A stretch of DNA of 64,000 nucleotides from Anaerolineae bacterium (GTDB lineage: Bacteria; Chloroflexota; Anaerolineae; Aggregatilineales; Phototrophicaceae). Shown here piece after piece: positions 1 through 64,000 of this stretch (the first letter of the stretch is position 1; each line of letters opens with the position of its first letter). Below the pieces are notes generated by a model, which saw only the letters and a list, made by a program, of their open reading frames with translations, did not search any database and had not been told where the DNA came from. A program made the translations under genes and the position numbers. The stretch lies in the NCBI GenBank assembly GCA_022841825.1, contig JALHQT010000001.1, positions 186,001 to 250,000 on the forward strand, in the 5' to 3' direction.

Positions 1-1
1 G

Positions 2-139
2 CCAATCACCAAAGACGATGAATGGTTTTGGTCAGAGGAATGGCAGAAAAAAGAGCGGGAGGCAGATGAGGCAGAAGCTCGTGGAGACTTCGTTGAATTT
101 GATAATCCAAAAGATGCAATTGCCTATCTTCAAAGCTAG
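2..139 (+). CDS. Antitoxin, C-terminal fragment (AbrB/MazE-like or similar)
   Basis: The 5' end lies before the window. The 45 visible residues are acidic and contain FWSEEWQKKEREADEA followed by a short tail ending AIAYLQS. This tail type is familiar from small antitoxins encoded just before RelE/ParE-like toxins. The stop codon is 2 nt before the start of the toxin gene, the usual antitoxin-toxin arrangement. The DNA-binding domain is not in view, so the antitoxin family is a guess. By analogy it would bind the toxin and repress the operon. Confidence 0.6.
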   Translation, partial: PITKDDEWFWSEEWQKKEREADEAEARGDFVEFDNPKDAIAYLQS

Positions 140-141
140 GC

Positions 142-399
142 ATGAAGGTTCGGTTTCTAGCACCATTTGCCAGAGACTACAACAGGCTTGAAGCGCAGCT
201 TAGAAAACGAGTTAACCAGAAAATCGACCTTCTAATGACTGATCCCACATACCCAAGTCTTCGGGTGAAAAAGATGGCAAATCACTCTGAAATTTATGAG
301 GCTCGCATAGATATTCACAACCGCATGACCTTTGAAATACGCGGCGACTATATACTCATGCGCCGCGTTGGAACCCATGAAATCTACAGAAACCCATAA
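142..399 (+). CDS. RelE/ParE-family toxin
   Basis: An 85-residue basic protein with the RelE/ParE layout: an N-terminal beta strand (MKVRFLAPFARDYNRL), two helices rich in Arg and Lys, then YEARIDIHNRMTFEIRGDYILMRRVGTHEIY, matching the late beta strands and C-terminal His/Tyr pattern of these ribosome-dependent RNases. Length is typical. It starts 2 nt after the antitoxin stop, so the two are surely co-transcribed and probably translationally coupled. Likely role: growth inhibition when the antitoxin is lost, or stabilisation of the element. ParE-type gyrase poisoning cannot be excluded. Confidence 0.8.
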   Translation: MKVRFLAPFARDYNRLEAQLRKRVNQKIDLLMTDPTYPSLRVKKMANHSEIYEARIDIHNRMTFEIRGDYILMRRVGTHEIYRNP

Positions 400-491
400 A
401 CTCCAAGACCTTGCTTGATACCCCATGAGACAATGAAATAGGGAAGTCTCGCACCTTTCATTCCAACCTAAATCCTTCCAACCACTGCCGC

Positions 492-522
492 CAGGATGCA
501 TGAATGCATCCTGTTTTGTTTT
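492..522 (+). terminator. Intrinsic terminator / leader hairpin before the DUF2958 gene
   Basis: CAGGATGCAT (492-501) and ATGCATCCTG (504-513) form a perfect 10-bp inverted repeat followed by TTTTGTTTT. It can end transcripts from the toxin operon, but it also lies only 32 nt before the next start codon with no room for a promoter in between, so transcription of the next gene must pass through it. Upstream, GAGAC/GTCTC (427-431 and 446-450) and AATGAAA/TTTCATT (432-438 and 456-462) can form two mutually exclusive stems. Confidence 0.7.
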
Positions 523-553
523 CCGCCTTGAGCATAAACAGAAGGAGGCTTGT

Positions 554-1291
554 ATGGCTTGGTTTCCAAAGTCCGCCGAAACTGTCTTTGATAGCGCAGC
601 TATCGAAGGATTGAACTTTCTGGACGGCGATCTTTTGGCTTTGGTATTTGGCAGACCCTGGTCGGTGGGGCAGAAGTGTCCTTTTGTGACTTTTCCATCC
701 AAAGATGGATACCAGATATGGGAAGGAGGGGAGTCTCCCATAATTCACCTGTTTGGTGAGATGGACTTGCCTTACTCATCCGATGTAACCACTGCATTTG
801 AGAGGGCAGATTACATTGCCCAGGAGGTTGGGTATTTGGCGCGCAGGGTAGGGGAGAACCAGCTTGAGGTCATTGGTCGGGACAAGGATGAACACCTTAT
901 CATCACCTATGACAACCAGGAAAAGCGGATGATTGATGTTGTGCAGGTTGTGCCAAGCTCTGCACCCTTTGTTCCGTCGCTTCTGGATAGCGAAAGCAGA
1001 AGCCGATTGCCACCGCTTCGTGAAGCAGAGGAGAAAGGGGATGAGGCAATAGCGCAGGTGAAGTTTTTCACCCCAGACAGTAGCTGGACATGGTATGCAT
1101 CAGGCTTTGATGGGAAGGACATCTTCTTCGGTCTGGTGATCGGGCATGAGATTGAGTATGGCTACTTCTCACTGACCGAGCTTATGGAAACTCGTGGAGT
1201 CTTGGGACTGCCTATTGAGCGCGACAGGTACTTTGAACCTGAGTTGCTGGCAGAGCTTGAGAAGAAGCATCGGAAGGATGTGTTGGGTTAG
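554..1291 (+). CDS. DUF2958-domain protein with unknown N-terminal domain
   Basis: A 245-residue protein. The start was chosen because AAGGAGG lies at 542-548 just before the ATG at 554; an in-frame start at 500 falls inside the terminator hairpin. The C-terminal third (about residues 175-240) has KFFTPDSSWTWY, a GFDGKDIFFGLV segment, GYFSLTEL and GLPIERDRYFEP, the pattern of DUF2958, a domain of unknown function common on plasmids and integrated elements. The N-terminal 170 residues match nothing I recognise. No signal peptide or membrane segment. Function unknown. Confidence 0.75.
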   Translation: MAWFPKSAETVFDSAAIEGLNFLDGDLLALVFGRPWSVGQKCPFVTFPSKDGYQIWEGGESPIIHLFGEMDLPYSSDVTTAFERADYIAQEVGYLARRVGENQLEVIGRDKDEHLIITYDNQEKRMIDVVQVVPSSAPFVPSLLDSESRSRLPPLREAEEKGDEAIAQVKFFTPDSSWTWYASGFDGKDIFFGLVIGHEIEYGYFSLTELMETRGVLGLPIERDRYFEPELLAELEKKHRKDVLG

Positions 1292-1333
1292 TTAACTCGC
1301 ACAAGCACGAGAGGCTGGCACGATCGTTTGCCT

Positions 1334-1427
1334 TGTTATGCGATAATGGATTGTCTGCTTCATAACAGTAGTTCTTTGAAAAAATGCAGACAATCTAGCT
1401 CGAAAGCCGCGAGTGAGCGGCTTTTTG
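1334..1427 (+). promoter_or_regulatory. Structured RNA leader with terminator
   Basis: Three inverted repeats precede the gene at 1454. TGTTATG (1334-1340) pairs with CATAACA (1361-1367). GATTGTCTGC (1349-1358) pairs perfectly with GCAGACAATC (1386-1395). AAGCCGC (1404-1410) pairs with GCGGCTT (1417-1423), followed by TTTG. The first two stems interleave, so they form either alternatives or a pseudoknot; the third is terminator-like and lies 27 nt before the start codon. This resembles an attenuator or ligand-sensing leader, but no known riboswitch class was recognised. Confidence 0.5.
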
Positions 1428-1453
1428 ATTCTCTAGAAGGGAAGGAGAATTGT

Positions 1454-1894
1454 ATGTCAAGCACTGGTTTTGCGTGGGGCATCTATTTTGATGACCTGCA
1501 CATCATCACCGTCAACCCGACACGGGATGAAGTTCGATTGCACGAGAACGGCGGGTCAGGCACGGGGTACGTGCTATTTAAGCAGGATGATTCCGTAGCG
1601 AAAGTGGCGTTGTCAGACCCCTTGCAACTGATGAACATGGCGTTTCATTTCGTGGTCAGCTATGAGTTGCTGGCACAGGTCGCGGGCAAGGAGGCGCTTG
1701 CATACTTTGAGCGCATCGGCGCGAAGGATTTCTTGAATCGTTTGGCGGCAGCCACACCAGAGCAGGAACGGCGACACCGCTTGAACGGTTTAACAGGGAA
1801 GTTCAATACGTTTTCTAAGCCGCAGCCCACAGAGCGGCGAGGGCGACCACCATCGCGTGCGAAGGAAAACGGCGAACAAGTTTCGACCACCTAA
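1454..1894 (+). CDS. Hypothetical protein, 146 aa
   Basis: The ATG at 1454 has GAAGGAG at 1441-1447; the spacing and the trailing TTGT are the same as for the gene at 554. The protein is soluble, with a beta-rich N-terminal half (AWGIYFDDLHIITVNP, then VRLHENGGSGTGYVLF) and a helical middle. The tail is Arg/Pro/Lys-rich (about residues 120-146, with ERRGRPPSR), suggesting nucleic-acid contact. I do not recognise the family. The shared start context suggests common regulation with the DUF2958 gene. Confidence 0.65.
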   Translation: MSSTGFAWGIYFDDLHIITVNPTRDEVRLHENGGSGTGYVLFKQDDSVAKVALSDPLQLMNMAFHFVVSYELLAQVAGKEALAYFERIGAKDFLNRLAAATPEQERRHRLNGLTGKFNTFSKPQPTERRGRPPSRAKENGEQVSTT

Positions 1895-1917
1895 ATCGAC
1901 GCAGGTGTGGATGAATT

Positions 1918-1954
1918 GAAGAGGATGTTCTTTAGTTTGTAGGACATCCTCTTC
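1918..1954 (+). terminator. Stem-loop after the 146-aa gene
   Basis: GAAGAGGATGT (1918-1928) and ACATCCTCTTC (1944-1954) are a perfect 11-bp inverted repeat placed 24 nt after the stop codon. No run of T follows, so it is a transcript-end or stability hairpin rather than a classical intrinsic terminator. Confidence 0.5.
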
Positions 1955-1981
1955 TGGACGAATCCCTTCAAAAGGTTTCTA

Positions 1982-2069
1982 CTGATGGCAGCATTAGCTT
2001 GCTGTCATCGGTTAGTTTCTCTGATTTGGCTGCATGTCTGCACACTATGTAGTGTGCATCACCGCTAAC
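1982..2069 (+). promoter_or_regulatory. Structured non-coding stretch before the 124-aa membrane gene
   Basis: GATGGCAGCA (1984-1993) pairs with TGCTGTCATC (2000-2009) with one G-U pair. TGCACACTA (2039-2047) and TAGTGTGCA (2050-2058) form a perfect 9-bp inverted repeat. GTTAG (2011-2015) can pair with CTAAC (2065-2069) around both. The palindrome at 2039-2058 could also be a protein operator. Confidence 0.4.
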
Positions 2070-2096
2070 TAGAGTGGTAGTATGTGATTACAGACT

Positions 2097-2471
2097 ATGT
2101 ATAGGTTCACATGTAACAAACTCTATCTTTATATCGGGTTAACCATAGTTTGTACGGTTATCCTTGTCTGGATTGTGTTTCCGTATCTGCCCAAAACCAT
2201 GGACCAGATCGATTTGTTTGCCACATACTCATTTGTGTTGTTGGAAGCTCTAAGTGTACTGTTGTTCGTAGGTGTCTGCACGATAGCATGGAGTCTGAGA
2301 CTAACTTCCATTCCTCGCTGGCTGACCTTTACCGTGTTAGTGTCTCTCTACCTGATAGTTGGCCTTTTAGTCGTCACTAGAGCATCTGTAAACAAATCAA
2401 AAGTTTATCCACTATTCCTGACCAATCGTGGATTTCAACTGCTTTTGCTCAGGTGGCCATTGACGTTTTAG
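2097..2471 (+). CDS. Small membrane protein, unknown
   Basis: A 124-residue, strongly hydrophobic product with about three to four predicted membrane helices (around residues 8-30, 42-66 and 74-94, plus a hydrophobic C-terminus). It has an AT-rich codon mix like its neighbours. No good ribosome-binding site precedes the ATG at 2097, so the start is uncertain. No family recognised. It could be a spurious frame, but the long hydrophobic pattern and isolated position favour a real gene. Confidence 0.45.
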   Translation: MYRFTCNKLYLYIGLTIVCTVILVWIVFPYLPKTMDQIDLFATYSFVLLEALSVLLFVGVCTIAWSLRLTSIPRWLTFTVLVSLYLIVGLLVVTRASVNKSKVYPLFLTNRGFQLLLLRWPLTF

Positions 2472-2556
2472 GCTGACTGAGAGAATAAGCGAAATGAGCT
2501 TTGCCCCCCAGTCAGATGATTGTCAATTATTCTTGCGTGATTATGCAGCGAGCGTG

Positions 2557-3849
2557 CTAGCTAACACATCCTGATGCACCCAACCACTTTCTCATGAATT
2601 GAGGTCCCACAAAAGCTGATCCACCCCTAAAGATTACGATGTTCTCCCATACTGGGTCCGAACGCTTTTGGTCAAGAGTCAACCCCTCCCATGTGTATCC
2701 AATCCCACTAAGCGTTACACCTTGGTTAATGCTGGCTCTAAAGGTTGGACTTGATGATGTGCAAAAGTAAAGCTCGTCGATAAGCTGTGCACGCAAGGCA
2801 GGATCAAAGAAGACTTCACCTGTTTCACCAATATTCCAGATGTTAATTGACAATGTTAAGCCTTGCCACGCGTCACCCAGATTCCGTGTACGAGCAACAA
2901 TTCCCACTAGTTCCTGTCCGGTTTCCCGCGCAAGTATGCGCAGTTGCTCACGCCATAATGGGGAGGCTACAATTTCTGATTGTTGGCTTGTATTGACTTC
3001 TTGTTCGACTTCTCTGGGCAGGCGTGTGCAACCAGCAACCAACCGCTCTGCTTCACTGTCGTTTGGAGGCAATCTATAGACCTTCTCGTATCCATTAGGT
3101 CCATAAATATTCATTTGAATTTGACAAGCTGCAAAGCCCAATGACCGGATGTGAACCGAATATCCATTGCAGCCCGATATTGTCTGAATCAGACCTGCTA
3201 AATACAAGTTAGTATTAACCAGAACACTCCGTGCAGTACTCCCGATCAGACACCCATTCGGAAGATAGTATTCAATATCGCCATTTGCTTGCCGTGTAAT
3301 CACAACTCCATCATCAAACAACCGCACTATCCCTGCTTCAAGTTCTCGCGCAATTGCAGGGTCGTTATTTGGGTTGCTTCCCGACAAGAGAGAAATAGTT
3401 ACAGTTTGTTGTCCGGTGTTGTCTGCGGCAAATAGACCTGGCGTGTCATTTATCGATAACTCAATCGATCCACTTGCTGGCGCAACAATTGTGTTGGCTG
3501 TGCCAACGAAGAATGGATTACTATCCCCAACCCGCCCAATCAATGCACCAACAGTTGAACTTGGAAGAAGTGCCGTTGAATCGAACTTGGTCTGATAGCC
3601 ATCGGCATCGTAAGGGTTCTGACCTGTACCTGCTCCTTCAAATCCGTGACTCCACAAGCCTGTCGCAGAAAACCGAACCAGTTGTCCAGCGGCGACTTGG
3701 ATGCCAGTGCCTTGCCAGGGGGTGTTTGCAACAACGGATACCGAAAAGTTTGATTGAGCGTTTATCACACGGGCGGATTGGAGGACAACTGAAAGAAGTA
3801 GGACGAACAATGACAAAAGACCCGGATGCGAGAAATGTTTTGAAGACAC
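2557..3849 (-). CDS. Secreted protein with LecA/PA-IL-like lectin domain
   Basis: A 430-residue protein starting at GTG (3849) with GGGAGG a few bases upstream. Residues 1-31 are a signal peptide (hydrophobic LLSLFVLLLSVVLQSA core, cleavage near INAQS). Residues about 35-155 (SVVANTPWQGTGIQVAAGQ, ATGLWSHG, VGALIGRVGD, SGSIELSINDTPG) match the LecA/PA-IL galactose-binding lectin fold. The remaining 270 residues, with several Cys, are unassigned. Likely exported and sugar-binding. It is an unusual cargo gene for a genomic island and is transcribed opposite to the genes on its left. Confidence 0.7.
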   Translation of the reverse strand: MSSKHFSHPGLLSLFVLLLSVVLQSARVINAQSNFSVSVVANTPWQGTGIQVAAGQLVRFSATGLWSHGFEGAGTGQNPYDADGYQTKFDSTALLPSSTVGALIGRVGDSNPFFVGTANTIVAPASGSIELSINDTPGLFAADNTGQQTVTISLLSGSNPNNDPAIARELEAGIVRLFDDGVVITRQANGDIEYYLPNGCLIGSTARSVLVNTNLYLAGLIQTISGCNGYSVHIRSLGFAACQIQMNIYGPNGYEKVYRLPPNDSEAERLVAGCTRLPREVEQEVNTSQQSEIVASPLWREQLRILARETGQELVGIVARTRNLGDAWQGLTLSINIWNIGETGEVFFDPALRAQLIDELYFCTSSSPTFRASINQGVTLSGIGYTWEGLTLDQKRSDPVWENIVIFRGGSAFVGPQFMRKWLGASGCVS

Positions 3850-3939
3850 GATAACCTCCCAAAGCTAACAAATCTTCTGTTTCGTTGAAACACTTGGGGT
3901 TCGGTGTGGGCAGCAACAACAACTGGTGAAGTATGGGCT

Positions 3940-3968
3940 AGATGCGGTTGGAGAAACCAACCGCATCT
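3940..3968 (-). terminator. Strong stem-loop after the 57-aa gene
   Basis: AGATGCGGTTGG and CCAACCGCATCT form a perfect 12-bp stem with a 5-nt loop, 14 nt beyond the stop codon of the minus-strand gene ending at 3983. There is no clear U-tract on either strand. It probably marks the 3' end of that transcript or protects it. Confidence 0.55.
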
Positions 3969-3982
3969 GATGAGAATGTCCG

Positions 3983-4156
3983 CTATTCGCCTCGGTCGTA
4001 GGCGCGCCAATCGTCTTTTACGTCGGCTGGCTCATCCCAACGCTCTTCAAGGCTTCGGTCATATGCGAAAGCTTCGCGCGCGGTTTTCTCCCACACCTCA
4101 GCTTCATCGCCTGACCCCGTTTGTGCTTCCTGCGCTTCCAATTCTCGGTCGCTCAT
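3983..4156 (-). CDS. Small acidic protein, 57 aa
   Basis: A short gene starting at ATG 4156 with GGAGGGA immediately upstream. The product begins MSDRELEAQEAQTG and contains VWEKTAREAFAYDRSLEERW and DWRAYDRGE; it is acidic, helical, and has no signal or membrane segment. A consensus-like promoter with a palindrome over its -10 box lies 85-115 nt upstream. Size, charge and the self-operator-like site recall antitoxins or small anti-repressors, but no family is recognised. The neighbouring upstream gene on the same strand is toxin-like, so a pair is conceivable. Confidence 0.6.
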   Translation of the reverse strand: MSDRELEAQEAQTGSGDEAEVWEKTAREAFAYDRSLEERWDEPADVKDDWRAYDRGE

Positions 4157-4240
4157 GTTCCCTCCTAGCCATGGACAGTCTCAGAAGACTTCACAGACTG
4201 GCTGCAATAGTCTTCTGTATCACCCGTGACGAGGCGATTC

Positions 4241-4272
4241 ATATTATCTTATAATATGCAGGCTTCTGTCAA
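4241..4272 (-). promoter_or_regulatory. Promoter with palindromic operator
   Basis: On the minus strand TTGACA (4272-4267), an 18-nt spacer and GATAAT (4248-4243) form a sigma-70-type promoter for the 57-aa gene. ATATTAT-CTT-ATAATAT (4241-4257) is a perfect 7-bp inverted repeat covering the -10 element, so a bound protein would block transcription. Confidence 0.55.
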
Positions 4273-4282
4273 CTATTTTGGG

Positions 4283-4726
4283 CAACAGAGCAGGTTGAAC
4301 AGGCTTTCGCTAGCTTTTTGGACTAGCGCTTTATGTTGCCGTCGAACTCAGTCCTCAAAGAACGTGGAGATAACCCGCCTTCCATCGGGTGAGACCACCA
4401 CCGTAAGGTCAATAAGCTTTCGAATCTCTTCGTTGTCTATCTCAAACCCAAGCGCATTTCGGATGAACTTTGCCGGGTTAGAGACCTGGAAGATTTCCTC
4501 GTCGCCGGATAGCTCACAGCGGTAGGATAACTTCCAGCCACCAAGCGCCACGACGATGTTGACCAACGGTTCACTTATTAGTCTGCGCTGCATTTGCTTG
4601 CGCGCATGAAGCGTCAGTTCCAAAGGCTGAAACGTGGACAAATCTACGCGGGTAATGAGTGGGTTTGACAATTTTGAAGTCCTTTCAGCAAATCTCTCTT
4701 TCTGGTGAGTTCAACCTGCTCTGTTG
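4283..4726. repeat. 18-bp perfect inverted repeats bounding a one-gene unit
   Basis: CAACAGAGCAGGTTGAAC at 4283-4300 recurs as its exact reverse complement, GTTCAACCTGCTCTGTTG, at 4709-4726. The two arms bound a 444-bp unit holding a single toxin-like gene. Homology stops sharply at both ends of each arm, and I see no convincing target-site duplication. It could be a mini transposable element, a recombination cassette, or arms that base-pair in a long RNA. Confidence 0.75.
4348..4671 (-). CDS. DUF4258-like small protein, possible toxin
   Basis: A 107-residue protein starting at TTG (4671) with GAAAGGA 8-14 nt upstream. LTLHARKQMQRRLISEPLV resembles the HAR-x-RM-x-R-G-I motif that opens DUF4258 proteins, and LTVVVSPDGRRVISTFFED resembles their closing strand. 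The middle (residues 45-85) is longer than in DUF4258, so the relation is remote. DUF4258 proteins are often found among toxin-antitoxin and defence genes. It is the only gene inside the 18-bp inverted repeats. Confidence 0.5.
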   Translation of the reverse strand: MSNPLITRVDLSTFQPLELTLHARKQMQRRLISEPLVNIVVALGGWKLSYRCELSGDEEIFQVSNPAKFIRNALGFEIDNEEIRKLIDLTVVVSPDGRRVISTFFED

Positions 4727-4839
4727 TTAATATCAGTTTAAGCAAATTTCGCATCTTGGCAATAACTTTCTTTCCTTTCCCCAAACGAGGTTTGGCTTGC
4801 GAAAAACCAGTGAGGCGTCTACTTGATTATACTGGACTT

Positions 4840-5334
4840 ATGACCGCAGAATTCAACCCCCGCCCTGAAAGCTTCGGTCTAACCGAGCATGAAACGCTAT
4901 GGTATCGGGTGTCAGATGAGCGGTTTCGGCACATACTCCATGACCCACAAAGTAGTGTCAAGAGGGTAGAGTTATCGACAAACAGCTACGGGGAATTCCT
5001 GTTCATCACAGTTGATAGATCAACTGAGCAAACTGCAACCTCGATAATCTTCTATGGACTTGGACTGCATGAGATGCGTGATAGGTGGATAGCAGAGGAG
5101 TGGTTCTGGTATCAATCGAACCCAAGCCTCACTTCACAACTTCCAACCATTCCACTTGAGGACGCTTTGGAAGCAATAGAAGCCAGAAGACATGGCATCG
5201 CACCCTATGTCGCACAACAGAACCAGAGTGGGGAAGGGAGATTTTTCGAGACAATTGCAGACCTAACCGACGATGACTCAGCAACTACAGAGATTGAGGA
5301 CTTGGGCGGCGTAACGGACTTGATTGACGACTGA
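4840..5334 (+). CDS. Hypothetical protein, 164 aa
   Basis: The start chosen is ATG 4840, where the protein begins MTAEFNPRPESFGLTEHETL; upstream in-frame codons read an improbable Cys/Phe-rich stretch. TATACT (4828-4833) lies 6 nt before this ATG, so the mRNA may be leaderless, although no good -35 box is seen. The product is soluble, mixed alpha/beta, with an acidic tail. No family recognised. Confidence 0.55.
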   Translation: MTAEFNPRPESFGLTEHETLWYRVSDERFRHILHDPQSSVKRVELSTNSYGEFLFITVDRSTEQTATSIIFYGLGLHEMRDRWIAEEWFWYQSNPSLTSQLPTIPLEDALEAIEARRHGIAPYVAQQNQSGEGRFFETIADLTDDDSATTEIEDLGGVTDLIDD

Positions 5335-5518
5335 TAATTCGGCTCCAAAAGTATCACTTTTCCCAAAACTACAGGTCTCCCTAGATTTTGTCTTGAGGCT
5401 AGAAATCTTGTTATGGCTCTCTAGGGGAGAAGGTAGGCTCAAATTGTTGGCGCAAAATAAATCTTGTGCGACAAAGAACTTCACCAAGTGTTCAGGCAAT
5501 CGCGACGGTTAAGATTAG

Positions 5519-5761
5519 TTAATGAGCCGTTTCCAACATTGATTTGGTCAAATCAATAGCGATGTATAGGGAGCCTATTCCTACAAGAACACTAAATATC
5601 CCCACGAGGATTGCCACGCCGCCTCTTGATTCCACTGATGTGAGATGAATCCTTTGGGTATAAATAGCCCAAATGCCAGAAGGAATACAGTAAATACCAG
5701 CAAGCCAAAAGGCAATAATTGCTGCCACAGGTGGCATTTCAGGCACACTTGGGATATTCAT
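5519..5761 (-). CDS. Small two-helix membrane protein
   Basis: An 80-residue product starting at ATG 5761, just after the stop of the WD40 gene at 5781. It has two clear membrane helices (about residues 13-36 and 50-74, with AIIAFWLAGIYCIPSGIWA and GGVAILVGIFSVLVGI). A longer frame from 5902 overlaps the WD40 gene and is less likely. No strong ribosome-binding site is seen, so translation may depend on the upstream gene. Possibly a membrane partner of the WD40 protein; function unknown. Confidence 0.5.
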   Translation of the reverse strand: MNIPSVPEMPPVAAIIAFWLAGIYCIPSGIWAIYTQRIHLTSVESRGGVAILVGIFSVLVGIGSLYIAIDLTKSMLETAH

Positions 5762-5780
5762 TTTGATTTGTAATAGTGTA

Positions 5781-8642
5781 TCAATTAGTAATTGCAAACA
5801 GAAAGACATTGATGTCGGCAAAGGCGGGCTTACTGAAAAGATCAACCAGCACTGGAGTGCTAGTTGCAGCCATTGAGGCAATTTCAAACCCAAATTCTCC
5901 ATTTCTGACTTGATCCGCTGTAGCCTTAACTCCCTGTTGTCGAAGGTACTCTATGACAAGCTCAGGATGATCAAAAAGAAAATCGGCAATGTTTTCTCTA
6001 ATATAGGTTTCATCGGTGTTTACAGCTACTTGGAATAACAGTGCCACAGCATTAAATATGGTGCGGCGAGTACGCATCAAGACAACATCTATAAGACGAT
6101 CTAGATACCATACCGTATCGCGCTGAAGGTTTATTCCTTCTGGAAACGTATCTACACCCCCCATAGAAGCCCAAATAATGGCAGCCTGAAGCAATCTCAT
6201 CTGCCCATCGTCCCAGATTGAAAAACCGAATTTACCCAGTCGAATAGTAAGTTCGCTTTCTGGGAAGAATCGAACTGTTCCTAAGTCTTGGGAGGCGTGG
6301 GGCATCAAAACAATAAGCCCTTGGGTAGGGTCAACTAGGTAGTCTATCGCCCCTCCCATAACTTCGCCCATTGTGATTTGGAAATCCACCGCATATGCTA
6401 TTGAGGTCTCGTTGCTTAATGTGATTTCTGCCTCAACACTTCCATCTGCATTTCTTCTGGTTTGCCCAATCTCAACGTAAGCAACTCCCGGAGCCGAATT
6501 GTGCCTTAGTTCGAAGACTGTTTCTGGGATTGGAGTTGGCTCTACAATAACATCTGTACCGTTTGTCAAATCTATCTGGTATATCCTTGCCCCACCGCCG
6601 CCAAATCCAATCGCAGCAAATTGCCCATCGGGACTGATGGCAAGATCAGAGACTTGGTTGTTTCCAGTGTTGATTGTCGCCGCTTCTTGCTCATTGTCTA
6701 TATCCCATATACGTATTTTGCCGTCTGTATAGGTAGCTATGATGTGTCTACCATCTGGGGTAAATGCAAGCGCGTTTCCCGACATATAGTCAGGAAATTG
6801 CCTAAGATCGGTGCTACCAATCGAAAAGATCCGAAGACTGGATGGTAGATCTCTTCCTACATCCTCTATCATGCCATTCATAGCCAAGAACTGGTTGTTA
6901 CTACTCAAAGCAAACTTGCCAGTGAGACGCTCGGAAAACCTTACTTGCCCGGTTCCAACGTCCCAAATGACCAATCCCCCATCGCCTTGCACATCAGCAA
7001 GAATTAGTGAGCCATCCGAACTGAAGGTCATATTCCGCACTAACTGAAATGCGCTTGTGATGAACTCGGAAACATCAATTACTGATATGTGTTGTCCGGT
7101 TTGGAGATCAAAGATGAGAATCCCTTCGTCATCTGGATGCATGGCAGCCGCAGACGGAGATGTCTCAGCACCCCTTACCTCAGTTCGGTCTACAAGACTT
7201 ACTACAACTGCCCCTCGATTAGTTGCTGGACTAAATGCCCAAGTCTGGCACCAACTAAAGCTAGTGCATACGGGCAGCGTATTTACAAGCGTTCCTGTAG
7301 CAATATCCCAAACCTGCAAGTCGGTAATCAGTTGCGCTGCGTCATCAGAGGGAGGGGCAACATACAGAAGATTGTTATCTGTGCTAACGCCAAATACGGG
7401 GTCAAAATACCCTGGGGCTGAAGTCTGAACTGACCCCATGTCATTTAGAGTAGGAACACTTAATATTTGTAGCCTACCATCTGAGTAAACAAACAGTCTG
7501 TCTCCACTGGTGCTAAACTCAACGTTTGTCAGGGCTGAGGAGTTTTGGCTTGCTTCAATTGAAGCAATTTCGGTAAGACTGCCCGATGGCGCTTCACCAT
7601 CAATTAGGCTAACTTCGACTTCTGTATCCGAATATCCTGATTCATCAATCTCTGTGACAAAGTACCAAGATATGGGCTCAAGAAAGTAAGTGCTGTTGTC
7701 TGCCTCAGCGAGCCATCCACGCTCACCCGTAAACCTCGTCTGTATTTCCCACCAGCGATAACCATCAGCACAAACAACGCCGCCAAGAAGCATCATCGGA
7801 GTCGCTACGCCAAGGTTGGCAATTACATTTTCGCTTGCATTAGTTGGCTCAGAGCGGAGCCTGAGTTCTGCTCCAAAGTTTGCAACCTGCGCAAAGAAGC
7901 CCGGAACAAGTCTGTTTGGCAACACCCCATCGCAGTTGACAATATCCGCATCGCTAAACTGATGCTCACGATAGTAGGTTCCTTCAAGATAGCCGCTTAG
8001 TGTTAAATCCAGTGTTTCTCTATTCAACTGGAAACTTACAACTTGCTCTATACGTCGAGATTCGTCAGCATATCTCATGACAAGATTAAGCGCGATAGTG
8101 TTGTCTGCCCCAACGGAGTAGGTGCCTCGAATGTCACCTTCAATCGCACTTGTTACAAAGTCGCCATTTGGGTAGAAACTTAATGCAATAAAGAACGCAC
8201 CATCTAATGCTCGCTCATTTATCCAAATACCCTCGATCTCAGTTGAACCCTCATCTTGAGAAGTGTCTACCACATCACCATCGCCTATTGCATCAAGTGC
8301 AGCCGCAGGTTCAATGATTGGATCGCCCTCTGACCCAATTTCTGCCACCCAACCTCTTGTGCCATCATCTAGCTCTACTTGCCACCAAACGTATGTACCG
8401 CACTCAGGTCCCTCAATTAGAGTAAATTCAGTCTGAAATGGCATTTCCATTATTGGAGTGCTTTCCGTACCCCAATCGGAACGAAGGTTTGCCCTAATTA
8501 CTGAAACATATGCCCTATCCCCAATTGAAAGAGCGGATGCGAGAAGTCCTGAGCATACTTGATTTTGTGCAAAGAGGTTCGTTTTGGAAACAACAAAGAG
8601 GATAAGCAAAAAGATCAGGAACTTTGAAGAAATGCTTCTCAC
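5781..8642 (-). CDS. Secreted SH3-like / WD40-repeat protein
   Basis: A 953-residue protein starting at GTG 8642 with GGAGG upstream. Residues 1-26 are a signal peptide (FLIFLLILFVVS, cleavage near LFAQN). Two bacterial SH3-like modules follow, about residues 45-105 (NLRSDWGTEST to GTRGWVAE) and 240-320 (ELRLRSEPTN to GERGWLAE). A beta-propeller of WD40-type repeats spans about 355-690, e.g. AFTPDGRHIIATYTDG then IRIWDI. The C-terminal 250 residues are unassigned. Surface or periplasmic protein, likely a binding scaffold. Such proteins are common in filamentous Chloroflexota, which fits the host. Confidence 0.75.
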   Translation of the reverse strand: MRSISSKFLIFLLILFVVSKTNLFAQNQVCSGLLASALSIGDRAYVSVIRANLRSDWGTESTPIMEMPFQTEFTLIEGPECGTYVWWQVELDDGTRGWVAEIGSEGDPIIEPAAALDAIGDGDVVDTSQDEGSTEIEGIWINERALDGAFFIALSFYPNGDFVTSAIEGDIRGTYSVGADNTIALNLVMRYADESRRIEQVVSFQLNRETLDLTLSGYLEGTYYREHQFSDADIVNCDGVLPNRLVPGFFAQVANFGAELRLRSEPTNASENVIANLGVATPMMLLGGVVCADGYRWWEIQTRFTGERGWLAEADNSTYFLEPISWYFVTEIDESGYSDTEVEVSLIDGEAPSGSLTEIASIEASQNSSALTNVEFSTSGDRLFVYSDGRLQILSVPTLNDMGSVQTSAPGYFDPVFGVSTDNNLLYVAPPSDDAAQLITDLQVWDIATGTLVNTLPVCTSFSWCQTWAFSPATNRGAVVVSLVDRTEVRGAETSPSAAAMHPDDEGILIFDLQTGQHISVIDVSEFITSAFQLVRNMTFSSDGSLILADVQGDGGLVIWDVGTGQVRFSERLTGKFALSSNNQFLAMNGMIEDVGRDLPSSLRIFSIGSTDLRQFPDYMSGNALAFTPDGRHIIATYTDGKIRIWDIDNEQEAATINTGNNQVSDLAISPDGQFAAIGFGGGGARIYQIDLTNGTDVIVEPTPIPETVFELRHNSAPGVAYVEIGQTRRNADGSVEAEITLSNETSIAYAVDFQITMGEVMGGAIDYLVDPTQGLIVLMPHASQDLGTVRFFPESELTIRLGKFGFSIWDDGQMRLLQAAIIWASMGGVDTFPEGINLQRDTVWYLDRLIDVVLMRTRRTIFNAVALLFQVAVNTDETYIRENIADFLFDHPELVIEYLRQQGVKATADQVRNGEFGFEIASMAATSTPVLVDLFSKPAFADINVFLFAITN

Positions 8643-8819
8643 CCAACACCTCCGATACCACTGTGTCGAGCTATTTCTGACCTATATTACCACATGTGAG
8701 GCTTGGCTGGGCGGTATTAGTCCACATGAGGTTGAGATAACGGGAAAAAGTGCCTTGCATAGAACTTGTTTTCCAATAAGATTGCCTTATCTGGAGCCGT
8801 GACATATTCGGGAGTAGCT

Positions 8820-9527
8820 ATGGCTAGACGCGAGAAATACTTGATAGACACGAACATTATTAGCTTTGCTGCTCGTTCGAACTGGTCGAAACGCGAAGAT
8901 CATCACCACTGGCTCAGTCGTCGTCTTCGCCTCAGTGTCGACAAATGTTTCCTTCCCAGTATTGCTCTTCAGGAACTACACAAGGGACTACAATCACAGG
9001 ATATGCCTGAGAAGCAAAAGCGCAGGACGAATAGGTGGATCAAGAAGTTTAAGATTTTACCCTTTGACAGTAAGTGTGCTCAGATTGCGGGCAGGATTGA
9101 GCATCAGCTTAAGCAAAAAGGTACGCCCCTTGAGACTGCTGACATCCAAATTGCAGCAACTGCAATCGCGAATAACCTTACACTCCTCACAGACAACACG
9201 AAGCACTTTTCGCGTATTTCAGGATTAAAGATTGAAAACTGGAAGGGTAAGCCCATTTCGCGCCCAGACTACGCCCACGATGCAGGCTTGAAGGTCGCAA
9301 CCTGGTTATGGCAATTTGCTTCAGCGCCTTTCGTTTTCATGATTGCACTCAGTTCTATGTTTGCCACACAACCATTCAGACTTCAGGATTGGTTGCCGAC
9401 TTTTGCTCTTTCGACTCTTCTATTCACCATCTTTGGAGCGGTGTTATTAGCATTGATGACTAAAGGGGCTGTAGTGTGCTTGCTCGCATTCGAGCATTGT
9501 TTCCGGCGTTTCGTAAGGCTTGGATGA
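8820..9527 (+). CDS. PIN-domain nuclease with C-terminal membrane helices
   Basis: A 235-residue protein with ATG at 8820 preceded by GGGAG. Residues 5-135 are a VapC-type PIN domain with all four metal-binding acids in place: Asp10 (LIDTN), Glu52 (LQELHKG), Asp108 (LETADIQIAA) and Asp125 (LLTDN). Unlike ordinary VapC toxins (about 130 residues), it continues into about 100 residues with two or three predicted membrane helices (about 162-185 and 196-225). No antitoxin-like gene precedes it. The next gene begins 32 nt downstream, so they likely form an operon. Inferred role: membrane-tethered RNase in defence or growth arrest. Confidence 0.75.
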   Translation: MARREKYLIDTNIISFAARSNWSKREDHHHWLSRRLRLSVDKCFLPSIALQELHKGLQSQDMPEKQKRRTNRWIKKFKILPFDSKCAQIAGRIEHQLKQKGTPLETADIQIAATAIANNLTLLTDNTKHFSRISGLKIENWKGKPISRPDYAHDAGLKVATWLWQFASAPFVFMIALSSMFATQPFRLQDWLPTFALSTLLFTIFGAVLLALMTKGAVVCLLAFEHCFRRFVRLG

Positions 9528-9559
9528 TTTAAGCACGGCACTTGAGGCATCATATAGCC

Positions 9560-11047
9560 ATGAAAGCAGACTCAGTAATCTTCAAAGCTCTCAATCGAGT
9601 TACAGCTCGTGATGTCGCTACGGCAAAAGCAACAGTTCAAGATGGCGTCGGTTCCCGCGATTTCTTTATGAGTCTCATGACTCCCAAGCTAGAAGATGAC
9701 GTTCAGCTCGATAAGGAAGTTACAGATGATGAACTTTATGTTGAGATTCGCGCGTGGATGGAGCAACACGACTTTTCAGTTCCAGATAGAGACAGCCCTA
9801 AATCCCTCGATGATCTGATGCGCTTATTTCTTGATTTTGGTAAGCAACAGCACCTGCCGATACTTGCCACTCCCATTCCTATTCCTCAACCATACTTAAC
9901 ACGCGACGATTTTTTCCCAAAAACTCACGATCTTCGCGAGTTTGCAATGGCAATTCAGTCTGCAATAGACATCACAAACAAACCCGAAACGCAAGCGTAT
10001 TTCATGTCGTCGCAAGACATGTATCGAAGACTGGCTGAGTCTATTATTGACATAGTGCCAAAGTATACGGATATGATGCGCCAGTCCCAATTACCGATTG
10101 ATGCTTATAAGCCCCAGTTGCTTTTCTTCATGCAGGAGATGGAGCGATCTGCTCAATATATAGGGAAGATGTTTGCCGACTCAATAATGAAAATGAGTGA
10201 GCTTCAGCTTAGACCTCTTGTTCCAATAGAGCCGCTTGCAAGACAGATGGATGTATTGGCGACATTCGGAAGGGCACTAAACACGAATGCTGACATCCAA
10301 TCAAGACTGTTTAGTGTGCATCCAGAACACTTGGGAAGGTTTTCGGTCTTAAGTAGCACCGATTGGACATTGTTTGGCACACAGCTGAAAGAATTGGCGT
10401 CTAGCTACTCTGACCACATTACATCACTTGACCCGCAGACAATTGATGCTCCCTCCACAGATCTCTCAATCTTGGTGGAGTCTCCAATTCAAGAGATGAT
10501 GGCTATCGCCGACTACGCTGAGGTTATCTCGCTTGACCCAACTCACATCGAGTATGTTGTTGAACGCCAAGCGCGACGTGCCGAGTTTTCACTTGAGAAC
10601 GAAGACACGTTGCGAGGCTTGTTAAATAGACTTGACCCAAGCCTTACTCGTATGTATGACGGAGCAAGACAAGCATTGGCTTCGGACAACATCGACCGTG
10701 TTCGCCACTTTGCGGTTTCGTTTAGAGAGCTATTGACTCAGGTGATACATATTCTTGCCCCAGATACGGTTGTAAAATCTTGGAGTACTGACGCAAGTCA
10801 CTTCAATGCGGGCAGAGCTACTCGAAGGGCACGCCTTCTTTACATATGTCGAAACATCAATCATCCTCCGTTTGACGCCTTCGTGAGTAAGGACATTGAG
10901 GCGCTATTGGCACTTATGGACTTGTATCAGGCGGGAACTCATTCAGTAGAGCCACCTTTTAGTTCCGACGAAGCATTGGCTCTGAAAATCAGACTAGAGC
11001 ATTCCTTGTCTTTTGTGCTCCATATCAGCAGTCGAAATCAATCGTAA
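9560..11047 (+). CDS. HEPN / predicted pPIWI-associating-nuclease-like protein
   Basis: A 495-residue soluble protein with ATG at 9560 and GAGG upstream. The N-terminal 330 residues are helical and unassigned. The C-terminal part (about 360-495) reads YDGARQALASDNIDRVRHFA, LLTQVIHILAPD, TRRARLLYICR and FVSKDIEALLALMDLYQAGTHS. From memory this pattern occurs in proteins of defence loci annotated as predicted pPIWI-associating nucleases, with HEPN-like helices; I cannot confirm this without a profile search. The gene follows the PIN gene on the same strand and overlaps the convergent TIR gene by 10 bp. Confidence 0.55.
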   Translation: MKADSVIFKALNRVTARDVATAKATVQDGVGSRDFFMSLMTPKLEDDVQLDKEVTDDELYVEIRAWMEQHDFSVPDRDSPKSLDDLMRLFLDFGKQQHLPILATPIPIPQPYLTRDDFFPKTHDLREFAMAIQSAIDITNKPETQAYFMSSQDMYRRLAESIIDIVPKYTDMMRQSQLPIDAYKPQLLFFMQEMERSAQYIGKMFADSIMKMSELQLRPLVPIEPLARQMDVLATFGRALNTNADIQSRLFSVHPEHLGRFSVLSSTDWTLFGTQLKELASSYSDHITSLDPQTIDAPSTDLSILVESPIQEMMAIADYAEVISLDPTHIEYVVERQARRAEFSLENEDTLRGLLNRLDPSLTRMYDGARQALASDNIDRVRHFAVSFRELLTQVIHILAPDTVVKSWSTDASHFNAGRATRRARLLYICRNINHPPFDAFVSKDIEALLALMDLYQAGTHSVEPPFSSDEALALKIRLEHSLSFVLHISSRNQS

Positions 11048-11955
11048 ATCACAATCCCTTGTTTACTTGCAAAGCCCTGAATGGTCACGAAATGGGAGTA
11101 TAAATTGCCGACTATCTGGAACAGCTTCATTTCAAGAGAGTGCTTGTTCCAATAGTACTCGACACCACCGCTCGCAAGTAAGCGTACTTCTGGCATGGGA
11201 ACAAAATATCGCCCTCCATCAAGCGATATGAAGAAGACTTCTTTCACCGATTGCCCAGCAATCATAAGGTGCACCCGATACCGTGAACAATGCGGGTCTG
11301 GAAATCCTTTTGTCCAAGGTTCGCTGTATTCCTGATGCTTTTCGTTCCACGCGGGTACGATTCGAAATCCCGAATCAGAAGCACATATCCAAAGTTGATT
11401 GTCGTCAATGTGTTCCTCATTCCACAATGAAGGGTCGTCCAATAGTACTTCAAAGCGCTCCAGGCTGTTTGGCTGTGGGGGAAGTCTGAGTAATTGTGCC
11501 TGGGCTACAAGCTCCTCAAGCAGAATAATTGCGGGTGGCTGATACTTGCATTCCAAATTAGTCGAAAGCGACCGCAAAAAAACCTCGATTTCATGGGCGC
11601 TGTTTATACATTTCCCTTGTAGGCTAGCTAGAGGCATTGGTAGCGGCGCTGTTGGGTGATATAGAGCATAGATGTTCTTCCCTCCATGTTTGTGCCAGAA
11701 GTAGCCTACTTCAAACATCACAAAAGGGCTTTCCAGAGATGTCGGCGTAATGATTACGACGAGTCCTTTTGCTTCATCCAGCTTCGAAAAAACTGTTGAT
11801 AGCCACTCCTCTGAGCTTGGGATGTCTTCAGGTTTTGAGGATGCGAATACTCGTATGAAATTGTTGGTTGTGGACTCTATAATGTTTGCTAGAACATGCA
11901 CAAAATGCTTATCTGCGGACGCATGGCTGAGGAAAACCAGTTTTGTTTCTGACAT
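11038..11955 (-). CDS. TIR-domain protein, probable NAD-consuming defence effector
   Basis: A 305-residue protein starting at ATG 11955 (MSETKLVFLSHASADK). Residues 5-130 are a TIR domain: LVFLSHASAD, a SEEWLSTVF segment, GLVVIITPTSLESPFVMFEVG and KNIYALY. Glu82 in FEVG is at the position of the catalytic glutamate of NAD-cleaving TIR proteins. The C-terminal 150 residues (for example KEVFFISLDGGRYFVP) match nothing I know and may sense a trigger. It is convergent with, and overlaps the 3' end of, the HEPN-like gene, so the two transcripts are complementary at their ends. Confidence 0.8.
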   Translation of the reverse strand: MSETKLVFLSHASADKHFVHVLANIIESTTNNFIRVFASSKPEDIPSSEEWLSTVFSKLDEAKGLVVIITPTSLESPFVMFEVGYFWHKHGGKNIYALYHPTAPLPMPLASLQGKCINSAHEIEVFLRSLSTNLECKYQPPAIILLEELVAQAQLLRLPPQPNSLERFEVLLDDPSLWNEEHIDDNQLWICASDSGFRIVPAWNEKHQEYSEPWTKGFPDPHCSRYRVHLMIAGQSVKEVFFISLDGGRYFVPMPEVRLLASGGVEYYWNKHSLEMKLFQIVGNLYSHFVTIQGFASKQGIVIYD

Positions 11956-12053
11956 ATCCACTAGCCTTATCTCATAACTTGCTTGAGAAAACAACACCCA
12001 CGCAGCTTAAATCCTTTCAAGAGGGGCACCTTCTGATCTGGTTGTTTTGACGG

Positions 12054-12335
12054 TTATGTTCCAAGTGTTTCATCGTCTGGTGGAACGGCAAGTATACGTT
12101 CAAAATCATCGAAGAATTCGGAGACAGAAACACCAAGCCCTGCACAAATCTTGAGGATTGTGGGCAGTGTTACGTTATTCACTCCCCTCTCTACCCTGCT
12201 TATCACCGCACGATCTACCCCTATCAAATCAGCAAAATGTTCCTGACTAAGGGTTGTCCTCTCTCCCCTTAGTTTTCTAAGCCTTGCTCCGAAGGCTTTT
12301 GCTGATTTATCTGCTGATGGTTTTGGTTTAGGCAT
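12054..12335 (-). CDS. XRE-family transcriptional regulator
   Basis: A 93-residue protein with a Cro/CI-type helix-turn-helix at about residues 16-75 (FGARLRKLRGERTTLSQEHF, IGVDRAVISRVERGVNNVTL, ICAGLGVSVSEFF). It is transcribed away from the recombinase operon, and a 6-bp inverted repeat lies between the two divergent genes. Likely represses the recombinase operon and perhaps itself, controlling excision of the element. Confidence 0.88.
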   Translation of the reverse strand: MPKPKPSADKSAKAFGARLRKLRGERTTLSQEHFADLIGVDRAVISRVERGVNNVTLPTILKICAGLGVSVSEFFDDFERILAVPPDDETLGT

Positions 12336-12344
12336 GTTGCTTTC

Positions 12345-12373
12345 TTGACATTGGCAGACGCCAATGATAATCT
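12345..12373 (+). promoter_or_regulatory. Promoter and operator of the recombinase operon
   Basis: TTGACA (12345-12350) and TAATCT (12368-12373) with a 17-nt spacer, or GATAAT (12366-12371) with 15, form a promoter. The spacer contains ATTGGC-AGAC-GCCAAT (12350-12365), a perfect inverted repeat suited to an XRE dimer. The start codon of the next gene is at 12379, so its mRNA would be leaderless or nearly so. Confidence 0.6.
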
Positions 12374-12378
12374 AGGTT

Positions 12379-12633
12379 ATGGTACATAAAAGTCCACTGC
12401 ATAAGAATCATATCGAGGGTCTAGTTCTTGAGAGTCAAGACCATTCAAAAGCAATAATACCCCCAGTCGCAGGCAATAGCCATCAGGCATCCTCGAAGCA
12501 CTCCCCACCGCCGCCAATTCCTGTCAGGGGTATTGATTACAAGCTGGCATATTCCATTCTCCTCAAAGCTTATCTTGCCAGACCAATTCCGAAGGAAGTG
12601 ATAGAGAAACTGAAACAGGAGAAAACCCCATGA
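12379..12633 (+). CDS. Small protein coupled to the recombinase
   Basis: An 84-residue product with a basic, His-rich N-terminus, a Pro-rich middle (SPPPPIPVRG) and a helical C-terminus (DYKLAYSILLKAYLARPIP). Its stop overlaps the recombinase start in ATGA, so the two are translationally coupled. Its ATG sits about where transcription should start. No family recognised. Its position makes a recombination helper or directionality factor possible, but nothing in the sequence proves that. Confidence 0.6.
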   Translation: MVHKSPLHKNHIEGLVLESQDHSKAIIPPVAGNSHQASSKHSPPPPIPVRGIDYKLAYSILLKAYLARPIPKEVIEKLKQEKTP

Positions 12634-14843
12634 GCAGAAGACGCTTTCAACCTCAGGCAAAAGCCGAGACAACCGGAGCAGCCCCAAGCCCGCTTCCCAC
12701 CGACAAGCCCATTGCCGTCTACTATCGCCAATCAACTACTGCCCAGGTGGGAAACATCAGTACCGCCATTCAGAAGATTGACATGGTTGAGCATGTAGGA
12801 AAACTTGGATGGAGCGAGGAAAACATTTGGCTGATTGACACTGACGAAGGGGTAAGCGGTCAGCGAGGCATTGATGAACGTGAGGGAATGAAGACCCTCT
12901 ATAACTTCATTGTGAAGGGTGAGGTTGGGGCAGTTGCTTGTCAGGATGAAGACCGACTATTTCGAGACATGACCCAAATTCATGTCAACGTGTTTATCGC
13001 CGCCTGCCGAACATCTGCCGTCCAACTTATCACACCTTTCTTCACATACGATTTTGCCCACTCCCTCTACGGCGAATATCACGCTCGCCAATTTCGCTTC
13101 AAATGCGAAATGGCAGCCGAGTACATCAAAAGCTATATCCTGGGGCGTCTTGTTCCTGCCAAAAAGCGCATCGCTCACGAGGGGAAATGGTTCGGTCAGG
13201 GCATTCCCGTTGGCTTTATGGTGGATATGCGAAAGGAGCTTCCAGGAGGCGGAGAAAACCCCGCTTATCGAAAGTTTGTCCCCTTTGAGCCATATGCTGA
13301 GATTGTCCGTGCGTATTTTCAAGCTTTTCTTGACGCAGGTGGAGCAGTTCGTACCGCCATGCGTACCATCTTTGACCGAGGATTATCGTTTCCCGATTGT
13401 CCCCCACCGACAGGCTTTAAGGTCAATTACAAGTTCAGACGCCGCGCACATGGGGCGTTTCCAAATCGCGCCAATATCCTCAACATGCTGACAAACCCTG
13501 CCTATATCGGGCATTGGATGCATAAAGGCGAGGTACTTATCTGGAACAACCACACTCCCCTGATTGACGTTGCAACTTTCACCCGTGCATTCAACTACTT
13601 GTCTCGCGTAACCATGACTGGTGAGGAAAATCCTCACTACAACCCGGCGTTTAAGTACCAGCGTCACCCAAAACACGATGAGGGCAATCACGAAATTCCC
13701 CTTTTGATCGGTATTTTGGGTTCTTACATTGATGGTGTGTGGACACGAGCCTCGCATCGCTATGACCCTCGGTGTCAAACATACCTTTATACAGTGCATG
13801 GACACAACCACTTTGGCTGCCACGCCCTATGGGCACGCCGTGTTCCCTGGATTGACCAAGCAATCATTAGCCGCTTCAGAAGAATGGTTTCTGACACCTA
13901 CGAGTCTGACATTTGGACTGATACGGTCGAGCAGATTGATGAGCGGTACGAGCGTGAGCGACAGTTAAAACTTACCATCATTGCCGCCATTGAGGATGAC
14001 CAGAGAAAGACCGTTTCCGCAGTGTCAGCCGCAACCCTGCCCAACTTCGTACTTGAGCTTGAGAAGCGGTATCAGGAGCTAGAGAACGAAAAGAAGCGCC
14101 TTAGAAGCGAGCTTTTACAACTGGAGGCAGGCAGCCGCGAGAGATTATCAGCAAGCGACGCCAAAGCCATTTTCAAAGCCACACATCTTAATTGGGACGC
14201 ATTATCCCTTGCCGACCAGAAGACGCTTCTAGGCGCGTTTATAGAGCGTGTAGTGGCATCTGATTTCACCCGCGCAGGTGCAATGCGAATTGAAATCCAC
14301 TGGCGCGACGGTGCAACCGAGTCTTTTGAACTTGGCAGAAAGCCGCATGAGTTTTTCGGGGCACTTTTTACGGTTCAAGAGGAGGTTAAACTCCTCTCCA
14401 TGTTTGACGCCGGATGCGGTCAGCTTGAAATTGCCCGTGAGTTTCCAAACCACAAGTGGTATCAGATATTTACGAGGATCAAGAAACATCGTGGAGTGCC
14501 TCACTTCACGCTCTCGTACCTGTCAAAAGATGAAACATACAACGAGCTTATAGCGAAGGGCGGTGGACGCGGCAGGTCAACCCCTTCAAAATGGTTGCCC
14601 GCTGAGGAGGAGACAATACGGCAGCTTGTAATTGCGGGAGCATGTCAAGAGGAACTTATGAAAGCTCTCCCCTACCGCAAATGGATACGAATTCAAAGCC
14701 ATATCTCAATGATTTTTGGGAAGGGCACGAGAGTTAAGCTATCTGGCATATCCCAGAAGTTAAGCTATAACGAGTACGTGGGGCGAGAGATTGACTGCAA
14801 TTTTGAGTCCTGTTCGGAAATTGTAAAGCGCTGTTGCGAATAG
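12630..14843 (+). CDS. Large serine recombinase (integrase)
   Basis: A 737-residue protein. The N-terminal resolvase domain (about 25-175) has VYYRQST with the likely nucleophile Ser35, and CQDEDRLFRD. The recombinase domain (about 195-320) includes ILNMLTNPAYIGHWMHKGE, followed by a zinc-ribbon-like part (HGHNHFGCHALWAR), a long coiled coil (about 430-510) and an extra C-terminal region with two similar segments (WYQIFTRIKKHRG and WIRIQSHISMIFGKG) that look like tandem DNA-binding repeats. The last nine codons lie in comM-derived DNA, so the C-terminus depends on integration. It catalyses attP x attB exchange. Confidence 0.9.
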   Translation: MSRRRFQPQAKAETTGAAPSPLPTDKPIAVYYRQSTTAQVGNISTAIQKIDMVEHVGKLGWSEENIWLIDTDEGVSGQRGIDEREGMKTLYNFIVKGEVGAVACQDEDRLFRDMTQIHVNVFIAACRTSAVQLITPFFTYDFAHSLYGEYHARQFRFKCEMAAEYIKSYILGRLVPAKKRIAHEGKWFGQGIPVGFMVDMRKELPGGGENPAYRKFVPFEPYAEIVRAYFQAFLDAGGAVRTAMRTIFDRGLSFPDCPPPTGFKVNYKFRRRAHGAFPNRANILNMLTNPAYIGHWMHKGEVLIWNNHTPLIDVATFTRAFNYLSRVTMTGEENPHYNPAFKYQRHPKHDEGNHEIPLLIGILGSYIDGVWTRASHRYDPRCQTYLYTVHGHNHFGCHALWARRVPWIDQAIISRFRRMVSDTYESDIWTDTVEQIDERYERERQLKLTIIAAIEDDQRKTVSAVSAATLPNFVLELEKRYQELENEKKRLRSELLQLEAGSRERLSASDAKAIFKATHLNWDALSLADQKTLLGAFIERVVASDFTRAGAMRIEIHWRDGATESFELGRKPHEFFGALFTVQEEVKLLSMFDAGCGQLEIAREFPNHKWYQIFTRIKKHRGVPHFTLSYLSKDETYNELIAKGGGRGRSTPSKWLPAEEETIRQLVIAGACQEELMKALPYRKWIRIQSHISMIFGKGTRVKLSGISQKLSYNEYVGREIDCNFESCSEIVKRCCE
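14800..14830. other. Right attachment junction of the element (attR)
   Basis: ComM similarity on the minus strand runs to the QFP residues (codons ending near 14815) and then stops, while the recombinase frame crosses this point from the left. The crossover must lie within roughly this interval. The exact core dinucleotide cannot be fixed without the left junction or an empty comM site. Confidence 0.6.
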
Positions 14844-15000
14844 CACTTCTCACACGCTCACGACTTTCACGAACGGCGCTGTCTGGCAGTCCGACAATCG
14901 TGAACATCGGTTGTATCGCGCGCGGGTTGAAGTCGGTCTGTACCTCGACAATGTAGCCATCAAGACCGACAAGGGCGCAGGTATGGGCGATTGCGAGCAT
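14815..15000 (-). pseudogene. comM: comM/yifB 5' fragment, split by the element
   Basis: From ATG 15000 the frame encodes the start of a ComM/YifB Mg-chelatase-family AAA+ protein: MLAIAHTCALVGLDGYIVEV, then MFTIVGLPDSAVRESRERV and SAIRNSALQFP. Normal ComM continues with a conserved VNLAPA segment and about 440 more residues; here the frame instead reads unrelated residues and stops at 14734. ComM is a helicase that aids branch migration in natural transformation, so the cell has probably lost this function unless the element excises. The rest should lie at the far-left end of the element. Confidence 0.88.
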
Positions 15001-15022
15001 GAAAGTCATGTCCTGGAATGTG

Positions 15023-15085
15023 TTGAATGTTCTTTGAGTTCGAGTATAAATCGTATGCCGTCTTCACACTTTGCTGAAGTGTGAA
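15023..15085 (+). promoter_or_regulatory. rarA promoter and leader hairpin
   Basis: TTGAAT (15023-15028), a 16-nt spacer and TATAAA (15045-15050) form a likely promoter. TTCACACTT-TGCTG-AAGTGTGAA (15063-15085) is a perfect 9-bp inverted repeat around the expected transcription start, either an operator or a 5'-UTR hairpin ending 26 nt before the rarA start. Confidence 0.55.
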
Positions 15086-15111
15086 CATCTAGCGCAAGAA
15101 ATGAGCTTTCC

Positions 15112-16341
15112 ATGTCTACGCCATCCACTACCTCACGACCCCTGGCAGATCTGATCCGCCCAAATACGCTTGCCGAATACATCGGGCAGAAGCACCTGGT
15201 CGCTCCAGGCAAGCCGATCTATCAGGCGGTCGCCAGCAAGCGCCTATCGTCAATGATTTTATGGGGACCCCCGGGTGTTGGAAAAACCACGCTGGCACGG
15301 ATAATCGCCCACGAGACTGGGCGCGGCTTTTTTGAGTTGTCGGCAGTGTCTGCTGGCAAGGACGAGGTGCGCAAGATTGTCGAGCAGGCGCGCCGTGAGC
15401 GGGCGGGCGCGCCGCGCGACCTCTTCAATATGCATGAGCCGGTCGAGAATGCACCGTCGCCGATCCTTTTCCTCGACGAAATCCATCGTTTCAATAAGGC
15501 ACAGCAGGACTTCCTGCTGCCCTACGTCGAGGACGGCACGGTTATTCTCATCGGAGCAACGACGGAAAATCCGAGTTTCGAGGTGATTTCGGCGCTGCTT
15601 TCGCGGTCGCGTGTCTTCACGCTCGAACCGCTGTCCGCAGGCGAGGTGCGCGAGGTAATCGAGCGGGGGTTGCAGGCGCTCAATGCGCGGATCGACAGCG
15701 ATGCCATCGAGTTCCTGGTCAACTACGCTTCCGGCGACGCACGGCAGGCGCTCAACCTGCTGGAGGGTGCGGTCGGGTTGTATGGTGCAGAACTCACCGC
15801 CGAAACCCTCCGCGAAACCCTGCAAAACAAGCACCTGCGTTATGACAAGGGCGCGGAAGAACACTACAACACGATCAGCGCGTTCATCAAGAGTATGCGC
15901 GCCAGCAACGTTGACGCAGCCCTCTACTATCTGGCGCGGATGGTGGATGGTGGTGAAGACCCGCGCTTTATCGCGCGGCGGATGGTGATTTTCGCCAGCG
16001 AGGACATAGGCGTGGCAGATGCCCAGGCGCTGGTCGTCGCAAACGCCGTGTTCCAGGCAGTCGATGTCATCGGCTACCCCGAATGTACGCTCAATCTCGC
16101 GCAAGGGGTTGTCTATCTCGCTCAGGCACCCAAGTCGCGTGATTGCAATGATGCGATAGGACGGGCGCTGGAAGATGTGCGGGCACACGGCGCGCTGCCC
16201 ATTCCGCTCAAGCTGCGCAATTCCCCGACCAAGCTGATGAAGGAACTCGGTTACGGCAAAGGCTACGAAATGTACGACGAGGGCAACCTGCTTCCAGATG
16301 CCTTGCAGGGCAAACGCTACTACCTTGGCGACAACCATTGA
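15112..16341 (+). CDS. rarA: Replication-associated recombination protein RarA (MgsA) AAA+ ATPase
   Basis: A 409-residue protein of normal length. Residues 15-30 ([15 protein letters not shown]) are the typical RarA start; Walker [10 protein letters not shown] is at 52-60, Walker [11 protein letters not shown] at about 118-127, sensor 1 GATTENPSF, and the C-terminal tetramerisation part ends with [13 protein letters not shown]. RarA acts at stalled replication forks. It is divergent from the interrupted comM, presumably the native arrangement. Its stop codon overlaps the promoter of rpmF. Confidence 0.95.
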
Positions 16342-16366
16342 CCCGCCTGTGGCGCGCCACTATAAT
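16338..16366 (+). promoter_or_regulatory. rpmF promoter
   Basis: TTGACC (16338-16343), exactly 17 nt, and a perfect TATAAT (16361-16366). The -35 box overlaps the rarA stop codon. This is among the best sigma-70-type promoters in the window and fits strong ribosomal-protein expression. Confidence 0.8.
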
Positions 16367-16427
16367 GGCTTGAGTTGATGTCAATCCCGCGCCGCCGCAG
16401 CGGCGCTTCAGTTATGAGGAGTCCATT

Positions 16428-16613
16428 GTGGGTCCGTTACCTAAGCAACGTCACTCGCGCAGCCGCAGCGCCAAGCGTCAGTCGCAGGATTTCATCGCGC
16501 TCAAGCATCTTCTCCAATGCAAGACGTGTGGCGCGTATCATGTCGCCCACCACGTTTGCGCCAAATGCGGGACGTATAACGGCAAGACCGTTGTTGAAGT
16601 CAAAGACGAATAA
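16428..16613 (+). CDS. rpmF: 50S ribosomal protein L32
   Basis: A 61-residue basic protein starting at GTG 16428 with GAGGAG upstream. It has the L32 N-terminus (PLPKQRHSRSRS) and a four-Cys zinc ribbon, CKTCGAYHVAHHVCAKCG. It keeps the common bacterial rpmF-fabD neighbourhood that links ribosome and lipid synthesis. Confidence 0.95.
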   Translation: MGPLPKQRHSRSRSAKRQSQDFIALKHLLQCKTCGAYHVAHHVCAKCGTYNGKTVVEVKDE

Positions 16614-16638
16614 CGTCACCTCATCCGGCAGGCATCAA

Positions 16639-16669
16639 GACCTCACGTTTCAGTGGGGTCTTTTTGTTT
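16639..16669 (+). terminator. Intrinsic terminator after rpmF
   Basis: GACCTCAC (16639-16646) and GTGGGGTC (16653-16660) pair with one G-U, followed by TTTTTGTTT. It separates rpmF from fabD, whose promoter begins in the T-run. Confidence 0.8.
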
Positions 16670-16706
16670 CTCGCGGTCGCTGCGCTATATTTTGGACAGT
16701 GTCCAA
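16664..16706 (+). promoter_or_regulatory. fabD promoter with palindromic operator
   Basis: TTGTTT (16664-16669), a 16-nt spacer and TATATT (16686-16691) are followed directly by TTGGACAGTGTCCAA (16692-16706), a perfect 7-bp inverted repeat with a 1-nt centre. The palindrome covers the expected start site, so a dimeric repressor would block fabD. The form resembles TetR-family operators; the regulator is not in the window. Confidence 0.65.
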
Positions 16707-16732
16707 TCATTGAGCACGATGAAGATTCTTCC

Positions 16733-17686
16733 ATGAGCAACGGTATGATGACCGCATTTGTTTTTCCTGGGCAAGCATCGCAGGTTGTTGGCATGGGCAA
16801 GGATATTGCCGAAGCGCACCCCGCCGCCCGCGCGGTGTTTGAGGAAGCGGACGCTGTTCTCGGCTATTCGATCACGCGCATGTGCTTTGAGGGTCCGGAG
16901 TCCGACCTGAATGACACGTATTACACGCAGCCCGCGTTGTACACCTGCTCGATGGCAACACTGCGGGCGCTTCAGTCACTCCGCTCAGCGTTCAGCCCTG
17001 CTGCGGTGGCAGGGCACAGCCTGGGCGAATTGACGGCTTTTGCGGCATCCGGTGCCTACAGCTTCGCCGACGGGCTGCGCCTCGTGCAGCGGCGTGGTCA
17101 GTTGATGCGGGAAGCGGGTGAGCGTACACCCGGGGCGATGGCGGCAGTGATTGGGCTGGATATGGCGGGCGTCGCCGCGCTGTGTGCGCGTGCCGCGTCA
17201 GAGACCGCGAGTACATTGGTTCCCGCCAACGACAACAGCCCCGGGCAGATTGTGATTTCTGGCGATGTCGTCGCGGTTGATAAAGCGGTCGAGATCGGTA
17301 AGTCGATGGGGGCGCGGTTGCTGCGCAAGCTGCCGGTCAGCATCGCTTCGCATTCACCGCTCATGCGCGAGGCGGGCGAGGCGTTTGCGACGGCGCTGGA
17401 AACCGTCCAATTCGAAACGCCTCAGTATCCCGTCTATGCGAACATTTCCGCCGCGCCCGTGATGACGCCTGAGACGATCAGGCAGGAATTGGCGCTTCAG
17501 CTCACAAGCCCGGTTCGTTGGACAGAGACCATTTCTGCCATGATAGGGGCTGGAGTGACGCGCTTTGTCGAAGTTGGACCGAAAGATGTCCTCAGCGGTT
17601 TAATCAAGCGAATTGATGAGACCGCATCAATCGTCAATCTGAACAACGCCGCTCGCCTCTCCGAGTTTTGCGACACGCTTGTATAA
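16733..17686 (+). CDS. fabD: Malonyl-CoA:ACP transacylase
   Basis: 317 residues from ATG 16733 (an ATG at 16745 is also possible). It starts MTAFVFPGQASQVVGMGKD after a few residues and has the nucleophile Ser96 in GHSLGE, the conserved QRRGQLM and the His in SIASHSPLM. It loads malonyl groups on acyl carrier protein for fatty-acid synthesis. It follows rpmF behind a terminator, with its own operator-bearing promoter. Confidence 0.94.
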   Translation: MSNGMMTAFVFPGQASQVVGMGKDIAEAHPAARAVFEEADAVLGYSITRMCFEGPESDLNDTYYTQPALYTCSMATLRALQSLRSAFSPAAVAGHSLGELTAFAASGAYSFADGLRLVQRRGQLMREAGERTPGAMAAVIGLDMAGVAALCARAASETASTLVPANDNSPGQIVISGDVVAVDKAVEIGKSMGARLLRKLPVSIASHSPLMREAGEAFATALETVQFETPQYPVYANISAAPVMTPETIRQELALQLTSPVRWTETISAMIGAGVTRFVEVGPKDVLSGLIKRIDETASIVNLNNAARLSEFCDTLV

Positions 17687-17717
17687 GTCGCAACAAGACC
17701 GCTCTTTGGAGGAGACG

Positions 17718-19079
17718 ATGACCCGACAGGCGCGCCTTTTGTGGGTAGCCGCAGTGATAATCTTCGCCGCCGCGTTTTCTGCCTGCGGTCAGCAGCCACA
17801 GATTGTGCCGACGATTCGCCCGACGATCACGCCGACAGGCATCCCGACCGCCACTCCGGAAGCATCTGCGGAAGCCACAGCCTCTGCTCGGCTGGTCGGG
17901 CGCACATTGCTGCGTCAGGCATCGGTTGTGTCGCAGGGTGGCGAAGTGGTGATTGGCTTGTCTGCGGCGTTGAGCGGTGAGGGGTTTGCGCCGTTGGGGA
18001 TCGACATCCAGCGAGGGGCACAACTGGCGTTGGCGGCACGCCCAACGGTCAGGGTGGGCGGTGCTGAGTTCGTCGTTTCGCTCGATTCGCAGGATGATCA
18101 GTGTTCAGCCGACGGAGGGCAGGCGGTCGCTACCCGTTTCGCGGCTGACGAGCGGGTGGTGGGTATCGTGGGTCCCATGTGTTCCAGTGCCTGTCGCGCC
18201 GCCGCGCCGATCTTTGATGCTTCGGATTACACGACGATCAGCCCGAGCTGCACGGCTGCGGACCTCAGTATGAGCGGGTTCACCAGCTTCAATCGGGCGG
18301 TCGTCAGTGATGCATTTCAAGGCGTGATCGCGGCTGAATTCATCTTTCGCCCGGCAGACCAGGGCGGTTTGGGCGTGACGAGGGTGGCGACGATCCATGA
18401 CGGCAGCCCGTATGGCGACGGTCTCGTGCGCGTGATGAGTGAACGTTTCACAGCGCTTGGTGGTCAGATCGTGGCGTCGGATGCGATCACAGTGGGAGAC
18501 ACTGATTTTCGTGGGCTGCTTGAAGATATTGCGCAGGAAGAACCAGAACTGATCTATTTTGCTGGTTTTCCAGCAGATGCGGCACGAATCGCCGACCAGC
18601 GCGGAGATGCGGGACTTGAGGACGCCTTATTCATGGGGGCGGACGGTATCCGCACGCAGGAATTCATCGATCTGGCGGGAGATTCTGCGGTTGGTGCTTA
18701 TGCATCAACGTCGATTGCTGCCGACAGCAATGCCTTGAGCGCGTTTCTGTCGCTTTATCTCGGTGCCTATGGCGAGGAGCCGCCTGCGCCATTCCATGCC
18801 AATGCTTACGACGCGACCAATATTCTGCTTGACGCGATTGAAGCTACCGCCAGCCTCGATCTGGACGGCAGCCTTGTTGTCGACCGTGATGCTCTACGAA
18901 TGTATGTACGCAACGTCACAGATTATCCCGGTCTCACTGGGGTGTTGAATGCCAATGGCTCAGGTGAGCTGTCCGTCGCAGACATTGGCATTTCTCAAGT
19001 ACGTGACAATGCGTTTGTCGAGATTGCGATTGGCTCTGTCGTGGATGGCAGCGTTGTTCTACTCTTGAACGAAGAATAG
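17718..19079 (+). CDS. livJ: Branched-chain amino acid ABC transporter, substrate-binding lipoprotein
   Basis: 453 residues from ATG 17718 with GGAGGAG upstream. A lipoprotein signal (VAAVIIFAAAFSAC, lipidated Cys near residue 22) is followed by a Thr/Pro-rich linker. The rest is a type I periplasmic-binding fold: GEVVIGLSAALSGEG, DIQRGAQLAL, VVGIVGPMCSSACRAAAPI, YEEPP-like hinge residues and FHANAYDATNILLDAIE. It binds Leu/Ile/Val or a related amino acid outside the membrane and delivers it to the LivHMGF complex encoded next. It lies 31 nt after fabD. Confidence 0.9.
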   Translation: MTRQARLLWVAAVIIFAAAFSACGQQPQIVPTIRPTITPTGIPTATPEASAEATASARLVGRTLLRQASVVSQGGEVVIGLSAALSGEGFAPLGIDIQRGAQLALAARPTVRVGGAEFVVSLDSQDDQCSADGGQAVATRFAADERVVGIVGPMCSSACRAAAPIFDASDYTTISPSCTAADLSMSGFTSFNRAVVSDAFQGVIAAEFIFRPADQGGLGVTRVATIHDGSPYGDGLVRVMSERFTALGGQIVASDAITVGDTDFRGLLEDIAQEEPELIYFAGFPADAARIADQRGDAGLEDALFMGADGIRTQEFIDLAGDSAVGAYASTSIAADSNALSAFLSLYLGAYGEEPPAPFHANAYDATNILLDAIEATASLDLDGSLVVDRDALRMYVRNVTDYPGLTGVLNANGSGELSVADIGISQVRDNAFVEIAIGSVVDGSVVLLLNEE

Positions 19080-19129
19080 GGAGGGCGAAGCGCAGCAGCA
19101 GGATCGCTGCCTTCTCTACAGGAGTTTGC

Positions 19130-20308
19130 ATGACACCCATCCAGACCCAGGAAATGCGCGCGCGCAGGCAGCCGGCAAGCGCACTCAGCCGCCTGATACG
19201 TAATCCCGTCCAATTAATATCCGCCATCATTCTGCTTGGATTGTTCCTGGTTGCCCTGCGGAACGTGCTGCCTCTCAATGGGGCAGCCGAATATCAGCCC
19301 GATCAGTTTGCGCGCCAATTGATCTTCGGATTGGCACAGGGCAGCATTTATGCCCTGATCGCGCTCGGCTATACACTGGTCTATGGCATCCTCTCGATGA
19401 TTAACTTCGCGCACGGCGAAATCTTCATGGCAGGCGCGTACATGGGATTTTTTGCGATCACGGCTGCTCAGGAAACAGGGTTGCTTGCAAGCGATCCTGT
19501 GCTCGCGTTGTTCATTACCCTGCTGATCGGGATGCTGTCATCCGCCGTGGTCGCCGTCCTTGTGGAGCGCATCGCCTATCGACCGCTGCGCAATGCGCCG
19601 CGCCTGGTTCCGCTGATCACCGCGATTGGGGCATCGATTGCCCTACAGCAGATCTTCCTGCGTCTGTTCGGTGCCAGCACACGCCGATATCCTGACGTCG
19701 GCTGGTTTGTCCTGCCCAACGCATGCCCGGCGCTTGGTACACAGGGACTCGACGACACAGGGCTTTGCCGAGGCATCGACCTCATCGGCGGGCGCTACGA
19801 TGTTACGGTCATCGGGCTTGAACTGCGCATACTCCCGATCCACTTTCTTGTTTTCGCGCTCTCGCTTGCCCTGATGATCGCACTTTGGCTGTACGTCCAC
19901 CGCACAAAGTCCGGCAAGGCGATGCGCGCGGTGGCAGAGGATAGAAATACCGCTGCTCTGATGGGCGTGAATGTCGATCGCGTGATTGTGACGACGTTCA
20001 TCCTGGGAGGGCTGTTAGCCGGGGCGGGTGGGGTCCTGTACGCGCTCTATAATCAGCAGGTTTCGCCCTTCATTGGCTTCCTCCCTGGCATCAAGGCATT
20101 CACCGCAGCGGTTCTTGGCGGCATTGGCAATATCCCCGGTGCCATGTTCGGCGGGCTTTTTCTGGGCGTGGTTGAAACCGTCGCGCCATCTATGCTGGGC
20201 TTATCCTCCCAACTGAAGGATGTCATCGCATTTGGCTTGCTGGTGATGGTGCTGATCTTCCGCCCCCAGGGGATATTCGGCGAAGTGCTGTCGAGTAAGC
20301 GAGGGTGA
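19130..20308 (+). CDS. livH: Branched-chain amino acid ABC transporter permease LivH
   Basis: A 392-residue membrane protein, ATG at 19130 after CAGGAG. After a 50-residue N-terminal extension with one helix comes the LivH core: GLAQGSIYALIALGYTLVYG, MINFAHGEIFMAG, RPLRNAPRLVPLI and the cytoplasmic loop KSGKAMRAVAEDRNTAALMG. An insert of about 40 residues near 190-230 is longer than in E. coli LivH. It forms the channel with LivM. Confidence 0.93.
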   Translation: MTPIQTQEMRARRQPASALSRLIRNPVQLISAIILLGLFLVALRNVLPLNGAAEYQPDQFARQLIFGLAQGSIYALIALGYTLVYGILSMINFAHGEIFMAGAYMGFFAITAAQETGLLASDPVLALFITLLIGMLSSAVVAVLVERIAYRPLRNAPRLVPLITAIGASIALQQIFLRLFGASTRRYPDVGWFVLPNACPALGTQGLDDTGLCRGIDLIGGRYDVTVIGLELRILPIHFLVFALSLALMIALWLYVHRTKSGKAMRAVAEDRNTAALMGVNVDRVIVTTFILGGLLAGAGGVLYALYNQQVSPFIGFLPGIKAFTAAVLGGIGNIPGAMFGGLFLGVVETVAPSMLGLSSQLKDVIAFGLLVMVLIFRPQGIFGEVLSSKRG

Positions 20309-20309
20309 C

Positions 20310-22337
20310 GTGATACGCGCCGTTCGACCCGCGCTCTACATCAGCGCTGCTGCGCTGCTGCTGGTGCTCTCTGGCGTACTGGTTTCATTTCAGGAGCGGC
20401 AGGTCGTCGCAGGCGCCGTCAGCCTCAATGCCGCGCTGATTGCTGGACTGGTGCTTGCTGCGGGGATGTTGACGGCGGGCAGACTGCGTGTCAGAAGCGG
20501 AATGGCAGTGCTTCAGGGCATGATCGCAGGCGTAATCGTGGGACTGCCGCTGGTCTTATTGGTTCTCCTGGAACGACTTATCGATCTGCGCTTTGTCTTC
20601 GCTAACCTGACCCAGCCTGTGGGCGCTACCCTGCTCTTTTCATTGGAACTTGTGCCGGGGCTGCTCGTCTTCTTTTCATCCTGTTTGCTGGTGGGTGCCT
20701 TAGGCGGTTTCCTCTCCAGCGTGTCCCGTCGAACGATGCGGATTACGGTGTTCAGCCTGGCGGCAACGGTCGTGGTCGGGTTGGTCGCCGACCAGCTCGA
20801 CAGCGTCATCGCTCCCGTCGATGGACTGTTCATCGGGCTGGCGCTGGTGTTTGGCTATGTCGGCAGCGACATCTTTGGGCGTGATAGTTTCTGGATGCGC
20901 CTGCTGCTCGGTCTGTTCAACGGGGCGGCGATAGGCTTCGTCGCGGGCTTATTGGCGGCAAGCGGCGGATTGGTTGAAGGGGGGGGGCTGCGCCTCGGTC
21001 ATGTCCCGCCAGCGATTATGATTCTCGTGCCCGGCTATTCGCTGATCATCCTGCCGCTCATCTTTGGCATCCTCGGCGCGTTAGGCGCACTGATGCGCAC
21101 GACGCCGAGGATGATCTCGACATTTGTCCACTACGGTGGTGTGCTGGTCGTTATCCTGACGCTCCTGGCATTGCGCCGCGGGTTCGATACTTTCGACGCG
21201 GTTATGGTACTGGCGATCTCCGCATGGGCATTCAACACCTTTCCCTGGCGTATTGAGGAGTCCGTGCGGCAGTTTAATGGTTTGACGGTTGTTCAGCGCA
21301 GAGTGGTCAGGGTGGCGGTATATTGCGCAACGCTGCTGATTCTGGTGTTTGCCCCTGCGTTTCTGGGGCAGTACATGACCAATGTTCTCAATCTGGTCGG
21401 CTTATACATCATCATGGGGATCGGGCTTAATATTGTTGTCGGCAATGCGGGGCTGCTGGATCTTGGCTACGTGGCATTTTTCGCAATAGGAGCCTATACC
21501 ATTGGCTTGCTGACGACCCCGAGTATCCTGACATGCGGCGGTGTCCCGCCTGAGGCGCTTTCCGGTGAACTCGTCCTGACGACTTGTACGGGTATTATGA
21601 ATTTCTGGCAGGCATGGATCGTTGCCATTCTCGCCAGTGGGGTAGGCGGCTTACTGCTGGGCACACCCGTTCTTCGCCTACGCGGCGACTATCTGGCGAT
21701 TGTGACGCTCGGTTTTGGCGAGATCATTCGCATCATGCTGCGCTATGATGACTTCAGTCCTGTGTTTGGCGCGGCGCAAGGGATTGCCAACATCCCCAGA
21801 CCTATCCTCGATCTGACGACGCTCAATCCTGCCTGGTACTTCGTGTTTGACAGCGAAGCGAGCATGTATTACCTCATCCTTGCCAGTATTCTGGTGGCGA
21901 TTTTTGTCGCGTCACATCTGGGGAACTCGCGTATCGGGCGGGCGTGGCGTGCGATGCGTGCGGACGAGGATGTCGCGCAGGCAATGGGAATTCGCCTGGC
22001 GCGGGCGAAACTGCTGGCATTCACCATCGGTGCTGCCTTCGCGGGGCTGGGGGGCGCGCTTTCTGCAACACGGCTGTTTGGTGCCTATCCTGACAGCTTC
22101 AGCCTACTGGTTTCGATCAACGTCCTCAGCCTGGTCATCATCGGCGGCATGGGGTCGATCCCAGGTGTTGTTCTCGGCGCATTTATCCTGATCGGACTCC
22201 CTGAAGTCCTGAGAGAACTATCGGACTACCGACTGCTCGCTTTTGGGGTACTGCTGGTTTACACGATGCTGGTGCGCCCACAGGGGCTGTACCCAGTGCG
22301 ATATTGGCAGGCGAGTGCGCAGGCTTTATCCCGATGA
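20310..22337 (+). CDS. livM: Branched-chain amino acid ABC transporter permease LivM, with long N-terminal membrane extension
   Basis: 675 residues from GTG 20310, one base after the livH stop. The LivM core is the C-terminal half (about 350-670): NLVGLYIIMGIGLNIVVGNA, LDLGYVAFFAIGAY, GDYLAIVTLGFGEIIR and the loop IGRAWRAMRADEDVAQAMGI. The first 340 residues add about eight to ten further membrane helices not found in ordinary LivM (about 300-420 residues). No frameshift or stop divides the two parts. The extension is unrecognised; it may stabilise the complex or couple it to another function. Confidence 0.9.
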   Translation: MIRAVRPALYISAAALLLVLSGVLVSFQERQVVAGAVSLNAALIAGLVLAAGMLTAGRLRVRSGMAVLQGMIAGVIVGLPLVLLVLLERLIDLRFVFANLTQPVGATLLFSLELVPGLLVFFSSCLLVGALGGFLSSVSRRTMRITVFSLAATVVVGLVADQLDSVIAPVDGLFIGLALVFGYVGSDIFGRDSFWMRLLLGLFNGAAIGFVAGLLAASGGLVEGGGLRLGHVPPAIMILVPGYSLIILPLIFGILGALGALMRTTPRMISTFVHYGGVLVVILTLLALRRGFDTFDAVMVLAISAWAFNTFPWRIEESVRQFNGLTVVQRRVVRVAVYCATLLILVFAPAFLGQYMTNVLNLVGLYIIMGIGLNIVVGNAGLLDLGYVAFFAIGAYTIGLLTTPSILTCGGVPPEALSGELVLTTCTGIMNFWQAWIVAILASGVGGLLLGTPVLRLRGDYLAIVTLGFGEIIRIMLRYDDFSPVFGAAQGIANIPRPILDLTTLNPAWYFVFDSEASMYYLILASILVAIFVASHLGNSRIGRAWRAMRADEDVAQAMGIRLARAKLLAFTIGAAFAGLGGALSATRLFGAYPDSFSLLVSINVLSLVIIGGMGSIPGVVLGAFILIGLPEVLRELSDYRLLAFGVLLVYTMLVRPQGLYPVRYWQASAQALSR

Positions 22338-23131
22338 CACAGCTACTACTCGATGTTCAGGGGTTGATGAAGCGTTTTGATGGCTTGACCGCGCTGCGTT
22401 GGGTGGATCTACAGGTGCACGAACATGCTATTGCCAGCCTGATTGGTCCAAATGGCGCGGGTAAGACGACCTTCTTCAACTGCGTGACAGGGTTCCATGC
22501 CTCCGACGACGGCGAAATCCTGTTCCGGGGCGAGTCGTTGTGGGGGAAAACCGCCGACCGCGTTGTTCTTGCGGGGATTGCCCGCACGTTTCAGAGCACG
22601 CGGCTGTTTGGCAACATGAGCGTGATCGAACACGTCTTAGTGGGTATGCATTCGCGGCTCAAGACGGGCGTCCTGGATGCTATTCTGCGCACGCCTTTTG
22701 CCCGCCGCGAAGAAAGCGAGGCGGCGCAGCGCGCGCGGGCGCTGCTGGAATTCGTGGGCTTAACCGCTTACGAACAGCAGCTTGCCGAGCGGCTGCCCTA
22801 TGGACTGATGCGTCGCGTCGAGATCGCACGGGCGCTGGCATCCGAACCTTCGCTGCTCTTGCTTGATGAGCCGACTGCCGGGATGAATCCGCAGGAGACA
22901 GAGGATCTGATGCGTTTCATTCGCAGGCTGCGCGACGAGCGCGGGATCACGATTCTGCTGATTGAGCATGACATGCGGCTGGTCATGACGATCTCGGAAT
23001 ACATCACGGTGCTCGATTACGGCAAGAAGATCGCGGAGGGGACGCCTGCGGAAATCCAGCGGGACTCGCGCGTAATCGAAGCGTACCTGGGTGTGATGCC
23101 GGACGAGGGCGGGGAGTTCGGACGACCATGA
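22334..23131 (+). CDS. livG: Branched-chain amino acid ABC transporter ATP-binding protein LivG
   Basis: 265 residues from ATG 22334, overlapping the livM stop in ATGA. Walker A GPNGAGKTT, Walker B LLLLDEPTAGMNP and the His switch IEHDMRLVM are clear. The signature region reads LPYGLMRRVEIARAL, with LPYGLMR where LSGGQ-like residues usually stand, as is common in LivG. The start of the frame further upstream inside livM is rejected. Confidence 0.93.
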   Translation: MTQLLLDVQGLMKRFDGLTALRWVDLQVHEHAIASLIGPNGAGKTTFFNCVTGFHASDDGEILFRGESLWGKTADRVVLAGIARTFQSTRLFGNMSVIEHVLVGMHSRLKTGVLDAILRTPFARREESEAAQRARALLEFVGLTAYEQQLAERLPYGLMRRVEIARALASEPSLLLLDEPTAGMNPQETEDLMRFIRRLRDERGITILLIEHDMRLVMTISEYITVLDYGKKIAEGTPAEIQRDSRVIEAYLGVMPDEGGEFGRP

Positions 23132-23841
23132 GCCTGCTTGAAGTCGAGCATCTTCACGCCACCTATGAGACGATAGTCGCGCTGAGGGACATCAGCTTTG
23201 TCGTGGGTCAGGGCGAGATCGTCACGCTGATTGGCAGCAATGGGGCGGGCAAGACGACGACGCTGAATACGCTGTGCGGATTGACGCCCGCGCGCTCCGG
23301 CAGCATTCGACTGGCAGGAGAGCGGATTGAAGCACTGCCACCGCATGAAATCGCCCGGCGAGGGGTCATCCAGTCACCTGAGGGGCGAAAGATCTTCGCG
23401 CGTTTGTCTGTCCTCGAAAATCTGGAGATGGGCGCATTCAGCCGTCGGGATAACCGCGCAGTGAAGCGCGACCTGGAGGATGTCCTGGGGCGCTTTCCTC
23501 GCTTGCGTGAGCGCTTGCATCAGCCAGGGGGCACGCTGTCTGGGGGTGAGCAGCAGATGCTTGCCATCGGGCGCGCGTTGATGGCAAAGCCGCGCTTGCT
23601 GCTGCTCGACGAGCCGTCCATGGGGTTGGCACCGATCTTTGTGCGCGATGTATTTGAGTCACTGGTGGCGCTCAATAAGCAGGGGACGACCATCCTGCTG
23701 GTCGAACAGAATGCTCATATGGCGCTGATGATTGCACACCGCGCTTATGTCATGCAGACGGGGCTGATCACCCACAGTGGTGATGCAAAAGTGCTGCGCA
23801 AGGACCCTGCCATCATCCGCGCCTACCTCGGCGGGGCATAA
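23128..23841 (+). CDS. livF: Branched-chain amino acid ABC transporter ATP-binding protein LivF
   Basis: 237 residues, starting in an ATGA overlap with livG. Walker A GSNGAGKTT, signature LSGGEQQMLAIGRAL, Walker B LLLLDEPSMGLAPI and the H-loop region VEQNAHMALMIA are present. It is the second ATPase of the transporter and closes the five-gene liv operon. Confidence 0.94.
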   Translation: MSLLEVEHLHATYETIVALRDISFVVGQGEIVTLIGSNGAGKTTTLNTLCGLTPARSGSIRLAGERIEALPPHEIARRGVIQSPEGRKIFARLSVLENLEMGAFSRRDNRAVKRDLEDVLGRFPRLRERLHQPGGTLSGGEQQMLAIGRALMAKPRLLLLDEPSMGLAPIFVRDVFESLVALNKQGTTILLVEQNAHMALMIAHRAYVMQTGLITHSGDAKVLRKDPAIIRAYLGGA

Positions 23842-23873
23842 AAAGGACAGGGCGCACTTTTCAGTACGCCCTG
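23837..23873 (-). terminator. Intrinsic terminator of the BAX-inhibitor gene
   Basis: CAGGGCG (23848-23854) and CGCCCTG (23867-23873) form a 7-bp stem. On the minus strand it is followed by TCCTTTTTATG, so it ends the gene at 23921; it may also act weakly on liv transcripts from the other side. Confidence 0.75.
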
Positions 23874-23920
23874 CCTTCAGGGGGAACACACAGGGGGAAT
23901 GTGTGTGGAGGTTGTCGTGG

Positions 23921-24652
23921 TTAGTCGTTGCTGCCCATGAAACCGAAGATTTGGAGCAGGTAGACGAAGATCATGATGAAGTTCAGGTAGAGCTGGAAGG
24001 CGCTGAAGATGCCCATCTTCGTCGCCAGTTCTGCATTGGACTGGATCTCCGGGTGCATCGCCATGCGCTGGATGTTCTGCGTATCGTAGGCGGTTAGCGC
24101 CAGGAAGATGACCAGCCCGACGATGCTGATCAGGAAGCCCAGAAGGCTGCTGCCCAGGAAGATGTTGATGATTGAGACGATGATCACCGCGATCAAGCCG
24201 ATCATCAGAATGTTGCCGAACCGACTGAGGTCAGTCTTGGTCGTAAATGCGAATACCGACATGACGGCGAACAAGGTGGCAGCCGACCCGAAGGCGAGCG
24301 TTATCGTGCCAATGTTGAAGGCGAGGAAGACAATCGAGAGGCTTAAGCCAGTGACGCCCGCGTAGACCATGTAAAGCAGCGCGGCGACACTCGCCGAGAT
24401 TCGCTGGATGAGGAAGCCCATCGCCAGTGCGATGCCAATCTGGGCGACGAAAGCGGTGATTCCGAACGCCGGTGTCAACCTCGCCTGCATGAGACCTTCA
24501 TTGGTCGAGGTCACGAACGCAACGACTGATGTCACAACCAGACCAAAGAACATCCATACGTACGTCCACTTGAGAAGCGACTGCGATTGTTCGTATGAAC
24601 CCACGCGAACGGTCTGGTCTTTGCGTGAATTGAGAATATCGGATAGCGCCAT
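23921..24652 (-). CDS. BAX-inhibitor-1 (YbhL/YccA) family membrane protein
   Basis: 243 residues with seven predicted membrane helices. Family hallmarks: LYMVYAGVTGLSLSIVFL, FGSAATLFAVMSVFAF and ALTAYDTQNIQRMA, with the conserved Asp in AYDTQ. Bacterial members are Ca2+-leak channels or FtsH-linked proteins of the inner membrane. It is a single-gene unit, convergent with livF, with its own terminator. Confidence 0.9.
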   Translation of the reverse strand: MALSDILNSRKDQTVRVGSYEQSQSLLKWTYVWMFFGLVVTSVVAFVTSTNEGLMQARLTPAFGITAFVAQIGIALAMGFLIQRISASVAALLYMVYAGVTGLSLSIVFLAFNIGTITLAFGSAATLFAVMSVFAFTTKTDLSRFGNILMIGLIAVIIVSIINIFLGSSLLGFLISIVGLVIFLALTAYDTQNIQRMAMHPEIQSNAELATKMGIFSAFQLYLNFIMIFVYLLQIFGFMGSND

Positions 24653-24707
24653 TATGTCCCCTACCTTGTCTGCTTTTCGGAATGTTTATTTCACTCATGT
24701 ATATCAT

Positions 24708-24746
24708 CAAAATATAAGCTCCCGGTGAAAAACTTCAACCGGGAGC
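24708..24746 (-). terminator. Intrinsic terminator of the aminotransferase gene
   Basis: GCTCCCGGT (24718-24726) and ACCGGGAGC (24738-24746) form a perfect 9-bp stem. On the minus strand it is followed by TTATATTTTG. It lies 38 nt after the aminotransferase stop. Confidence 0.75.
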
Positions 24747-24784
24747 GTCCCCTAATTATTGGGGGAAGTGACGATCAGAGGGTG

Positions 24785-26134
24785 TTAGCCTTCGAGTGCT
24801 TGCAGCCCCTCGAAGAGACGCTGGACTGCGCCTGCGGTGGTTTCGGGCTTTAGCGCGTATGAGAAACGAATCCAGTCTGCGCCCGCATCGGAGAAGTAAA
24901 CGCCGGGTACGACTGCCAGTCCGAAATTCTCACCGAGATGCATCAGGAGCGTTTCGCTATCCACGACGTCTTTGCCTGGGAGCGGCTTCAGCACGCCTGA
25001 ATGGATGTAGCGCGCGCAGTCGATGAACGCATAGTAGCCGTCGCCCATGATGAAGGGGATGCCAAAGTTGGTAAGTGCCTCGCGCAGGATGTGGCGGCTC
25101 TGCTTGCAGGGTTCGATGATGCTGGCAGCAGCTTCCCCAAAGCCCATCTCGAAGGCAGCGATGGCGACTGCCTGGGCGAAGAAGCTGGGGATGACGCCAT
25201 GTGAGGACTGACTGGTGATGTGATCGATGACGCCCTTGCCCGCGACCAGCCAGCCTGCCCGCACGTTTGAAGCGCCGAGGCTCTTGGTCAGCCCGTCGAG
25301 GAAGATCAGGCGCTCGCGTTCGTCTGGCGAGAAGGCGCGCAGGACTTCGTTAATGTCCGAGTGTCCTTCGTCGGTGACCCAGTGGTAGATCCAGTCGAAC
25401 AGGACATAAGGAATGCCCGCATCGAGCGAGGTTTTGGCGAGCATTATCTGTTCGCTCAAGGGAATCGTGCGACCGGTCGGGTTATCCGGAGAGGTGATGA
25501 CGATTCCCGCGATTCCGCGTCCCTCCTGCTGGGCAAGCGCGACACAGGCGCGGATGCCTTCTGGCGTGTATGCCCATCCGGACTCTGGCTGTCCCGGGGC
25601 GAGCAGTACGTTCAAGCCTACGGCGTACGGACCCCAGTTGTAGCTGATCCAGGGGACGCGAGAGACGATCAGGGCATCGCCGACCTGCTTGTTTCCTCTG
25701 GCGATCATGGCACTGTATGCCTTTTGCAGACCATCGCGCCCGCCCTGGACAAAGGCGATGTTCGCTTCGCCCCAGCCGGTCGCAGAGTCGAGCTGCCAGT
25801 ACTTCTCGACCGCCGCTTTGCGGAAGCGGGGCGTGCCCCAGGGTTGATCATAGGCGGTGCCATGCTCAAGCTGGATTTCGAGGGCTCGTTGGAGCAGCTC
25901 GCGCGGAACCCCGGGTAGACTCGCGCCCCCGTCGCCCTGAGAAGCGTCGTAAGTCACGGCGTTCGCGCCCAACTTTTCTTTGTATGCCTTAAGCGCGTCG
26001 CGGATGAGGAACATGCGCGAGGGGGGGATCGGCATCATCGCAGCGGGATAGCCGTTCACGGGGATGCGATGTTGGGGAGTTGCGACGTACACTGGGTTTT
26101 CCAGACTCGTCTGCGAGGAATTGACTGTGACCAA
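24785..26134 (-). CDS. PLP-dependent aminotransferase, class I/II
   Basis: 449 residues from TTG 26134, chosen because GGAGG lies about 7 nt upstream; an in-frame TTG at 26170 has no such site. The fold-type I pattern is clear: GTAYDQPWGTPRFRKA, IAFVQGGRDGLQKAY, SPDNPTGRTIPLSEQ, the PLP Asp/Tyr in PYVLFDWIY, the PLP lysine in DGLTKSLGASNVRAGW and the Arg in IRFSYALKPE. Substrate unknown. It is divergent from the peptidase/arginine-deiminase fusion and may share control and pathway with it. Confidence 0.85.
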   Translation of the reverse strand: MVTVNSSQTSLENPVYVATPQHRIPVNGYPAAMMPIPPSRMFLIRDALKAYKEKLGANAVTYDASQGDGGASLPGVPRELLQRALEIQLEHGTAYDQPWGTPRFRKAAVEKYWQLDSATGWGEANIAFVQGGRDGLQKAYSAMIARGNKQVGDALIVSRVPWISYNWGPYAVGLNVLLAPGQPESGWAYTPEGIRACVALAQQEGRGIAGIVITSPDNPTGRTIPLSEQIMLAKTSLDAGIPYVLFDWIYHWVTDEGHSDINEVLRAFSPDERERLIFLDGLTKSLGASNVRAGWLVAGKGVIDHITSQSSHGVIPSFFAQAVAIAAFEMGFGEAAASIIEPCKQSRHILREALTNFGIPFIMGDGYYAFIDCARYIHSGVLKPLPGKDVVDSETLLMHLGENFGLAVVPGVYFSDAGADWIRFSYALKPETTAGAVQRLFEGLQALEG

Positions 26135-26317
26135 AAGTGCCTCCAATACATAAAGTGCAGCTAGAATCAAAAGATATTATCCCGCCGCAGGCAATCCGCA
26201 ACTCAGTGGAAAGGGACGCGCTCTCGTTTGTGCAGATTGCCCAGTTGCATGAAGAAGTGCAGAGCTGCGCGACGCTTGCGGCTGGTTTGTCCGGTATTTT
26301 CGTTCAGGGAGACCATC

Positions 26318-29300
26318 TTGTTCAAGACTGACATCGATTGGTATGAGCAGATCAAGCAGATGACGGAGCGCCTGATGGCGATTTCGACCATCAGCCCGGA
26401 CATCGCGGGGGAGAATCGCTGCGCCGATCTGATCATCCAGCTTCTCACCGAAGCCGACCCCGGCGGCGAGACACTCTCTCTGATGCCGATGATTTGGGAG
26501 ACGGCAGATGGTCGGCGGAACGTTGCCTGCCTGCTGCGCCCAGCCGTGCAAACTCCACGCACGCTGATCCTGATGGCACATTACGATGTGGTCGGTATCG
26601 ACGAGTTTAAGCCGCTTGACCCGGCAGGAACGGGCGAGATCGCCTTTTTTTCGGATCGACTGCGGGAAGTTCTTGAGGCACAGCTTCGCCCAGGCAGCGC
26701 CGCTGACGCGCTGCGGGATCTTCATGACCGGGAGCGTCATAACGGCGTTGATCGCCCTGCGTGGATGTTTGGGCGCGGTTCGGTGGACATGAAAAGCGGG
26801 CTTGCCATCAACATTGCCATGCTGCGCGCTTACGCCAGTCACCCGGAACGGCTGCCGGGCAATCTGTTGCTGCTGGCGTCACCGGACGAGGAGAACGAGT
26901 CGGCGGGCATTCTCAGTGCACTGCCGCGACTCCTGGAACTGCGCCAACGCGAGCAGCTTGAGTACATTGGCGTCATCAATACGGATTACACCGCGCCGCG
27001 CACCAGTGACGAAAGCGAACGTTACATCTACACCGGGGTGGTTGGAAAGCTGCTGCCGTCATTCTATGTCCTGGGCGATCCGACGCATGTGGGTGAGCCA
27101 TTTCGCGGGATCGACGCCAACCAGATCGCCGCCGAACTAGTTCGCCGCCTCAACCTGAACACGCGCCTGAGCGACAGTTATCCGAAGGGCAGCGATGAGC
27201 CGCTGGAAGTCGCTGTTCCGCCCGTGACGCTGAAACTGCGCGATTTGAAGCCGAGTTACAACGTCCAGACCTCTGCCGAAGCATTCATCTACATCAACTG
27301 GCTGACGTACACGATTTCGCCCCAGACGGCGCTCGAACTTCTGGAGGCGGAAGCGACCGAGGCGCTGCGAAATGTCTTTGCAGACCGCGATGCGCGCTTC
27401 CAGGACTTTCGAGGCGTTCAGCCGCGCCCTAAGCAGTATGTCCCGCTCGTCCTCAAGTTCAGCGATCTCTGTCAGCGGGTACGGCAGAAGAAGGGTTGGT
27501 ATGGCGATTCGGGCGTGCAAGCGTTTGAGGGTTGGCTGGATGCTCTCATCCGCTCAGTTGCGCAGGAAGACGATGCCGGGCAGTTTCAGATCGCCTCGGC
27601 GACACATAAGGGCGATGCGCGGGAGATCAGCCAGCAGGTGGTCGCGCGGCTCGCCAACGAGGCGGAATTATCGGGTCCCGCGATTGTATTGTTCTATTCT
27701 CCGCCCTTCTATCCGCACAGCCAACCGAGCCAGGGCGAGTTATTCGACGCCATCAGCGAACTGCTCGCGGACGAAGACCTTAACGCCGACGGCGCGATAC
27801 AGCTCCGGGGTTTCTATCCCTATATTGCCGACATCAGCTATCTGCGGCTCGATCCCACTGTGCAGGCGGATTTGCCCGCGCTGATCGAAAACATGCCGCT
27901 GTTTGGGCATGGCTACCAGCTCGATTTTGCTTCGATGTCTGCGCTCAATTGCCCGGTGGTCAACATCGGTCCCTGGGGCAAGGAGGCACATGGGCTGTAC
28001 GAGCGCCTTCATATGCCGTATTCGTTCCGCGTCGTTCCGCAGTTCATCTACGAGACGATCCGGCTAGCGCTGGCGGGGAGCGCGAAACCCGCCGGTGCGC
28101 TGCCCGCGCCCAAAGCTGCGTCGCAGCCAATTCGCGTGGTCAATCCGATTGATCCGATACGACTGCGGGTGACGTCCGAGCATGGTATGCTGCAATCGGT
28201 GCTTGTGCATCGCCCCGGTGCCGAAATCGACCTGCTCGACCCTGCCAACAAAGACCGCCTTTTGTTTGAGGACATCCCATTCCTGCGCAAGATGCAGCTT
28301 GAACACGACGCATTTTGCACGCTGCTTCGCGATCAATCCATCGAGGTCGTTTACCTCGAAGCGCTTTTGAGCGACCTGCTTGCGGACGAAAGCGCGCGAA
28401 CGCGGATTGTCGAGCAGGTCTGTTCAGCAGGGGGGCAGCAAAGTTTGGCGCGTGTGCTGCTGGATCACTTCAGCCCGACAGAGATGGCGACGCGCTTGTT
28501 CACGGGGCTGAAAGTGGGCGAGATTAGCTCCCGCGCAGGCGGCAGTATGATTGGAGACGGCGGAAGCGATTTCTTTGTGCTGGAGCCGATCCCGAACGCA
28601 TACTTCACGCGCGATCCCGCCGCGGTCGTGGGCGATGGGTGGATTGCCTGCAAGGCACATTTCGAGACGCGCGTGCGCGAGACCGTGCTGATGCGGCTGG
28701 TCGCCGAACTGCATCCGCGTTTCGCCGGTACAGAAATTCTGTTTGGCGCCCGTGCCGAGGAAGATCGCCCGTTCACGATTGAAGGTGGGGACATCCACGT
28801 TCTCAGTCGGGACGCGGTGATGATCGGGGTCAGTCAGCGTACGCGCTCAGAGACGGTTGCGCTGCTCGCGCGGAAACTGTTCGCCGCGGGCAAGATCCAG
28901 CGGGTGTACGAGGTTGAAATCCCCAGCGACCGCCGCTACATGCATCTGGATACCGTATTCACGATCATTTCGCAGGGCGTGGTAGTGGTCTATCCAGACG
29001 TGATCGATCGTGTGGAGCATATCCGGCGTTACGAGCCGGTCCTGACAAGCGATGGTGAATTGCTCGCCAAGCCGATCCGCGAGTCGCGCAAGCTGCACAC
29101 ACTCCTGGGCGACGAGTTTGCGTCACCGCTGACCGTCGTCAATACCGGCGGGAACGATGTTCGGTACTCCGCTCGTGAGCAGGGCGCGGATGGGACGAAT
29201 GTCTTTGCGATCGCGCCGGGGCGTGTCATCTCGTATGACCGCAACATGCACACGAATGCCGCGATGCGTTCTTTGGGGATCGAAGTGCTGGAGATCGAAG

Positions 29301-29365
29301 GCTCAGAGCTTGTGCGCGGACTCGGCGGTCCACGCTGCATGGCGCTGCCGCTGCGGAGATCGTGA
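26318..29365 (+). CDS. Fusion: RocB-like M20 peptidase plus arginine deiminase
   Basis: 1,015 residues in one uninterrupted frame. TTG 26318 was chosen as start because AGGGAG (26306-26311) precedes it and the family-like sequence WYEQIKQMTERLMAISTISP follows. Residues 1 to about 595 are a RocB-type M20 metallo-hydrolase: LILMAHYDVVG (about 84-94), FGRGSVDMKSGLA, and SPDEENESAG with the catalytic and metal-binding acids. After a linker (PAPKAASQPIRVVN), residues about 613-1015 are a full arginine deiminase: TSEHGMLQSVLVHRPG, FTRDP, EGGDIH, MHLDTVF, AIAPGRVISYDRN and the nucleophile Cys near 1006 in GGPRCMALPL. Deiminase gives citrulline and ammonia; the peptidase substrate is unknown. Confidence 0.9.
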   Translation: MFKTDIDWYEQIKQMTERLMAISTISPDIAGENRCADLIIQLLTEADPGGETLSLMPMIWETADGRRNVACLLRPAVQTPRTLILMAHYDVVGIDEFKPLDPAGTGEIAFFSDRLREVLEAQLRPGSAADALRDLHDRERHNGVDRPAWMFGRGSVDMKSGLAINIAMLRAYASHPERLPGNLLLLASPDEENESAGILSALPRLLELRQREQLEYIGVINTDYTAPRTSDESERYIYTGVVGKLLPSFYVLGDPTHVGEPFRGIDANQIAAELVRRLNLNTRLSDSYPKGSDEPLEVAVPPVTLKLRDLKPSYNVQTSAEAFIYINWLTYTISPQTALELLEAEATEALRNVFADRDARFQDFRGVQPRPKQYVPLVLKFSDLCQRVRQKKGWYGDSGVQAFEGWLDALIRSVAQEDDAGQFQIASATHKGDAREISQQVVARLANEAELSGPAIVLFYSPPFYPHSQPSQGELFDAISELLADEDLNADGAIQLRGFYPYIADISYLRLDPTVQADLPALIENMPLFGHGYQLDFASMSALNCPVVNIGPWGKEAHGLYERLHMPYSFRVVPQFIYETIRLALAGSAKPAGALPAPKAASQPIRVVNPIDPIRLRVTSEHGMLQSVLVHRPGAEIDLLDPANKDRLLFEDIPFLRKMQLEHDAFCTLLRDQSIEVVYLEALLSDLLADESARTRIVEQVCSAGGQQSLARVLLDHFSPTEMATRLFTGLKVGEISSRAGGSMIGDGGSDFFVLEPIPNAYFTRDPAAVVGDGWIACKAHFETRVRETVLMRLVAELHPRFAGTEILFGARAEEDRPFTIEGGDIHVLSRDAVMIGVSQRTRSETVALLARKLFAAGKIQRVYEVEIPSDRRYMHLDTVFTIISQGVVVVYPDVIDRVEHIRRYEPVLTSDGELLAKPIRESRKLHTLLGDEFASPLTVVNTGGNDVRYSAREQGADGTNVFAIAPGRVISYDRNMHTNAAMRSLGIEVLEIEGSELVRGLGGPRCMALPLRRS

Positions 29366-29386
29366 GCGAGGCTAGAAGCTTCGGCT

Positions 29387-30112
29387 TCAGACGAACATCA
29401 GATGGTCTGTGGTCGCCTTGCTGAGGTCAGCGTATACCCCACGCAGCGCAGGATCGGGCAGGGTGGCGGCAAGCTGGTACATCGCTTCTTCGCTCATCGC
29501 GCTCAACGCTTCGCGCGGAACACGCGCGCCAGCCTCCGCTTGGAAGCGGAACGCGCGTCCAAACGTGACCGTGACAGGGGTGCGTCGCAGGCGCTTGATT
29601 CGGCTGCTGAAGTGCTGTGCGCCGCTCAGGGCGGTCGGGACGATGACGGCATTTGCTTTGGTGGCGACGTATGCCAGCCCATCTTTTGGCTGTACCAGTC
29701 CGTCCCTTTGCCGCGTGCCCTCCGGCGCGAGCAGGATGAGCTGCCCGCTTTGGATGAGCGCGATTGAGTTGAGAAGCGCCTTGCGATCCACCTCGTCGCG
29801 GTTGACCGTGTACGCGCCCCACCAGCCGATGAAGGGCGCGAGCAGGGGATTGCTCATGTTTTCGATTTTGGACATGGGCACTACGAAGCGCCGTGTCACT
29901 GCGCCCATGACCACGACGGGATCAATCAGCGAGATATGGTTCATCATCAGGATGGTCGGTCCGTCCGCCGGGATGTTTTCCTCACCATAAACCTTCACAT
30001 TCGCCAGAATGTGAAAGCCGATGGTGCGGATGGCGAGCCGTATGATACGCCGTTTCCAGGCGTAGCTGGGCTGCCGGGCGACATACTCCTGGACGCTCTG
30101 CGAGATGCTCAT
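29387..30112 (-). CDS. plsC: 1-acyl-glycerol-3-phosphate acyltransferase (PlsC family)
   Basis: 241 residues. The HX4D motif is NHISLIDP (about 80), followed by FIGWWGAYTVNRDEVDRK and the EGTR motif in LLAPEGTRQRDG. One N-terminal hydrophobic helix. It makes phosphatidic acid or acylates a related lipid at the membrane. Its start overlaps the stop of the pseudouridine synthase gene in ATGA, so it is the last gene of the long minus-strand operon. Confidence 0.88.
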   Translation of the reverse strand: MSISQSVQEYVARQPSYAWKRRIIRLAIRTIGFHILANVKVYGEENIPADGPTILMMNHISLIDPVVVMGAVTRRFVVPMSKIENMSNPLLAPFIGWWGAYTVNRDEVDRKALLNSIALIQSGQLILLAPEGTRQRDGLVQPKDGLAYVATKANAVIVPTALSGAQHFSSRIKRLRRTPVTVTFGRAFRFQAEAGARVPREALSAMSEEAMYQLAATLPDPALRGVYADLSKATTDHLMFV

Positions 30113-31461
30113 CTGTCCGGTCTCCGCCGCGTTGAGGGACGGCGTGTACCGGGTCTTGATGATCCACCGCTAGGCTTGCCGCCCGAAGGACGGCGCGTTT
30201 GGCGGCTGACGCCTGGTCGCTGGGCACCAGGGCCCGGTCTGCGAGCGGGGCGGTCACTCGACGGTGCATCGTCGTCACGACCTGGGCGACGAGCAGGGCG
30301 GTCAGACGTGGGTGCCTGGTCGCGCGGGGCAAAGGGGCGGCGCGGACGGTCACTCGACGGCGCATCGTCGTCACGACGTGGGCGACGAGCAGGGCGGTCG
30401 GTCGAGGGTGCCTGGTCGCGGGCGGCATAGGGGCGACGTGGGCGGTCACTCGACGGCGCATCGTCGTTCCGAAGTGGACGACGAGCAGGGCGGTCAGACG
30501 TGGGTGCCTGGTCGCGGGCGGCATAGGAGCGGCGTGGGCGGTCACTCGACGGTGCAGCGCCTTCTCGCCGCGGACGATCTTCGTAGTCAGGACGTGCTTC
30601 TCGCGCGGTGCGCCGCTGGCGGTCGGAGCGGACATCGTCGTCTCGCCCAGCGCCGCGTGGGGCAATCTCTTCGCTGTCGTCCGTGCGAGTGGGGCGGCGT
30701 GCTGCTGGCGAGCGGCGCATGCGGATCGCCTTGAGTTCAGGCGCGGCTGTGGTAAGTTTCTCGATGTCTTCGGGTTCCAGGACGCGAAATTCGCCGGGTC
30801 TGAGCTTGCCGAGTTCCAGCTTGCCAATGGCGACGCGCGTCAACCGGATCACCGGATGACCCAAGATCGAGGCGACGCGGCGGATCTGGCGTTTTTTGCC
30901 TTCGGTCATCACGATGTGCAGGACAGTTTCTTTGGGGTCGCCTTTGCTGACGCGGACGAAACAGGGTGCCGTCTTGCCTTCTTCCAGGAATACACCGTTT
31001 TCCCATCGCTTGATGATGTCGGCATTGGGCAGCCCTTCGACGACCGCGCGATAGGTCTTGGTGTGTTTGTAGCGCGGATGACTGAGCTTCTGCGCCATCT
31101 CACCATCGTTGGTCAGCACGACCAGTCCATCGCTGTCCGCGTCGAGCCGACCAATGGAAAAGAGATGTCCTTTGTATGGGACGAAGTCGTACACCGTTTT
31201 GCGGTCATCGTCGTGGCGCTCGGTTTTGGAGGCGAGAACATTGCGCGGTTTGTAGATGGCGTAATAGATCCGCGCCTGCATCGCGCGGCTGTTGAGCTTG
31301 ACGCCGTCAACTTCGACGACATCAACCGCCAGATCCGCACCATCCCCGAGGGTAGCGAGCTTGCCATTGACGCGGACGCGCCCGGCTTTGATCATGTCCT
31401 CAGCGCCTCGGCGGGAGCTGATGCCCGCCATCGACATGAGTTTTTGCAAACGTTCTTTCAT
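30109..31461 (-). CDS. rluB: rRNA pseudouridine synthase (RsuA/RluB family) with repetitive basic tail
   Basis: 450 residues. Residues 1-60 are an S4 domain (LQKLMSMAGISSRRGAEDMI); residues 60-245 are the catalytic domain with the nucleophilic Asp in SIGRLDADSDGLVVLTNDG and KKRQIRRVASILGHPVIRL. From about 255 to 450 the protein is low-complexity and very rich in Arg, Asp, Pro and Ala, with a unit of roughly 31 residues (SDRPRRPYAARDQAP and SDRPARRPRRDDDAP) repeated about three to four times. The tail is likely disordered and RNA-binding. RluB versus RsuA or RluE specificity cannot be told. Confidence 0.88.
   Translation of the reverse strand: MKERLQKLMSMAGISSRRGAEDMIKAGRVRVNGKLATLGDGADLAVDVVEVDGVKLNSRAMQARIYYAIYKPRNVLASKTERHDDDRKTVYDFVPYKGHLFSIGRLDADSDGLVVLTNDGEMAQKLSHPRYKHTKTYRAVVEGLPNADIIKRWENGVFLEEGKTAPCFVRVSKGDPKETVLHIVMTEGKKRQIRRVASILGHPVIRLTRVAIGKLELGKLRPGEFRVLEPEDIEKLTTAAPELKAIRMRRSPAARRPTRTDDSEEIAPRGAGRDDDVRSDRQRRTAREARPDYEDRPRREGAAPSSDRPRRSYAARDQAPTSDRPARRPLRNDDAPSSDRPRRPYAARDQAPSTDRPARRPRRDDDAPSSDRPRRPFAPRDQAPTSDRPARRPGRDDDAPSSDRPARRPGPGAQRPGVSRQTRRPSGGKPSGGSSRPGTRRPSTRRRPDR
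30235..30560 (-). repeat. Imperfect tandem repeats in the rluB tail
   Basis: About four units of roughly 93 bp, coding for SDRPxRRPxxRDQAPxSDRPARRP-type residues. Units differ at many bases but keep the frame. They are coding repeats, not CRISPR. Confidence 0.75.
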
Positions 31462-31464
31462 GGC

Positions 31465-32370
31465 TTACTGGCTTTCTTTATTTGGCTCGACGAGCTTCAT
31501 GCCCGCCATCGCCTCGTAAACGCCGATCACGGCGCTGTTGTCGAGTTCGCGCATGCCCATCTGAAGCATGGCAGTGAAAAGCTGCTGAACAATGGCGGTC
31601 ATCGGCAGCGGAATACCATAGGTTTTGGCGGTATCGAGGACAATCCCCAGGTCTTTGTGCTGCATATATGCCTTGAAACCGGGGTTGCGATTGCCGGCGA
31701 AGAGGCGCGGCGGCTTCACATCGAGTGTCCACATCTGTGCTGCGCCGCCCTTGATTGCTTCGACGACCCGTGTCGGATCGACCCCCGCCTGCTGCGCGGT
31801 CGTCAATGCTTCCGCCAATGCCACCATCTGCGCCGCGCAGATGATCTGGTTACAGGCTTTGGCGATCTGTCCCGCGCCACTGTCGCCGACCAGGACGCTC
31901 TTTTTGCCCATCGCGCCAAACAGCGGCAGCACGCGATTGTAGGCGGCTTCGTCGCCCCCGACCATGATCGTCAGTGTGCCGTCCCGCGCCCCAATGTCGC
32001 CGCCGCTGACCGGGGCATCGAGCGCGGCAACGCCGACTCCTGCAAGCTTCGCGGCGATGATGCGCGCGAATTCGGGCTTGATGGTGCTGTTGTCGATGTA
32101 GACCAGCCCCGGGTGAGCACCCTCGATGACGCCATCTTTGCCCAGCACAACCGCTTCTACATCTGGCGTGTCCGGAAGATTGGTGAAGACGAATTCCACC
32201 TGCGCCGCGACCTCGCGCGGGCTGTTGGCGCGGGCAGCACCCGCATGAACGAACTCATCCACGATCGCCTGGCTGCGATTGTGGACGACCAGCTCGTGCC
32301 CTGCTTTCATGAGGTTGCGGGCGATGCTCGCCCCCATGATTCCTAAGCCAATGTAGCCGATCTTTGCCAT
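31465..32370 (-). CDS. garR: 3-hydroxyisobutyrate dehydrogenase family / tartronate semialdehyde reductase
   Basis: 301 residues from ATG 32370 with AAGGAC upstream. Rossmann motif IGYIGLGIMGASIARNL at the start, substrate-binding DAPVSGGDIGARDGTLTIMV, and the catalytic lysine in GAGQIAKACNQII. NAD(P)-dependent oxidation or reduction of a beta-hydroxyacid. The precise substrate (hydroxyisobutyrate or tartronate semialdehyde) is open. Three nt before the rluB start. Confidence 0.88.
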   Translation of the reverse strand: MAKIGYIGLGIMGASIARNLMKAGHELVVHNRSQAIVDEFVHAGAARANSPREVAAQVEFVFTNLPDTPDVEAVVLGKDGVIEGAHPGLVYIDNSTIKPEFARIIAAKLAGVGVAALDAPVSGGDIGARDGTLTIMVGGDEAAYNRVLPLFGAMGKKSVLVGDSGAGQIAKACNQIICAAQMVALAEALTTAQQAGVDPTRVVEAIKGGAAQMWTLDVKPPRLFAGNRNPGFKAYMQHKDLGIVLDTAKTYGIPLPMTAIVQQLFTAMLQMGMRELDNSAVIGVYEAMAGMKLVEPNKESQ

Positions 32371-32378
32371 GATGTTTG

Positions 32379-34007
32379 TCAGTCCTTTTTTGTCACGCGG
32401 AATTGCAGCGGCATCCCGACCATCAGGCGTGTCTGCGCCTGGAGCGTCGGGATTGCCACCATGAAGAGCGTCAGGATAGGGAGCAGGGGGAAGCTGAGGA
32501 GCGTCAGGACGGCTTCGCCCAGGGTCTGCCTGCTCGGACGGGGCGGTCTGGCGATGACATCCTGATACCAGAACACGACACCGAGAATCGACACGAGGAG
32601 GAAGGAGATTTGCAGCAGCGCAAAGGTTGGGTTGCCAAAACCTTCGCCGACCATTTGCCCCAGCAGCGGCGGGTGTGCGAGATACGGGAGCTGTGAGCCA
32701 ACCGTCAGGATGATCCAACCCGCGCCTGCCAGCAGAATGTCGTGAGCAATGCGGAAGAGCAGTCGAAAGGCGGGGAGAAATTGCATCTCCGGATGTTCAA
32801 GCATTTTGGCGAGCATGTAGCCGACTTCTTTGCTACCCCAGGCATGGCGCAGGGTCTGCGAGTAGCGCGCTTTAACTGCCGCCCACAATGTCTTGCCGGT
32901 GGCTGCCTGCGCCAGGAACGGGAGAAACATCCGCTCCAGCTTCACTTTGCCATCGCGGGCGAAGTACGCTTTGATGAACATATGCCACTCGTCGGCGATG
33001 ACATCTGAGTCCCAGTAACCCGCGTTGTCGAGCAGGCGCAAGCTCAACGCATACGAGGACATCGGCATGGGCGTCCACCAGCTCGCGGCGAGGTATGCCA
33101 GTTCAAAGGCACCGGAGTATGCGTTGACGAGGCGCAGGAGTGGATTGATCTGCCAGATGTTGCCGTGATAGCGGATCGGCGCTTGCCAGATGCGCAGGTG
33201 GCGGTTCGGGTTGGTGGCGAATAGACACGTCAGCGCATGGAAGTGGTTGGGATGCCAGAGTGTGTCCGCATCCATCGTCGTGACGAGGATGTGGTCAATA
33301 TCGTAGCCACGCTCATCGACCAATCGACGCTTGACCCAGCGCGTTGCCCAAGCCTCGTTCGCCGATTTACACTGCATTTCTCCTGGCAAACCGCGCGGAT
33401 GGATCGTGTAGTAGAAGTTCTCGAACTGGCGCGCGTATTCGTGCTGAAGCTGGTCAGCCTTCTCTGCGCCGCCGTCTTCCGCTGCCTCCATTGCCAGGAC
33501 GATGGTCATATTCTTCCGCGCCTGGTGCTGCGCGGCGAGATTGCTGAGGGTACAGCGCAGGACATCGATTGGTTCTTTATAGGCAGGGATGATGACGACA
33601 TGGCGAACGGACTCCCAGGGGAGGACATCGGCAGGGTCATGATCGAGGTAATGCGCGTCCCAGTCCGTGTTATTCCATTTGCGGATGTTGCGCAAGCCGA
33701 TGACATTGGCGATGCCAGCGATCAGAAACCGGATTGCCGAATAGAAGCCAACAAGCGCCGCAATCACCAGCAGGGTTCGCGGCGCGACGAATGACAGGAT
33801 GATACACCCCAACAGGGCGATCCAGGCGAGATAGCCGGGGATGCCATCGAGCACCCGTTCCGGAATGGCAGACGGCGGTGTGCCAGCCCAGATGGACTGC
33901 CCGACGCCGAGCTGCACGTTGTTACGACGACCTCCGCTGGATTGATACGGCACGACCCTATCCGTGAGTGCTAGCAGGACTGGGACAAGGATAGCACACA
34001 CCGCCAC
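32379..34007 (-). CDS. Membrane glycosyltransferase, GT2 / cellulose-synthase-like
   Basis: 542 residues from GTG 34007. Two or three N-terminal helices (about 5-20, 55-110) lead into a GT2 catalytic domain: VVIIPAYKEPIDVLRCT, the DxD-type MDADTL, a later acidic DSDVIADEWHMF and QTLRHAW standing in the place of the QxxRW motif; three or four helices follow. This is the layout of processive polysaccharide synthases. Its place among murF, ddl and plsC suggests a cell-surface glycan or glycolipid; the product is unknown. Confidence 0.8.
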   Translation of the reverse strand: MAVCAILVPVLLALTDRVVPYQSSGGRRNNVQLGVGQSIWAGTPPSAIPERVLDGIPGYLAWIALLGCIILSFVAPRTLLVIAALVGFYSAIRFLIAGIANVIGLRNIRKWNNTDWDAHYLDHDPADVLPWESVRHVVIIPAYKEPIDVLRCTLSNLAAQHQARKNMTIVLAMEAAEDGGAEKADQLQHEYARQFENFYYTIHPRGLPGEMQCKSANEAWATRWVKRRLVDERGYDIDHILVTTMDADTLWHPNHFHALTCLFATNPNRHLRIWQAPIRYHGNIWQINPLLRLVNAYSGAFELAYLAASWWTPMPMSSYALSLRLLDNAGYWDSDVIADEWHMFIKAYFARDGKVKLERMFLPFLAQAATGKTLWAAVKARYSQTLRHAWGSKEVGYMLAKMLEHPEMQFLPAFRLLFRIAHDILLAGAGWIILTVGSQLPYLAHPPLLGQMVGEGFGNPTFALLQISFLLVSILGVVFWYQDVIARPPRPSRQTLGEAVLTLLSFPLLPILTLFMVAIPTLQAQTRLMVGMPLQFRVTKKD

Positions 34008-34024
34008 TCATGGACGAGGTGGAT

Positions 34025-35227
34025 CTAATCGCCGCCTTGGCGGCTTTTGCCTTTGGTACCTTTCAGCCCTCGCTGTGCGGTGAGCGCGACCAGGCTGGTC
34101 TTATAGTTGTACGAGCTGCGTCGCTTTTCCGCGTGCGCGTCCTGCGCCAGTGCGACCAGCTTCTGCACGACCTCGCGCGCGGGCATACCCATTTCCTGCC
34201 ACAGGTAAAAGGCGAGAGACCCCGGAAGGGTGTTGATTTCGTTCAGGTAGATCTCATCGCCCTTGACGAGGAAATCGATCCTCGCGGTGCCGCGTCCATC
34301 GACTGCCTGGAATGCGCGGATGGCGATTTCCTGGATCTGCGCGGTGACCTGAGGCGGCAGTGGAGCAGGAATGAGTCGTTCAGCGCTCTTCATGCCGTCG
34401 CTGCCCCGGAGGTATTTCTCCTCGAAGCTCAAAAACTGCTCCCACGAGATCGGCTGTTCCAGGACGGAAGCTGTGATGTCCTGGGCATTGCCCATCAGCG
34501 CACAGTTGATTTCGATGCAATCCGTCAATGCCTGTTCGACCAGAATGCGCCGGTCGAAATTGGCGGCGATGTCGATGGCGAGTCGTAGGCTATCGGCGTC
34601 CTGCACGCGTGTGATTCCGATGCTTGATCCCAGAGTCGCTGGTTTGACGAAGACGGGATATTTGAGTACAGCCGTGATGTGCTCAATAACTTTGGTCGTT
34701 GACTGAGTCCATTCGGCTCTTGTGAAGGAGACTGCATCGAGGACGGGGATGCCATGCTGGCGAAGCAGGACTTTTGCCATCTCTTTGTCATTAGCAAGCG
34801 CGCTGGCGAGCACACCGCAGCCGACATAGGGGATGTCTGCCAGCTCAAGCAGCCCCTGAAGTGTGCCATCTTCGCCGTGCGTGCCATGCAGCGCAGGGAA
34901 CACGACATCCAGACGCTTGATCCTGCTCTTGGCGAACAAACCGGATGCAAGCGGGTTGATGATGATGCCATGATGATTGGTATTGGGCGACAGAATGATT
35001 TCTTCGACGCCTTCGCGCACGCGCACGTCAGACTCGAAGCTCTTGATATCCAGGAGGGGCGCGCCGCTGAACCACTTGCCGTCGCGGTCAATGTAGATGG
35101 GGACAATTTCGTAACGTTCGGGATCAAGCGCGCGCATGATCTGCTGACCCGTGACAATCGACACATCATGTTCGACACTGCGTCCGCCGAAAATGACGCC
35201 GATGGTTGTCATTCGCTTTGATGACAT
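34025..35227 (-). CDS. ddl: D-alanine--D-alanine ligase
   Basis: 400 residues from ATG 35227 (an ATG at 35212 is also possible). Begins IGVIFGGRSVEHDVSIVTG, followed by LHGTHGEDGTLQGLLE, FVKPATLGSSIGITRV, TARIDFLVKGDEIYLNEINTLPGS. It has an ATP-grasp fold and supplies D-Ala-D-Ala to MurF, encoded four genes upstream. The last 30 residues (KRRSSYNYKTSLVALTAQRG) form a basic tail longer than usual. Confidence 0.94.
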   Translation of the reverse strand: MSSKRMTTIGVIFGGRSVEHDVSIVTGQQIMRALDPERYEIVPIYIDRDGKWFSGAPLLDIKSFESDVRVREGVEEIILSPNTNHHGIIINPLASGLFAKSRIKRLDVVFPALHGTHGEDGTLQGLLELADIPYVGCGVLASALANDKEMAKVLLRQHGIPVLDAVSFTRAEWTQSTTKVIEHITAVLKYPVFVKPATLGSSIGITRVQDADSLRLAIDIAANFDRRILVEQALTDCIEINCALMGNAQDITASVLEQPISWEQFLSFEEKYLRGSDGMKSAERLIPAPLPPQVTAQIQEIAIRAFQAVDGRGTARIDFLVKGDEIYLNEINTLPGSLAFYLWQEMGMPAREVVQKLVALAQDAHAEKRRSSYNYKTSLVALTAQRGLKGTKGKSRQGGD

Positions 35228-35247
35228 CAGGAATAAGATCTCCTCGG

Positions 35248-36060
35248 TTAGCTGCTTTGCGCTGCCGCCCCGATGCCTTCCTCCATTCGCTTGACGAGCC
35301 GCGTGATGCGTGGGTCGGCATCTTTGCCAACCAGGTGCAGATAGCGGCGATAACTCGTCAGCGCGTCCTGAAGATGCCCAATATGCAGTGAAGTCGCCCC
35401 CAAGCCCGCATACGCTTCTGCATATTCAGGTTCCAGGACGATTGCCTGACGGTAATCGGCGAGCGCGCGCACATAGTCGCTGTGATAATAATAGTTGGTT
35501 GCGCGCTCGAAATAAATGGCAGGGTCGCCTGGCGCGAGGTTGATTGCATACGTCAGATCGGCGATGGCGCGCGGGTACTCACCAATCATGGAGTAAGTTT
35601 GCGCGCGATAGTAGTAGCTGAGGACATCGTGCAGGTCGAGGAGCAGCGCCTGGTCGAAGTCGTGGATCGCGAGTTCTACCGCGCTGTTCAGGGAGTGCGC
35701 TAACCCGCGCTGCTGGTAGTACTGCGCGAAGAGCGGGTTGAGCGCAATCGCGCGGTCATAGTCCATAACGGCGCGGTCGAAATCGGTCAGTGCCGTGTAA
35801 CTTACACCGCGTCGGAAGAGCGCCCCGTCGTGCAGGGCGTCGAGCGCCAAAGCGCGGTCGTAATCTGCAATCGCCTCGATGTGCCGCGCAGCTGCAGCAA
35901 GCATACACCCCCGGCGGTAGTACGCTGGTGCGTCATCCGGGTAGAGTTCGAGCGCTGTAGTGTAGTCGGTGATTGCCTGGTCGATTTCACCCATATTGGC
36001 ATATGCTGCCGCTCGCTGGACAAAATAGCCGGCTAAATCGACTTCAAATTGTGTAAACAT
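35248..36060 (-). CDS. Tetratricopeptide-repeat protein
   Basis: 270 residues, made up of seven TPR units of 34 residues across nearly the whole chain (for example AITDYTTALELYPDDAPAYY, AIADYDRALALDALHDGALF and ALADYRQAIVLEPEYAEAYA). No signal peptide and no other domain. A cytoplasmic scaffold inside the envelope operon; its partner is unknown. Confidence 0.9.
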   Translation of the reverse strand: MFTQFEVDLAGYFVQRAAAYANMGEIDQAITDYTTALELYPDDAPAYYRRGCMLAAAARHIEAIADYDRALALDALHDGALFRRGVSYTALTDFDRAVMDYDRAIALNPLFAQYYQQRGLAHSLNSAVELAIHDFDQALLLDLHDVLSYYYRAQTYSMIGEYPRAIADLTYAINLAPGDPAIYFERATNYYYHSDYVRALADYRQAIVLEPEYAEAYAGLGATSLHIGHLQDALTSYRRYLHLVGKDADPRITRLVKRMEEGIGAAAQSS

Positions 36061-36145
36061 TTCACTTACTTAAGTTGGTGATGGATTTGTCCGATCAATT
36101 CGACCTAGTGTGACGTACAGACCTTTCGCCCGACTAAAAGATGCG

Positions 36146-36649
36146 CTAATTGCGAGTCACAACGCTGATGACAAAGACCACGAAGAGCATGGCGCTGCTG
36201 ATGAACCGTACCGCGTAACCGATGGCGAATAAGCGTGCCGCCTCCTTGCCCGCGATGACCGCCGTATCGACATTCTGTCGTTGGATGAAATCCACGACAA
36301 GCGCTCCTGCCACCGCTCCGAGGAGTGTCCCGATCAGCGGAATAGGGATGATGAACGTTCCAACCATCCCCCCGATGATCGATCCGATGGAGGCTGCACA
36401 GGTTAAGCCGCCAGCGCGAACGCCAAAGAAGGGTAGCCAGAAGTCGGAAAGCTGGCTGACCACCATGATGATGGTCATGACGACGAATGCCGGGGGTGTG
36501 ATGCGTTGAAAGTTGTCTATCAAGCCCGCTGCCAACGCGATCAGCCAGACGACCAGTGACCCTGGCAGGACCGGGATGAGCGACAAGAAGACGCCAATGA
36601 TCATCAGGATAAACGTAATCGGGACAAAGAGATCGACAGGAAGTGTCAT
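36146..36649 (-). CDS. DUF456 family membrane protein
   Basis: 167 residues with five hydrophobic segments. Typical DUF456 features: ILMIIGVFLSLIPVLPGSLV near the start and the Gly-rich GSIIGGMVGTFIIPIPLIGT followed by LLGAVAGALVVDF. Function unknown. It follows murF by 11 nt. Confidence 0.8.
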   Translation of the reverse strand: MTLPVDLFVPITFILMIIGVFLSLIPVLPGSLVVWLIALAAGLIDNFQRITPPAFVVMTIIMVVSQLSDFWLPFFGVRAGGLTCAASIGSIIGGMVGTFIIPIPLIGTLLGAVAGALVVDFIQRQNVDTAVIAGKEAARLFAIGYAVRFISSAMLFVVFVISVVTRN

Positions 36650-36660
36650 CGGGTGCCTCG

Positions 36661-38313
36661 TCAGGACGAATAGGTATCTGGGAGGTCGTTAAGGAATAAT
36701 ACGACATCCCCTGGCTCCAGGTTGCGCTGATACCAGTCCATGCCTTCGCGCACCGTCTCGACGACCTGGATCTTTTCGGCTGGAAAGCTCGCGCTGCGCA
36801 GACCCTCCAGGATAGGCGCGGTCTTTGCAGCGCCGACCAGGATGACATTGGTGGCGTGCTGTGCGGCGATTTCGCCGAGTTTGCGGTTTTCCTGCGCTTC
36901 CAGGGGTCCTAGTTCGACCATGCCCGGGGTGATGAGGAGTCGGCGTTTGGCGGGATGCATTGATAAGACGCGCAGTGCATGGACTATGCCGACCGGATTG
37001 GCACTGTAGGCGTCGTTCAGAATGGTCACGCCGCGCGCGTCAGTGGTTCGGGCAAGACGGCTTTCTGCGGGTTGGAGTGTGCGGACGCGGCGCGCGATGT
37101 CGTTCAGCGGTATGCCTTCGTGAACGCCAATCGCGGTCGCCAGCAGGATATTGGTGACGTTGTGCAAACCCAGGAGCGGTGTCTCGAAGCGCGCAGCCTG
37201 ACCCAACTCGATGTCGTGGACGGTGAAGCGAAGCCCATCCAACTGCTCGTCAATCTCCGAGGCAATGAAGCGCGGCGGGTTTGGCGGCAGATCCTGCGGG
37301 TCGAGCTGACGACTTACGGCGATGCGCGTCGCGGGGTAGCCGCGTTCAACCATCTCCCGTACATAGGGGTTATCCCAGTTGAAGATTCCGACCCCATCAG
37401 GTGGCAGCGCCTTGATGATTTCGTATTTGGCGATGGCGATGTTTTCGAGCGTGCCGAACCGTTCAAGGTGCTGTGGCCCCACTTCGACCACGATGCTGAT
37501 CGTGGGGTGGGTGAGATCGCAGATCGCCTGAATTTCTCCAGGGATGTAAGCCCCCATTTCGCATACGAAGTAATCGACACTGTAGTCATTGACGAGGTCG
37601 TTGTTGATGGCGATGCAGACCCCCATCATGGTGTTGTAGCTCTTGGGCGTCGGATAAGCCTTGTAACGCCCATTGAGGATGTGGGCGAGGTACGACTTGG
37701 TACTGGTTTTCCCGTAACTGCCCGTGATGCCTATCACGACTGGGTTGACTTCTTGCAGCACTCGGCGCGCCCGCGCCACAAAGCGCGCACGGAGCGCGCC
37801 TTCGACCGGAACCATCAGGAGATTCCCCAGCGTGAGCAGCAGGGGAGACGCGATGAAGATCAGCAGACCCAGTAATGCCATCAGGATGAACGGCAGCTCA
37901 ATGAATCCGCCAACTTCGATGCTGCCGACCAGGAAACCAGCAGCGAGGGTCAGCAGTGTAACGACTATGAAGGTGGTCGTAAGCAGGCGTCTTGCGCGTG
38001 CGGTCGGTCGGAACTGCTTCTTGATCTCGCCCTCGTTCGGCGGGTACACGGCGGAGATCGCTCCAATCGCGCCGACGATGAACGGAAAGATGCCATCGCT
38101 GGCTTCCGTAAGCAGCAGGGTGATCCCTGCCGAAATGAGGAAGGCGATCAGCGGGCGCCCTGGCACCCAGCGCTCGCGTCGGCTGGTGATCCATCGCAGA
38201 TAGCGCAGGCTCATGTACTCTTCGATCTGGTAAAAGCGTGCCTGGCGGTAAATCCGCAGACATGCGCCCGCCCACCAGATGAGCGCGATGATGAGAAGAA
38301 ATAAGTCGATCAT
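36661..38313 (-). CDS. murF: MurF-type UDP-MurNAc-tripeptide--D-Ala-D-Ala ligase with membrane domain
   Basis: 550 residues from ATG 38313. The first 180 residues carry about five membrane helices (MIDLFLLIIALIWWAG, FIELPFILMALLGLLIFI), absent from E. coli MurF. The ligase follows: ATP loop GITGSYGKTSTKSYL, IAINNDL, then EMGAYIPGEIQAIC, NWDNPYVREM and the C-terminal ILNDAYSANPVGIVHAL. Adds D-Ala-D-Ala to the peptidoglycan precursor. The membrane anchor would place this step at the membrane, near the lipid-linked stages. Confidence 0.9.
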   Translation of the reverse strand: MIDLFLLIIALIWWAGACLRIYRQARFYQIEEYMSLRYLRWITSRRERWVPGRPLIAFLISAGITLLLTEASDGIFPFIVGAIGAISAVYPPNEGEIKKQFRPTARARRLLTTTFIVVTLLTLAAGFLVGSIEVGGFIELPFILMALLGLLIFIASPLLLTLGNLLMVPVEGALRARFVARARRVLQEVNPVVIGITGSYGKTSTKSYLAHILNGRYKAYPTPKSYNTMMGVCIAINNDLVNDYSVDYFVCEMGAYIPGEIQAICDLTHPTISIVVEVGPQHLERFGTLENIAIAKYEIIKALPPDGVGIFNWDNPYVREMVERGYPATRIAVSRQLDPQDLPPNPPRFIASEIDEQLDGLRFTVHDIELGQAARFETPLLGLHNVTNILLATAIGVHEGIPLNDIARRVRTLQPAESRLARTTDARGVTILNDAYSANPVGIVHALRVLSMHPAKRRLLITPGMVELGPLEAQENRKLGEIAAQHATNVILVGAAKTAPILEGLRSASFPAEKIQVVETVREGMDWYQRNLEPGDVVLFLNDLPDTYSS

Positions 38314-38332
38314 CGTGGATTGTGTTTCCGGT

Positions 38333-39142
38333 CTATCCCGTCGTGGGGTGCTTGTAGAAATAGACGAGCGTGGCGACGACATCCGGCAGTCGATCGAGAT
38401 AGCTGTAATGCCCGGCGTCATCATAGACGACAATACCGGCGTTTGGGATGGCTGCCAGCAGTTTTTGCCCTTGCCAGAGGGGTGTATCCTGGTCTTTTGC
38501 GCCCCAGATGAGCAGGGTCGGTGCAGTGACCTGCGCAGCAAGTGACAGCAGACTCTCGTTGACGATCTTGACGAACGACTCGCGGAGCACGCCCGCGTTC
38601 TTGTAGTCTGGCGAAGCGTAACGCGCAATGTACCATTCGCGGAGCGTGTTGGAGATCGTCGTCAACCCAACTGCCTTCAAGCCGTCACGCATCCCCTTGT
38701 AGAGGGTGGTGCGTAGCTGGACAACCGGGTCTATTCGTGGGGGCACGCCCGCGCTGTTCGCCAGGACGATGCTTGCGACGCGATCAGGATGCCTTGCGCC
38801 GAGGATTATCGCGAGTCTGCCGCCGAACGAATGCCCGAAAAGGTGCGCCTTCGGAATTTCGAGCGTGTCGAGCAAGCGAATGACATGATCCGCGTATTCG
38901 TGGACGGACCATGCTGTTGGCGGAGGCGTGCTTTCGCCGAAGCCAGGCAGATCCGGGGCGATGATGCGAAATCCGCTCGCTGCTAGTCGCTTACCGAGCG
39001 GCATCATCAGCTCCGCAGACGCACCCCAGCCATGCAGCGCAATCACGGGCGTTTGGGTGCTCCCCATGTCTCCGAACACGGCATAGGCACAGTCCAAGCC
39101 GCTCACGGTGTGATGAACCCGCGTCAAGGATTGTGTGGTCAT
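38333..39142 (-). CDS. Alpha/beta-fold hydrolase
   Basis: 269 residues. Oxyanion region ALHGWGASAEL, nucleophile elbow GHSFGG (about Ser105), acid in LLIWGAKDQDTPL and His in YDDAGHYSYLD: a complete triad. No signal peptide. Substrate unknown (ester, lactone or similar). It overlaps the murA-like stop in ATGA. Confidence 0.87.
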   Translation of the reverse strand: MTTQSLTRVHHTVSGLDCAYAVFGDMGSTQTPVIALHGWGASAELMMPLGKRLAASGFRIIAPDLPGFGESTPPPTAWSVHEYADHVIRLLDTLEIPKAHLFGHSFGGRLAIILGARHPDRVASIVLANSAGVPPRIDPVVQLRTTLYKGMRDGLKAVGLTTISNTLREWYIARYASPDYKNAGVLRESFVKIVNESLLSLAAQVTAPTLLIWGAKDQDTPLWQGQKLLAAIPNAGIVVYDDAGHYSYLDRLPDVVATLVYFYKHPTTG

Positions 39143-40398
39143 AGGTAGGTGATTTGCGCGTTAATCTGCTGGAGCTTGCCCAGCGCGCCGACAAACCAGC
39201 GGTCAATTGCCTGCGCATTGTCGATCTCCGTGCGCCCCTCCGCGACCAGCGCTGCAGCCAGCAATCCGAGACCGGTGCGCACGTCCGGCGAGTCCATGTA
39301 GATCCCGCGTAGGGGGGTGGCACCGACGACGATTGCACGATGCGGGTCGCATAGGACGATTTGCGCACCCATCGCCTTGAGTTTGTCCACGAAGATCAGA
39401 CGATTGTTGAAGAGTTTTTCGTGAATGAGGGACGTGCCACGTGCCTGTGTTGCGATGACTGTGGCGATACCGACCAGATCCGAGGGGAAGCCGGGCCAGG
39501 GTGCCGTTTCTATGGACGAATCGAGATCTTCTTCGCGGTTAGACACCACCAGTGCTTCATGGCGCGGTACGAAGATCGACTCCTGATCGAGATCGAGCAC
39601 GATACCCAGGCGTTGATAAACCTTTTGAATCATGGCGACATCAGCGCTGCGTGTCGCGGCGATTTGCAGTCGCCCGCCCGTCATTGCCGCCACTGCTGCA
39701 ACGCTCGCCGCTTCGATGTGGTCGCTTGGGACGCGTGTTTCGCAACCCTGGAGCACATCCGCTTTGTGAACGGTCAGAACATTCGACCCAGCGCCTTCGA
39801 TGGTGGCACCCATCCTGACCAGGAAATGGGCAAGCGCCTGGATTTGTGGCTCACAGGCGGCATTTTGGATAATGGTCTTAGCACCGAGGCGCGTTGCGAG
39901 CATCATGACGAGCGCGGTTGCGGTCACGCTCGTCTGTGTCAGCAGAATACGTCGTTCGCCCCATTCCACCGCCTTGCACTCAATCGCGCCGTCGCTGCTC
40001 AGGACATCAAGACCCAGGTCGCGCAGGGCTTCGAGGTGGGTTCTGATGCGGTGAAGCGGAAAGTCAAACTCCATACGCGCATGACGGCGATGGACAAGAA
40101 TTGGCGCAAGGAAGAGGATTGCGCCGACGGATGCCTGCGTGTCTTCGGTGGTCAGGATGCGGCGGGTGAGGGTCTGCGTCTGGATATGGAGCGTGTCGCC
40201 GTCCCACGATGATTGCGCTCCCAGCTTCTCTGCGAGGTCAGTCAGCGCTGTCAGAATGCTGGTGCGCGGCATGTTGTGCAGGGTGATCGGTTGCTCGCTC
40301 AACAACGTGGCAGCCAGCAGCGCCAGCGCAGTATTGACGCTGCCTGAGGGATGATAGATGCCGTTCAGCGGCCTGCCGCCTTCGATAGCGATACGCAA
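39139..40398 (-). CDS. MurA-like enolpyruvyltransferase homologue lacking key catalytic residues
   Basis: 419 residues from TTG 40398 with AAGGAG upstream. Clearly MurA-like over its full length (GGRPLNGIYHPSGSVNTALA, IIQNAACEPQIQALAHFLVR, PWPGFPSDL). But the lysine of the SGAKN motif is Val (SGSVN), and the loop that carries the catalytic Cys in MurA (GGCxIGARP) is replaced by MEFDFPLHRIRTHL with no Cys or obvious substitute. The Asp of FPxD and the Arg of DxRxG are kept. It may bind UDP-GlcNAc or a related ligand without MurA chemistry, or do a different reaction. Confidence 0.75.
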   Translation of the reverse strand: MRIAIEGGRPLNGIYHPSGSVNTALALLAATLLSEQPITLHNMPRTSILTALTDLAEKLGAQSSWDGDTLHIQTQTLTRRILTTEDTQASVGAILFLAPILVHRRHARMEFDFPLHRIRTHLEALRDLGLDVLSSDGAIECKAVEWGERRILLTQTSVTATALVMMLATRLGAKTIIQNAACEPQIQALAHFLVRMGATIEGAGSNVLTVHKADVLQGCETRVPSDHIEAASVAAVAAMTGGRLQIAATRSADVAMIQKVYQRLGIVLDLDQESIFVPRHEALVVSNREEDLDSSIETAPWPGFPSDLVGIATVIATQARGTSLIHEKLFNNRLIFVDKLKAMGAQIVLCDPHRAIVVGATPLRGIYMDSPDVRTGLGLLAAALVAEGRTEIDNAQAIDRWFVGALGKLQQINAQITYL

Positions 40399-40451
40399 GT
40401 ACGACTCCTTACACGCGGATTGGGATTATAACGAGTGGCACAGCAGGTCTG

Positions 40452-41369
40452 CTAATCGGTGTGCCGCGCGAGTGCGACACTGATCTCGCCTGCGACCCGC
40501 GCATTGTGGATCAGCAGTGCCAGGTTTGCCCGGCGCGACGAGCCTTCGGTGAGTTCTGCGACCCGTGCCAGGATAAACGGCGTCACCTTTGCGCCATGAA
40601 TGCCCTGGGCATCCGCTTCCAGGGTCGCCTGGGCGATGGCGGCTTCCGCCTCCGCCTGCGGCAATTCATCGGCTGCTGGCACAGGCACGGTGACGAGCGC
40701 GCCGGATTGGATGCCGAGCGTGTGCTGTGCCTTCAGAATGCTGGCGGCTTGTTCTGGCGTATTGACCCATACAGAGAGCGGCAGCCCGCTGCTGCGTGTG
40801 TAGAATGCTGGGAGCGTATCCGTCCCATAGCCGATCACTGCGACACCCTGAGTCTCCAACACTTCCAGTGTCAGCGGAAGATCGAGGATCGACTTTGCGC
40901 CAGAACAGACGACGGCGACGGGTGTGCGTCCCAGCTCGGTCAGGTCTGCGGAGACATCAAAAGGGTGTCCGCGATGTACGCCGCCGATGCCACCCGTCGC
41001 AAAGACGCGGATACCTGCCATGTGCGCGACCACCATCGTCCCTGCGACGGTCGTCGCACCATCTTCCCCAAGCGCCATGCTGACTGCCAGGTCGCGCCGG
41101 CTGCATTTTCGAACGCTGTTGTCTTTGATGCTGCCGAGGCGCTCGATTTCACTGGAGGCTATTCCAACGGTGATTCTTCCTTTAAGGACAGCAATGGTCG
41201 CGGGAATTGCGCCGCTCTGGTTTATGGCTGTCTCCATCGCCAGCGCTGTCTCGACATTGGCAGGGTAGGGCAGCCCGTGCGTGATCACCGTAGACTCAAG
41301 CGCGACGACAGGGCGCATCTCGCGCAGTGCAGCGCGGATTTCGTCATTGATATGCAGATTGGCGTTCAT
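40452..41369 (-). CDS. psuG: Pseudouridine-5'-phosphate glycosidase
   Basis: 305 residues. The start VVALESTVITHGLPYP, ATIAVLKGRITVGI, RDLAVSMALGEDGATTVAGT, FATGGIGGVHRG and VVCSGAKSILDLPLTLEVLE are characteristic of PsuG/IndA. It splits pseudouridine 5'-phosphate to uracil and ribose 5-phosphate. No PsuK kinase is adjacent. It is the first gene of the long minus-strand operon, 53 nt before the MurA-like gene. The same operon also makes pseudouridine (rluB). Confidence 0.92.
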   Translation of the reverse strand: MNANLHINDEIRAALREMRPVVALESTVITHGLPYPANVETALAMETAINQSGAIPATIAVLKGRITVGIASSEIERLGSIKDNSVRKCSRRDLAVSMALGEDGATTVAGTMVVAHMAGIRVFATGGIGGVHRGHPFDVSADLTELGRTPVAVVCSGAKSILDLPLTLEVLETQGVAVIGYGTDTLPAFYTRSSGLPLSVWVNTPEQAASILKAQHTLGIQSGALVTVPVPAADELPQAEAEAAIAQATLEADAQGIHGAKVTPFILARVAELTEGSSRRANLALLIHNARVAGEISVALARHTD

Positions 41370-41469
41370 AATAGGGTCTCGCTGTCAGACAAAGTCATAC
41401 CATACAGTCTAAACGCCGATGTGCCTCTTGCGCTATACTCGTCTTGTGTTTGCGGGTAAGGATCGTCAA

Positions 41470-41961
41470 ATGATGCTTGATGCAGAACGCAGCCTGAAAG
41501 AGTCACGCAATCGCCATCACCGAGACGTGTGGCTGAAGATCGCACTGCCGATTGCCGGGGGGCTGCTGCTCCTGGTGTTGCTGACCGCGCTGGTGAGCGT
41601 GATGCGCAGCGCCGCGCAGCTCGCGGTTTCGCGCGATGTGATCGTGACACTTCTCGTGTTGTGCCCGCTCGCCATATGTATGCTGCCATTCTCAATCGGG
41701 TTGATGACTCTGGCAGTCGTGAGCGGACGCTTGCATCCGCTCGCAAAGCGCCCACTGCGGCGGGGTGAGGCGTTGAGCCTGAAGATGCAGGATCGCGTTG
41801 GCGCATACGCGGATCGCATTGCGCGTTGGAGCATCGCGCTGAGTGCGCGCCTGGCTCCATTATTCCAGTGGACGGACAGACTGATTTCGGCGGATACCAC
41901 AAGCGTGACATCACGAACAGATGGGAGGAATGATGACGACCAATCTCCAAAGCGGGACTGA
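41470..41961 (+). CDS. Hypothetical protein with two membrane helices
   Basis: 163 residues from ATG 41470; TATACT at 41434-41439 upstream supports a start after this point rather than the frame's earlier codon. Two membrane helices (LPIAGGLLLLVLLTALV and LLVLCPLAICMLPFSIGLM), then a soluble basic tail. No family recognised. Overlaps the next small gene by 29 bp. Confidence 0.6.
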   Translation: MMLDAERSLKESRNRHHRDVWLKIALPIAGGLLLLVLLTALVSVMRSAAQLAVSRDVIVTLLVLCPLAICMLPFSIGLMTLAVVSGRLHPLAKRPLRRGEALSLKMQDRVGAYADRIARWSIALSARLAPLFQWTDRLISADTTSVTSRTDGRNDDDQSPKRD

Positions 41962-42184
41962 AAACAAGGCGCAAACGTATGCACTCGGTGCTATGGTCGG
42001 TGCGCTGTTAGGCATGGTTGCCGCGTATCTCTATGCTCGTGCTGCCGAAGAGGAGCGGCTGGGGGGGGGTGATGTGCGACCCTTACAGGTCGGTCAGATC
42101 ATCACCATCGGTCTCGCGGTGCTGGGAATTGTGCGCCAGATTACGGAGATGGGACGCCCTTCGGCAGGTAAGAAGCGCCGCTAG
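41933..42184 (+). CDS. Small membrane protein, 83 aa
   Basis: From ATG 41933 with GGGAGG at 41923-41928. Two hydrophobic segments, a Gly-zipper-like helix (LGAMVGALLGMVAAYLYA) and IITIGLAVLGIVRQI, and a basic end. It overlaps the preceding gene and the two probably form an operon. Function unknown. Confidence 0.6.
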   Translation: MTTNLQSGTENKAQTYALGAMVGALLGMVAAYLYARAAEEERLGGGDVRPLQVGQIITIGLAVLGIVRQITEMGRPSAGKKRR

Positions 42185-42251
42185 GCGGCACGAAGGGGCG
42201 ACTTCTTCGCATAAAGCGAAGTAGGCTGATTGATCGCGGGAGTGAATGACG

Positions 42252-42935
42252 ATGTGTGGACGTTTCGTGTTGGTGGCTGACCCCAACCAGATGGTGCTGG
42301 AGTTTGGTCTGAGTGGGGTTCCTGTTGTGCCCGCGAACTACAACGTTGCGCCAACACAGGTGCTTCCCGTCATCCTGAACGAAGCGCCGGATACCGTGAG
42401 CCAGGCGCGATGGGGGCTGATGCCGTCGTGGGCGAAAGACCTGTCGATGAGCGCTAAGATGATTAACGCGCGCTCGGAGACGGTCGATGAAAAGCCTGCT
42501 TTTCGCGCTGCCTTCAAGCGCCGCCGTTGCGTCATCCCCGCGTCCGGGTTCTACGAATGGCAGACCCGCGACGATGGCAAGAAGTATCCCATGTATATCC
42601 ATCTGACGGATCGCGAAGTCTTTGGTTTTGCGGGGTTGTGGGAAGTCTGGCACAGCCCGGAGAGGGATGATCTGCGAACATGCACCATCCTGACCACTGC
42701 CGCCAACGCCTTCATGAAGCCGATCCATGAGCGGATGCCCGTCATTCTCTCGCGGGAAAACTATGGCGACTGGCTCGCTGCGGAGGATGTGCCAGCGCCC
42801 GTCCTCAAGCCGCTGCTGCGCGGCTACGATCCGGACAAGATGACCGCCCATGAGGTGTCCAGGAACGTGAATCGCGCCGGCTTCAGTTCGCCAGACATGA
42901 TCGCCCCGCTGCCATCCCTGCCGCGCCTGCTGTAG
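42252..42935 (+). CDS. yedK: SRAP-domain DNA-protein crosslink protein (YedK/HMCES-like)
   Basis: 227 residues. Start at ATG 42252 so that the protein begins MCGRF, leaving catalytic Cys2 exposed after Met removal; GGGAG lies 9 nt upstream. Other hallmarks: MINARSETVDEKPAFR, CVIPASGFYEW with the active Glu and the His in PIHERMPVIL. It crosslinks to abasic sites in single-stranded DNA and protects them. The gene stands alone, convergent with ftsK. Confidence 0.93.
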   Translation: MCGRFVLVADPNQMVLEFGLSGVPVVPANYNVAPTQVLPVILNEAPDTVSQARWGLMPSWAKDLSMSAKMINARSETVDEKPAFRAAFKRRRCVIPASGFYEWQTRDDGKKYPMYIHLTDREVFGFAGLWEVWHSPERDDLRTCTILTTAANAFMKPIHERMPVILSRENYGDWLAAEDVPAPVLKPLLRGYDPDKMTAHEVSRNVNRAGFSSPDMIAPLPSLPRLL

Positions 42936-42953
42936 CAGCGGCGGGTTGTGTGC

Positions 42954-45545
42954 CTATTTCTTGAGACGCTTCTCGATGATGTCCTTGAAGGGGTCACGCC
43001 CAGGGCGGATCAGGACTTCGCGGTTGCGCCCGCCACCTTTGACCTCGCCAACCACACCCAGTTCTTCTAACAAGTCCATGATGCGCGCCGCGCGCGGATA
43101 GCCGACGCCGAGACGGCGCTGGATAAGCGACGCCGACGCCTCGCCAGCCTCGATGACCAGGGAGATTGCCTGTTCGAGCATCGGATCGGTCTCGGAAAGG
43201 AATTCGCGCCGCGTCAAACCGCGTTCCCAGGGTCCGATCATGATGGGTTCGGCGCGCCCGGCGGCGACCTCTTTTTCCTGCCACTTACGCCAATGTTCGG
43301 TGACCGCGCGGACTTCTTCATCGCTGACGAAACAGCCCTGCAAGCGGCGTGGGAAAGGCGAATCGGCTGCCTGATAGAGCATGTCGCCGCGCCCCATCAG
43401 CGTCTCCGCGCCAACCGAGTCGAGGATCACGCGCGAGTCAATGCCCGACGCGACGGCGAAAGAGATGCGTGACGGAAAGTTCGCTTTGATCAAGCCTGTG
43501 ATGACATCGACCGACGGGCGCTGGGTGGCGACCACCATGTGCATTCCGACCGCTCGCGCCATCTGCGCCAGGCGGGTGATCGTCTTTTCCGTTTCTTCGG
43601 GTTTGCTCAACATCAGGTCACCGATTTCATCGACGAGGATGACGATGTAGGGCAGATATTCGTCTTTGCGGCGGCGACCGAGCCGTGAATTGAAGATGTC
43701 GATGTTGCGCGCGGCGTTTTCTTCCAGCAGTTTGTAGCGGCGATCCATTTCGCGCGTGCACCAGCGAAGTACGCCGATGATGCGTTCCAGGTCGGTCTCG
43801 ACGGGTCCCAGCAGATGCGGCAGACCGTTGAAACGGCTGAGTTCAACCATCTTCGGGTCGAGCATGATGATCTTCATGAGATCGGGTGTATTGTCCAGGA
43901 CGAGCGCGGCTGCCATCGCCGCGATGCAGACGGATTTGCCCGACCCGGTTGTGCCTGCGATCAAGAGATGCGGCATCTGCGACAGGTCGATCCCGATTGG
44001 CGAGCCGGACACGTCGCGCCCTAGGGGTATGAAGAGCGGCGACTTTTTCTTCGCGGCTTGCTCCTGGTATGCCTTACTTTCGTAGACTGACCGCAGGGCG
44101 ACCACGCTCGGCTTCTTATTGGGGACTTCTATACCGATGTAGCTGTGACCTGGTACGGGTGTTTCGAGACGTAAACGCTTGGCAGAAAGGGAGAGCGCGA
44201 GGTCGCTTTGGAGCGAAGCGATCTTGCTGATTCGTGTACGTCCGTAGGCGGTTTCACCCTCTTTGCCTTCTCGAAACGGCTGGACGGCGTACTGCGTGAC
44301 GGTGGGTCCGACCTTGACATCGACGACATCGACATCGATATCGAATTCAAGGAGCGTGTTTTCAATCAAGACGACATTGTTGTTGATCTCGTTCTCGTCC
44401 GGCACGATCAGTTCAGCGTCGCGCAGAATTCCGAGCGCGGGAAGGGCAGGGTCTCGTTTGGCGACGACCTTCGGCTCTTTCATGCCCTCTACTGTGAAGA
44501 AGCGCTTGGTTCGCCCATCCGGGCGTTCCACAAGCACGGGTTGTCCCTTGATGCGTTTGCCCTTGATGTTACCGATCTGGTTGCTTAACGCTGGGCTGTC
44601 TTCTCGCCTACTGAAGAGCGGGTGATTGGTGTAATCTATTTCGGCTGTGTCGGTCGGCGTGGGCAGGAGCGACGGCGCACCGGGGCGGAGGCTGGGCGGC
44701 AGGTGTGCCGGGTCTGGGCGAATGCGCAGAATCGGTTGCGTCTGCGTGATGCGCGATGGGATAGGTGCGTCGGTTGGCTTCGGGATTGCGGCAGCGGCGG
44801 CGGCGGCGACTGCGATGGCTGCACGCTCGGCGCGCGCCCTCTGTACCTCGTCGATCTGCTTGAGTGTGCGGGTCGAAAAGCCCGTGAGTACGGTGTGCAT
44901 CCACCGGAGTGCCGCGCCGACTTTTTCTCGGTCGACGCCAACGAACATGGCTATGCCAATGACCAGTACAGATGTAAAAAAGGCAACCGCAACTGTCGGA
45001 CTGAGAAGTGTCGCAAGTGGGTTGCTTAACGCCCAACCAATCGCGCCGCCACCCTGCCCCGCGCGTGCGACCGCGCGCGGCTCCGTGCCGCCTGTGGCGA
45101 GGTGTATGAGGGCAAGCATTGCAAGGAAACTAATCTCCAGCGCAAGAACGCGGCTGAGGGAGAAGTGAACGTTCATGCCGAATTCGCGCAGCAGCACAAT
45201 CAAACCCAAGGCGAAAATGCCGATGCTGACGACCAGTGCGCCATACCCGAACGCCGTTGTCAGTGCTGTCGACCAGGCGATGGAGACGCTGGCGTCGGCG
45301 GTGACATTCAGTACGGACAAGAGCGACAGCACGCCGAAAACGACGAGGATGAAGCCGACGACTTCGCCGAACCAGGGTGGAACGATGTCCAGTATGGAGT
45401 CCCAGAAATCGGACTTCAGGGTGTACTTCTGCACCTGGTCTTCTCGAACAGGTGCTGGATTGGTGGGCTTGGCTTTTTGGGTGCGTTCGCTTTTTGCACT
45501 GATGCCGCCGCTTTTCGGTTTTTCCCCCAGTTGTTGACCAGCCAC
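42954..45545 (-). CDS. ftsK: DNA translocase FtsK/SpoIIIE
   Basis: 863 residues from GTG 45545. Four N-terminal membrane helices (about 60-200), an Ala/Pro-rich linker, an alpha domain (NEINNNVVLIENTLLEFDID), the motor with Walker A AGTTGSGKSVC and Walker B YIVILVDEIGDLML, and a C-terminal winged-helix gamma domain (SLIQRRLGVGYPRAARIMDL). It moves chromosome DNA through the division septum. Shorter linker than in E. coli. Confidence 0.94.
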   Translation of the reverse strand: MAGQQLGEKPKSGGISAKSERTQKAKPTNPAPVREDQVQKYTLKSDFWDSILDIVPPWFGEVVGFILVVFGVLSLLSVLNVTADASVSIAWSTALTTAFGYGALVVSIGIFALGLIVLLREFGMNVHFSLSRVLALEISFLAMLALIHLATGGTEPRAVARAGQGGGAIGWALSNPLATLLSPTVAVAFFTSVLVIGIAMFVGVDREKVGAALRWMHTVLTGFSTRTLKQIDEVQRARAERAAIAVAAAAAAAIPKPTDAPIPSRITQTQPILRIRPDPAHLPPSLRPGAPSLLPTPTDTAEIDYTNHPLFSRREDSPALSNQIGNIKGKRIKGQPVLVERPDGRTKRFFTVEGMKEPKVVAKRDPALPALGILRDAELIVPDENEINNNVVLIENTLLEFDIDVDVVDVKVGPTVTQYAVQPFREGKEGETAYGRTRISKIASLQSDLALSLSAKRLRLETPVPGHSYIGIEVPNKKPSVVALRSVYESKAYQEQAAKKKSPLFIPLGRDVSGSPIGIDLSQMPHLLIAGTTGSGKSVCIAAMAAALVLDNTPDLMKIIMLDPKMVELSRFNGLPHLLGPVETDLERIIGVLRWCTREMDRRYKLLEENAARNIDIFNSRLGRRRKDEYLPYIVILVDEIGDLMLSKPEETEKTITRLAQMARAVGMHMVVATQRPSVDVITGLIKANFPSRISFAVASGIDSRVILDSVGAETLMGRGDMLYQAADSPFPRRLQGCFVSDEEVRAVTEHWRKWQEKEVAAGRAEPIMIGPWERGLTRREFLSETDPMLEQAISLVIEAGEASASLIQRRLGVGYPRAARIMDLLEELGVVGEVKGGGRNREVLIRPGRDPFKDIIEKRLKK

Positions 45546-45674
45546 GTCTTACACTGCCCCAGAACCCATTCACAAACGATCACACAGTTCGTATGGAAAT
45601 ATAGCACAGTTCTGCGCAGTTGGGCGCTGCTGAGGCAACGCGGAAGCCTTGTTCTGCCGCCAGCAGCGTCTGGA

Positions 45675-46676
45675 TTACGTCGGGTTCTGCTGTCCGTAGA
45701 TGTTCATCGCGCGCAGGCTGAGTCCCAATCGACGGTTGCGCCCGTCAATGCTCAGGATGCGCGCACGAACGGTTTGCCCTTCTCTGATGACATTGCGAGG
45801 GTGGAGAAAGTGCCCCTCCGCAAGCTCTGAGACATGGATCAGCCCTTCCAACCCATCTTCTACGCGAGCAAATGCGCCAAAATCAACCACGTTGGTGACA
45901 ATGCCCTCGATGATTTCTCCAACCTGGTAACGCAGATGGACGCTTTCCCAGGGGTCTGGTTTAAGGCGTTTGAAGCTGAGGGCAATCCGCCCTGCCTGGG
46001 GGCTGACGTCCAGAACGAAGACCTCGACCTCGTCCCCACGACTCAGGATGTCGCCGGGATGCCCAACCCGCCCCCAGCTCAGCTCGCTGATGTGGATCAG
46101 ACCCTCAACGCCGCCCAGATCGACGAACGCACCGAAGTCACACAGGTTTGTGACCATACCTTTGGCGATGCTTCCTCGCTTGAGGCGGGCAAGCAGCCCG
46201 GCGCGTTCGCCCGCTTCGACCTGAGCAGCGCGCTCGGACAGGATCAGACGGTTGTATTCCGCGTTTAACTCAATGACGCGCAGCAGGAGCCTTTTCCCCA
46301 CCCGGTCGGTCAACGGGCTGCGCTGGGCAGGCGGAAGTGTGGAGTCGATCAGTTGGCTGGCAGGCACGAAGCCGCGCAGCGTGCGCCAATCGACCAGTAG
46401 CCCCCCGCGGTTTGTCCCTACGACAGGCAGTTCCAGCACCAGATCGGCATCCATGATTTGGCGCATCTCGCTCCAATCATCTCGACTCGGTTGGATGTCG
46501 GCTGCACTGGGCGGTTCGGCGACTTCTCGGTAGTCATGATCCGCAGGTGGATAATCGTACTGCACTGCGGTGGCGACTCCGGTATTTTCCCCCTCATGCA
46601 GGAGCGCTGCCCAGTAGCCTTCATCGAGTGGTTCCGGTTGAGAACCAGACTCACGACGTTGAATATGAGCGGACAT
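45675..46676 (-). CDS. S1 RNA-binding-domain protein (S1-like)
   Basis: 333 residues from ATG 46676 with GGGAAGG upstream. Three S1 domains: about 75-165 (partly degenerate, LVLELPVVGTNRGGLLVDW), 170-245 (GMVTNLCDFGAFVDLGGVEG) and 258-325 (GIVTNVVDFGAFARVEDGLE). The first 70 residues are acidic and unassigned. Resembles short ribosomal S1 proteins; whether it serves as rpsA cannot be decided here. Confidence 0.85.
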   Translation of the reverse strand: MSAHIQRRESGSQPEPLDEGYWAALLHEGENTGVATAVQYDYPPADHDYREVAEPPSAADIQPSRDDWSEMRQIMDADLVLELPVVGTNRGGLLVDWRTLRGFVPASQLIDSTLPPAQRSPLTDRVGKRLLLRVIELNAEYNRLILSERAAQVEAGERAGLLARLKRGSIAKGMVTNLCDFGAFVDLGGVEGLIHISELSWGRVGHPGDILSRGDEVEVFVLDVSPQAGRIALSFKRLKPDPWESVHLRYQVGEIIEGIVTNVVDFGAFARVEDGLEGLIHVSELAEGHFLHPRNVIREGQTVRARILSIDGRNRRLGLSLRAMNIYGQQNPT

Positions 46677-46759
46677 ACTCTGACCTTCCCTATTACACTT
46701 ACGACTGTATTCTGGTTGGAACTTTTGTGCAAAGTATGAGCATTGGATTAATTCTGGAC

Positions 46760-46790
46760 AGTATAGCAAAGAATCGGCGTTTCGCATCAA
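46760..46790 (-). promoter_or_regulatory. Promoter of the S1-domain gene
   Basis: On the minus strand TTGATG (46790-46785), a 19-nt spacer and TATACT (46765-46760), preceded by TGC as in an extended -10 element. Transcription would start about 75 nt before the S1 gene. Confidence 0.5.
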
Positions 46791-46836
46791 GGAATCGCTG
46801 CTACTCGGGTGCCGGTTCCCCGAATTTGATCGGAGG

Positions 46837-48774
46837 TTATGGTCCGTGCGGGTGTTGGCAGCCTGATTCCATGTCCCAGAGGACGTCTGCTACCTGGTCG
46901 ATGGCGATTCGCTGCTTGCGAAAGAAGTCTGGCTCACTCATGGCAAGGCGGTTTGCGACTTCACGCACCTTCTGCCCCTTCAGAAAGCGAAATTCCAGGA
47001 TGCTGTAGAGTGTCCATTCCGGGTCCATGATTTTACGTTCGCCTTGTGGTCTCAGGCGCTCGATTGCGGTGACGAGGACAGCCCTGAGCGCCTTTGCCGG
47101 ATTATTGTCATTGGTCGCAACCGCTTCCTGGACGATACACAGTTCGAGCAGACGACTGTTTGTCAGACCGGGTCCGCCCCAGTATTGCTTGAGTGCGGCG
47201 CGAACCTGTTCATTGAACTGTTCGCGGTCTAGAAGCGATGCCGATTGCGCTGCGATACCGGCGCGCCCTGGGCGGAACTCGATGTCTTCCGTCGAGCGTC
47301 GTGTCAGATTAATCTGCGGCAGAAGCCCTTCGAGCGCAGCGAGTATTTCTCCCTGGAGGGTCATGTCTTCGAGCGCCTGACCTGCCCGCGTGGCGAATGT
47401 GCTGAGCATGGCGAGGTCATCTTCCTGCAAGCTGAGGTTCTTGCCCTGCGCATAGATTGCAAGGACTCCGATTCCTTCGCCCTCGCTGGCAGTTCGCTGA
47501 CCCACCAGGGGGATGAACCAGAAGTTGTCGCGGAGCAGCGGTTTTTCCAGGGATGACTGTTCCGAGACCAGCGCGCGTCGCAGTGCGATCCCATGTTCGC
47601 CGACGGGCATGGTCGCCGGGGCGCTGGGACCCACCGCGCACACGATCTCTAAACTTTCGCCCTGAAAGGTGGCAACGTAAGCCGTATTCGCACGCAGGTA
47701 ATCGCAGACCGACTCTAGAAGTGCTTCGAGGAGCTGTATCAGGTCGCTGCGCGTGAGCAGGCGATCACTCAGGTCCTGTATCTTGTCGAACTGGCGCTCT
47801 TCGTCGTCGTTGTAGACGAGACGTTTTTCCAACCAGGGGAGTCGAAGGGCAATCGACCACTGCCATAACAACGTGACGGCGACGATGGCAAAGGGCGTGA
47901 AGCGCTCGCCCTGCAACCCAAGAATGCGGCTGCTCGTGTTGGTGAAAAAGTACGTGCCAAGAGCGAGCAGGGCGGTTGCCGGACCGCGCAGGATGAAGCG
48001 CAGCAGCTCCTTCTTGACAACGCGGTCTGGGATATTCGAGCCAAAGAACGACAGAGGATATGCAAGGAAGAGCAGCATGAGGACGACGAAGAGATTCGCC
48101 AGATTGACGAGGATTAGCCCCGCAAATGTGAATTCTGTACCGGCTCCGATGATCAACGAGAAGGGAAAAATGCCGATTGCGGGGGTTAGCATCGCAAACT
48201 GGAGATACCCCATCCTGCGGCGGGTAGAGCGCGTAATGCAGCGCTGACGCGCACGCTGCACATTGATGAACGCAGCCGAGACGGCAACCAGGAAGAAAGC
48301 AACATAAACCGGGAATACGAAACCTGGTGTGACCGCGATGGCTCTGCCGGGGGAGAGTGTTGTGGCAACCCCTACTGGTATCACCAGAGCATTCGAAAAG
48401 ACGGCGGCGAGAAGGAACATGAAGCTGATGCCATACATCAGGCGGACGACACGGCGGCGGCGTCCACGAGAGGACAAGCCCGTGGTAGCGAGGAGCGCGT
48501 CCGAGAGGTGGAATGAGGCGGCTGGCATGAACCCAATCCCCACCCATTGCAGGCGCAGCGCGCTGGCATACGTTGCTGCATCAGGTCCCAACGCGACAAA
48601 TACGTCGATGAGGTAGGTGATGGTTACGCACCCCAGAAGGACTGCCGAGGTGCGTGCGACAGGATTGTTCAGATTGCGGGTGACGTTGTAGAGCAGTATT
48701 GAAGCAGCGAGGATGACTATCGTCGCTGCCAGAATTTCGTTGGCAATGTCGAGTATGAAGATTGGTAGTGGCAC
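46837..48774 (-). CDS. Membrane sensor: multi-helix domain, GAF domain, helical C-terminus
   Basis: 645 residues from GTG 48774. About eight membrane helices in residues 5-320 resemble the 7-helix input domain of some histidine kinases. A GAF domain follows at about 345-480 (LIQLLEALLESVCDYL to LAMLSTFATRAGQALEDMTL). There is no HisKA, ATPase, GGDEF or EAL domain. The C-terminal 150 residues end with FLKGQKVREVANRLAMSEPD, which looks like a helix-turn-helix. Seen context: last gene of an operon starting with a sigma factor. Inferred: a one-component membrane sensor. Confidence 0.7.
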   Translation of the reverse strand: MPLPIFILDIANEILAATIVILAASILLYNVTRNLNNPVARTSAVLLGCVTITYLIDVFVALGPDAATYASALRLQWVGIGFMPAASFHLSDALLATTGLSSRGRRRRVVRLMYGISFMFLLAAVFSNALVIPVGVATTLSPGRAIAVTPGFVFPVYVAFFLVAVSAAFINVQRARQRCITRSTRRRMGYLQFAMLTPAIGIFPFSLIIGAGTEFTFAGLILVNLANLFVVLMLLFLAYPLSFFGSNIPDRVVKKELLRFILRGPATALLALGTYFFTNTSSRILGLQGERFTPFAIVAVTLLWQWSIALRLPWLEKRLVYNDDEERQFDKIQDLSDRLLTRSDLIQLLEALLESVCDYLRANTAYVATFQGESLEIVCAVGPSAPATMPVGEHGIALRRALVSEQSSLEKPLLRDNFWFIPLVGQRTASEGEGIGVLAIYAQGKNLSLQEDDLAMLSTFATRAGQALEDMTLQGEILAALEGLLPQINLTRRSTEDIEFRPGRAGIAAQSASLLDREQFNEQVRAALKQYWGGPGLTNSRLLELCIVQEAVATNDNNPAKALRAVLVTAIERLRPQGERKIMDPEWTLYSILEFRFLKGQKVREVANRLAMSEPDFFRKQRIAIDQVADVLWDMESGCQHPHGP

Positions 48775-48792
48775 GTCTGCTTCTCAGCGGTC

Positions 48793-49353
48793 TTAGCGAA
48801 GAGTCTGCCCGAAGAAAACAGCGATCTCTTGCTGATCAAAGTAACGGTCATTGTAACCACAAAACGTCATTCCGGAAGCCTGGCAGAAGGCGATTGCGGG
48901 AAAGTTGCGCGTTTGTAACTCGACCATCAATCGTTCGTGTTTTGTTTCGCGCGCCCATCTCCGCGCAATGTTCAGGAGTTTGGAGCCGATGCGTTTGCGG
49001 CGGAACGCGCGGTCAACGACCAGGTCAGTGACGCTGGCGATCCGATGCGCTGTGCCGCTGAACATTGCCAGGTAGCCCAGAACATCGCCGCTTTCGCGTT
49101 CCGCAGCGACCAGGAAGCAGTGTTCCGCCTGCATGGCTAAACGCAGCCGCGCTTCGCTTTGCGGGCAAACGGCTTGTAGAACGCGGGGCAGTCGTTCTGA
49201 GCGAAAGGTCATTTGGCAGTAATGCGGGTCGTCTCGCTCGACCTGTACCTGCCAGACGAAATCGGTCTCGTACTGATGATCCATCTGCAAAGCTTTGACG
49301 ATGTCTGTTTCGACACCATCGCGGAGGATGAAAGGTAGGCTGACTGACATCAT
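48793..49353 (-). CDS. GNAT-family N-acetyltransferase
   Basis: 186 residues. The acetyl-CoA-binding motif A is DLVVDRAFRRKRIGSKLLNI, preceded by a strand region HCFLVAAERESGDVLGYLAM and followed by AIAFCQASGMTFCGYND. Substrate unknown. Placed 5 nt after the LiaF-like gene and 18 nt before the sensor. Confidence 0.88.
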   Translation of the reverse strand: MMSVSLPFILRDGVETDIVKALQMDHQYETDFVWQVQVERDDPHYCQMTFRSERLPRVLQAVCPQSEARLRLAMQAEHCFLVAAERESGDVLGYLAMFSGTAHRIASVTDLVVDRAFRRKRIGSKLLNIARRWARETKHERLMVELQTRNFPAIAFCQASGMTFCGYNDRYFDQQEIAVFFGQTLR

Positions 49354-49358
49354 TGGGA

Positions 49359-50144
49359 TCAGGCGAGGTAAACGTCACCAAAAGTGGTGCTGACGTAGAT
49401 TTCGACAGGTTGGAAGACCGATTCGACAGCACGCGCGTGGTATGAGCCATCTTCGGCGTGTTCATAGCGGTTTTCGTCGATATGCAGTCCTGTGAAGAGG
49501 GTTGGCTGTATGTGGATGACGGCGCGTGTGCCAGGCGGCGTATAGATGTGAATATCACCCAGCCTGGAACGTACCTGGAAGGGTTCAAACGCCTCTTTGG
49601 TCATGGTCAAACGAATGTCGCCGAATCCGGTGGCGATGTGCGCAGCTTCGACGACCACATCGCTCAGGTCTGCCTGAACAGCGCCGAGGTGGGTACTCAT
49701 GAGTATTCGCCAGGGAAGGTCGCGGGCTACGCCGACTTCCCAGTCGGTCATTGAGAGCCAGGGGGTCGCTGTGCGATCCATGCGCAGATGGGCATGAGTC
49801 CCTTGGGCTTCGAGCGTAGGGCGGGAGTTGGCGGCGTATTGTCCCGCCGCCAATCGTCCCTCGCGTGGGCTGGCACGCAGATGCACGTCGATCTCGCCCG
49901 CGCTCACCTCAATCGTCGCGCTTTCGACTGTCCCTCGGGTGATGCCAAACGTACGTGTACTCGCCGGGTCGTTCAGATCGCCCTGGAGCAGGATGAGCAC
50001 ACCTGTGACGACCAGGAGAAGGGGCCAGAGGGACGTGATGTCGAAGCCGCTGATCAACAGGTAGTTGTTGAGCAGCAGCAGCACCCCGATCATGACTACG
50101 AACAGCGCGGCGACCCCTGCCCAACGCGATGTGCCCTTTTGCAC
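49359..50144 (-). CDS. LiaF-like / toast-rack-type membrane protein
   Basis: 261 residues from GTG 50144, which lies 2 nt past the sigma-factor stop. Two N-terminal helices (VAALFVVMIGVLLLLNNYLL and WPLLLVVTGVLILLQG) resemble the LiaF/DUF5668 module. The rest is beta-rich with repeated short strands (EVSAGEIDVHLRASP, HIATGFGDIRLTMTKE, RSRLGDIHIYTPPG), as in LiaF-like C-termini and adhesin-like beta-solenoids. In Bacillus LiaF restrains an envelope-stress kinase; coupling to a sigma factor here suggests an envelope-stress link. Confidence 0.72.
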   Translation of the reverse strand: MQKGTSRWAGVAALFVVMIGVLLLLNNYLLISGFDITSLWPLLLVVTGVLILLQGDLNDPASTRTFGITRGTVESATIEVSAGEIDVHLRASPREGRLAAGQYAANSRPTLEAQGTHAHLRMDRTATPWLSMTDWEVGVARDLPWRILMSTHLGAVQADLSDVVVEAAHIATGFGDIRLTMTKEAFEPFQVRSRLGDIHIYTPPGTRAVIHIQPTLFTGLHIDENRYEHAEDGSYHARAVESVFQPVEIYVSTTFGDVYLA

Positions 50145-50146
50145 AG

Positions 50147-51415
50147 CTATTCCTCGTAGAGATAATCTCTCAGGATCAAGTGAGCTGAAGACTGCCGCAG
50201 TCGATTGAGCGCCTGCGCTTCGAGCTGACGAACGCGCTCGCGCGTGACACCAATTGCCTGCCCAACTTCCTCAAGCGTATACACACGCCCGTCTTCCAAG
50301 CCGTAGCGCAGTTTGAGGATCTGAGCCTCGCGCGGCGGAAGGCGGTCAAGCGCTTTCTTGAGGTGCTCATGCAGCATGCTGGTGGCGACCTCTTCGGCGG
50401 GAGCTGGGCTGTTCACATCCTCGACGAAGTCTCCAAAGGTCGAGTCGCCTTCTTCATCAATCGGCGTCTCCAGACTGATGGGGCGGCGCGCGATTTCGAG
50501 CAGATTTTCGACCTTGTCCGGCGTGGTCTCCAGCCCGACGGCGAGTTCGTCAAGTGACGGCTCGCGCCCTAGTTCCTGCGTGAGCTGGAGCTGAACGCGG
50601 CGCATCCGGTTGAGCTGGTCGCCCATGTGAACAGGGACCCGGATCGTGCGTCCCTGGTCTGCCACCGCGCGGCTGACCGCCTGACGAATCCACCAGGTCG
50701 CGTAAGTGCTGAACTTGTGCCCGCGCTGGTATTCAAACTTATTGGTTGCGCGGATGAGTCCGATATTCCCTTCCTGGATCAGGTCGAGAAACGGCACTCC
50801 GCGCCCGATGTACTTCTTGGCGACGCTGATGACCAATCGTGCATTGGCGCGCACGAGGTGTTCCTGTGCCGCTTCGCCGTCCATCATCAGGTCCTGAATG
50901 GTGAAGACATCGTCGAGAGGCAGTTCATCGCCGCGCTCGTCGAGCAATGCTTTCGCCTTGACCGCCTTTTCCATGCGCTTTGCCAGCGAGACTTCTTCGT
51001 CCGCCGTCAGGAGCGGAACGCGCCCGGCTTCCTTGAGGTAAAGCCCGACGACATCGTCGCTGTCCAGCGCGTGCTGATACCCGGCATCCTCGATCAGTTC
51101 GTTTTCGCGCCATTCGAGATCAAGATCAAGATCGTCGTCGTCTGGATCTGGCAGATCGAGGTCGATGGTAGACCTGCGGGGTGGACGCGCGTTGGGAGCA
51201 GGCGTGAGGAAAGAGTCTTCCGGTTCTACACTCGGAATGACTTCGACACCGGCTTCCATCAATTCATCCATCAGATCGTCGAGCAGGGTTATATCCTGTT
51301 CTGCATCTGGATAGAGACTGAGGATTTCGTCGTAGGTAATGTTTCCCTTACGACGTGCCTTGTCGATAAGTTGCGTACGAAGTTCGTCCTTACTGACCAT
51401 TTCTCTGAGCAGCAT
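50147..51415 (-). CDS. RNA polymerase sigma factor, primary (RpoD/SigA) type
   Basis: 422 residues. A short 1.1-like region ([20 protein letters not shown]), acidic linker, region 1.2 ([20 protein letters not shown]), region 2 ([35 protein letters not shown]), region 3 and region 4 ([38 protein letters not shown]). All are full and close to consensus for housekeeping sigma factors, which fits the TTGACA/TATAAT promoters seen in the window. Whether it is the only such factor in the genome is unknown. Confidence 0.93.
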
Positions 51416-51430
51416 ACCGTTACACCGATG

Positions 51431-51454
51431 ACGCTTCTAACTGTAACCCAATAT
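51431..51454 (-). promoter_or_regulatory. Inverted repeat upstream of the sigma-factor operon
   Basis: CTGTAACC (51431-51438) and GGTTACAG (51447-51454) form a perfect 8-bp inverted repeat with an 8-nt AT-rich centre, ending 16 nt before the start codon of the sigma gene. Position and form fit an operator or a 5'-UTR hairpin. No clear promoter was identified nearby. Confidence 0.45.
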
Positions 51455-51602
51455 AAGGTTACAGGACTAAAACATACCCTACGTCTGAGCTTGCTTAATG
51501 GACGTTGAGAGCTGGATGACGGAAAGAGGTGATGAACACCGACAGCAATTGACCCCGAATGGGCATTGCGATTTGCTACAGTACTGCGATTTTAAGAGAA
51601 TG

Positions 51603-52151
51603 TCAAGCAGTTGCGTCGCGCATTTGAACAAACAGGAAGTCAATAGCGCGTCTTTCGACCACGTAGACGTCTGGTTGTGCGTCCAGGATGACGTAATAAG
51701 TGTCTCCGCTGGGGGTTAGCCCGCCGACCGCTATAGCGTGTTGGGTGCCATTATTTAACACGACTTGAACGAGGAGCGTGCCCAACGGGGAAAAGCCATA
51801 GGTCGTGAGCGGTTCCTGCGCAGCCTGATCCAAGCGACGATAATAGGGGAGGAGCGTGATGGTTGCGGCAATCGACTCCGCTTGCGCAGGGTCAAACTCG
51901 CGTTCGTATCCCGGCGCAGTCCAAATGCCATCTGCTCCCCGTGCGACTGTGAATGACTGCTCGCTGTCAGGAAGCTGAATACGCACTGCCTGAATGTCGG
52001 TGCGCTGTAGTCCAGGAAACAGGGGATCACCAGGGACTTCCGCCAGCAGGCGCTGTGCGGTCTGGTCTTCCGCGAGGCGCTGCCAGACGACCAGCGCGAC
52101 CAGCACAAGAAAGATGCCGCCGAGAACGAGAAGGGAACGATTTCGTTTCAT
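51603..52151 (-). CDS. DUF4340-domain protein
   Basis: 182 residues from ATG 52151, overlapping the preceding gene's stop in ATGA. An N-terminal membrane anchor (LLVLGGIFLVLVALVVW) is followed by a DUF4340-like extracytoplasmic part (IQAVRIQLPDSEQSFTVARG, TYGFSPLGTLLVQVVL, YVVERRAIDFLF). Such proteins usually close GldA/F/G-type ABC operons, as here. Confidence 0.82.
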   Translation of the reverse strand: MKRNRSLLVLGGIFLVLVALVVWQRLAEDQTAQRLLAEVPGDPLFPGLQRTDIQAVRIQLPDSEQSFTVARGADGIWTAPGYEREFDPAQAESIAATITLLPYYRRLDQAAQEPLTTYGFSPLGTLLVQVVLNNGTQHAIAVGGLTPSGDTYYVILDAQPDVYVVERRAIDFLFVQMRDATA

Positions 52152-53782
52152 GCCCGACTGCGCCTTGCCCAAATTGCGATGCCGATGATGAGAACGCTCA
52201 ACGGGATAAGGACGACGACGGTGAAGGTCAGGATCTGCGCGCTGGCGTCGTCCATAGCGACCAGTGGTAGCCCGATACCCGTCGTCACAGGCGCGAACGT
52301 CACCTCGTCATCTATGCTCGTAAGCCAGGTGATGGCGTCGGTGATGAGGATGCCATTGCCGTTGGACAGGACAACCTGCCCATTGGAGGCGAAATCGCTG
52401 TCCCCGATGAGGACGATGCGGGCACCCGTTTCCAGGTCTTCCGCCCAGGCAGCGACGGTGATTGGACCTGGCGTATCGATACCGTCATCAAAGACATAGG
52501 TGTTGGTGCTGCCCAGTAATTCAAGATTGCGTTCAGCGAAGCCGAGTTCCGAGGTCATGATGAAACGCCCATTGGCAACGCTGGGGCGTGGGCTGCTGCT
52601 GCTCACTTCGAGTGCTCGCGCGAGGCTGAACACTGCCGGCGCTGTACTGGGGTCAAGGCGGGGCGTGACGGTATTCGAGACGACAGCGTAGCTGAGGATG
52701 TCGAGGGGCGTCTCTGTGCTCGCGCCGGGATCGACGACCGCTGCGTCAAGTGCGCGCAGACCGTAATTCGACCACAGGTAATTGTTAAGCACCCCAGTCT
52801 CGCGCAAGAATGCGTCCTGCGTGAAGACGACATCCGTCATGATGAACAATGCGCCGCCGCGTTGTAGATATCGATCCAGGACAGAGACTTCGCCCTCGGT
52901 GAAATCCACCAGGGGACGCGGCAGGATCACCGCACGCGCGTCGATTGGAATATCGCCACCCGTGTCGGCGATGGAGGTCACATTCAGCCCAGCGGTGACG
53001 AGACCACTTTCCTGCATCCCATTGTGGATGCCGGATAAGCCGACCTGCGTTCCGTCGAGCGCACCGCGTGTGCCATGACTCTCGTCAAAGTAGACGGTGA
53101 CGCTGCCCGCAATGAGCAAGCGCATGATGGCTTCCGTCATATCGCGTTCCTGGCGACCGCTGCGGAAAACACGCGAGAGGGCGTTCGGGTCCGCTGTGCC
53201 GTCCTCGGAGAGATACGACACGAAAAGGTCACCATCCTGGATGACCCCGAACCGCTGCGCCAGCGCAGGGACTTCATCCGGGTCGAGGTAACGGCGGGTG
53301 ATGAGATCGTTGGATGCGCTTTCGTATAGTCGGAAGAACTGATCGTCGATTTCGCGTGCCGCCAGCGAGCGCGAGGTGTAGAACCCGGTGATCTGAACTG
53401 GGCGGGCGAGGCGGCGGAGCACATCCAGCGTCTCACGGCTCAGGGTGAAAGCGCTGCTCTGCGTCATGTCAAAGGTGATGACTCGTTCGCGGACGTACAG
53501 GAATGCCATCGCCACGATGCCAATGAGGATAAGTGTCGAAAAGAATGCTGTGAGGCTCTGCCGCGCCTGCCTGCCCGTGATGAAGCCTGAGAAGTCCTTT
53601 GGCGCGAAGATTGCCCAGGCGGCGATGCCGACCGCCGCCAGCGCGATGCTGATGAGCGAGAGTGTGCTGATCCCCGTCCACAACAGGGCGAGTATGCCAA
53701 CGAGAAGCGCGACGCCGCCGACGAAACTGCCGAACTTTCCTACACGACTGCGCGTGATGGTGATGGTGTCATTTGGCTTCAT
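52148..53782 (-). CDS. gldG: GldG-family ABC-associated protein
   Basis: 544 residues. Three N-terminal helices, a GldG/IFT52-like extracytoplasmic domain (FDMTQSSAFTLSRETLDVLR, AIMRLLIAGSVTVYFDESHG, YLQRGGALFIMTDVVF) and one C-terminal helix (LTFTVVVLIPLSVLIIGIAI). Companion of the ABC permease and ATPase upstream. Exported substrate unknown; in gliding bacteria relatives support motility. Confidence 0.85.
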   Translation of the reverse strand: MKPNDTITITRSRVGKFGSFVGGVALLVGILALLWTGISTLSLISIALAAVGIAAWAIFAPKDFSGFITGRQARQSLTAFFSTLILIGIVAMAFLYVRERVITFDMTQSSAFTLSRETLDVLRRLARPVQITGFYTSRSLAAREIDDQFFRLYESASNDLITRRYLDPDEVPALAQRFGVIQDGDLFVSYLSEDGTADPNALSRVFRSGRQERDMTEAIMRLLIAGSVTVYFDESHGTRGALDGTQVGLSGIHNGMQESGLVTAGLNVTSIADTGGDIPIDARAVILPRPLVDFTEGEVSVLDRYLQRGGALFIMTDVVFTQDAFLRETGVLNNYLWSNYGLRALDAAVVDPGASTETPLDILSYAVVSNTVTPRLDPSTAPAVFSLARALEVSSSSPRPSVANGRFIMTSELGFAERNLELLGSTNTYVFDDGIDTPGPITVAAWAEDLETGARIVLIGDSDFASNGQVVLSNGNGILITDAITWLTSIDDEVTFAPVTTGIGLPLVAMDDASAQILTFTVVVLIPLSVLIIGIAIWARRSRA

Positions 53783-53785
53783 GGT

Positions 53786-54517
53786 TCAGCGCCACCGATT
53801 CGATTCGACCAGTCGGATGGTGATGAAGAGCATCACTGCGATGATGCCAGCGAAGAAAACGATGTCTTCGGCGCGCAGCAGCCCGACGGCAAAGGAACTG
53901 GCATAGTGACTTTGCAGGGTCAACTCGCGAATGAAACGCGCGACGTTGATATTGGGGATGACTTCGCCAACGCGATCCCCGATCCAGAGCAAGAAGAGTG
54001 CTGCCGAAGCAAGGAACGCCGCGACAATCTGATTGTCGGTCGCTGCGGAGAAAACCATCCCAACCGCGAGGCACGCGCCCCCATAGAGCCAGATTCCGAT
54101 GTAAGCACACAAGGCGTGAGCGAGGTCGGTCTGCCCCTGCGAAATGTTGAGCAGGATGACTTGGTAGACGAATGTGATGGCAAGGATAATCGTGTAGTAC
54201 GCCCATGCACCCGCGAATTTGCCGATCACGATGCTGCTGTCGCTGGTTGGCGACGTGAGGAGCAGCTCCAGTGTGCCTTCGCGGCGTTCTTCCGCCAGCA
54301 ACCGCATAGTCAGCAGAGGCGCGAAGAAGATGAGCGCAAAGGCAAAAAAGTCCGGGATCGCCGCCGGATTTGGAGCAACCTGATCCTGACTACGTCCAAT
54401 ATTGTTGATAAACAGGATGCCTGTAATCAACAGGACTGCCGCCGCGATCAGGTATGCAAACAGCGATGTGAAGTAGCTGGCGATTTCTCGCCCGAAGATC
54501 GTCCGCACTCCGTTCAA
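53786..54517 (-). CDS. gldF: ABC transporter permease, ABC-2 / GldF type
   Basis: 243 residues with six membrane helices from TTG 54517; the stop of the ATPase gene overlaps it in TTGA. Hallmarks FFAFALIFFAPLLTMRLLAE and EERREGTLELLLTSPTSDSS are typical of ABC-2 permeases. Works with the ATPase and GldG-like proteins. Confidence 0.88.
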   Translation of the reverse strand: MNGVRTIFGREIASYFTSLFAYLIAAAVLLITGILFINNIGRSQDQVAPNPAAIPDFFAFALIFFAPLLTMRLLAEERREGTLELLLTSPTSDSSIVIGKFAGAWAYYTIILAITFVYQVILLNISQGQTDLAHALCAYIGIWLYGGACLAVGMVFSAATDNQIVAAFLASAALFLLWIGDRVGEVIPNINVARFIRELTLQSHYASSFAVGLLRAEDIVFFAGIIAVMLFITIRLVESNRWR

Positions 54518-55233
54518 GCTCGCTTGTCCTTGTTCACCATCTGGAGGAAGACGCTCTCCAGGTTTGCGGCATTCAGCTTCTTTCGGAGGTCACCAGGTTT
54601 GCCCTGGGCGACGATTTTGCCCTGGTTGATGATGATGACTCGGTCGCAGATTTGTTCAGCTTCGCTCAGGATGTGTGTGCTGATGAGGACTGTGTGCGAC
54701 TGACGTAACGCCGCAATTGTCTCACGCACCTCAATGACCTGCTGGGGGTCAATGCCGATGGTCGGCTCGTCAAGGATGATGACTGGCGGATTGTGGACGA
54801 GCGCCTGAGCCAGCCCCAAGCGCTGGCGCATCCCTTTCGACAGGTTACGCACAAGGGTCTTGCTGCGGTCATCCAGGTGAAGACGTTCCAACACAGCGCG
54901 CGCCGCCTGGGCGGGCTGGCGTACACCGCGCAGTTTCGCCCAGAAGGTGACGTAGCCCTCGGTCGTCATGTCTGGGTAAAGCGGGACTCGTTCAGGCAGA
55001 TAGCCGACACGACTGCGCGCCTCGAACGAGTCCTCGACCACATCGAATCCTCCAATGGCGGCGCTGCCGCTGGTCGGCGGCATGAAGCCGGTGAGCATTC
55101 GCATTGTCGTGGTCTTGCCTGCGCCATTCGGACCCAATAGTCCCACGATTTCGCCGGGCTGCGCCTTGAAGCTGATGGCATTGACCGCCAGACGGTCTCC
55201 GTATCGTTTGCTCAGGTCTTTGACTTCTATCAT
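54514..55233 (-). CDS. gldA: ABC transporter ATP-binding protein, GldA/NatA type
   Basis: 239 residues from ATG 55233 (MIEVKDLSKRYGDRLAVNAI). Walker A GPNGAGKTT, Q-loop GYLPERVPLYPDMT, signature LSKGMRQRLGLAQAL and Walker B VIILDEPTIGIDP. First gene of the four-gene ABC operon. An upstream frame extension lacks homology and was left out. Confidence 0.92.
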   Translation of the reverse strand: MIEVKDLSKRYGDRLAVNAISFKAQPGEIVGLLGPNGAGKTTTMRMLTGFMPPTSGSAAIGGFDVVEDSFEARSRVGYLPERVPLYPDMTTEGYVTFWAKLRGVRQPAQAARAVLERLHLDDRSKTLVRNLSKGMRQRLGLAQALVHNPPVIILDEPTIGIDPQQVIEVRETIAALRQSHTVLISTHILSEAEQICDRVIIINQGKIVAQGKPGDLRKKLNAANLESVFLQMVNKDKRA

Positions 55234-55339
55234 GACTTTACAAATTATTGGAGGAGCCTTGTGTACCCATCGTAATGCCAGGGGCGAAGTGACGTCAAGC
55301 CATGTTCTCAAGCTTGGCAGTCGTGAATGTGCGAATGTA

Positions 55340-55368
55340 TTGACAAGAAGGGATGAAATACTTAAACT
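55340..55368 (+). promoter_or_regulatory. arg operon promoter
   Basis: A perfect TTGACA (55340-55345), 17-nt spacer and TAAACT (55363-55368). The transcript would start near 55375, giving a leader of about 205 nt before argC, including the Arg-rich leader peptide and terminator. Confidence 0.75.
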
Positions 55369-55430
55369 CCTTTCCAATCCATGAGAGTTTCTGGCAACGC
55401 GTGATGTCCGAGTTGAGATTGAATTTGATA

Positions 55431-55493
55431 ATGAACCGTCGTCGCAGCCGTCGCCCGCATACCCCTGAGGTCATGTTGGGAGCTTTGCGTTAG
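55431..55493 (+). CDS. argL: Arg-rich leader peptide of the arg operon
   Basis: A 20-codon frame starting ATG at 55431 and ending TAG at 55491-55493. It reads MNRRRSRR at its start, so codons 3, 4, 5, 7 and 8 are Arg (CGT, CGT, CGC, CGT, CGC), and codon 20 is Arg again. It lies between a strong promoter and an intrinsic terminator in front of argC. A run of the codons for the pathway's end product is the hallmark of ribosome-mediated attenuation leaders. The ribosome-binding site is weak (GAG in GAGTTGAGATT). The symbol is a proposal. Confidence 0.75.
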   Translation: MNRRRSRRPHTPEVMLGALR

Positions 55494-55557
55494 CTGACGA
55501 CGAGCAGCAGTGCGGCTACCGACCCCCTGACCTCATTTTGTGAGGCAGGGGGTTTTT
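55466..55557 (+). terminator. arg attenuator: antiterminator segment and intrinsic terminator
   Basis: Terminator: CCCCCTG (55523-55529), a bulged A and CCTCA (55531-55535) pair with TGAGG (55541-55545) and CAGGGGG (55546-55552), a 12-bp stem followed by TTTTT. Antiterminator: TGAGGTCA (55466-55473), inside leader-peptide codons 12-15, is perfectly complementary to TGACCTCA (55528-55535), the 5' arm of the terminator. A ribosome stalled at the Arg codons leaves 55466-55473 free, so the terminator is broken; a ribosome reaching the TAG at 55491 masks it, and the terminator forms. Confidence 0.82.
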
Positions 55558-55580
55558 GTTTGTCAGAAGGGGAGGATGAG

Positions 55581-56591
55581 TTGGCAGAGCAGACGAAAAT
55601 TCGAGTCGGCGTATACGGCGCGTCGGGGTATGCCGGTCTCGACCTGGTGGAGATCCTGGCGAAACATGGGCATGTAGAACTTGTTTTTGCAGCGTCCAAC
55701 ACGTTCGCGGGGCAAACTGTTCCACATACTGACTTGCGATACGTGAAGATGGATGATGTGACGCTGGAGGGCGTGGATGCGGTGTTTTTGGCGCTACCAC
55801 ACGGCGTCTCTGCCGAGATGGCGGCGAAGGCACAGGTGGCAGGCTGCGCAGTCATCGATTTGTCGGCAGACCTGCGCATGGATACGCCGGAGTCTTATCG
55901 GGAGTGGTATTCCCATGCGCATCCGCACCCGGAGCTGCTGCCTGTCCCTTATGGTCTTCCCGAAATCAATCGCGCACACCTGGTCGGAAAGCGCATGATC
56001 GCTGCGCCGGGCTGTTACCCAACCACGACCTTGCTGGGATTGTATCCGCTTCTCAAAGCGCGATGGCTGCTCCCGGAGCGCCCAGTGATCGTGGATGCGA
56101 AATCTGGCGTGAGCGGGGCAGGGCGGGAGCCAAAGCCGACGACGCATTTTGTCGAGGTGTTTGGGAATCTTTCGCCCTATAATCCGGGGCGCAGTCATCG
56201 CCACGTCGGCGAAATCGAGCAGGAAATGCACAAGCTCGATCCGAATGTGGGAATGTTGGTCTTCACACCGCATCTGTTGCCGGTGGATCGCGGGCTGATG
56301 GCGAGCATTTATGTCGAGTTGAAGCCTGAATACGACTCGCGGGATGTGCGCGCGCTTTATGAGGCAGCTTACGATCAGGAGCCGCTGGTGCAGCTTCTGG
56401 CGGCATCCGAGCAGGCGACCCTCAAACATGTGGTGCGGACGAATGGCGCGGCGATCAGCCTGACGCTGGTCACACGGCATTTGCTGCACATCACCAGTGT
56501 GACGGACAACCTGCGAAAGGGCGCGAGCGGTCAGGCGGTGCAGTGCTTAAATCTGATGTTTGGCTTTCCAGAGACGACGGCGCTGCTGTAA
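55581..56591 (+). CDS. argC: N-acetyl-gamma-glutamyl-phosphate reductase
   Basis: 336 residues. TTG 55581 was chosen because GGGGAGG (55567-55573) lies 7 nt upstream; a TTG at 55560 would sit in the terminator tail. NADP fold VGVYGASGYAGLDLVEILAK, catalytic Cys145 in AAPGCYPTTTLLGL and the His region RSHRHVGEIEQE. Third step of arginine synthesis. First gene after the attenuator. Confidence 0.95.
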   Translation: MAEQTKIRVGVYGASGYAGLDLVEILAKHGHVELVFAASNTFAGQTVPHTDLRYVKMDDVTLEGVDAVFLALPHGVSAEMAAKAQVAGCAVIDLSADLRMDTPESYREWYSHAHPHPELLPVPYGLPEINRAHLVGKRMIAAPGCYPTTTLLGLYPLLKARWLLPERPVIVDAKSGVSGAGREPKPTTHFVEVFGNLSPYNPGRSHRHVGEIEQEMHKLDPNVGMLVFTPHLLPVDRGLMASIYVELKPEYDSRDVRALYEAAYDQEPLVQLLAASEQATLKHVVRTNGAAISLTLVTRHLLHITSVTDNLRKGASGQAVQCLNLMFGFPETTALL

Positions 56592-56593
56592 TC

Positions 56594-57436
56594 ATGGATG
56601 GCTTTTCAGCAGTCTTCTATGGCTTGATGGCGTCACTGCTCTGGGGCAGCGGCGATTTCAGCGGCGGAGTCGCTTCAAAGCGGATGAACGCCATTGGAGT
56701 CGTCGCGCTGTCGCACGTCATCGGGTTGGTCTTCATGCTGATTGCCGCCATCGTCAGTCGAGAGAGTGTTCCGCCCACGAGTGACTGGCTATGGGGTGCT
56801 GCGGCTGGTCTGGCGGGCGCTGTCGGTCTGGCAGCGCTTTATCAGGCGCTTGCATCTGGGAAGGCGGGGGTCGCCGCGCCCATCACGTCGGTTGTCGCCG
56901 CCGCGCTTCCTGTGGGTTGGAGTCTTTTGTTCACAGGCATGCCGGGAAACCTCGTGATCATCGGGATCATTCTCGGATTGATCAGCGTTGTGCTGGTGAG
57001 CGGCGGTGACGTTCGCAGCGGGGATGTGCGCACGGCACAGCTTGCGGTGATTTCCGGGCTTGGCTTCGGCGGCTTTTATGTGCTCGTCGCTCAGTTTTCG
57101 CCGGGCGCTGTGTTCTTTCCGCTGGTTGCAGCGCGCGCGACTTCGGCACTGGCGACTGTCGTGTTAGTGCTCCTGCTGCGGCGGTCGCTGGTTCCACCCG
57201 ATCGGTTGTCGTGGCTCGCGCTGGCGTTGGCGGGTATTTTAGATGTTGGTGCCAATGTCTGTTACGCGCTTTCGACCCAGGCTGGACGTCTTGACGAAGC
57301 GGTCATCGTTTCATCGCTCTATCCGGCGGTGACAATCCTGTTGGCGTTCGTCATCCGCCGCGAACGTATTACAGCGATACAGGGTGTTGGCATCCTGGCG
57401 GCTCTGCTGGCGGTGGCGTGCATTAGTGTGGGTTGA
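56594..57436 (+). CDS. EamA/DMT-family transporter
   Basis: 280 residues with ten membrane helices and the two EamA repeats (ALYQALASGKAGVAAPITSV and LSTQAGRLDEAVIVSSLYPA). Starts 2 nt after argC, so it is co-transcribed and under the same attenuator. EamA proteins export or import amino acids and other small metabolites; a role in arginine, ornithine or precursor export is only inferred from position. Confidence 0.87.
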   Translation: MDGFSAVFYGLMASLLWGSGDFSGGVASKRMNAIGVVALSHVIGLVFMLIAAIVSRESVPPTSDWLWGAAAGLAGAVGLAALYQALASGKAGVAAPITSVVAAALPVGWSLLFTGMPGNLVIIGIILGLISVVLVSGGDVRSGDVRTAQLAVISGLGFGGFYVLVAQFSPGAVFFPLVAARATSALATVVLVLLLRRSLVPPDRLSWLALALAGILDVGANVCYALSTQAGRLDEAVIVSSLYPAVTILLAFVIRRERITAIQGVGILAALLAVACISVG

Positions 57437-57451
57437 AACAGGGAGGCGTGG

Positions 57452-58198
57452 ATGCAGCAGTGCGTTGTGGTGAAGGTGAGTGGGCATGAAATTGATGATC
57501 CTGCTTTCTTACATACGTTCGCGCGGGTGATCGCCACGCTTGAGACACCCGTGATCGTGATTCATGGCGGAGGGCGCGAGATTACCGAGCTGCAACAGCA
57601 GATGGGGATTGAGCCGCGTTATGTCAGCGGATTGCGCATCACCGACGCCCCGTCGCTGGCAATCGTCGAGATGGTCTTGTGCGGCACGGTCAACACGCGC
57701 CTGGTGCGAATCCTTGTAGGCGCGGGAGTGGAAGCGCTGGGCATGAGCGGCGTGGATCGCGGGATCGTGCGGGCGACCCAAATGAAGCACGGTAATGATG
57801 ACATGCAGTACACGGGCAGTGTGGGCGCGGTACGAGGCGATGTGCTGCGGGACTTGCTGGCGGACGGCATTACTCCCGTCATCGCGCCCGTCTGTTTGGG
57901 CGAGGACACCGCCTACAATGTTAATGCTGACCATGTAGCCGGGGCGGTTGCCGCAGCGGTTGCCGCAGAGCGCGTGGTGTTTCTCACCAATGTGCCGGGG
58001 GTCATGGTGAATGGCGAAGTTATCGCAAGCCTGACGGCGGCGCGAACGGACGAGTTGATCGCCGAAGGGACGATATTTGGTGGCATGATTCCTAAAGTGA
58101 AGACCGCGATCAGTGCGTTGTCCAACGGCGCGCGCAGCGCCGTCATCACAGACCTGGAAGGACTGCGCATGGGGAGAGGGACGGTATTTACACGTTAG
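57452..58198 (+). CDS. argB: Acetylglutamate kinase
   Basis: 248 residues, ATG 57452 after GGGAGG. Phosphate-binding VIVIHGGGREITELQQQMGI, substrate region RYVSGLRITDAPSLAIVEM, NVNADHVAGAVAAA and the C-terminal GGMIPKVKTAISAL with the catalytic Lys. The usual N-terminal KIGG reads KVSGHEI, so one Gly is Ser. It lacks an N-terminal helix needed for arginine feedback in some ArgB proteins, which would fit control by attenuation. Confidence 0.92.
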   Translation: MQQCVVVKVSGHEIDDPAFLHTFARVIATLETPVIVIHGGGREITELQQQMGIEPRYVSGLRITDAPSLAIVEMVLCGTVNTRLVRILVGAGVEALGMSGVDRGIVRATQMKHGNDDMQYTGSVGAVRGDVLRDLLADGITPVIAPVCLGEDTAYNVNADHVAGAVAAAVAAERVVFLTNVPGVMVNGEVIASLTAARTDELIAEGTIFGGMIPKVKTAISALSNGARSAVITDLEGLRMGRGTVFTR

Positions 58199-58211
58199 CC
58201 GTCAGAAATGG

Positions 58212-58808
58212 ATGCGCGACATGGCACCGCTCACGGAAGAGTCTCTGTACGAGGAATTGACGACGCTGATTCGCCAGTTGTATCACAAAGGCGAAGCGGA
58301 CGAGATTGTGGAGACGTTCCAGGCAACACTTGCCGCGAATCCGACGGCAGATGCGCGGTATGGTATTTTGACGCATTGGGTGGATTTCTATCGCCTGCGC
58401 AAGTACCGCCGCGACCGCCAGCGCCGCCGCCCGACCTATCGAGAGCGCACGACACCGTGCGTGGCGTGCGGCTACCCGGTATCTCATCGGCACCACGTTT
58501 ATGACCTGGCGACTCACGGAGAGCATACACAGACGGTACAGCTCTGCGCGAACTGCCATGAACTCCAGCATCTGCTGTATAACGCGCTGATCAACGAGAG
58601 CGATTACAGCCAAAAGCTGGTCAACCACATGATGTATTCCGGGCGTGTTGCGCCCGCGACCTTTGATCAACTGCTGCTTTGGTGCCGCCAGACCATTGCC
58701 TACGAAGCCTCGAAGGGTTGGGTGAGCGCCGACAAGGCGGGTGATGAATGGGTTGAACTGCGACTGCATTGGTCGGAGTTCCGCCGACAATCGGGCGCCA
58801 AATCGTGA
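58212..58808 (+). CDS. HNH-type zinc-finger protein in the arg operon
   Basis: 198 residues from ATG 58212 (58221 is possible). Residues about 80-125 hold CVACGYPVSHRHHVYDLATH and CANCHELQHLLYN: two Cys pairs and the His residues of an HNH endonuclease fold. The N- and C-terminal helical parts are unassigned. It lies between argB and argD on the same transcript; its role there is unclear. Confidence 0.72.
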   Translation: MRDMAPLTEESLYEELTTLIRQLYHKGEADEIVETFQATLAANPTADARYGILTHWVDFYRLRKYRRDRQRRRPTYRERTTPCVACGYPVSHRHHVYDLATHGEHTQTVQLCANCHELQHLLYNALINESDYSQKLVNHMMYSGRVAPATFDQLLLWCRQTIAYEASKGWVSADKAGDEWVELRLHWSEFRRQSGAKS

Positions 58809-58846
58809 CTGCTGATGCTAGTAGAGCTGATTATGAAGGGGTAAAC

Positions 58847-60055
58847 ATGGAGAAGGCATTGACGCAGGACATCATTCGGATCGAAAGCGAGCATCTGGTT
58901 CAGACCTACAAGCGTCCGCCGTTTGTGATCACACGCGGGAACGGAGTCATGCTCTATGACGCTGAGGGAAACGAATATCTCGACATGGTGGCGGGAATCG
59001 CGGTCAATGCGCTTGGTTATGCCGATCCAGGGATGATCCACGCGATCCAGGAGGCGGCGACGGGGCTGCTGCATACCAGCAGCCTGTACTACACCGAGCC
59101 ACAGGCACGCCTGGCTGCGGAGCTGTGCGAAAAGTCGTTTGCGGATCGTGTGTTCTTCACCAACAGCGGCACTGAGGCGAATGAGGGTGCGCTCAAGTTC
59201 ATCCGTAAGTTCCATTACGATGCAGGCGACAGAGAGCGCATAGAGATCGTCTGCTTTAGCGGAGCGTTTCACGGGCGCACCCTGGGCGCTCTGTCGCTGA
59301 CGCCCAAGGAAAAGTATCAGAAGCCCTTCGCGCCGCTGATGCCAGGCGTGGTTGTGGCGCAGTACAATGACATTGCGAGCGCGGACGCGGCGATCACGGA
59401 TAGGACGGCGGCGGTCATCGTTGAGCCGGTGCAGGGGGAGGGCGGGATCAATCCGGCGACGCCGGAATTCCTGCAAGCGCTGCGGCGGTTGTGTGACGAG
59501 CGAGGCGCGCTGCTGTGGTTCGACCAGGTTCAGTGCGGGATTGGACGCACAGGGACGTTATGGTCGAGCGATCCCAGCGGCGTTGCACCAGATGTGCAGA
59601 CGCTGGCGAAGGCTCTTGGGGGTGGGATGCCGATTGGTGCAGTCCTGACGACCAATCGCGTCGCCGATCACATTCATCCTGGAGATCATGGCTCGACTTA
59701 CGCGGGCAGCCCGTTCATCACGAGCGTCGCGGGCTATGTCTTCAACCGCATCAGCCAACCGTCGTTCCTGGAGCATGTGCGGGAGGTTGGCGGTTACCTG
59801 AAGGAACGCCTCCAGGAGATCAACAGCCCACTCATCAAGGAAGTGCGCGGGCGCGGCTTGATGGTCGGAATGGAGATGCATGTGGAGGTTGGCGACATTG
59901 TCGAGCAGGGCTATAAGAATGGCTTGATGCTGGTCAATGCCGGGACGCACGTGCTGCGCTTCGTGCCGCCGCTGATCCTTGAAAAGCCGCATGTGGATGT
60001 CATGATTGAGCGTCTGACTGGAATCCTCGCCAAGATGGGAGACAAAGGGTCATGA
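58847..60055 (+). CDS. argD: Acetylornithine aminotransferase
   Basis: 402 residues from ATG 58847 with GAAGGGG upstream. FFTNSGTEANEGALKFIRK, FSGAFHGRTLGALSLT, PVQGEGGINPATPEFL and the PLP lysine in QTLAKALGGGMPIGAV. The PLP-contact motif is FDQVQCGIGRTG, with Gln where Glu is normal. Fourth arginine step. Its stop overlaps argJ in ATGA. Confidence 0.94.
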   Translation: MEKALTQDIIRIESEHLVQTYKRPPFVITRGNGVMLYDAEGNEYLDMVAGIAVNALGYADPGMIHAIQEAATGLLHTSSLYYTEPQARLAAELCEKSFADRVFFTNSGTEANEGALKFIRKFHYDAGDRERIEIVCFSGAFHGRTLGALSLTPKEKYQKPFAPLMPGVVVAQYNDIASADAAITDRTAAVIVEPVQGEGGINPATPEFLQALRRLCDERGALLWFDQVQCGIGRTGTLWSSDPSGVAPDVQTLAKALGGGMPIGAVLTTNRVADHIHPGDHGSTYAGSPFITSVAGYVFNRISQPSFLEHVREVGGYLKERLQEINSPLIKEVRGRGLMVGMEMHVEVGDIVEQGYKNGLMLVNAGTHVLRFVPPLILEKPHVDVMIERLTGILAKMGDKGS

Positions 60056-61272
60056 CATCGAACAACCAGAGTGTACAGGGTGTCCCCGGCTTCAAGGTGG
60101 CGGGTGTCAGCGCGGGCTTGAAGGGGGATGGCAAGCTCGACTTTGCGCTGATAGTCAGCGATACACCGTGTGTTGCGGCAGGTGTTTTCACGATCAATCG
60201 GATGAAAGCCGCTCCGGTGATTGTCGACCAGGAGCGTTTGGCGAAAAAGCAGACGGGCTATCGCGCTGTCGCCATCAACACCAAGTGTGCCAACGCCTGC
60301 ACGGGGGAACAGGGCATTGCGAACGCCGTGCAGATGGCGCGTTGGGTGGCAGAGCGCGTTGGGTGCGCCGAGGACGAGGTGCTGGTGATGTCCACCGGCG
60401 TGATTGGAACCCATCTGCCGATGGACAAGATCAAACATGGCATTTCTCTCGCCGCCGATGCCCTCAGTGACAGCGCCGATGCCTGGGCGAAAGCGGCAGA
60501 GGCGATCATGACGACGGATACTCGTCCTAAGTTCAAGGCGGCGCACGTCGCGCGAGCAGAAGGCGGCAGTATCGCGTTGAACGGCATCGCCAAGGGCGCA
60601 GGGATGATTGCGCCGAACATGGCGACGATGCTGGGTGTGTTGGCGACCAACGCGGCGCTGACTCCGTCGAGTGCTTCTGCGCTGCTGAAGGCGTCTGCGG
60701 ATGTCAGCTTCAACCGCATCGTGGTAGACGGCGACATGAGCACAAATGACACGGTGCTTTTGCTCGCCAATGGCACCGGGGGTGATTCTGGCGATGACGC
60801 CTTGCTGCGCGATGCGCTAAACGCGACCAGCACAGAACTCGCAAAGATGATCGTGCGCGACGGCGAGGGCGCGACGAAATTCATCACCATCCAGGTCTTC
60901 GGTGCCCAGGACAACGAGCAGGCAAAGCAGATCGCCAACACAATTGCCACCTCGCCGCTCGTCAAGACGGCATTCTATGGCGGTGATGCCAACTGGGGGC
61001 GTATCATCGCGGCGGCGGGGCGCTCTGGCGTGGCGGTCGATCCCAAACTGATGAAGCTATGGGTTGCTGGCGGTGAGATTAATCGCACGGATCTTCTGCT
61101 GTTTGACAATGCAATGCCAACCACCTATGACGAGAAGCAGGCGACCGCGATCATGGCAGAGTCATCGATCCATGTAACCCTGGATTGTGGGCAAGGCAAG
61201 GGCAGCGCGATTGTCTGGACATGCGACTTGAGCCATGAGTACGTGTCGGTGAATGGGCATTATCGAAGTTAG
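60052..61272 (+). CDS. argJ: Bifunctional glutamate N-acetyltransferase / ornithine acetyltransferase
   Basis: 406 residues. KGAGMIAPNMATMLG holds the self-cleavage site between Ala191 and Thr192, Thr being the nucleophile. Also GVFTINRMKAAPV, INTKCANACTGEQGI, MIVRDGEGATKFITI and NWGRIIAAAGRSGV. It recycles the acetyl group from acetylornithine to glutamate. No argA is needed. Confidence 0.95.
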   Translation: MTSNNQSVQGVPGFKVAGVSAGLKGDGKLDFALIVSDTPCVAAGVFTINRMKAAPVIVDQERLAKKQTGYRAVAINTKCANACTGEQGIANAVQMARWVAERVGCAEDEVLVMSTGVIGTHLPMDKIKHGISLAADALSDSADAWAKAAEAIMTTDTRPKFKAAHVARAEGGSIALNGIAKGAGMIAPNMATMLGVLATNAALTPSSASALLKASADVSFNRIVVDGDMSTNDTVLLLANGTGGDSGDDALLRDALNATSTELAKMIVRDGEGATKFITIQVFGAQDNEQAKQIANTIATSPLVKTAFYGGDANWGRIIAAAGRSGVAVDPKLMKLWVAGGEINRTDLLLFDNAMPTTYDEKQATAIMAESSIHVTLDCGQGKGSAIVWTCDLSHEYVSVNGHYRS

Positions 61273-61332
61273 AAGTGGGAAACTCACAACTGGGCTGTTT
61301 CTGCCCAACGATTTACTGAGAGGTGTAATCGG

Positions 61333-62472
61333 GTGAAGCAAGGCGTTCTGGCGTTAGAAGATGGACAGACGTTTTCGGGTGTTGGCTTTGGGGTCGAGGG
61401 TGTGCAGACGGGAGAACTCGTCTTCAATACTTCGATGACGGGCTATCAGGAAATCCTGACCGATCCGTCGTACCACAGGCAGATCGTGACGATGACTGTG
61501 CCGCATGTCGGCAACACGGGAATCAATCTCGAAGATCTGGAGTCGAGCAAGGTATGGGTCGCTGGTTTTGTCGTGCGGGCGATCAGCCCGAACGTCAGCA
61601 ACTGGCGCAGCCATCTCGACCTGGACAGTTATCTCTGTGAGCAGGGGGTGATCGGGCTGAGTGGCGTGGCGACGCGCCAGCTCGTGCGGCATCTCCGTAC
61701 ACGCGGGGTGATGCGCGCGGCAATCGCGCATGGCGAGGCGGCGGCGGATGCTGAAGCGCTCGTCAAGGCGGCACAGTCGGCTGCGGATATGAGCGGCGCG
61801 AACCTGGTCGATGACGTGACGACCGAGGAGACTTACCACTGGACAGAGGTGAGCGACCCAGCGTGGTACAAGTCACACGCTTATGACGCCCGGGGTCCCC
61901 TGATTGTCGCCTATGACACCGGCATCAAGCGCAACATTCTGCGTATGCTGACGGATCGTGGCTTGCGCGTGGCGGTCGTCCCGGCACGAACGACGGCGAG
62001 TGAGGTGATGGCGCTTAACCCGGCGGGCATCTTCCTGAGCAATGGTCCCGGAGATCCGGCGGCGGTGACGTACATGATCGACAATGTGAAAGATCTGCTG
62101 GGCAAAATGCCGATCTTTGGCATCTGCCTCGGTCATCAGATACTGGCGCTGGCGCTGGGGGGCAAGACGGAGAAGATGCGATTTGGGCACCGCGGTGGCA
62201 ACCAGCCGGTCAAGAATCTTTTATCGGGCGTGGTCGAGATCAGCGCGCACAATCATGGCTTCGCGGTGACGGCGGACAGCGACCTTCACGGGGCGGAAGT
62301 GACGCACGTCAACTTGAACGACAATACGATTGAAGGCTTACGGCATGAGGCGCTGGGTGCGTTCAGCGTGCAGTATCACCCGGAGGCGTCACCGGGTCCC
62401 CACGACTCGCTCTATCTGTTTGACGAGTTCGTGCAGCGGGTGAAGGGGGTGGGTAATGCCCAAACGAACTGA
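61333..62472 (+). CDS. carA: Carbamoyl-phosphate synthase, small subunit
   Basis: 379 residues from GTG 61333 with GAGAGGT upstream. N-terminal SFNTSMTGY-type motif appears as [17 protein letters not shown]; the glutaminase has the nucleophile Cys in [10 protein letters not shown], then [11 protein letters not shown] and the His/Glu in [10 protein letters not shown]. Supplies ammonia to CarB. The 60-nt gap after argJ has only a weak 5-bp hairpin. Confidence 0.95.
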
Positions 62473-64000
62473 CATCAAGACCATTCTCGTCGTCGGCTCC
62501 GGTCCCATTGTGATTGGACAGGGACCCGAATTCGATTACAGCGGCGTGCAGGCGTGCAAAGTACTCCGCGCCCAGGGCTACCGCGTCATCCTCGTCAACA
62601 GCAACCCTGCGACGATCATGACTGACCCCGAGTTTGCCGATGTGACCTATGTCGAACCGCTGACTCCGGAAATCGTCGAGCAGATCATTGCTGCCGAAAA
62701 GACGGACGCGCTGCTGCCGACCGTCGGCGGACAGACCGCGTTGAATCTGGCGAAGGCACTGACTGAGCGAGGCATTCTCGCAAAGCACGGCGTCGAGTTG
62801 ATCGGCGCGGTGATGGAGAGTATCGATCTGGCGGAAGATCGCCAGCTCTTTAAGCAGGCGATGATCGAGATTGGCTTGGACTGTCCACCGAGCGAGATCG
62901 TCAGCACGGTGGATGAAGCGGTTGCTGCCGCCGAGAAAATCCGCTATCCGCTGCTCATCCGCCCGTCGTTCACGCTCGGCGGCAGCGGCGGCGGCGTCGC
63001 CTACAACGAGACTCAGCTTCGCGAGGTCGCAGATCGCGGGTTGAAGCTTTCGCCTGTTGGGCAAGTGCTGATCGAGATGAGCGTGCTCGGCTGGAAAGAG
63101 TACGAACTCGAAGTCATGCGCGATACCAGCGGTAACTTTGTGGTCGTCTGCACCATCGAAAACCTCGACCCGATGGGCGTCCATACGGGCGACAGCATCA
63201 CCGTCGCGCCCGCGCAGACCCTGACGGACAAGGAGCTTCAGCGGCTGCGCAACATGGCGCGCATCGTGCTGGATCGCGTCGGTCTGGCGACGGGCGGGGC
63301 GAACGTTCAGTTCGCCGTCAATCCGCGCGATGGTCAGGTTTACGTGATCGAGATGAATCCGCGCGTCTCGCGGTCGTCGGCGCTGGCGAGTAAGGCGACG
63401 GGCTTCCCAATTGCCAAGATCGCCGCGCTGCTGGCGGTGGGCTATCGCCTGGACGAAATTCCGAACGACATCACGCGCGTCACGCCCGCCAGCTTTGAGC
63501 CGTCGCTCGACTATGTGGTCGTCAAGTTCCCACGTTGGGACTTCTCGAAGTTCCCAGGCGCGGATGCGAACCTGGGACCGCAGATGAAGGCGGTCGGCGA
63601 GGTGATGGCGATTGGGCGCACCTTCCCGGAGGCGCTGCAAAAAGCGATCCGCGCGCTGGACATCGGCATCCTCGGCTTTGGTTCCAAGCTTTTGGAGACG
63701 CCGGAGGGCGCGCTGCGCGTGCCGACAGCACAGCGGCTGTTCCAGGTGGCGGCGGCGCTCTATAACGGCATGGCGCCCGAAGAGGTCGAGCGTTCGACGG
63801 GTTTCGATGCCTGGTTCGTGCGTCAGATGGCAGACATCATTAAGATTCAGTCTACGATCATCAACAAGCGGCTGACACTGGATCGTCTCGACGAGCGCGA
63901 CTTCCTCAAGCTGAAACACTATGGCTACGGTGATGCACAGGTCGCGCGCCTGATCGGCACAGACGAGATGGCGGTGCGCGAGCGGCGCAAGGGCTTTGGG
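62456..64000 (+). CDS. carB: Carbamoyl-phosphate synthase, large subunit (cut by window end)
   Basis: The first 515 residues, from ATG 62456, which lies inside the end of carA (17-bp overlap) behind [61 protein letters not shown], the ATP-grasp loop [15 protein letters not shown] and [20 protein letters not shown]. The open frame covers the carboxyphosphate half and runs to the last base. Makes carbamoyl phosphate for arginine and pyrimidines. Confidence 0.95.

Follow-up and report, generated by a model that had tools for sequence, protein, structure and literature searches.

The window, by which we mean the whole stretch of 64,000 nucleotides that was analysed, closes with an operon of eight genes on the forward strand. 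These are argC (55581..56591), which starts with TTG after AAGGGGAGG, a gene for an EamA-family transporter (56594..57436, start approximate), an argB-like gene of the amino acid kinase family (57452..58198), a 196-aa gene of unknown kind with no Pfam match (58218..58808, start approximate), a gene for an argD-like class-III aminotransferase (58847..60055, start approximate), argJ (60052..61272), carA (61333..62472) and carB (62456..64000), which continues past the window end and encodes 1067 aa in the genome. The count agrees with the eight-gene arg/car operon proposed in an earlier note on this DNA. The genes argF, argG and argH were not seen within the 18 kb of the locus gene listing. Just outside the window, a gene for a protein kinase-TIR fusion on the same strand (L209:11660-12850) starts at the last base of carB and possibly belongs to the arginine operon. 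The EamA-family gene sits between argC and argB, and a similar-looking gene follows argC at the loci L199, L200, L201 and L202.

In front of argC lies a compact regulatory region, and the letters and coordinates named for it in the earlier note all check out on reading the sequence. A sigma-70-type promoter on the forward strand (55340..55368) consists of TTGACA at 55340-55345, a 17-nt spacer and TAAACT at 55363-55368. It is followed on the same strand by a leader peptide gene (55404..55493, encoding MSELRLNLIMNRRRSRRPHTPEVMLGALR from its probable ATG, with an alternative start at ATG 55431). The frame at 55431-55493 encodes MNRRRSRRPHTPEVMLGALR up to the stop, with Arg at codons 3, 4, 5, 7, 8 and 20 and Ser at codon 6. 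The putative control codons (55437..55454) are CGT CGT CGC at 55437-55445, the Ser codon AGC, and CGT CGC at 55449-55454. Segment 1 is the Thr codon ACC at 55461..55463, which could pair with GGT in segment 2 as a 1:2 hairpin, although in the window itself this hairpin has 3 bp only. Segment 2, the antiterminator 5' arm as judged from the duplex and from covariation, covers 55466..55489: it begins with TGAGGTCA, includes GGG and continues to the stop codon. Segment 3, the antiterminator 3' arm, covers 55502..55535, of which 55523-55535 doubles as the terminator 5' arm. The 8-nt complementarity described in the earlier note, between TGAGGTCA at 55466-55473 and TGACCTCA at 55528-55535, is present at exactly these places, but the antiterminator is longer than this and reaches 55489, immediately before the stop codon. 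A 7-codon frame, MRVSGNA and a stop (55381-55404), begins near the expected transcription start; its stop overlaps ATG 55404 (TGATG), which could couple translation or be due to chance.

The intrinsic terminator (55523..55557) has arms at 55523-55535 and 55541-55552 and a T-run at 55553-55557. Its stem, CCCCCTG-A-CCTCA / TGAGG-CAGGGGG, amounts to the 12 bp noted earlier, as 7+5 bp with one bulged A, and a hairpin search gave it -25.4 kcal/mol and a T-rich tail. A consensus scan of 54900-56100 did not list it, probably because of the bulged A. The window by itself folds barely better than shuffled sequence (z -1.64, 13 of 200 shuffles as good), so its fold is unremarkable and the case rests on relatives.

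We sampled 98 genomes of the window's family (the window's own genome has 5.9 Mb). An argC match was found in 95 of them, and by count from the table 88 carry the window-type argC (E 1e-58 or better), the rest having only a second kind, about 40% identical, or none. The covariance models R1 and R2 matched 65 and 45 of the 98 genomes, respectively, and together 80, and in all 80 the element stands at the head of the argC operon when positions are compared by eye with the argC table; in two of these cases it adjoins an argC cut by the contig end. Eight of the 88 genomes with window-type argC gave no R1 or R2 match. Among 70 control argC loci with record titles naming other organisms, no R1 match was better than E 0.07, which together with the matches in 80 of 98 family genomes excludes chance. 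Named public records of Anaerolineae MAGs, a group that includes OLB15, carry the element in nine of ten cases. One extra R1 match in the family (G082:C101, E 2.7e-4) lies away from argC, and a looser R1 search at the genus level yielded, beyond the argC copies (14 of 15 genomes), weak matches, of which the four that were read are by eye no attenuators. A generic strict test for an Arg run plus a hairpin was passed by 36 of 86 family upstream regions and by 4 of the 70 control loci; all four of the latter carry one common tail, which we take to be ribosomal protein S9.

For closer reading, 88 upstream regions were fetched and 86 were read, L087 and L088 being set aside with their argC start cut off. 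The terminator core is found in 74 of the 86. In four of the 12 without it, a gene has been inserted behind the leader: in these four genomes the leader is separated from argC by one gene and still stands in front, and the single intervening gene tested has a metallophosphoesterase domain. A second copy of the element occurs in one genome, where it has an Arg run of its own and lies upstream of argG-argH. The leaders form two clades, clade 1 with 43 sequences, mostly reading RRRRSRRPQTxEVxxGFLR to the stop with CCCCCTGACCTCA, and clade 2 with 31, mostly reading xEFSxxxLC to the stop with GCCCTGATCTC. This conservation decides against an ordinary terminator of the upstream gene that happens to lie beside an Arg-rich frame. 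Such a reading would suit the unstriking consensus scan and fold z-score of the window, but the relatives conserve the whole set, a promoter precedes the leader, and the long upstream frame in the ORF list is on the opposite strand, which places the terminator at 55523-55557 between promoter and argC on the same transcript. We regard this explanation as refuted, with practically no probability left to it.

The Arg codons are a constant feature of the leaders. In the frame of segment 2, at least three Arg per 13 codons occur in 72 of 74 leaders (22% in mononucleotide shuffles) and at least four in 65 of 74 (7% in shuffles), while the other two frames reach four or more in only 4 of 74. L080 and L045 have no Arg run in the frame preceding segment 2. 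A criterion of three Arg per seven codons in any frame is reached by 74 of 74 leaders against 30.2 of 74 in shuffles, and one of four per seven by 65 of 74 against 5.3; in L062 and L084 the any-frame criterion picked a frame different from the aligned one. The three-of-seven criterion is too lax, and we therefore relied on the count anchored on segment 2. In clade 1, Arg stands at five control columns in 34-40 of the 43 sequences with synonymous change among CGT, CGC, CGA and AGG, the third codon position being the most variable, and GAG GTC is nearly frozen where pairing is required. This codon-position pattern fits translation of the leader. One further locus, L231/L256 (G162:C1:3208790), has a TAG in the leader frame shortly before the Arg run.

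The TTGACA-17-TAAACT promoter, correctly read in the earlier note, has sigma-70-like counterparts upstream of 69 of the 74 leaders, where 2.6 would be expected from mononucleotide shuffles. A single in-frame ATG follows the expected transcription start at 37 of these 69 loci, and in 15 of the 37, many of them close relatives, it lies 33 nt before the Arg run. Several in-frame ATGs are present at 20 loci, the window included, and none at 12. The window's frame is open upstream of 55431, and its in-frame ATG 55404 lies likewise 33 nt before the Arg run. The ribosome-binding sites are poor: a Shine-Dalgarno sequence of 4 nt precedes a start in 14 of 74 leaders, and neither 55404 nor 55431 has a strong one. 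The 20-codon leader of the earlier note thus holds for the frame 55431-55493 and its Arg codons, but the leader probably starts at ATG 55404 rather than at 55431.

Both pairings are conserved with compensating changes. The antiterminator is built from GAGGUCA:UGACCUC followed by GGG:CCC; many sequences extend it with pairs like UUUGCG:CGCAAA as far as the stop codon of the leader, which is clearest in L020, L013 and L047. Its cells are paired to 86.7% in clade 1 (43 sequences) and 90.0% in clade 2 (31), with covariation reached by none of 500 shuffles in either clade, and one antiterminator position of clade 2 is mismatched in 23 of 31. The terminator cells are paired to 77.5% in clade 1 and 95.0% in clade 2, and their covariation was reached by 0 and 1 of 500 shuffles. 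Support for the 1:2 hairpin is weak in clade 1 (79.3% paired, covariation matched by 15 of 500 shuffles) and lacking in clade 2 (60.3%, 332 of 500). When the partners of the segment 2/3 duplex were swapped between sequences, 21 and 431 of 20,000 permutations in the two clades were as strong as the own pairs, numbers that are uncorrected for relatedness. In a family of the same order both arms have changed jointly, to GAGGTTCG/CGAACCTC and GGGGTTCG/CGAGCCCC. Arg codons and two pairings conserved among relatives were what the earlier note proposed to look for, and they are found: 72 of 74 leaders keep the codons and both pairings co-vary.

Folding of the nascent RNA up to the end of segment 3 was computed for 73 sequences (one of the 74 was set aside) with textbook values for the ribosome footprint edges. 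The mean probability of the 2:3 pairing is 0.90 when a ribosome stalls at the Arg codons, and in this state it exceeds 0.5 in 70 of 73 sequences. It falls to 0.56 in ribosome-free RNA and to 0.45 when the ribosome has reached the stop codon, where 2:3 is nevertheless preferred by 34 of the 73. For the window the values are 1.00 stalled, 0.91 without a ribosome and 0.01 at the stop. As the free window transcript forms 2:3, an untranslated leader would read through unless the 1:2 hairpin acts. Equilibrium folding of the full-length RNA favours the terminator in 65 of 73 sequences without a ribosome, 68 of 73 stalled and 71 of 73 at the stop, that is in every ribosome state, so the switch must be kinetic and decided during transcription. 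The geometry put forward in the earlier note, in which stalling frees the 5' arm and full translation covers it, needs adjusting in its second half: a ribosome at the stop would cover mainly the 3' half of the segment.

The promoter, the Arg-codon leader, segments 2 and 3 and the terminator are all seen in the sequence with their pairings conserved, and from this we consider it highly probable that the element is a ribosome-mediated transcription attenuator sensing charged Arg-tRNA. RNA polymerase would transcribe the leader with a ribosome trailing it. When arginine is short, the ribosome would stall in the CGU/CGC run and segment 2 (GAGGUCA, GGG and the stretch to the stop codon) would stay free, pair with segment 3 upon its emergence and block the terminator, such that argC-EamA-argB-orf-argD-argJ-carA-carB are transcribed. 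When arginine is plentiful, the ribosome would reach the stop codon directly after segment 2 and cover the 3' half of this segment, which leaves segment 3 to pair with segment 4 and transcription to terminate before argC. Translation of the leader might instead act by another route, such as Rho access, mRNA decay or coupling to argC translation, with the hairpin secondary. Salmonella speF orf34 is an example, in which a pair of adjacent Arg codons acts together with Rho and RNase G (PMC6386406). Against such a route stand the strong hairpin with its T-run and the co-varying antiterminator, both of which are conserved, and we judge it very unlikely in comparison with attenuation at the terminator.

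Arginine synthesis is usually regulated by the repressor ArgR. A search of the window's own genome (95.67% complete), as proposed in the earlier note, found neither of the ArgR domains PF01316 and PF02863. The ArgR C-terminal domain PF02863 was found in 0 of 98 family genomes and 0 of 396 genomes of the class, and in 8 of 14 control genomes. The attenuator would take over the role of ArgR, for which the searches of these genomes gave no match. An Rfam cmscan of 54900-56100 at E up to 5 detected no T-box and no leader family; its sole match, BcKCsr2 at E 0.52, is a chance-level sRNA match.

In the sample of the wider class, R1 matches 31 of 396 genomes, and as models rich in sequence content miss diverged versions, R1 and R2 non-matches elsewhere are not proof of absence. 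The positive genomes belong to the window's family, to two other families of its order (6 genomes), to one family elsewhere in the class (8) and, in one case, to a further family, f32 (G301). In another family again, two genomes have leaders before argC in which the Arg codons are less regular. One R1 match outside the window's family carries an alanine run and lies in front of alaS. A third model, R3, was built from eight leaders (six argC, one argD, one alaS) trimmed to begin beside the control codons, with the codons themselves excluded. In the second family, another family of the class, R3 gave 74 matches, spread over 44 of 52 genomes, 27 of which have two. We read 70 of the 74, leaving out the four weakest; the eight source sequences of R3 are among the 70. 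They lie before argC (40), argD (1) and alaS (27), and two have no assigned gene. The nine codons before the framework hold at least three Arg in 41 of 41 arg-linked cases and at least three Ala in none, whereas in the alaS-linked cases at least three are Ala in 26 of 27 (the other has two) and at least three are Arg in none. Own antiterminators in this family are stronger than swapped ones, with 0 of 20,000 permutations as strong (69 sequences; one row with an N was left out), and within the Arg and the Ala group 1 and 3 of 20,000 permutations are as strong. Ten extra matches on the opposite strand were left aside. One genome of the second family, G435, has four such attenuators (L263, L285, L287 and L294), two Arg and two Ala, and one of its Arg attenuators has no argC inside the stretch read.

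From the common framework, the Arg and Ala leaders appear to share ancestry. The control codons would set the specificity, for which the Arg/Ala swap in the second family is the strongest evidence. The swap also bears on an arginine-sensing arrest peptide, in which the nascent peptide and not the decoding rate would stall the ribosome on free arginine, as the fungal arginine attenuator peptide does when free arginine binds. The conservation of clade 1 outside the Arg run (RRPQTxEVxxGFLR) would be in keeping with such a peptide, but it falls in paired columns (GAG GTC, GGG), the tail is kept in L008 despite a 1-nt gap that shifts the frame after segment 2, and in the second family Ala runs stand in this framework before alaS. 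Moreover, a ribosome stalling at high arginine would, given this geometry, switch a biosynthetic operon in the wrong direction. An arrest peptide is accordingly very improbable, and a true arginine attenuator, its mechanism of a known kind, is very likely on the sequence evidence.

In the window's own family, alaS is present in 94 of 98 genomes. Of 30 upstream regions read, 12 were flagged for Ala-rich frames, none of which is by eye followed by a hairpin and a T-run; in many regions a TATAAT-like box lies directly upstream of alaS. Another ArgC-like gene, at G000:C8:139683-140699, shares 36% identity with the query; many family genomes have a similar one, and in several a homocitrate-synthase-like gene is near it. 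The pair presumably belongs to the LysW lysine pathway. In 20 stretches, 14 homocitrate synthase upstream regions were found, two of them with Lys-rich frames, and by eye a terminator follows only the one in G042. There (G042:C81, about 115087; L363, L365) a Lys-rich short frame encoding MTLHDIKKTKKHIPPD and a terminator precede a homocitrate-synthase-like gene, with a second Lys-containing short frame, followed by a T-run, further upstream, an arrangement seen in 1 of the 14.

Taken together, we lean towards a modular attenuator of the Anaerolineae: one RNA framework, its short pairing segments grouped about the stop codon of the leader, put before different operons and retargeted by exchange of the control codons alone (Arg before argC, argD or argG, Ala before alaS, perhaps Lys before homocitrate synthase), which would provide arginine control where ArgR is missing. 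This would give a concrete answer as to how a large, little-cultured class without detected ArgR may control arginine synthesis, and arginine would join the amino acids with a classical attenuator. The second family would also offer a natural codon-swap experiment, with one framework whose control codons are Arg where argC follows and Ala where alaS follows. Our literature search, covering titles and the beginnings of abstracts with most subscription papers outside it, found no description of an arginine-operon attenuator. This agrees with the earlier note's view that such elements are little described, and as evidence of novelty it is weak. What appears to be new is the amino acid, the lineage and the framework common to Arg and Ala leaders, while the mechanism is of a known kind.

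Classical attenuators (trp, his, leu, thr, ilv and pheST) combine a control-codon leader with a mutually exclusive antiterminator and intrinsic terminator. The window element shares this arrangement as well as a downstream gene that makes or charges the same amino acid, and it differs in having arginine as its amino acid, in its occurrence in Anaerolineae, in a 1:2 hairpin that is weak or unsupported and in a segment 2 that reaches the stop codon. T-boxes bind tRNA directly and have no leader peptide. Arginine T-boxes control arginine genes at the RNA level (PMC1262725), as the window element would; according to the same paper, no conserved RNA structures were observed upstream of arginine operons in Actinobacteria, and T-boxes occur at arginine genes elsewhere. 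PMC9413887 and PMC1262725 served as the basis of comparison for amino-acid operon attenuators, and PMC8632094 and PMC9413887 describe other attenuators. Salmonella speF orf34 likewise has consecutive Arg codons whose slow reading alters the folding of the leader RNA, but it controls ornithine decarboxylase via Rho and RNase G and not through an intrinsic terminator before arginine genes (PMC6386406). Leaders with amino-acid codons before synthetase genes are known from the alaL-alaS and the trpS/leuS attenuators of Streptomyces (PMC8079986, PMC1262725). The alaL leader of Streptomyces lividans carries six Ala before alaS (PMC8079986), so the Ala case has precedent; in contrast to alaL-alaS, the alaS leader of the second Anaerolineae family has the RNA framework of the arg leader.
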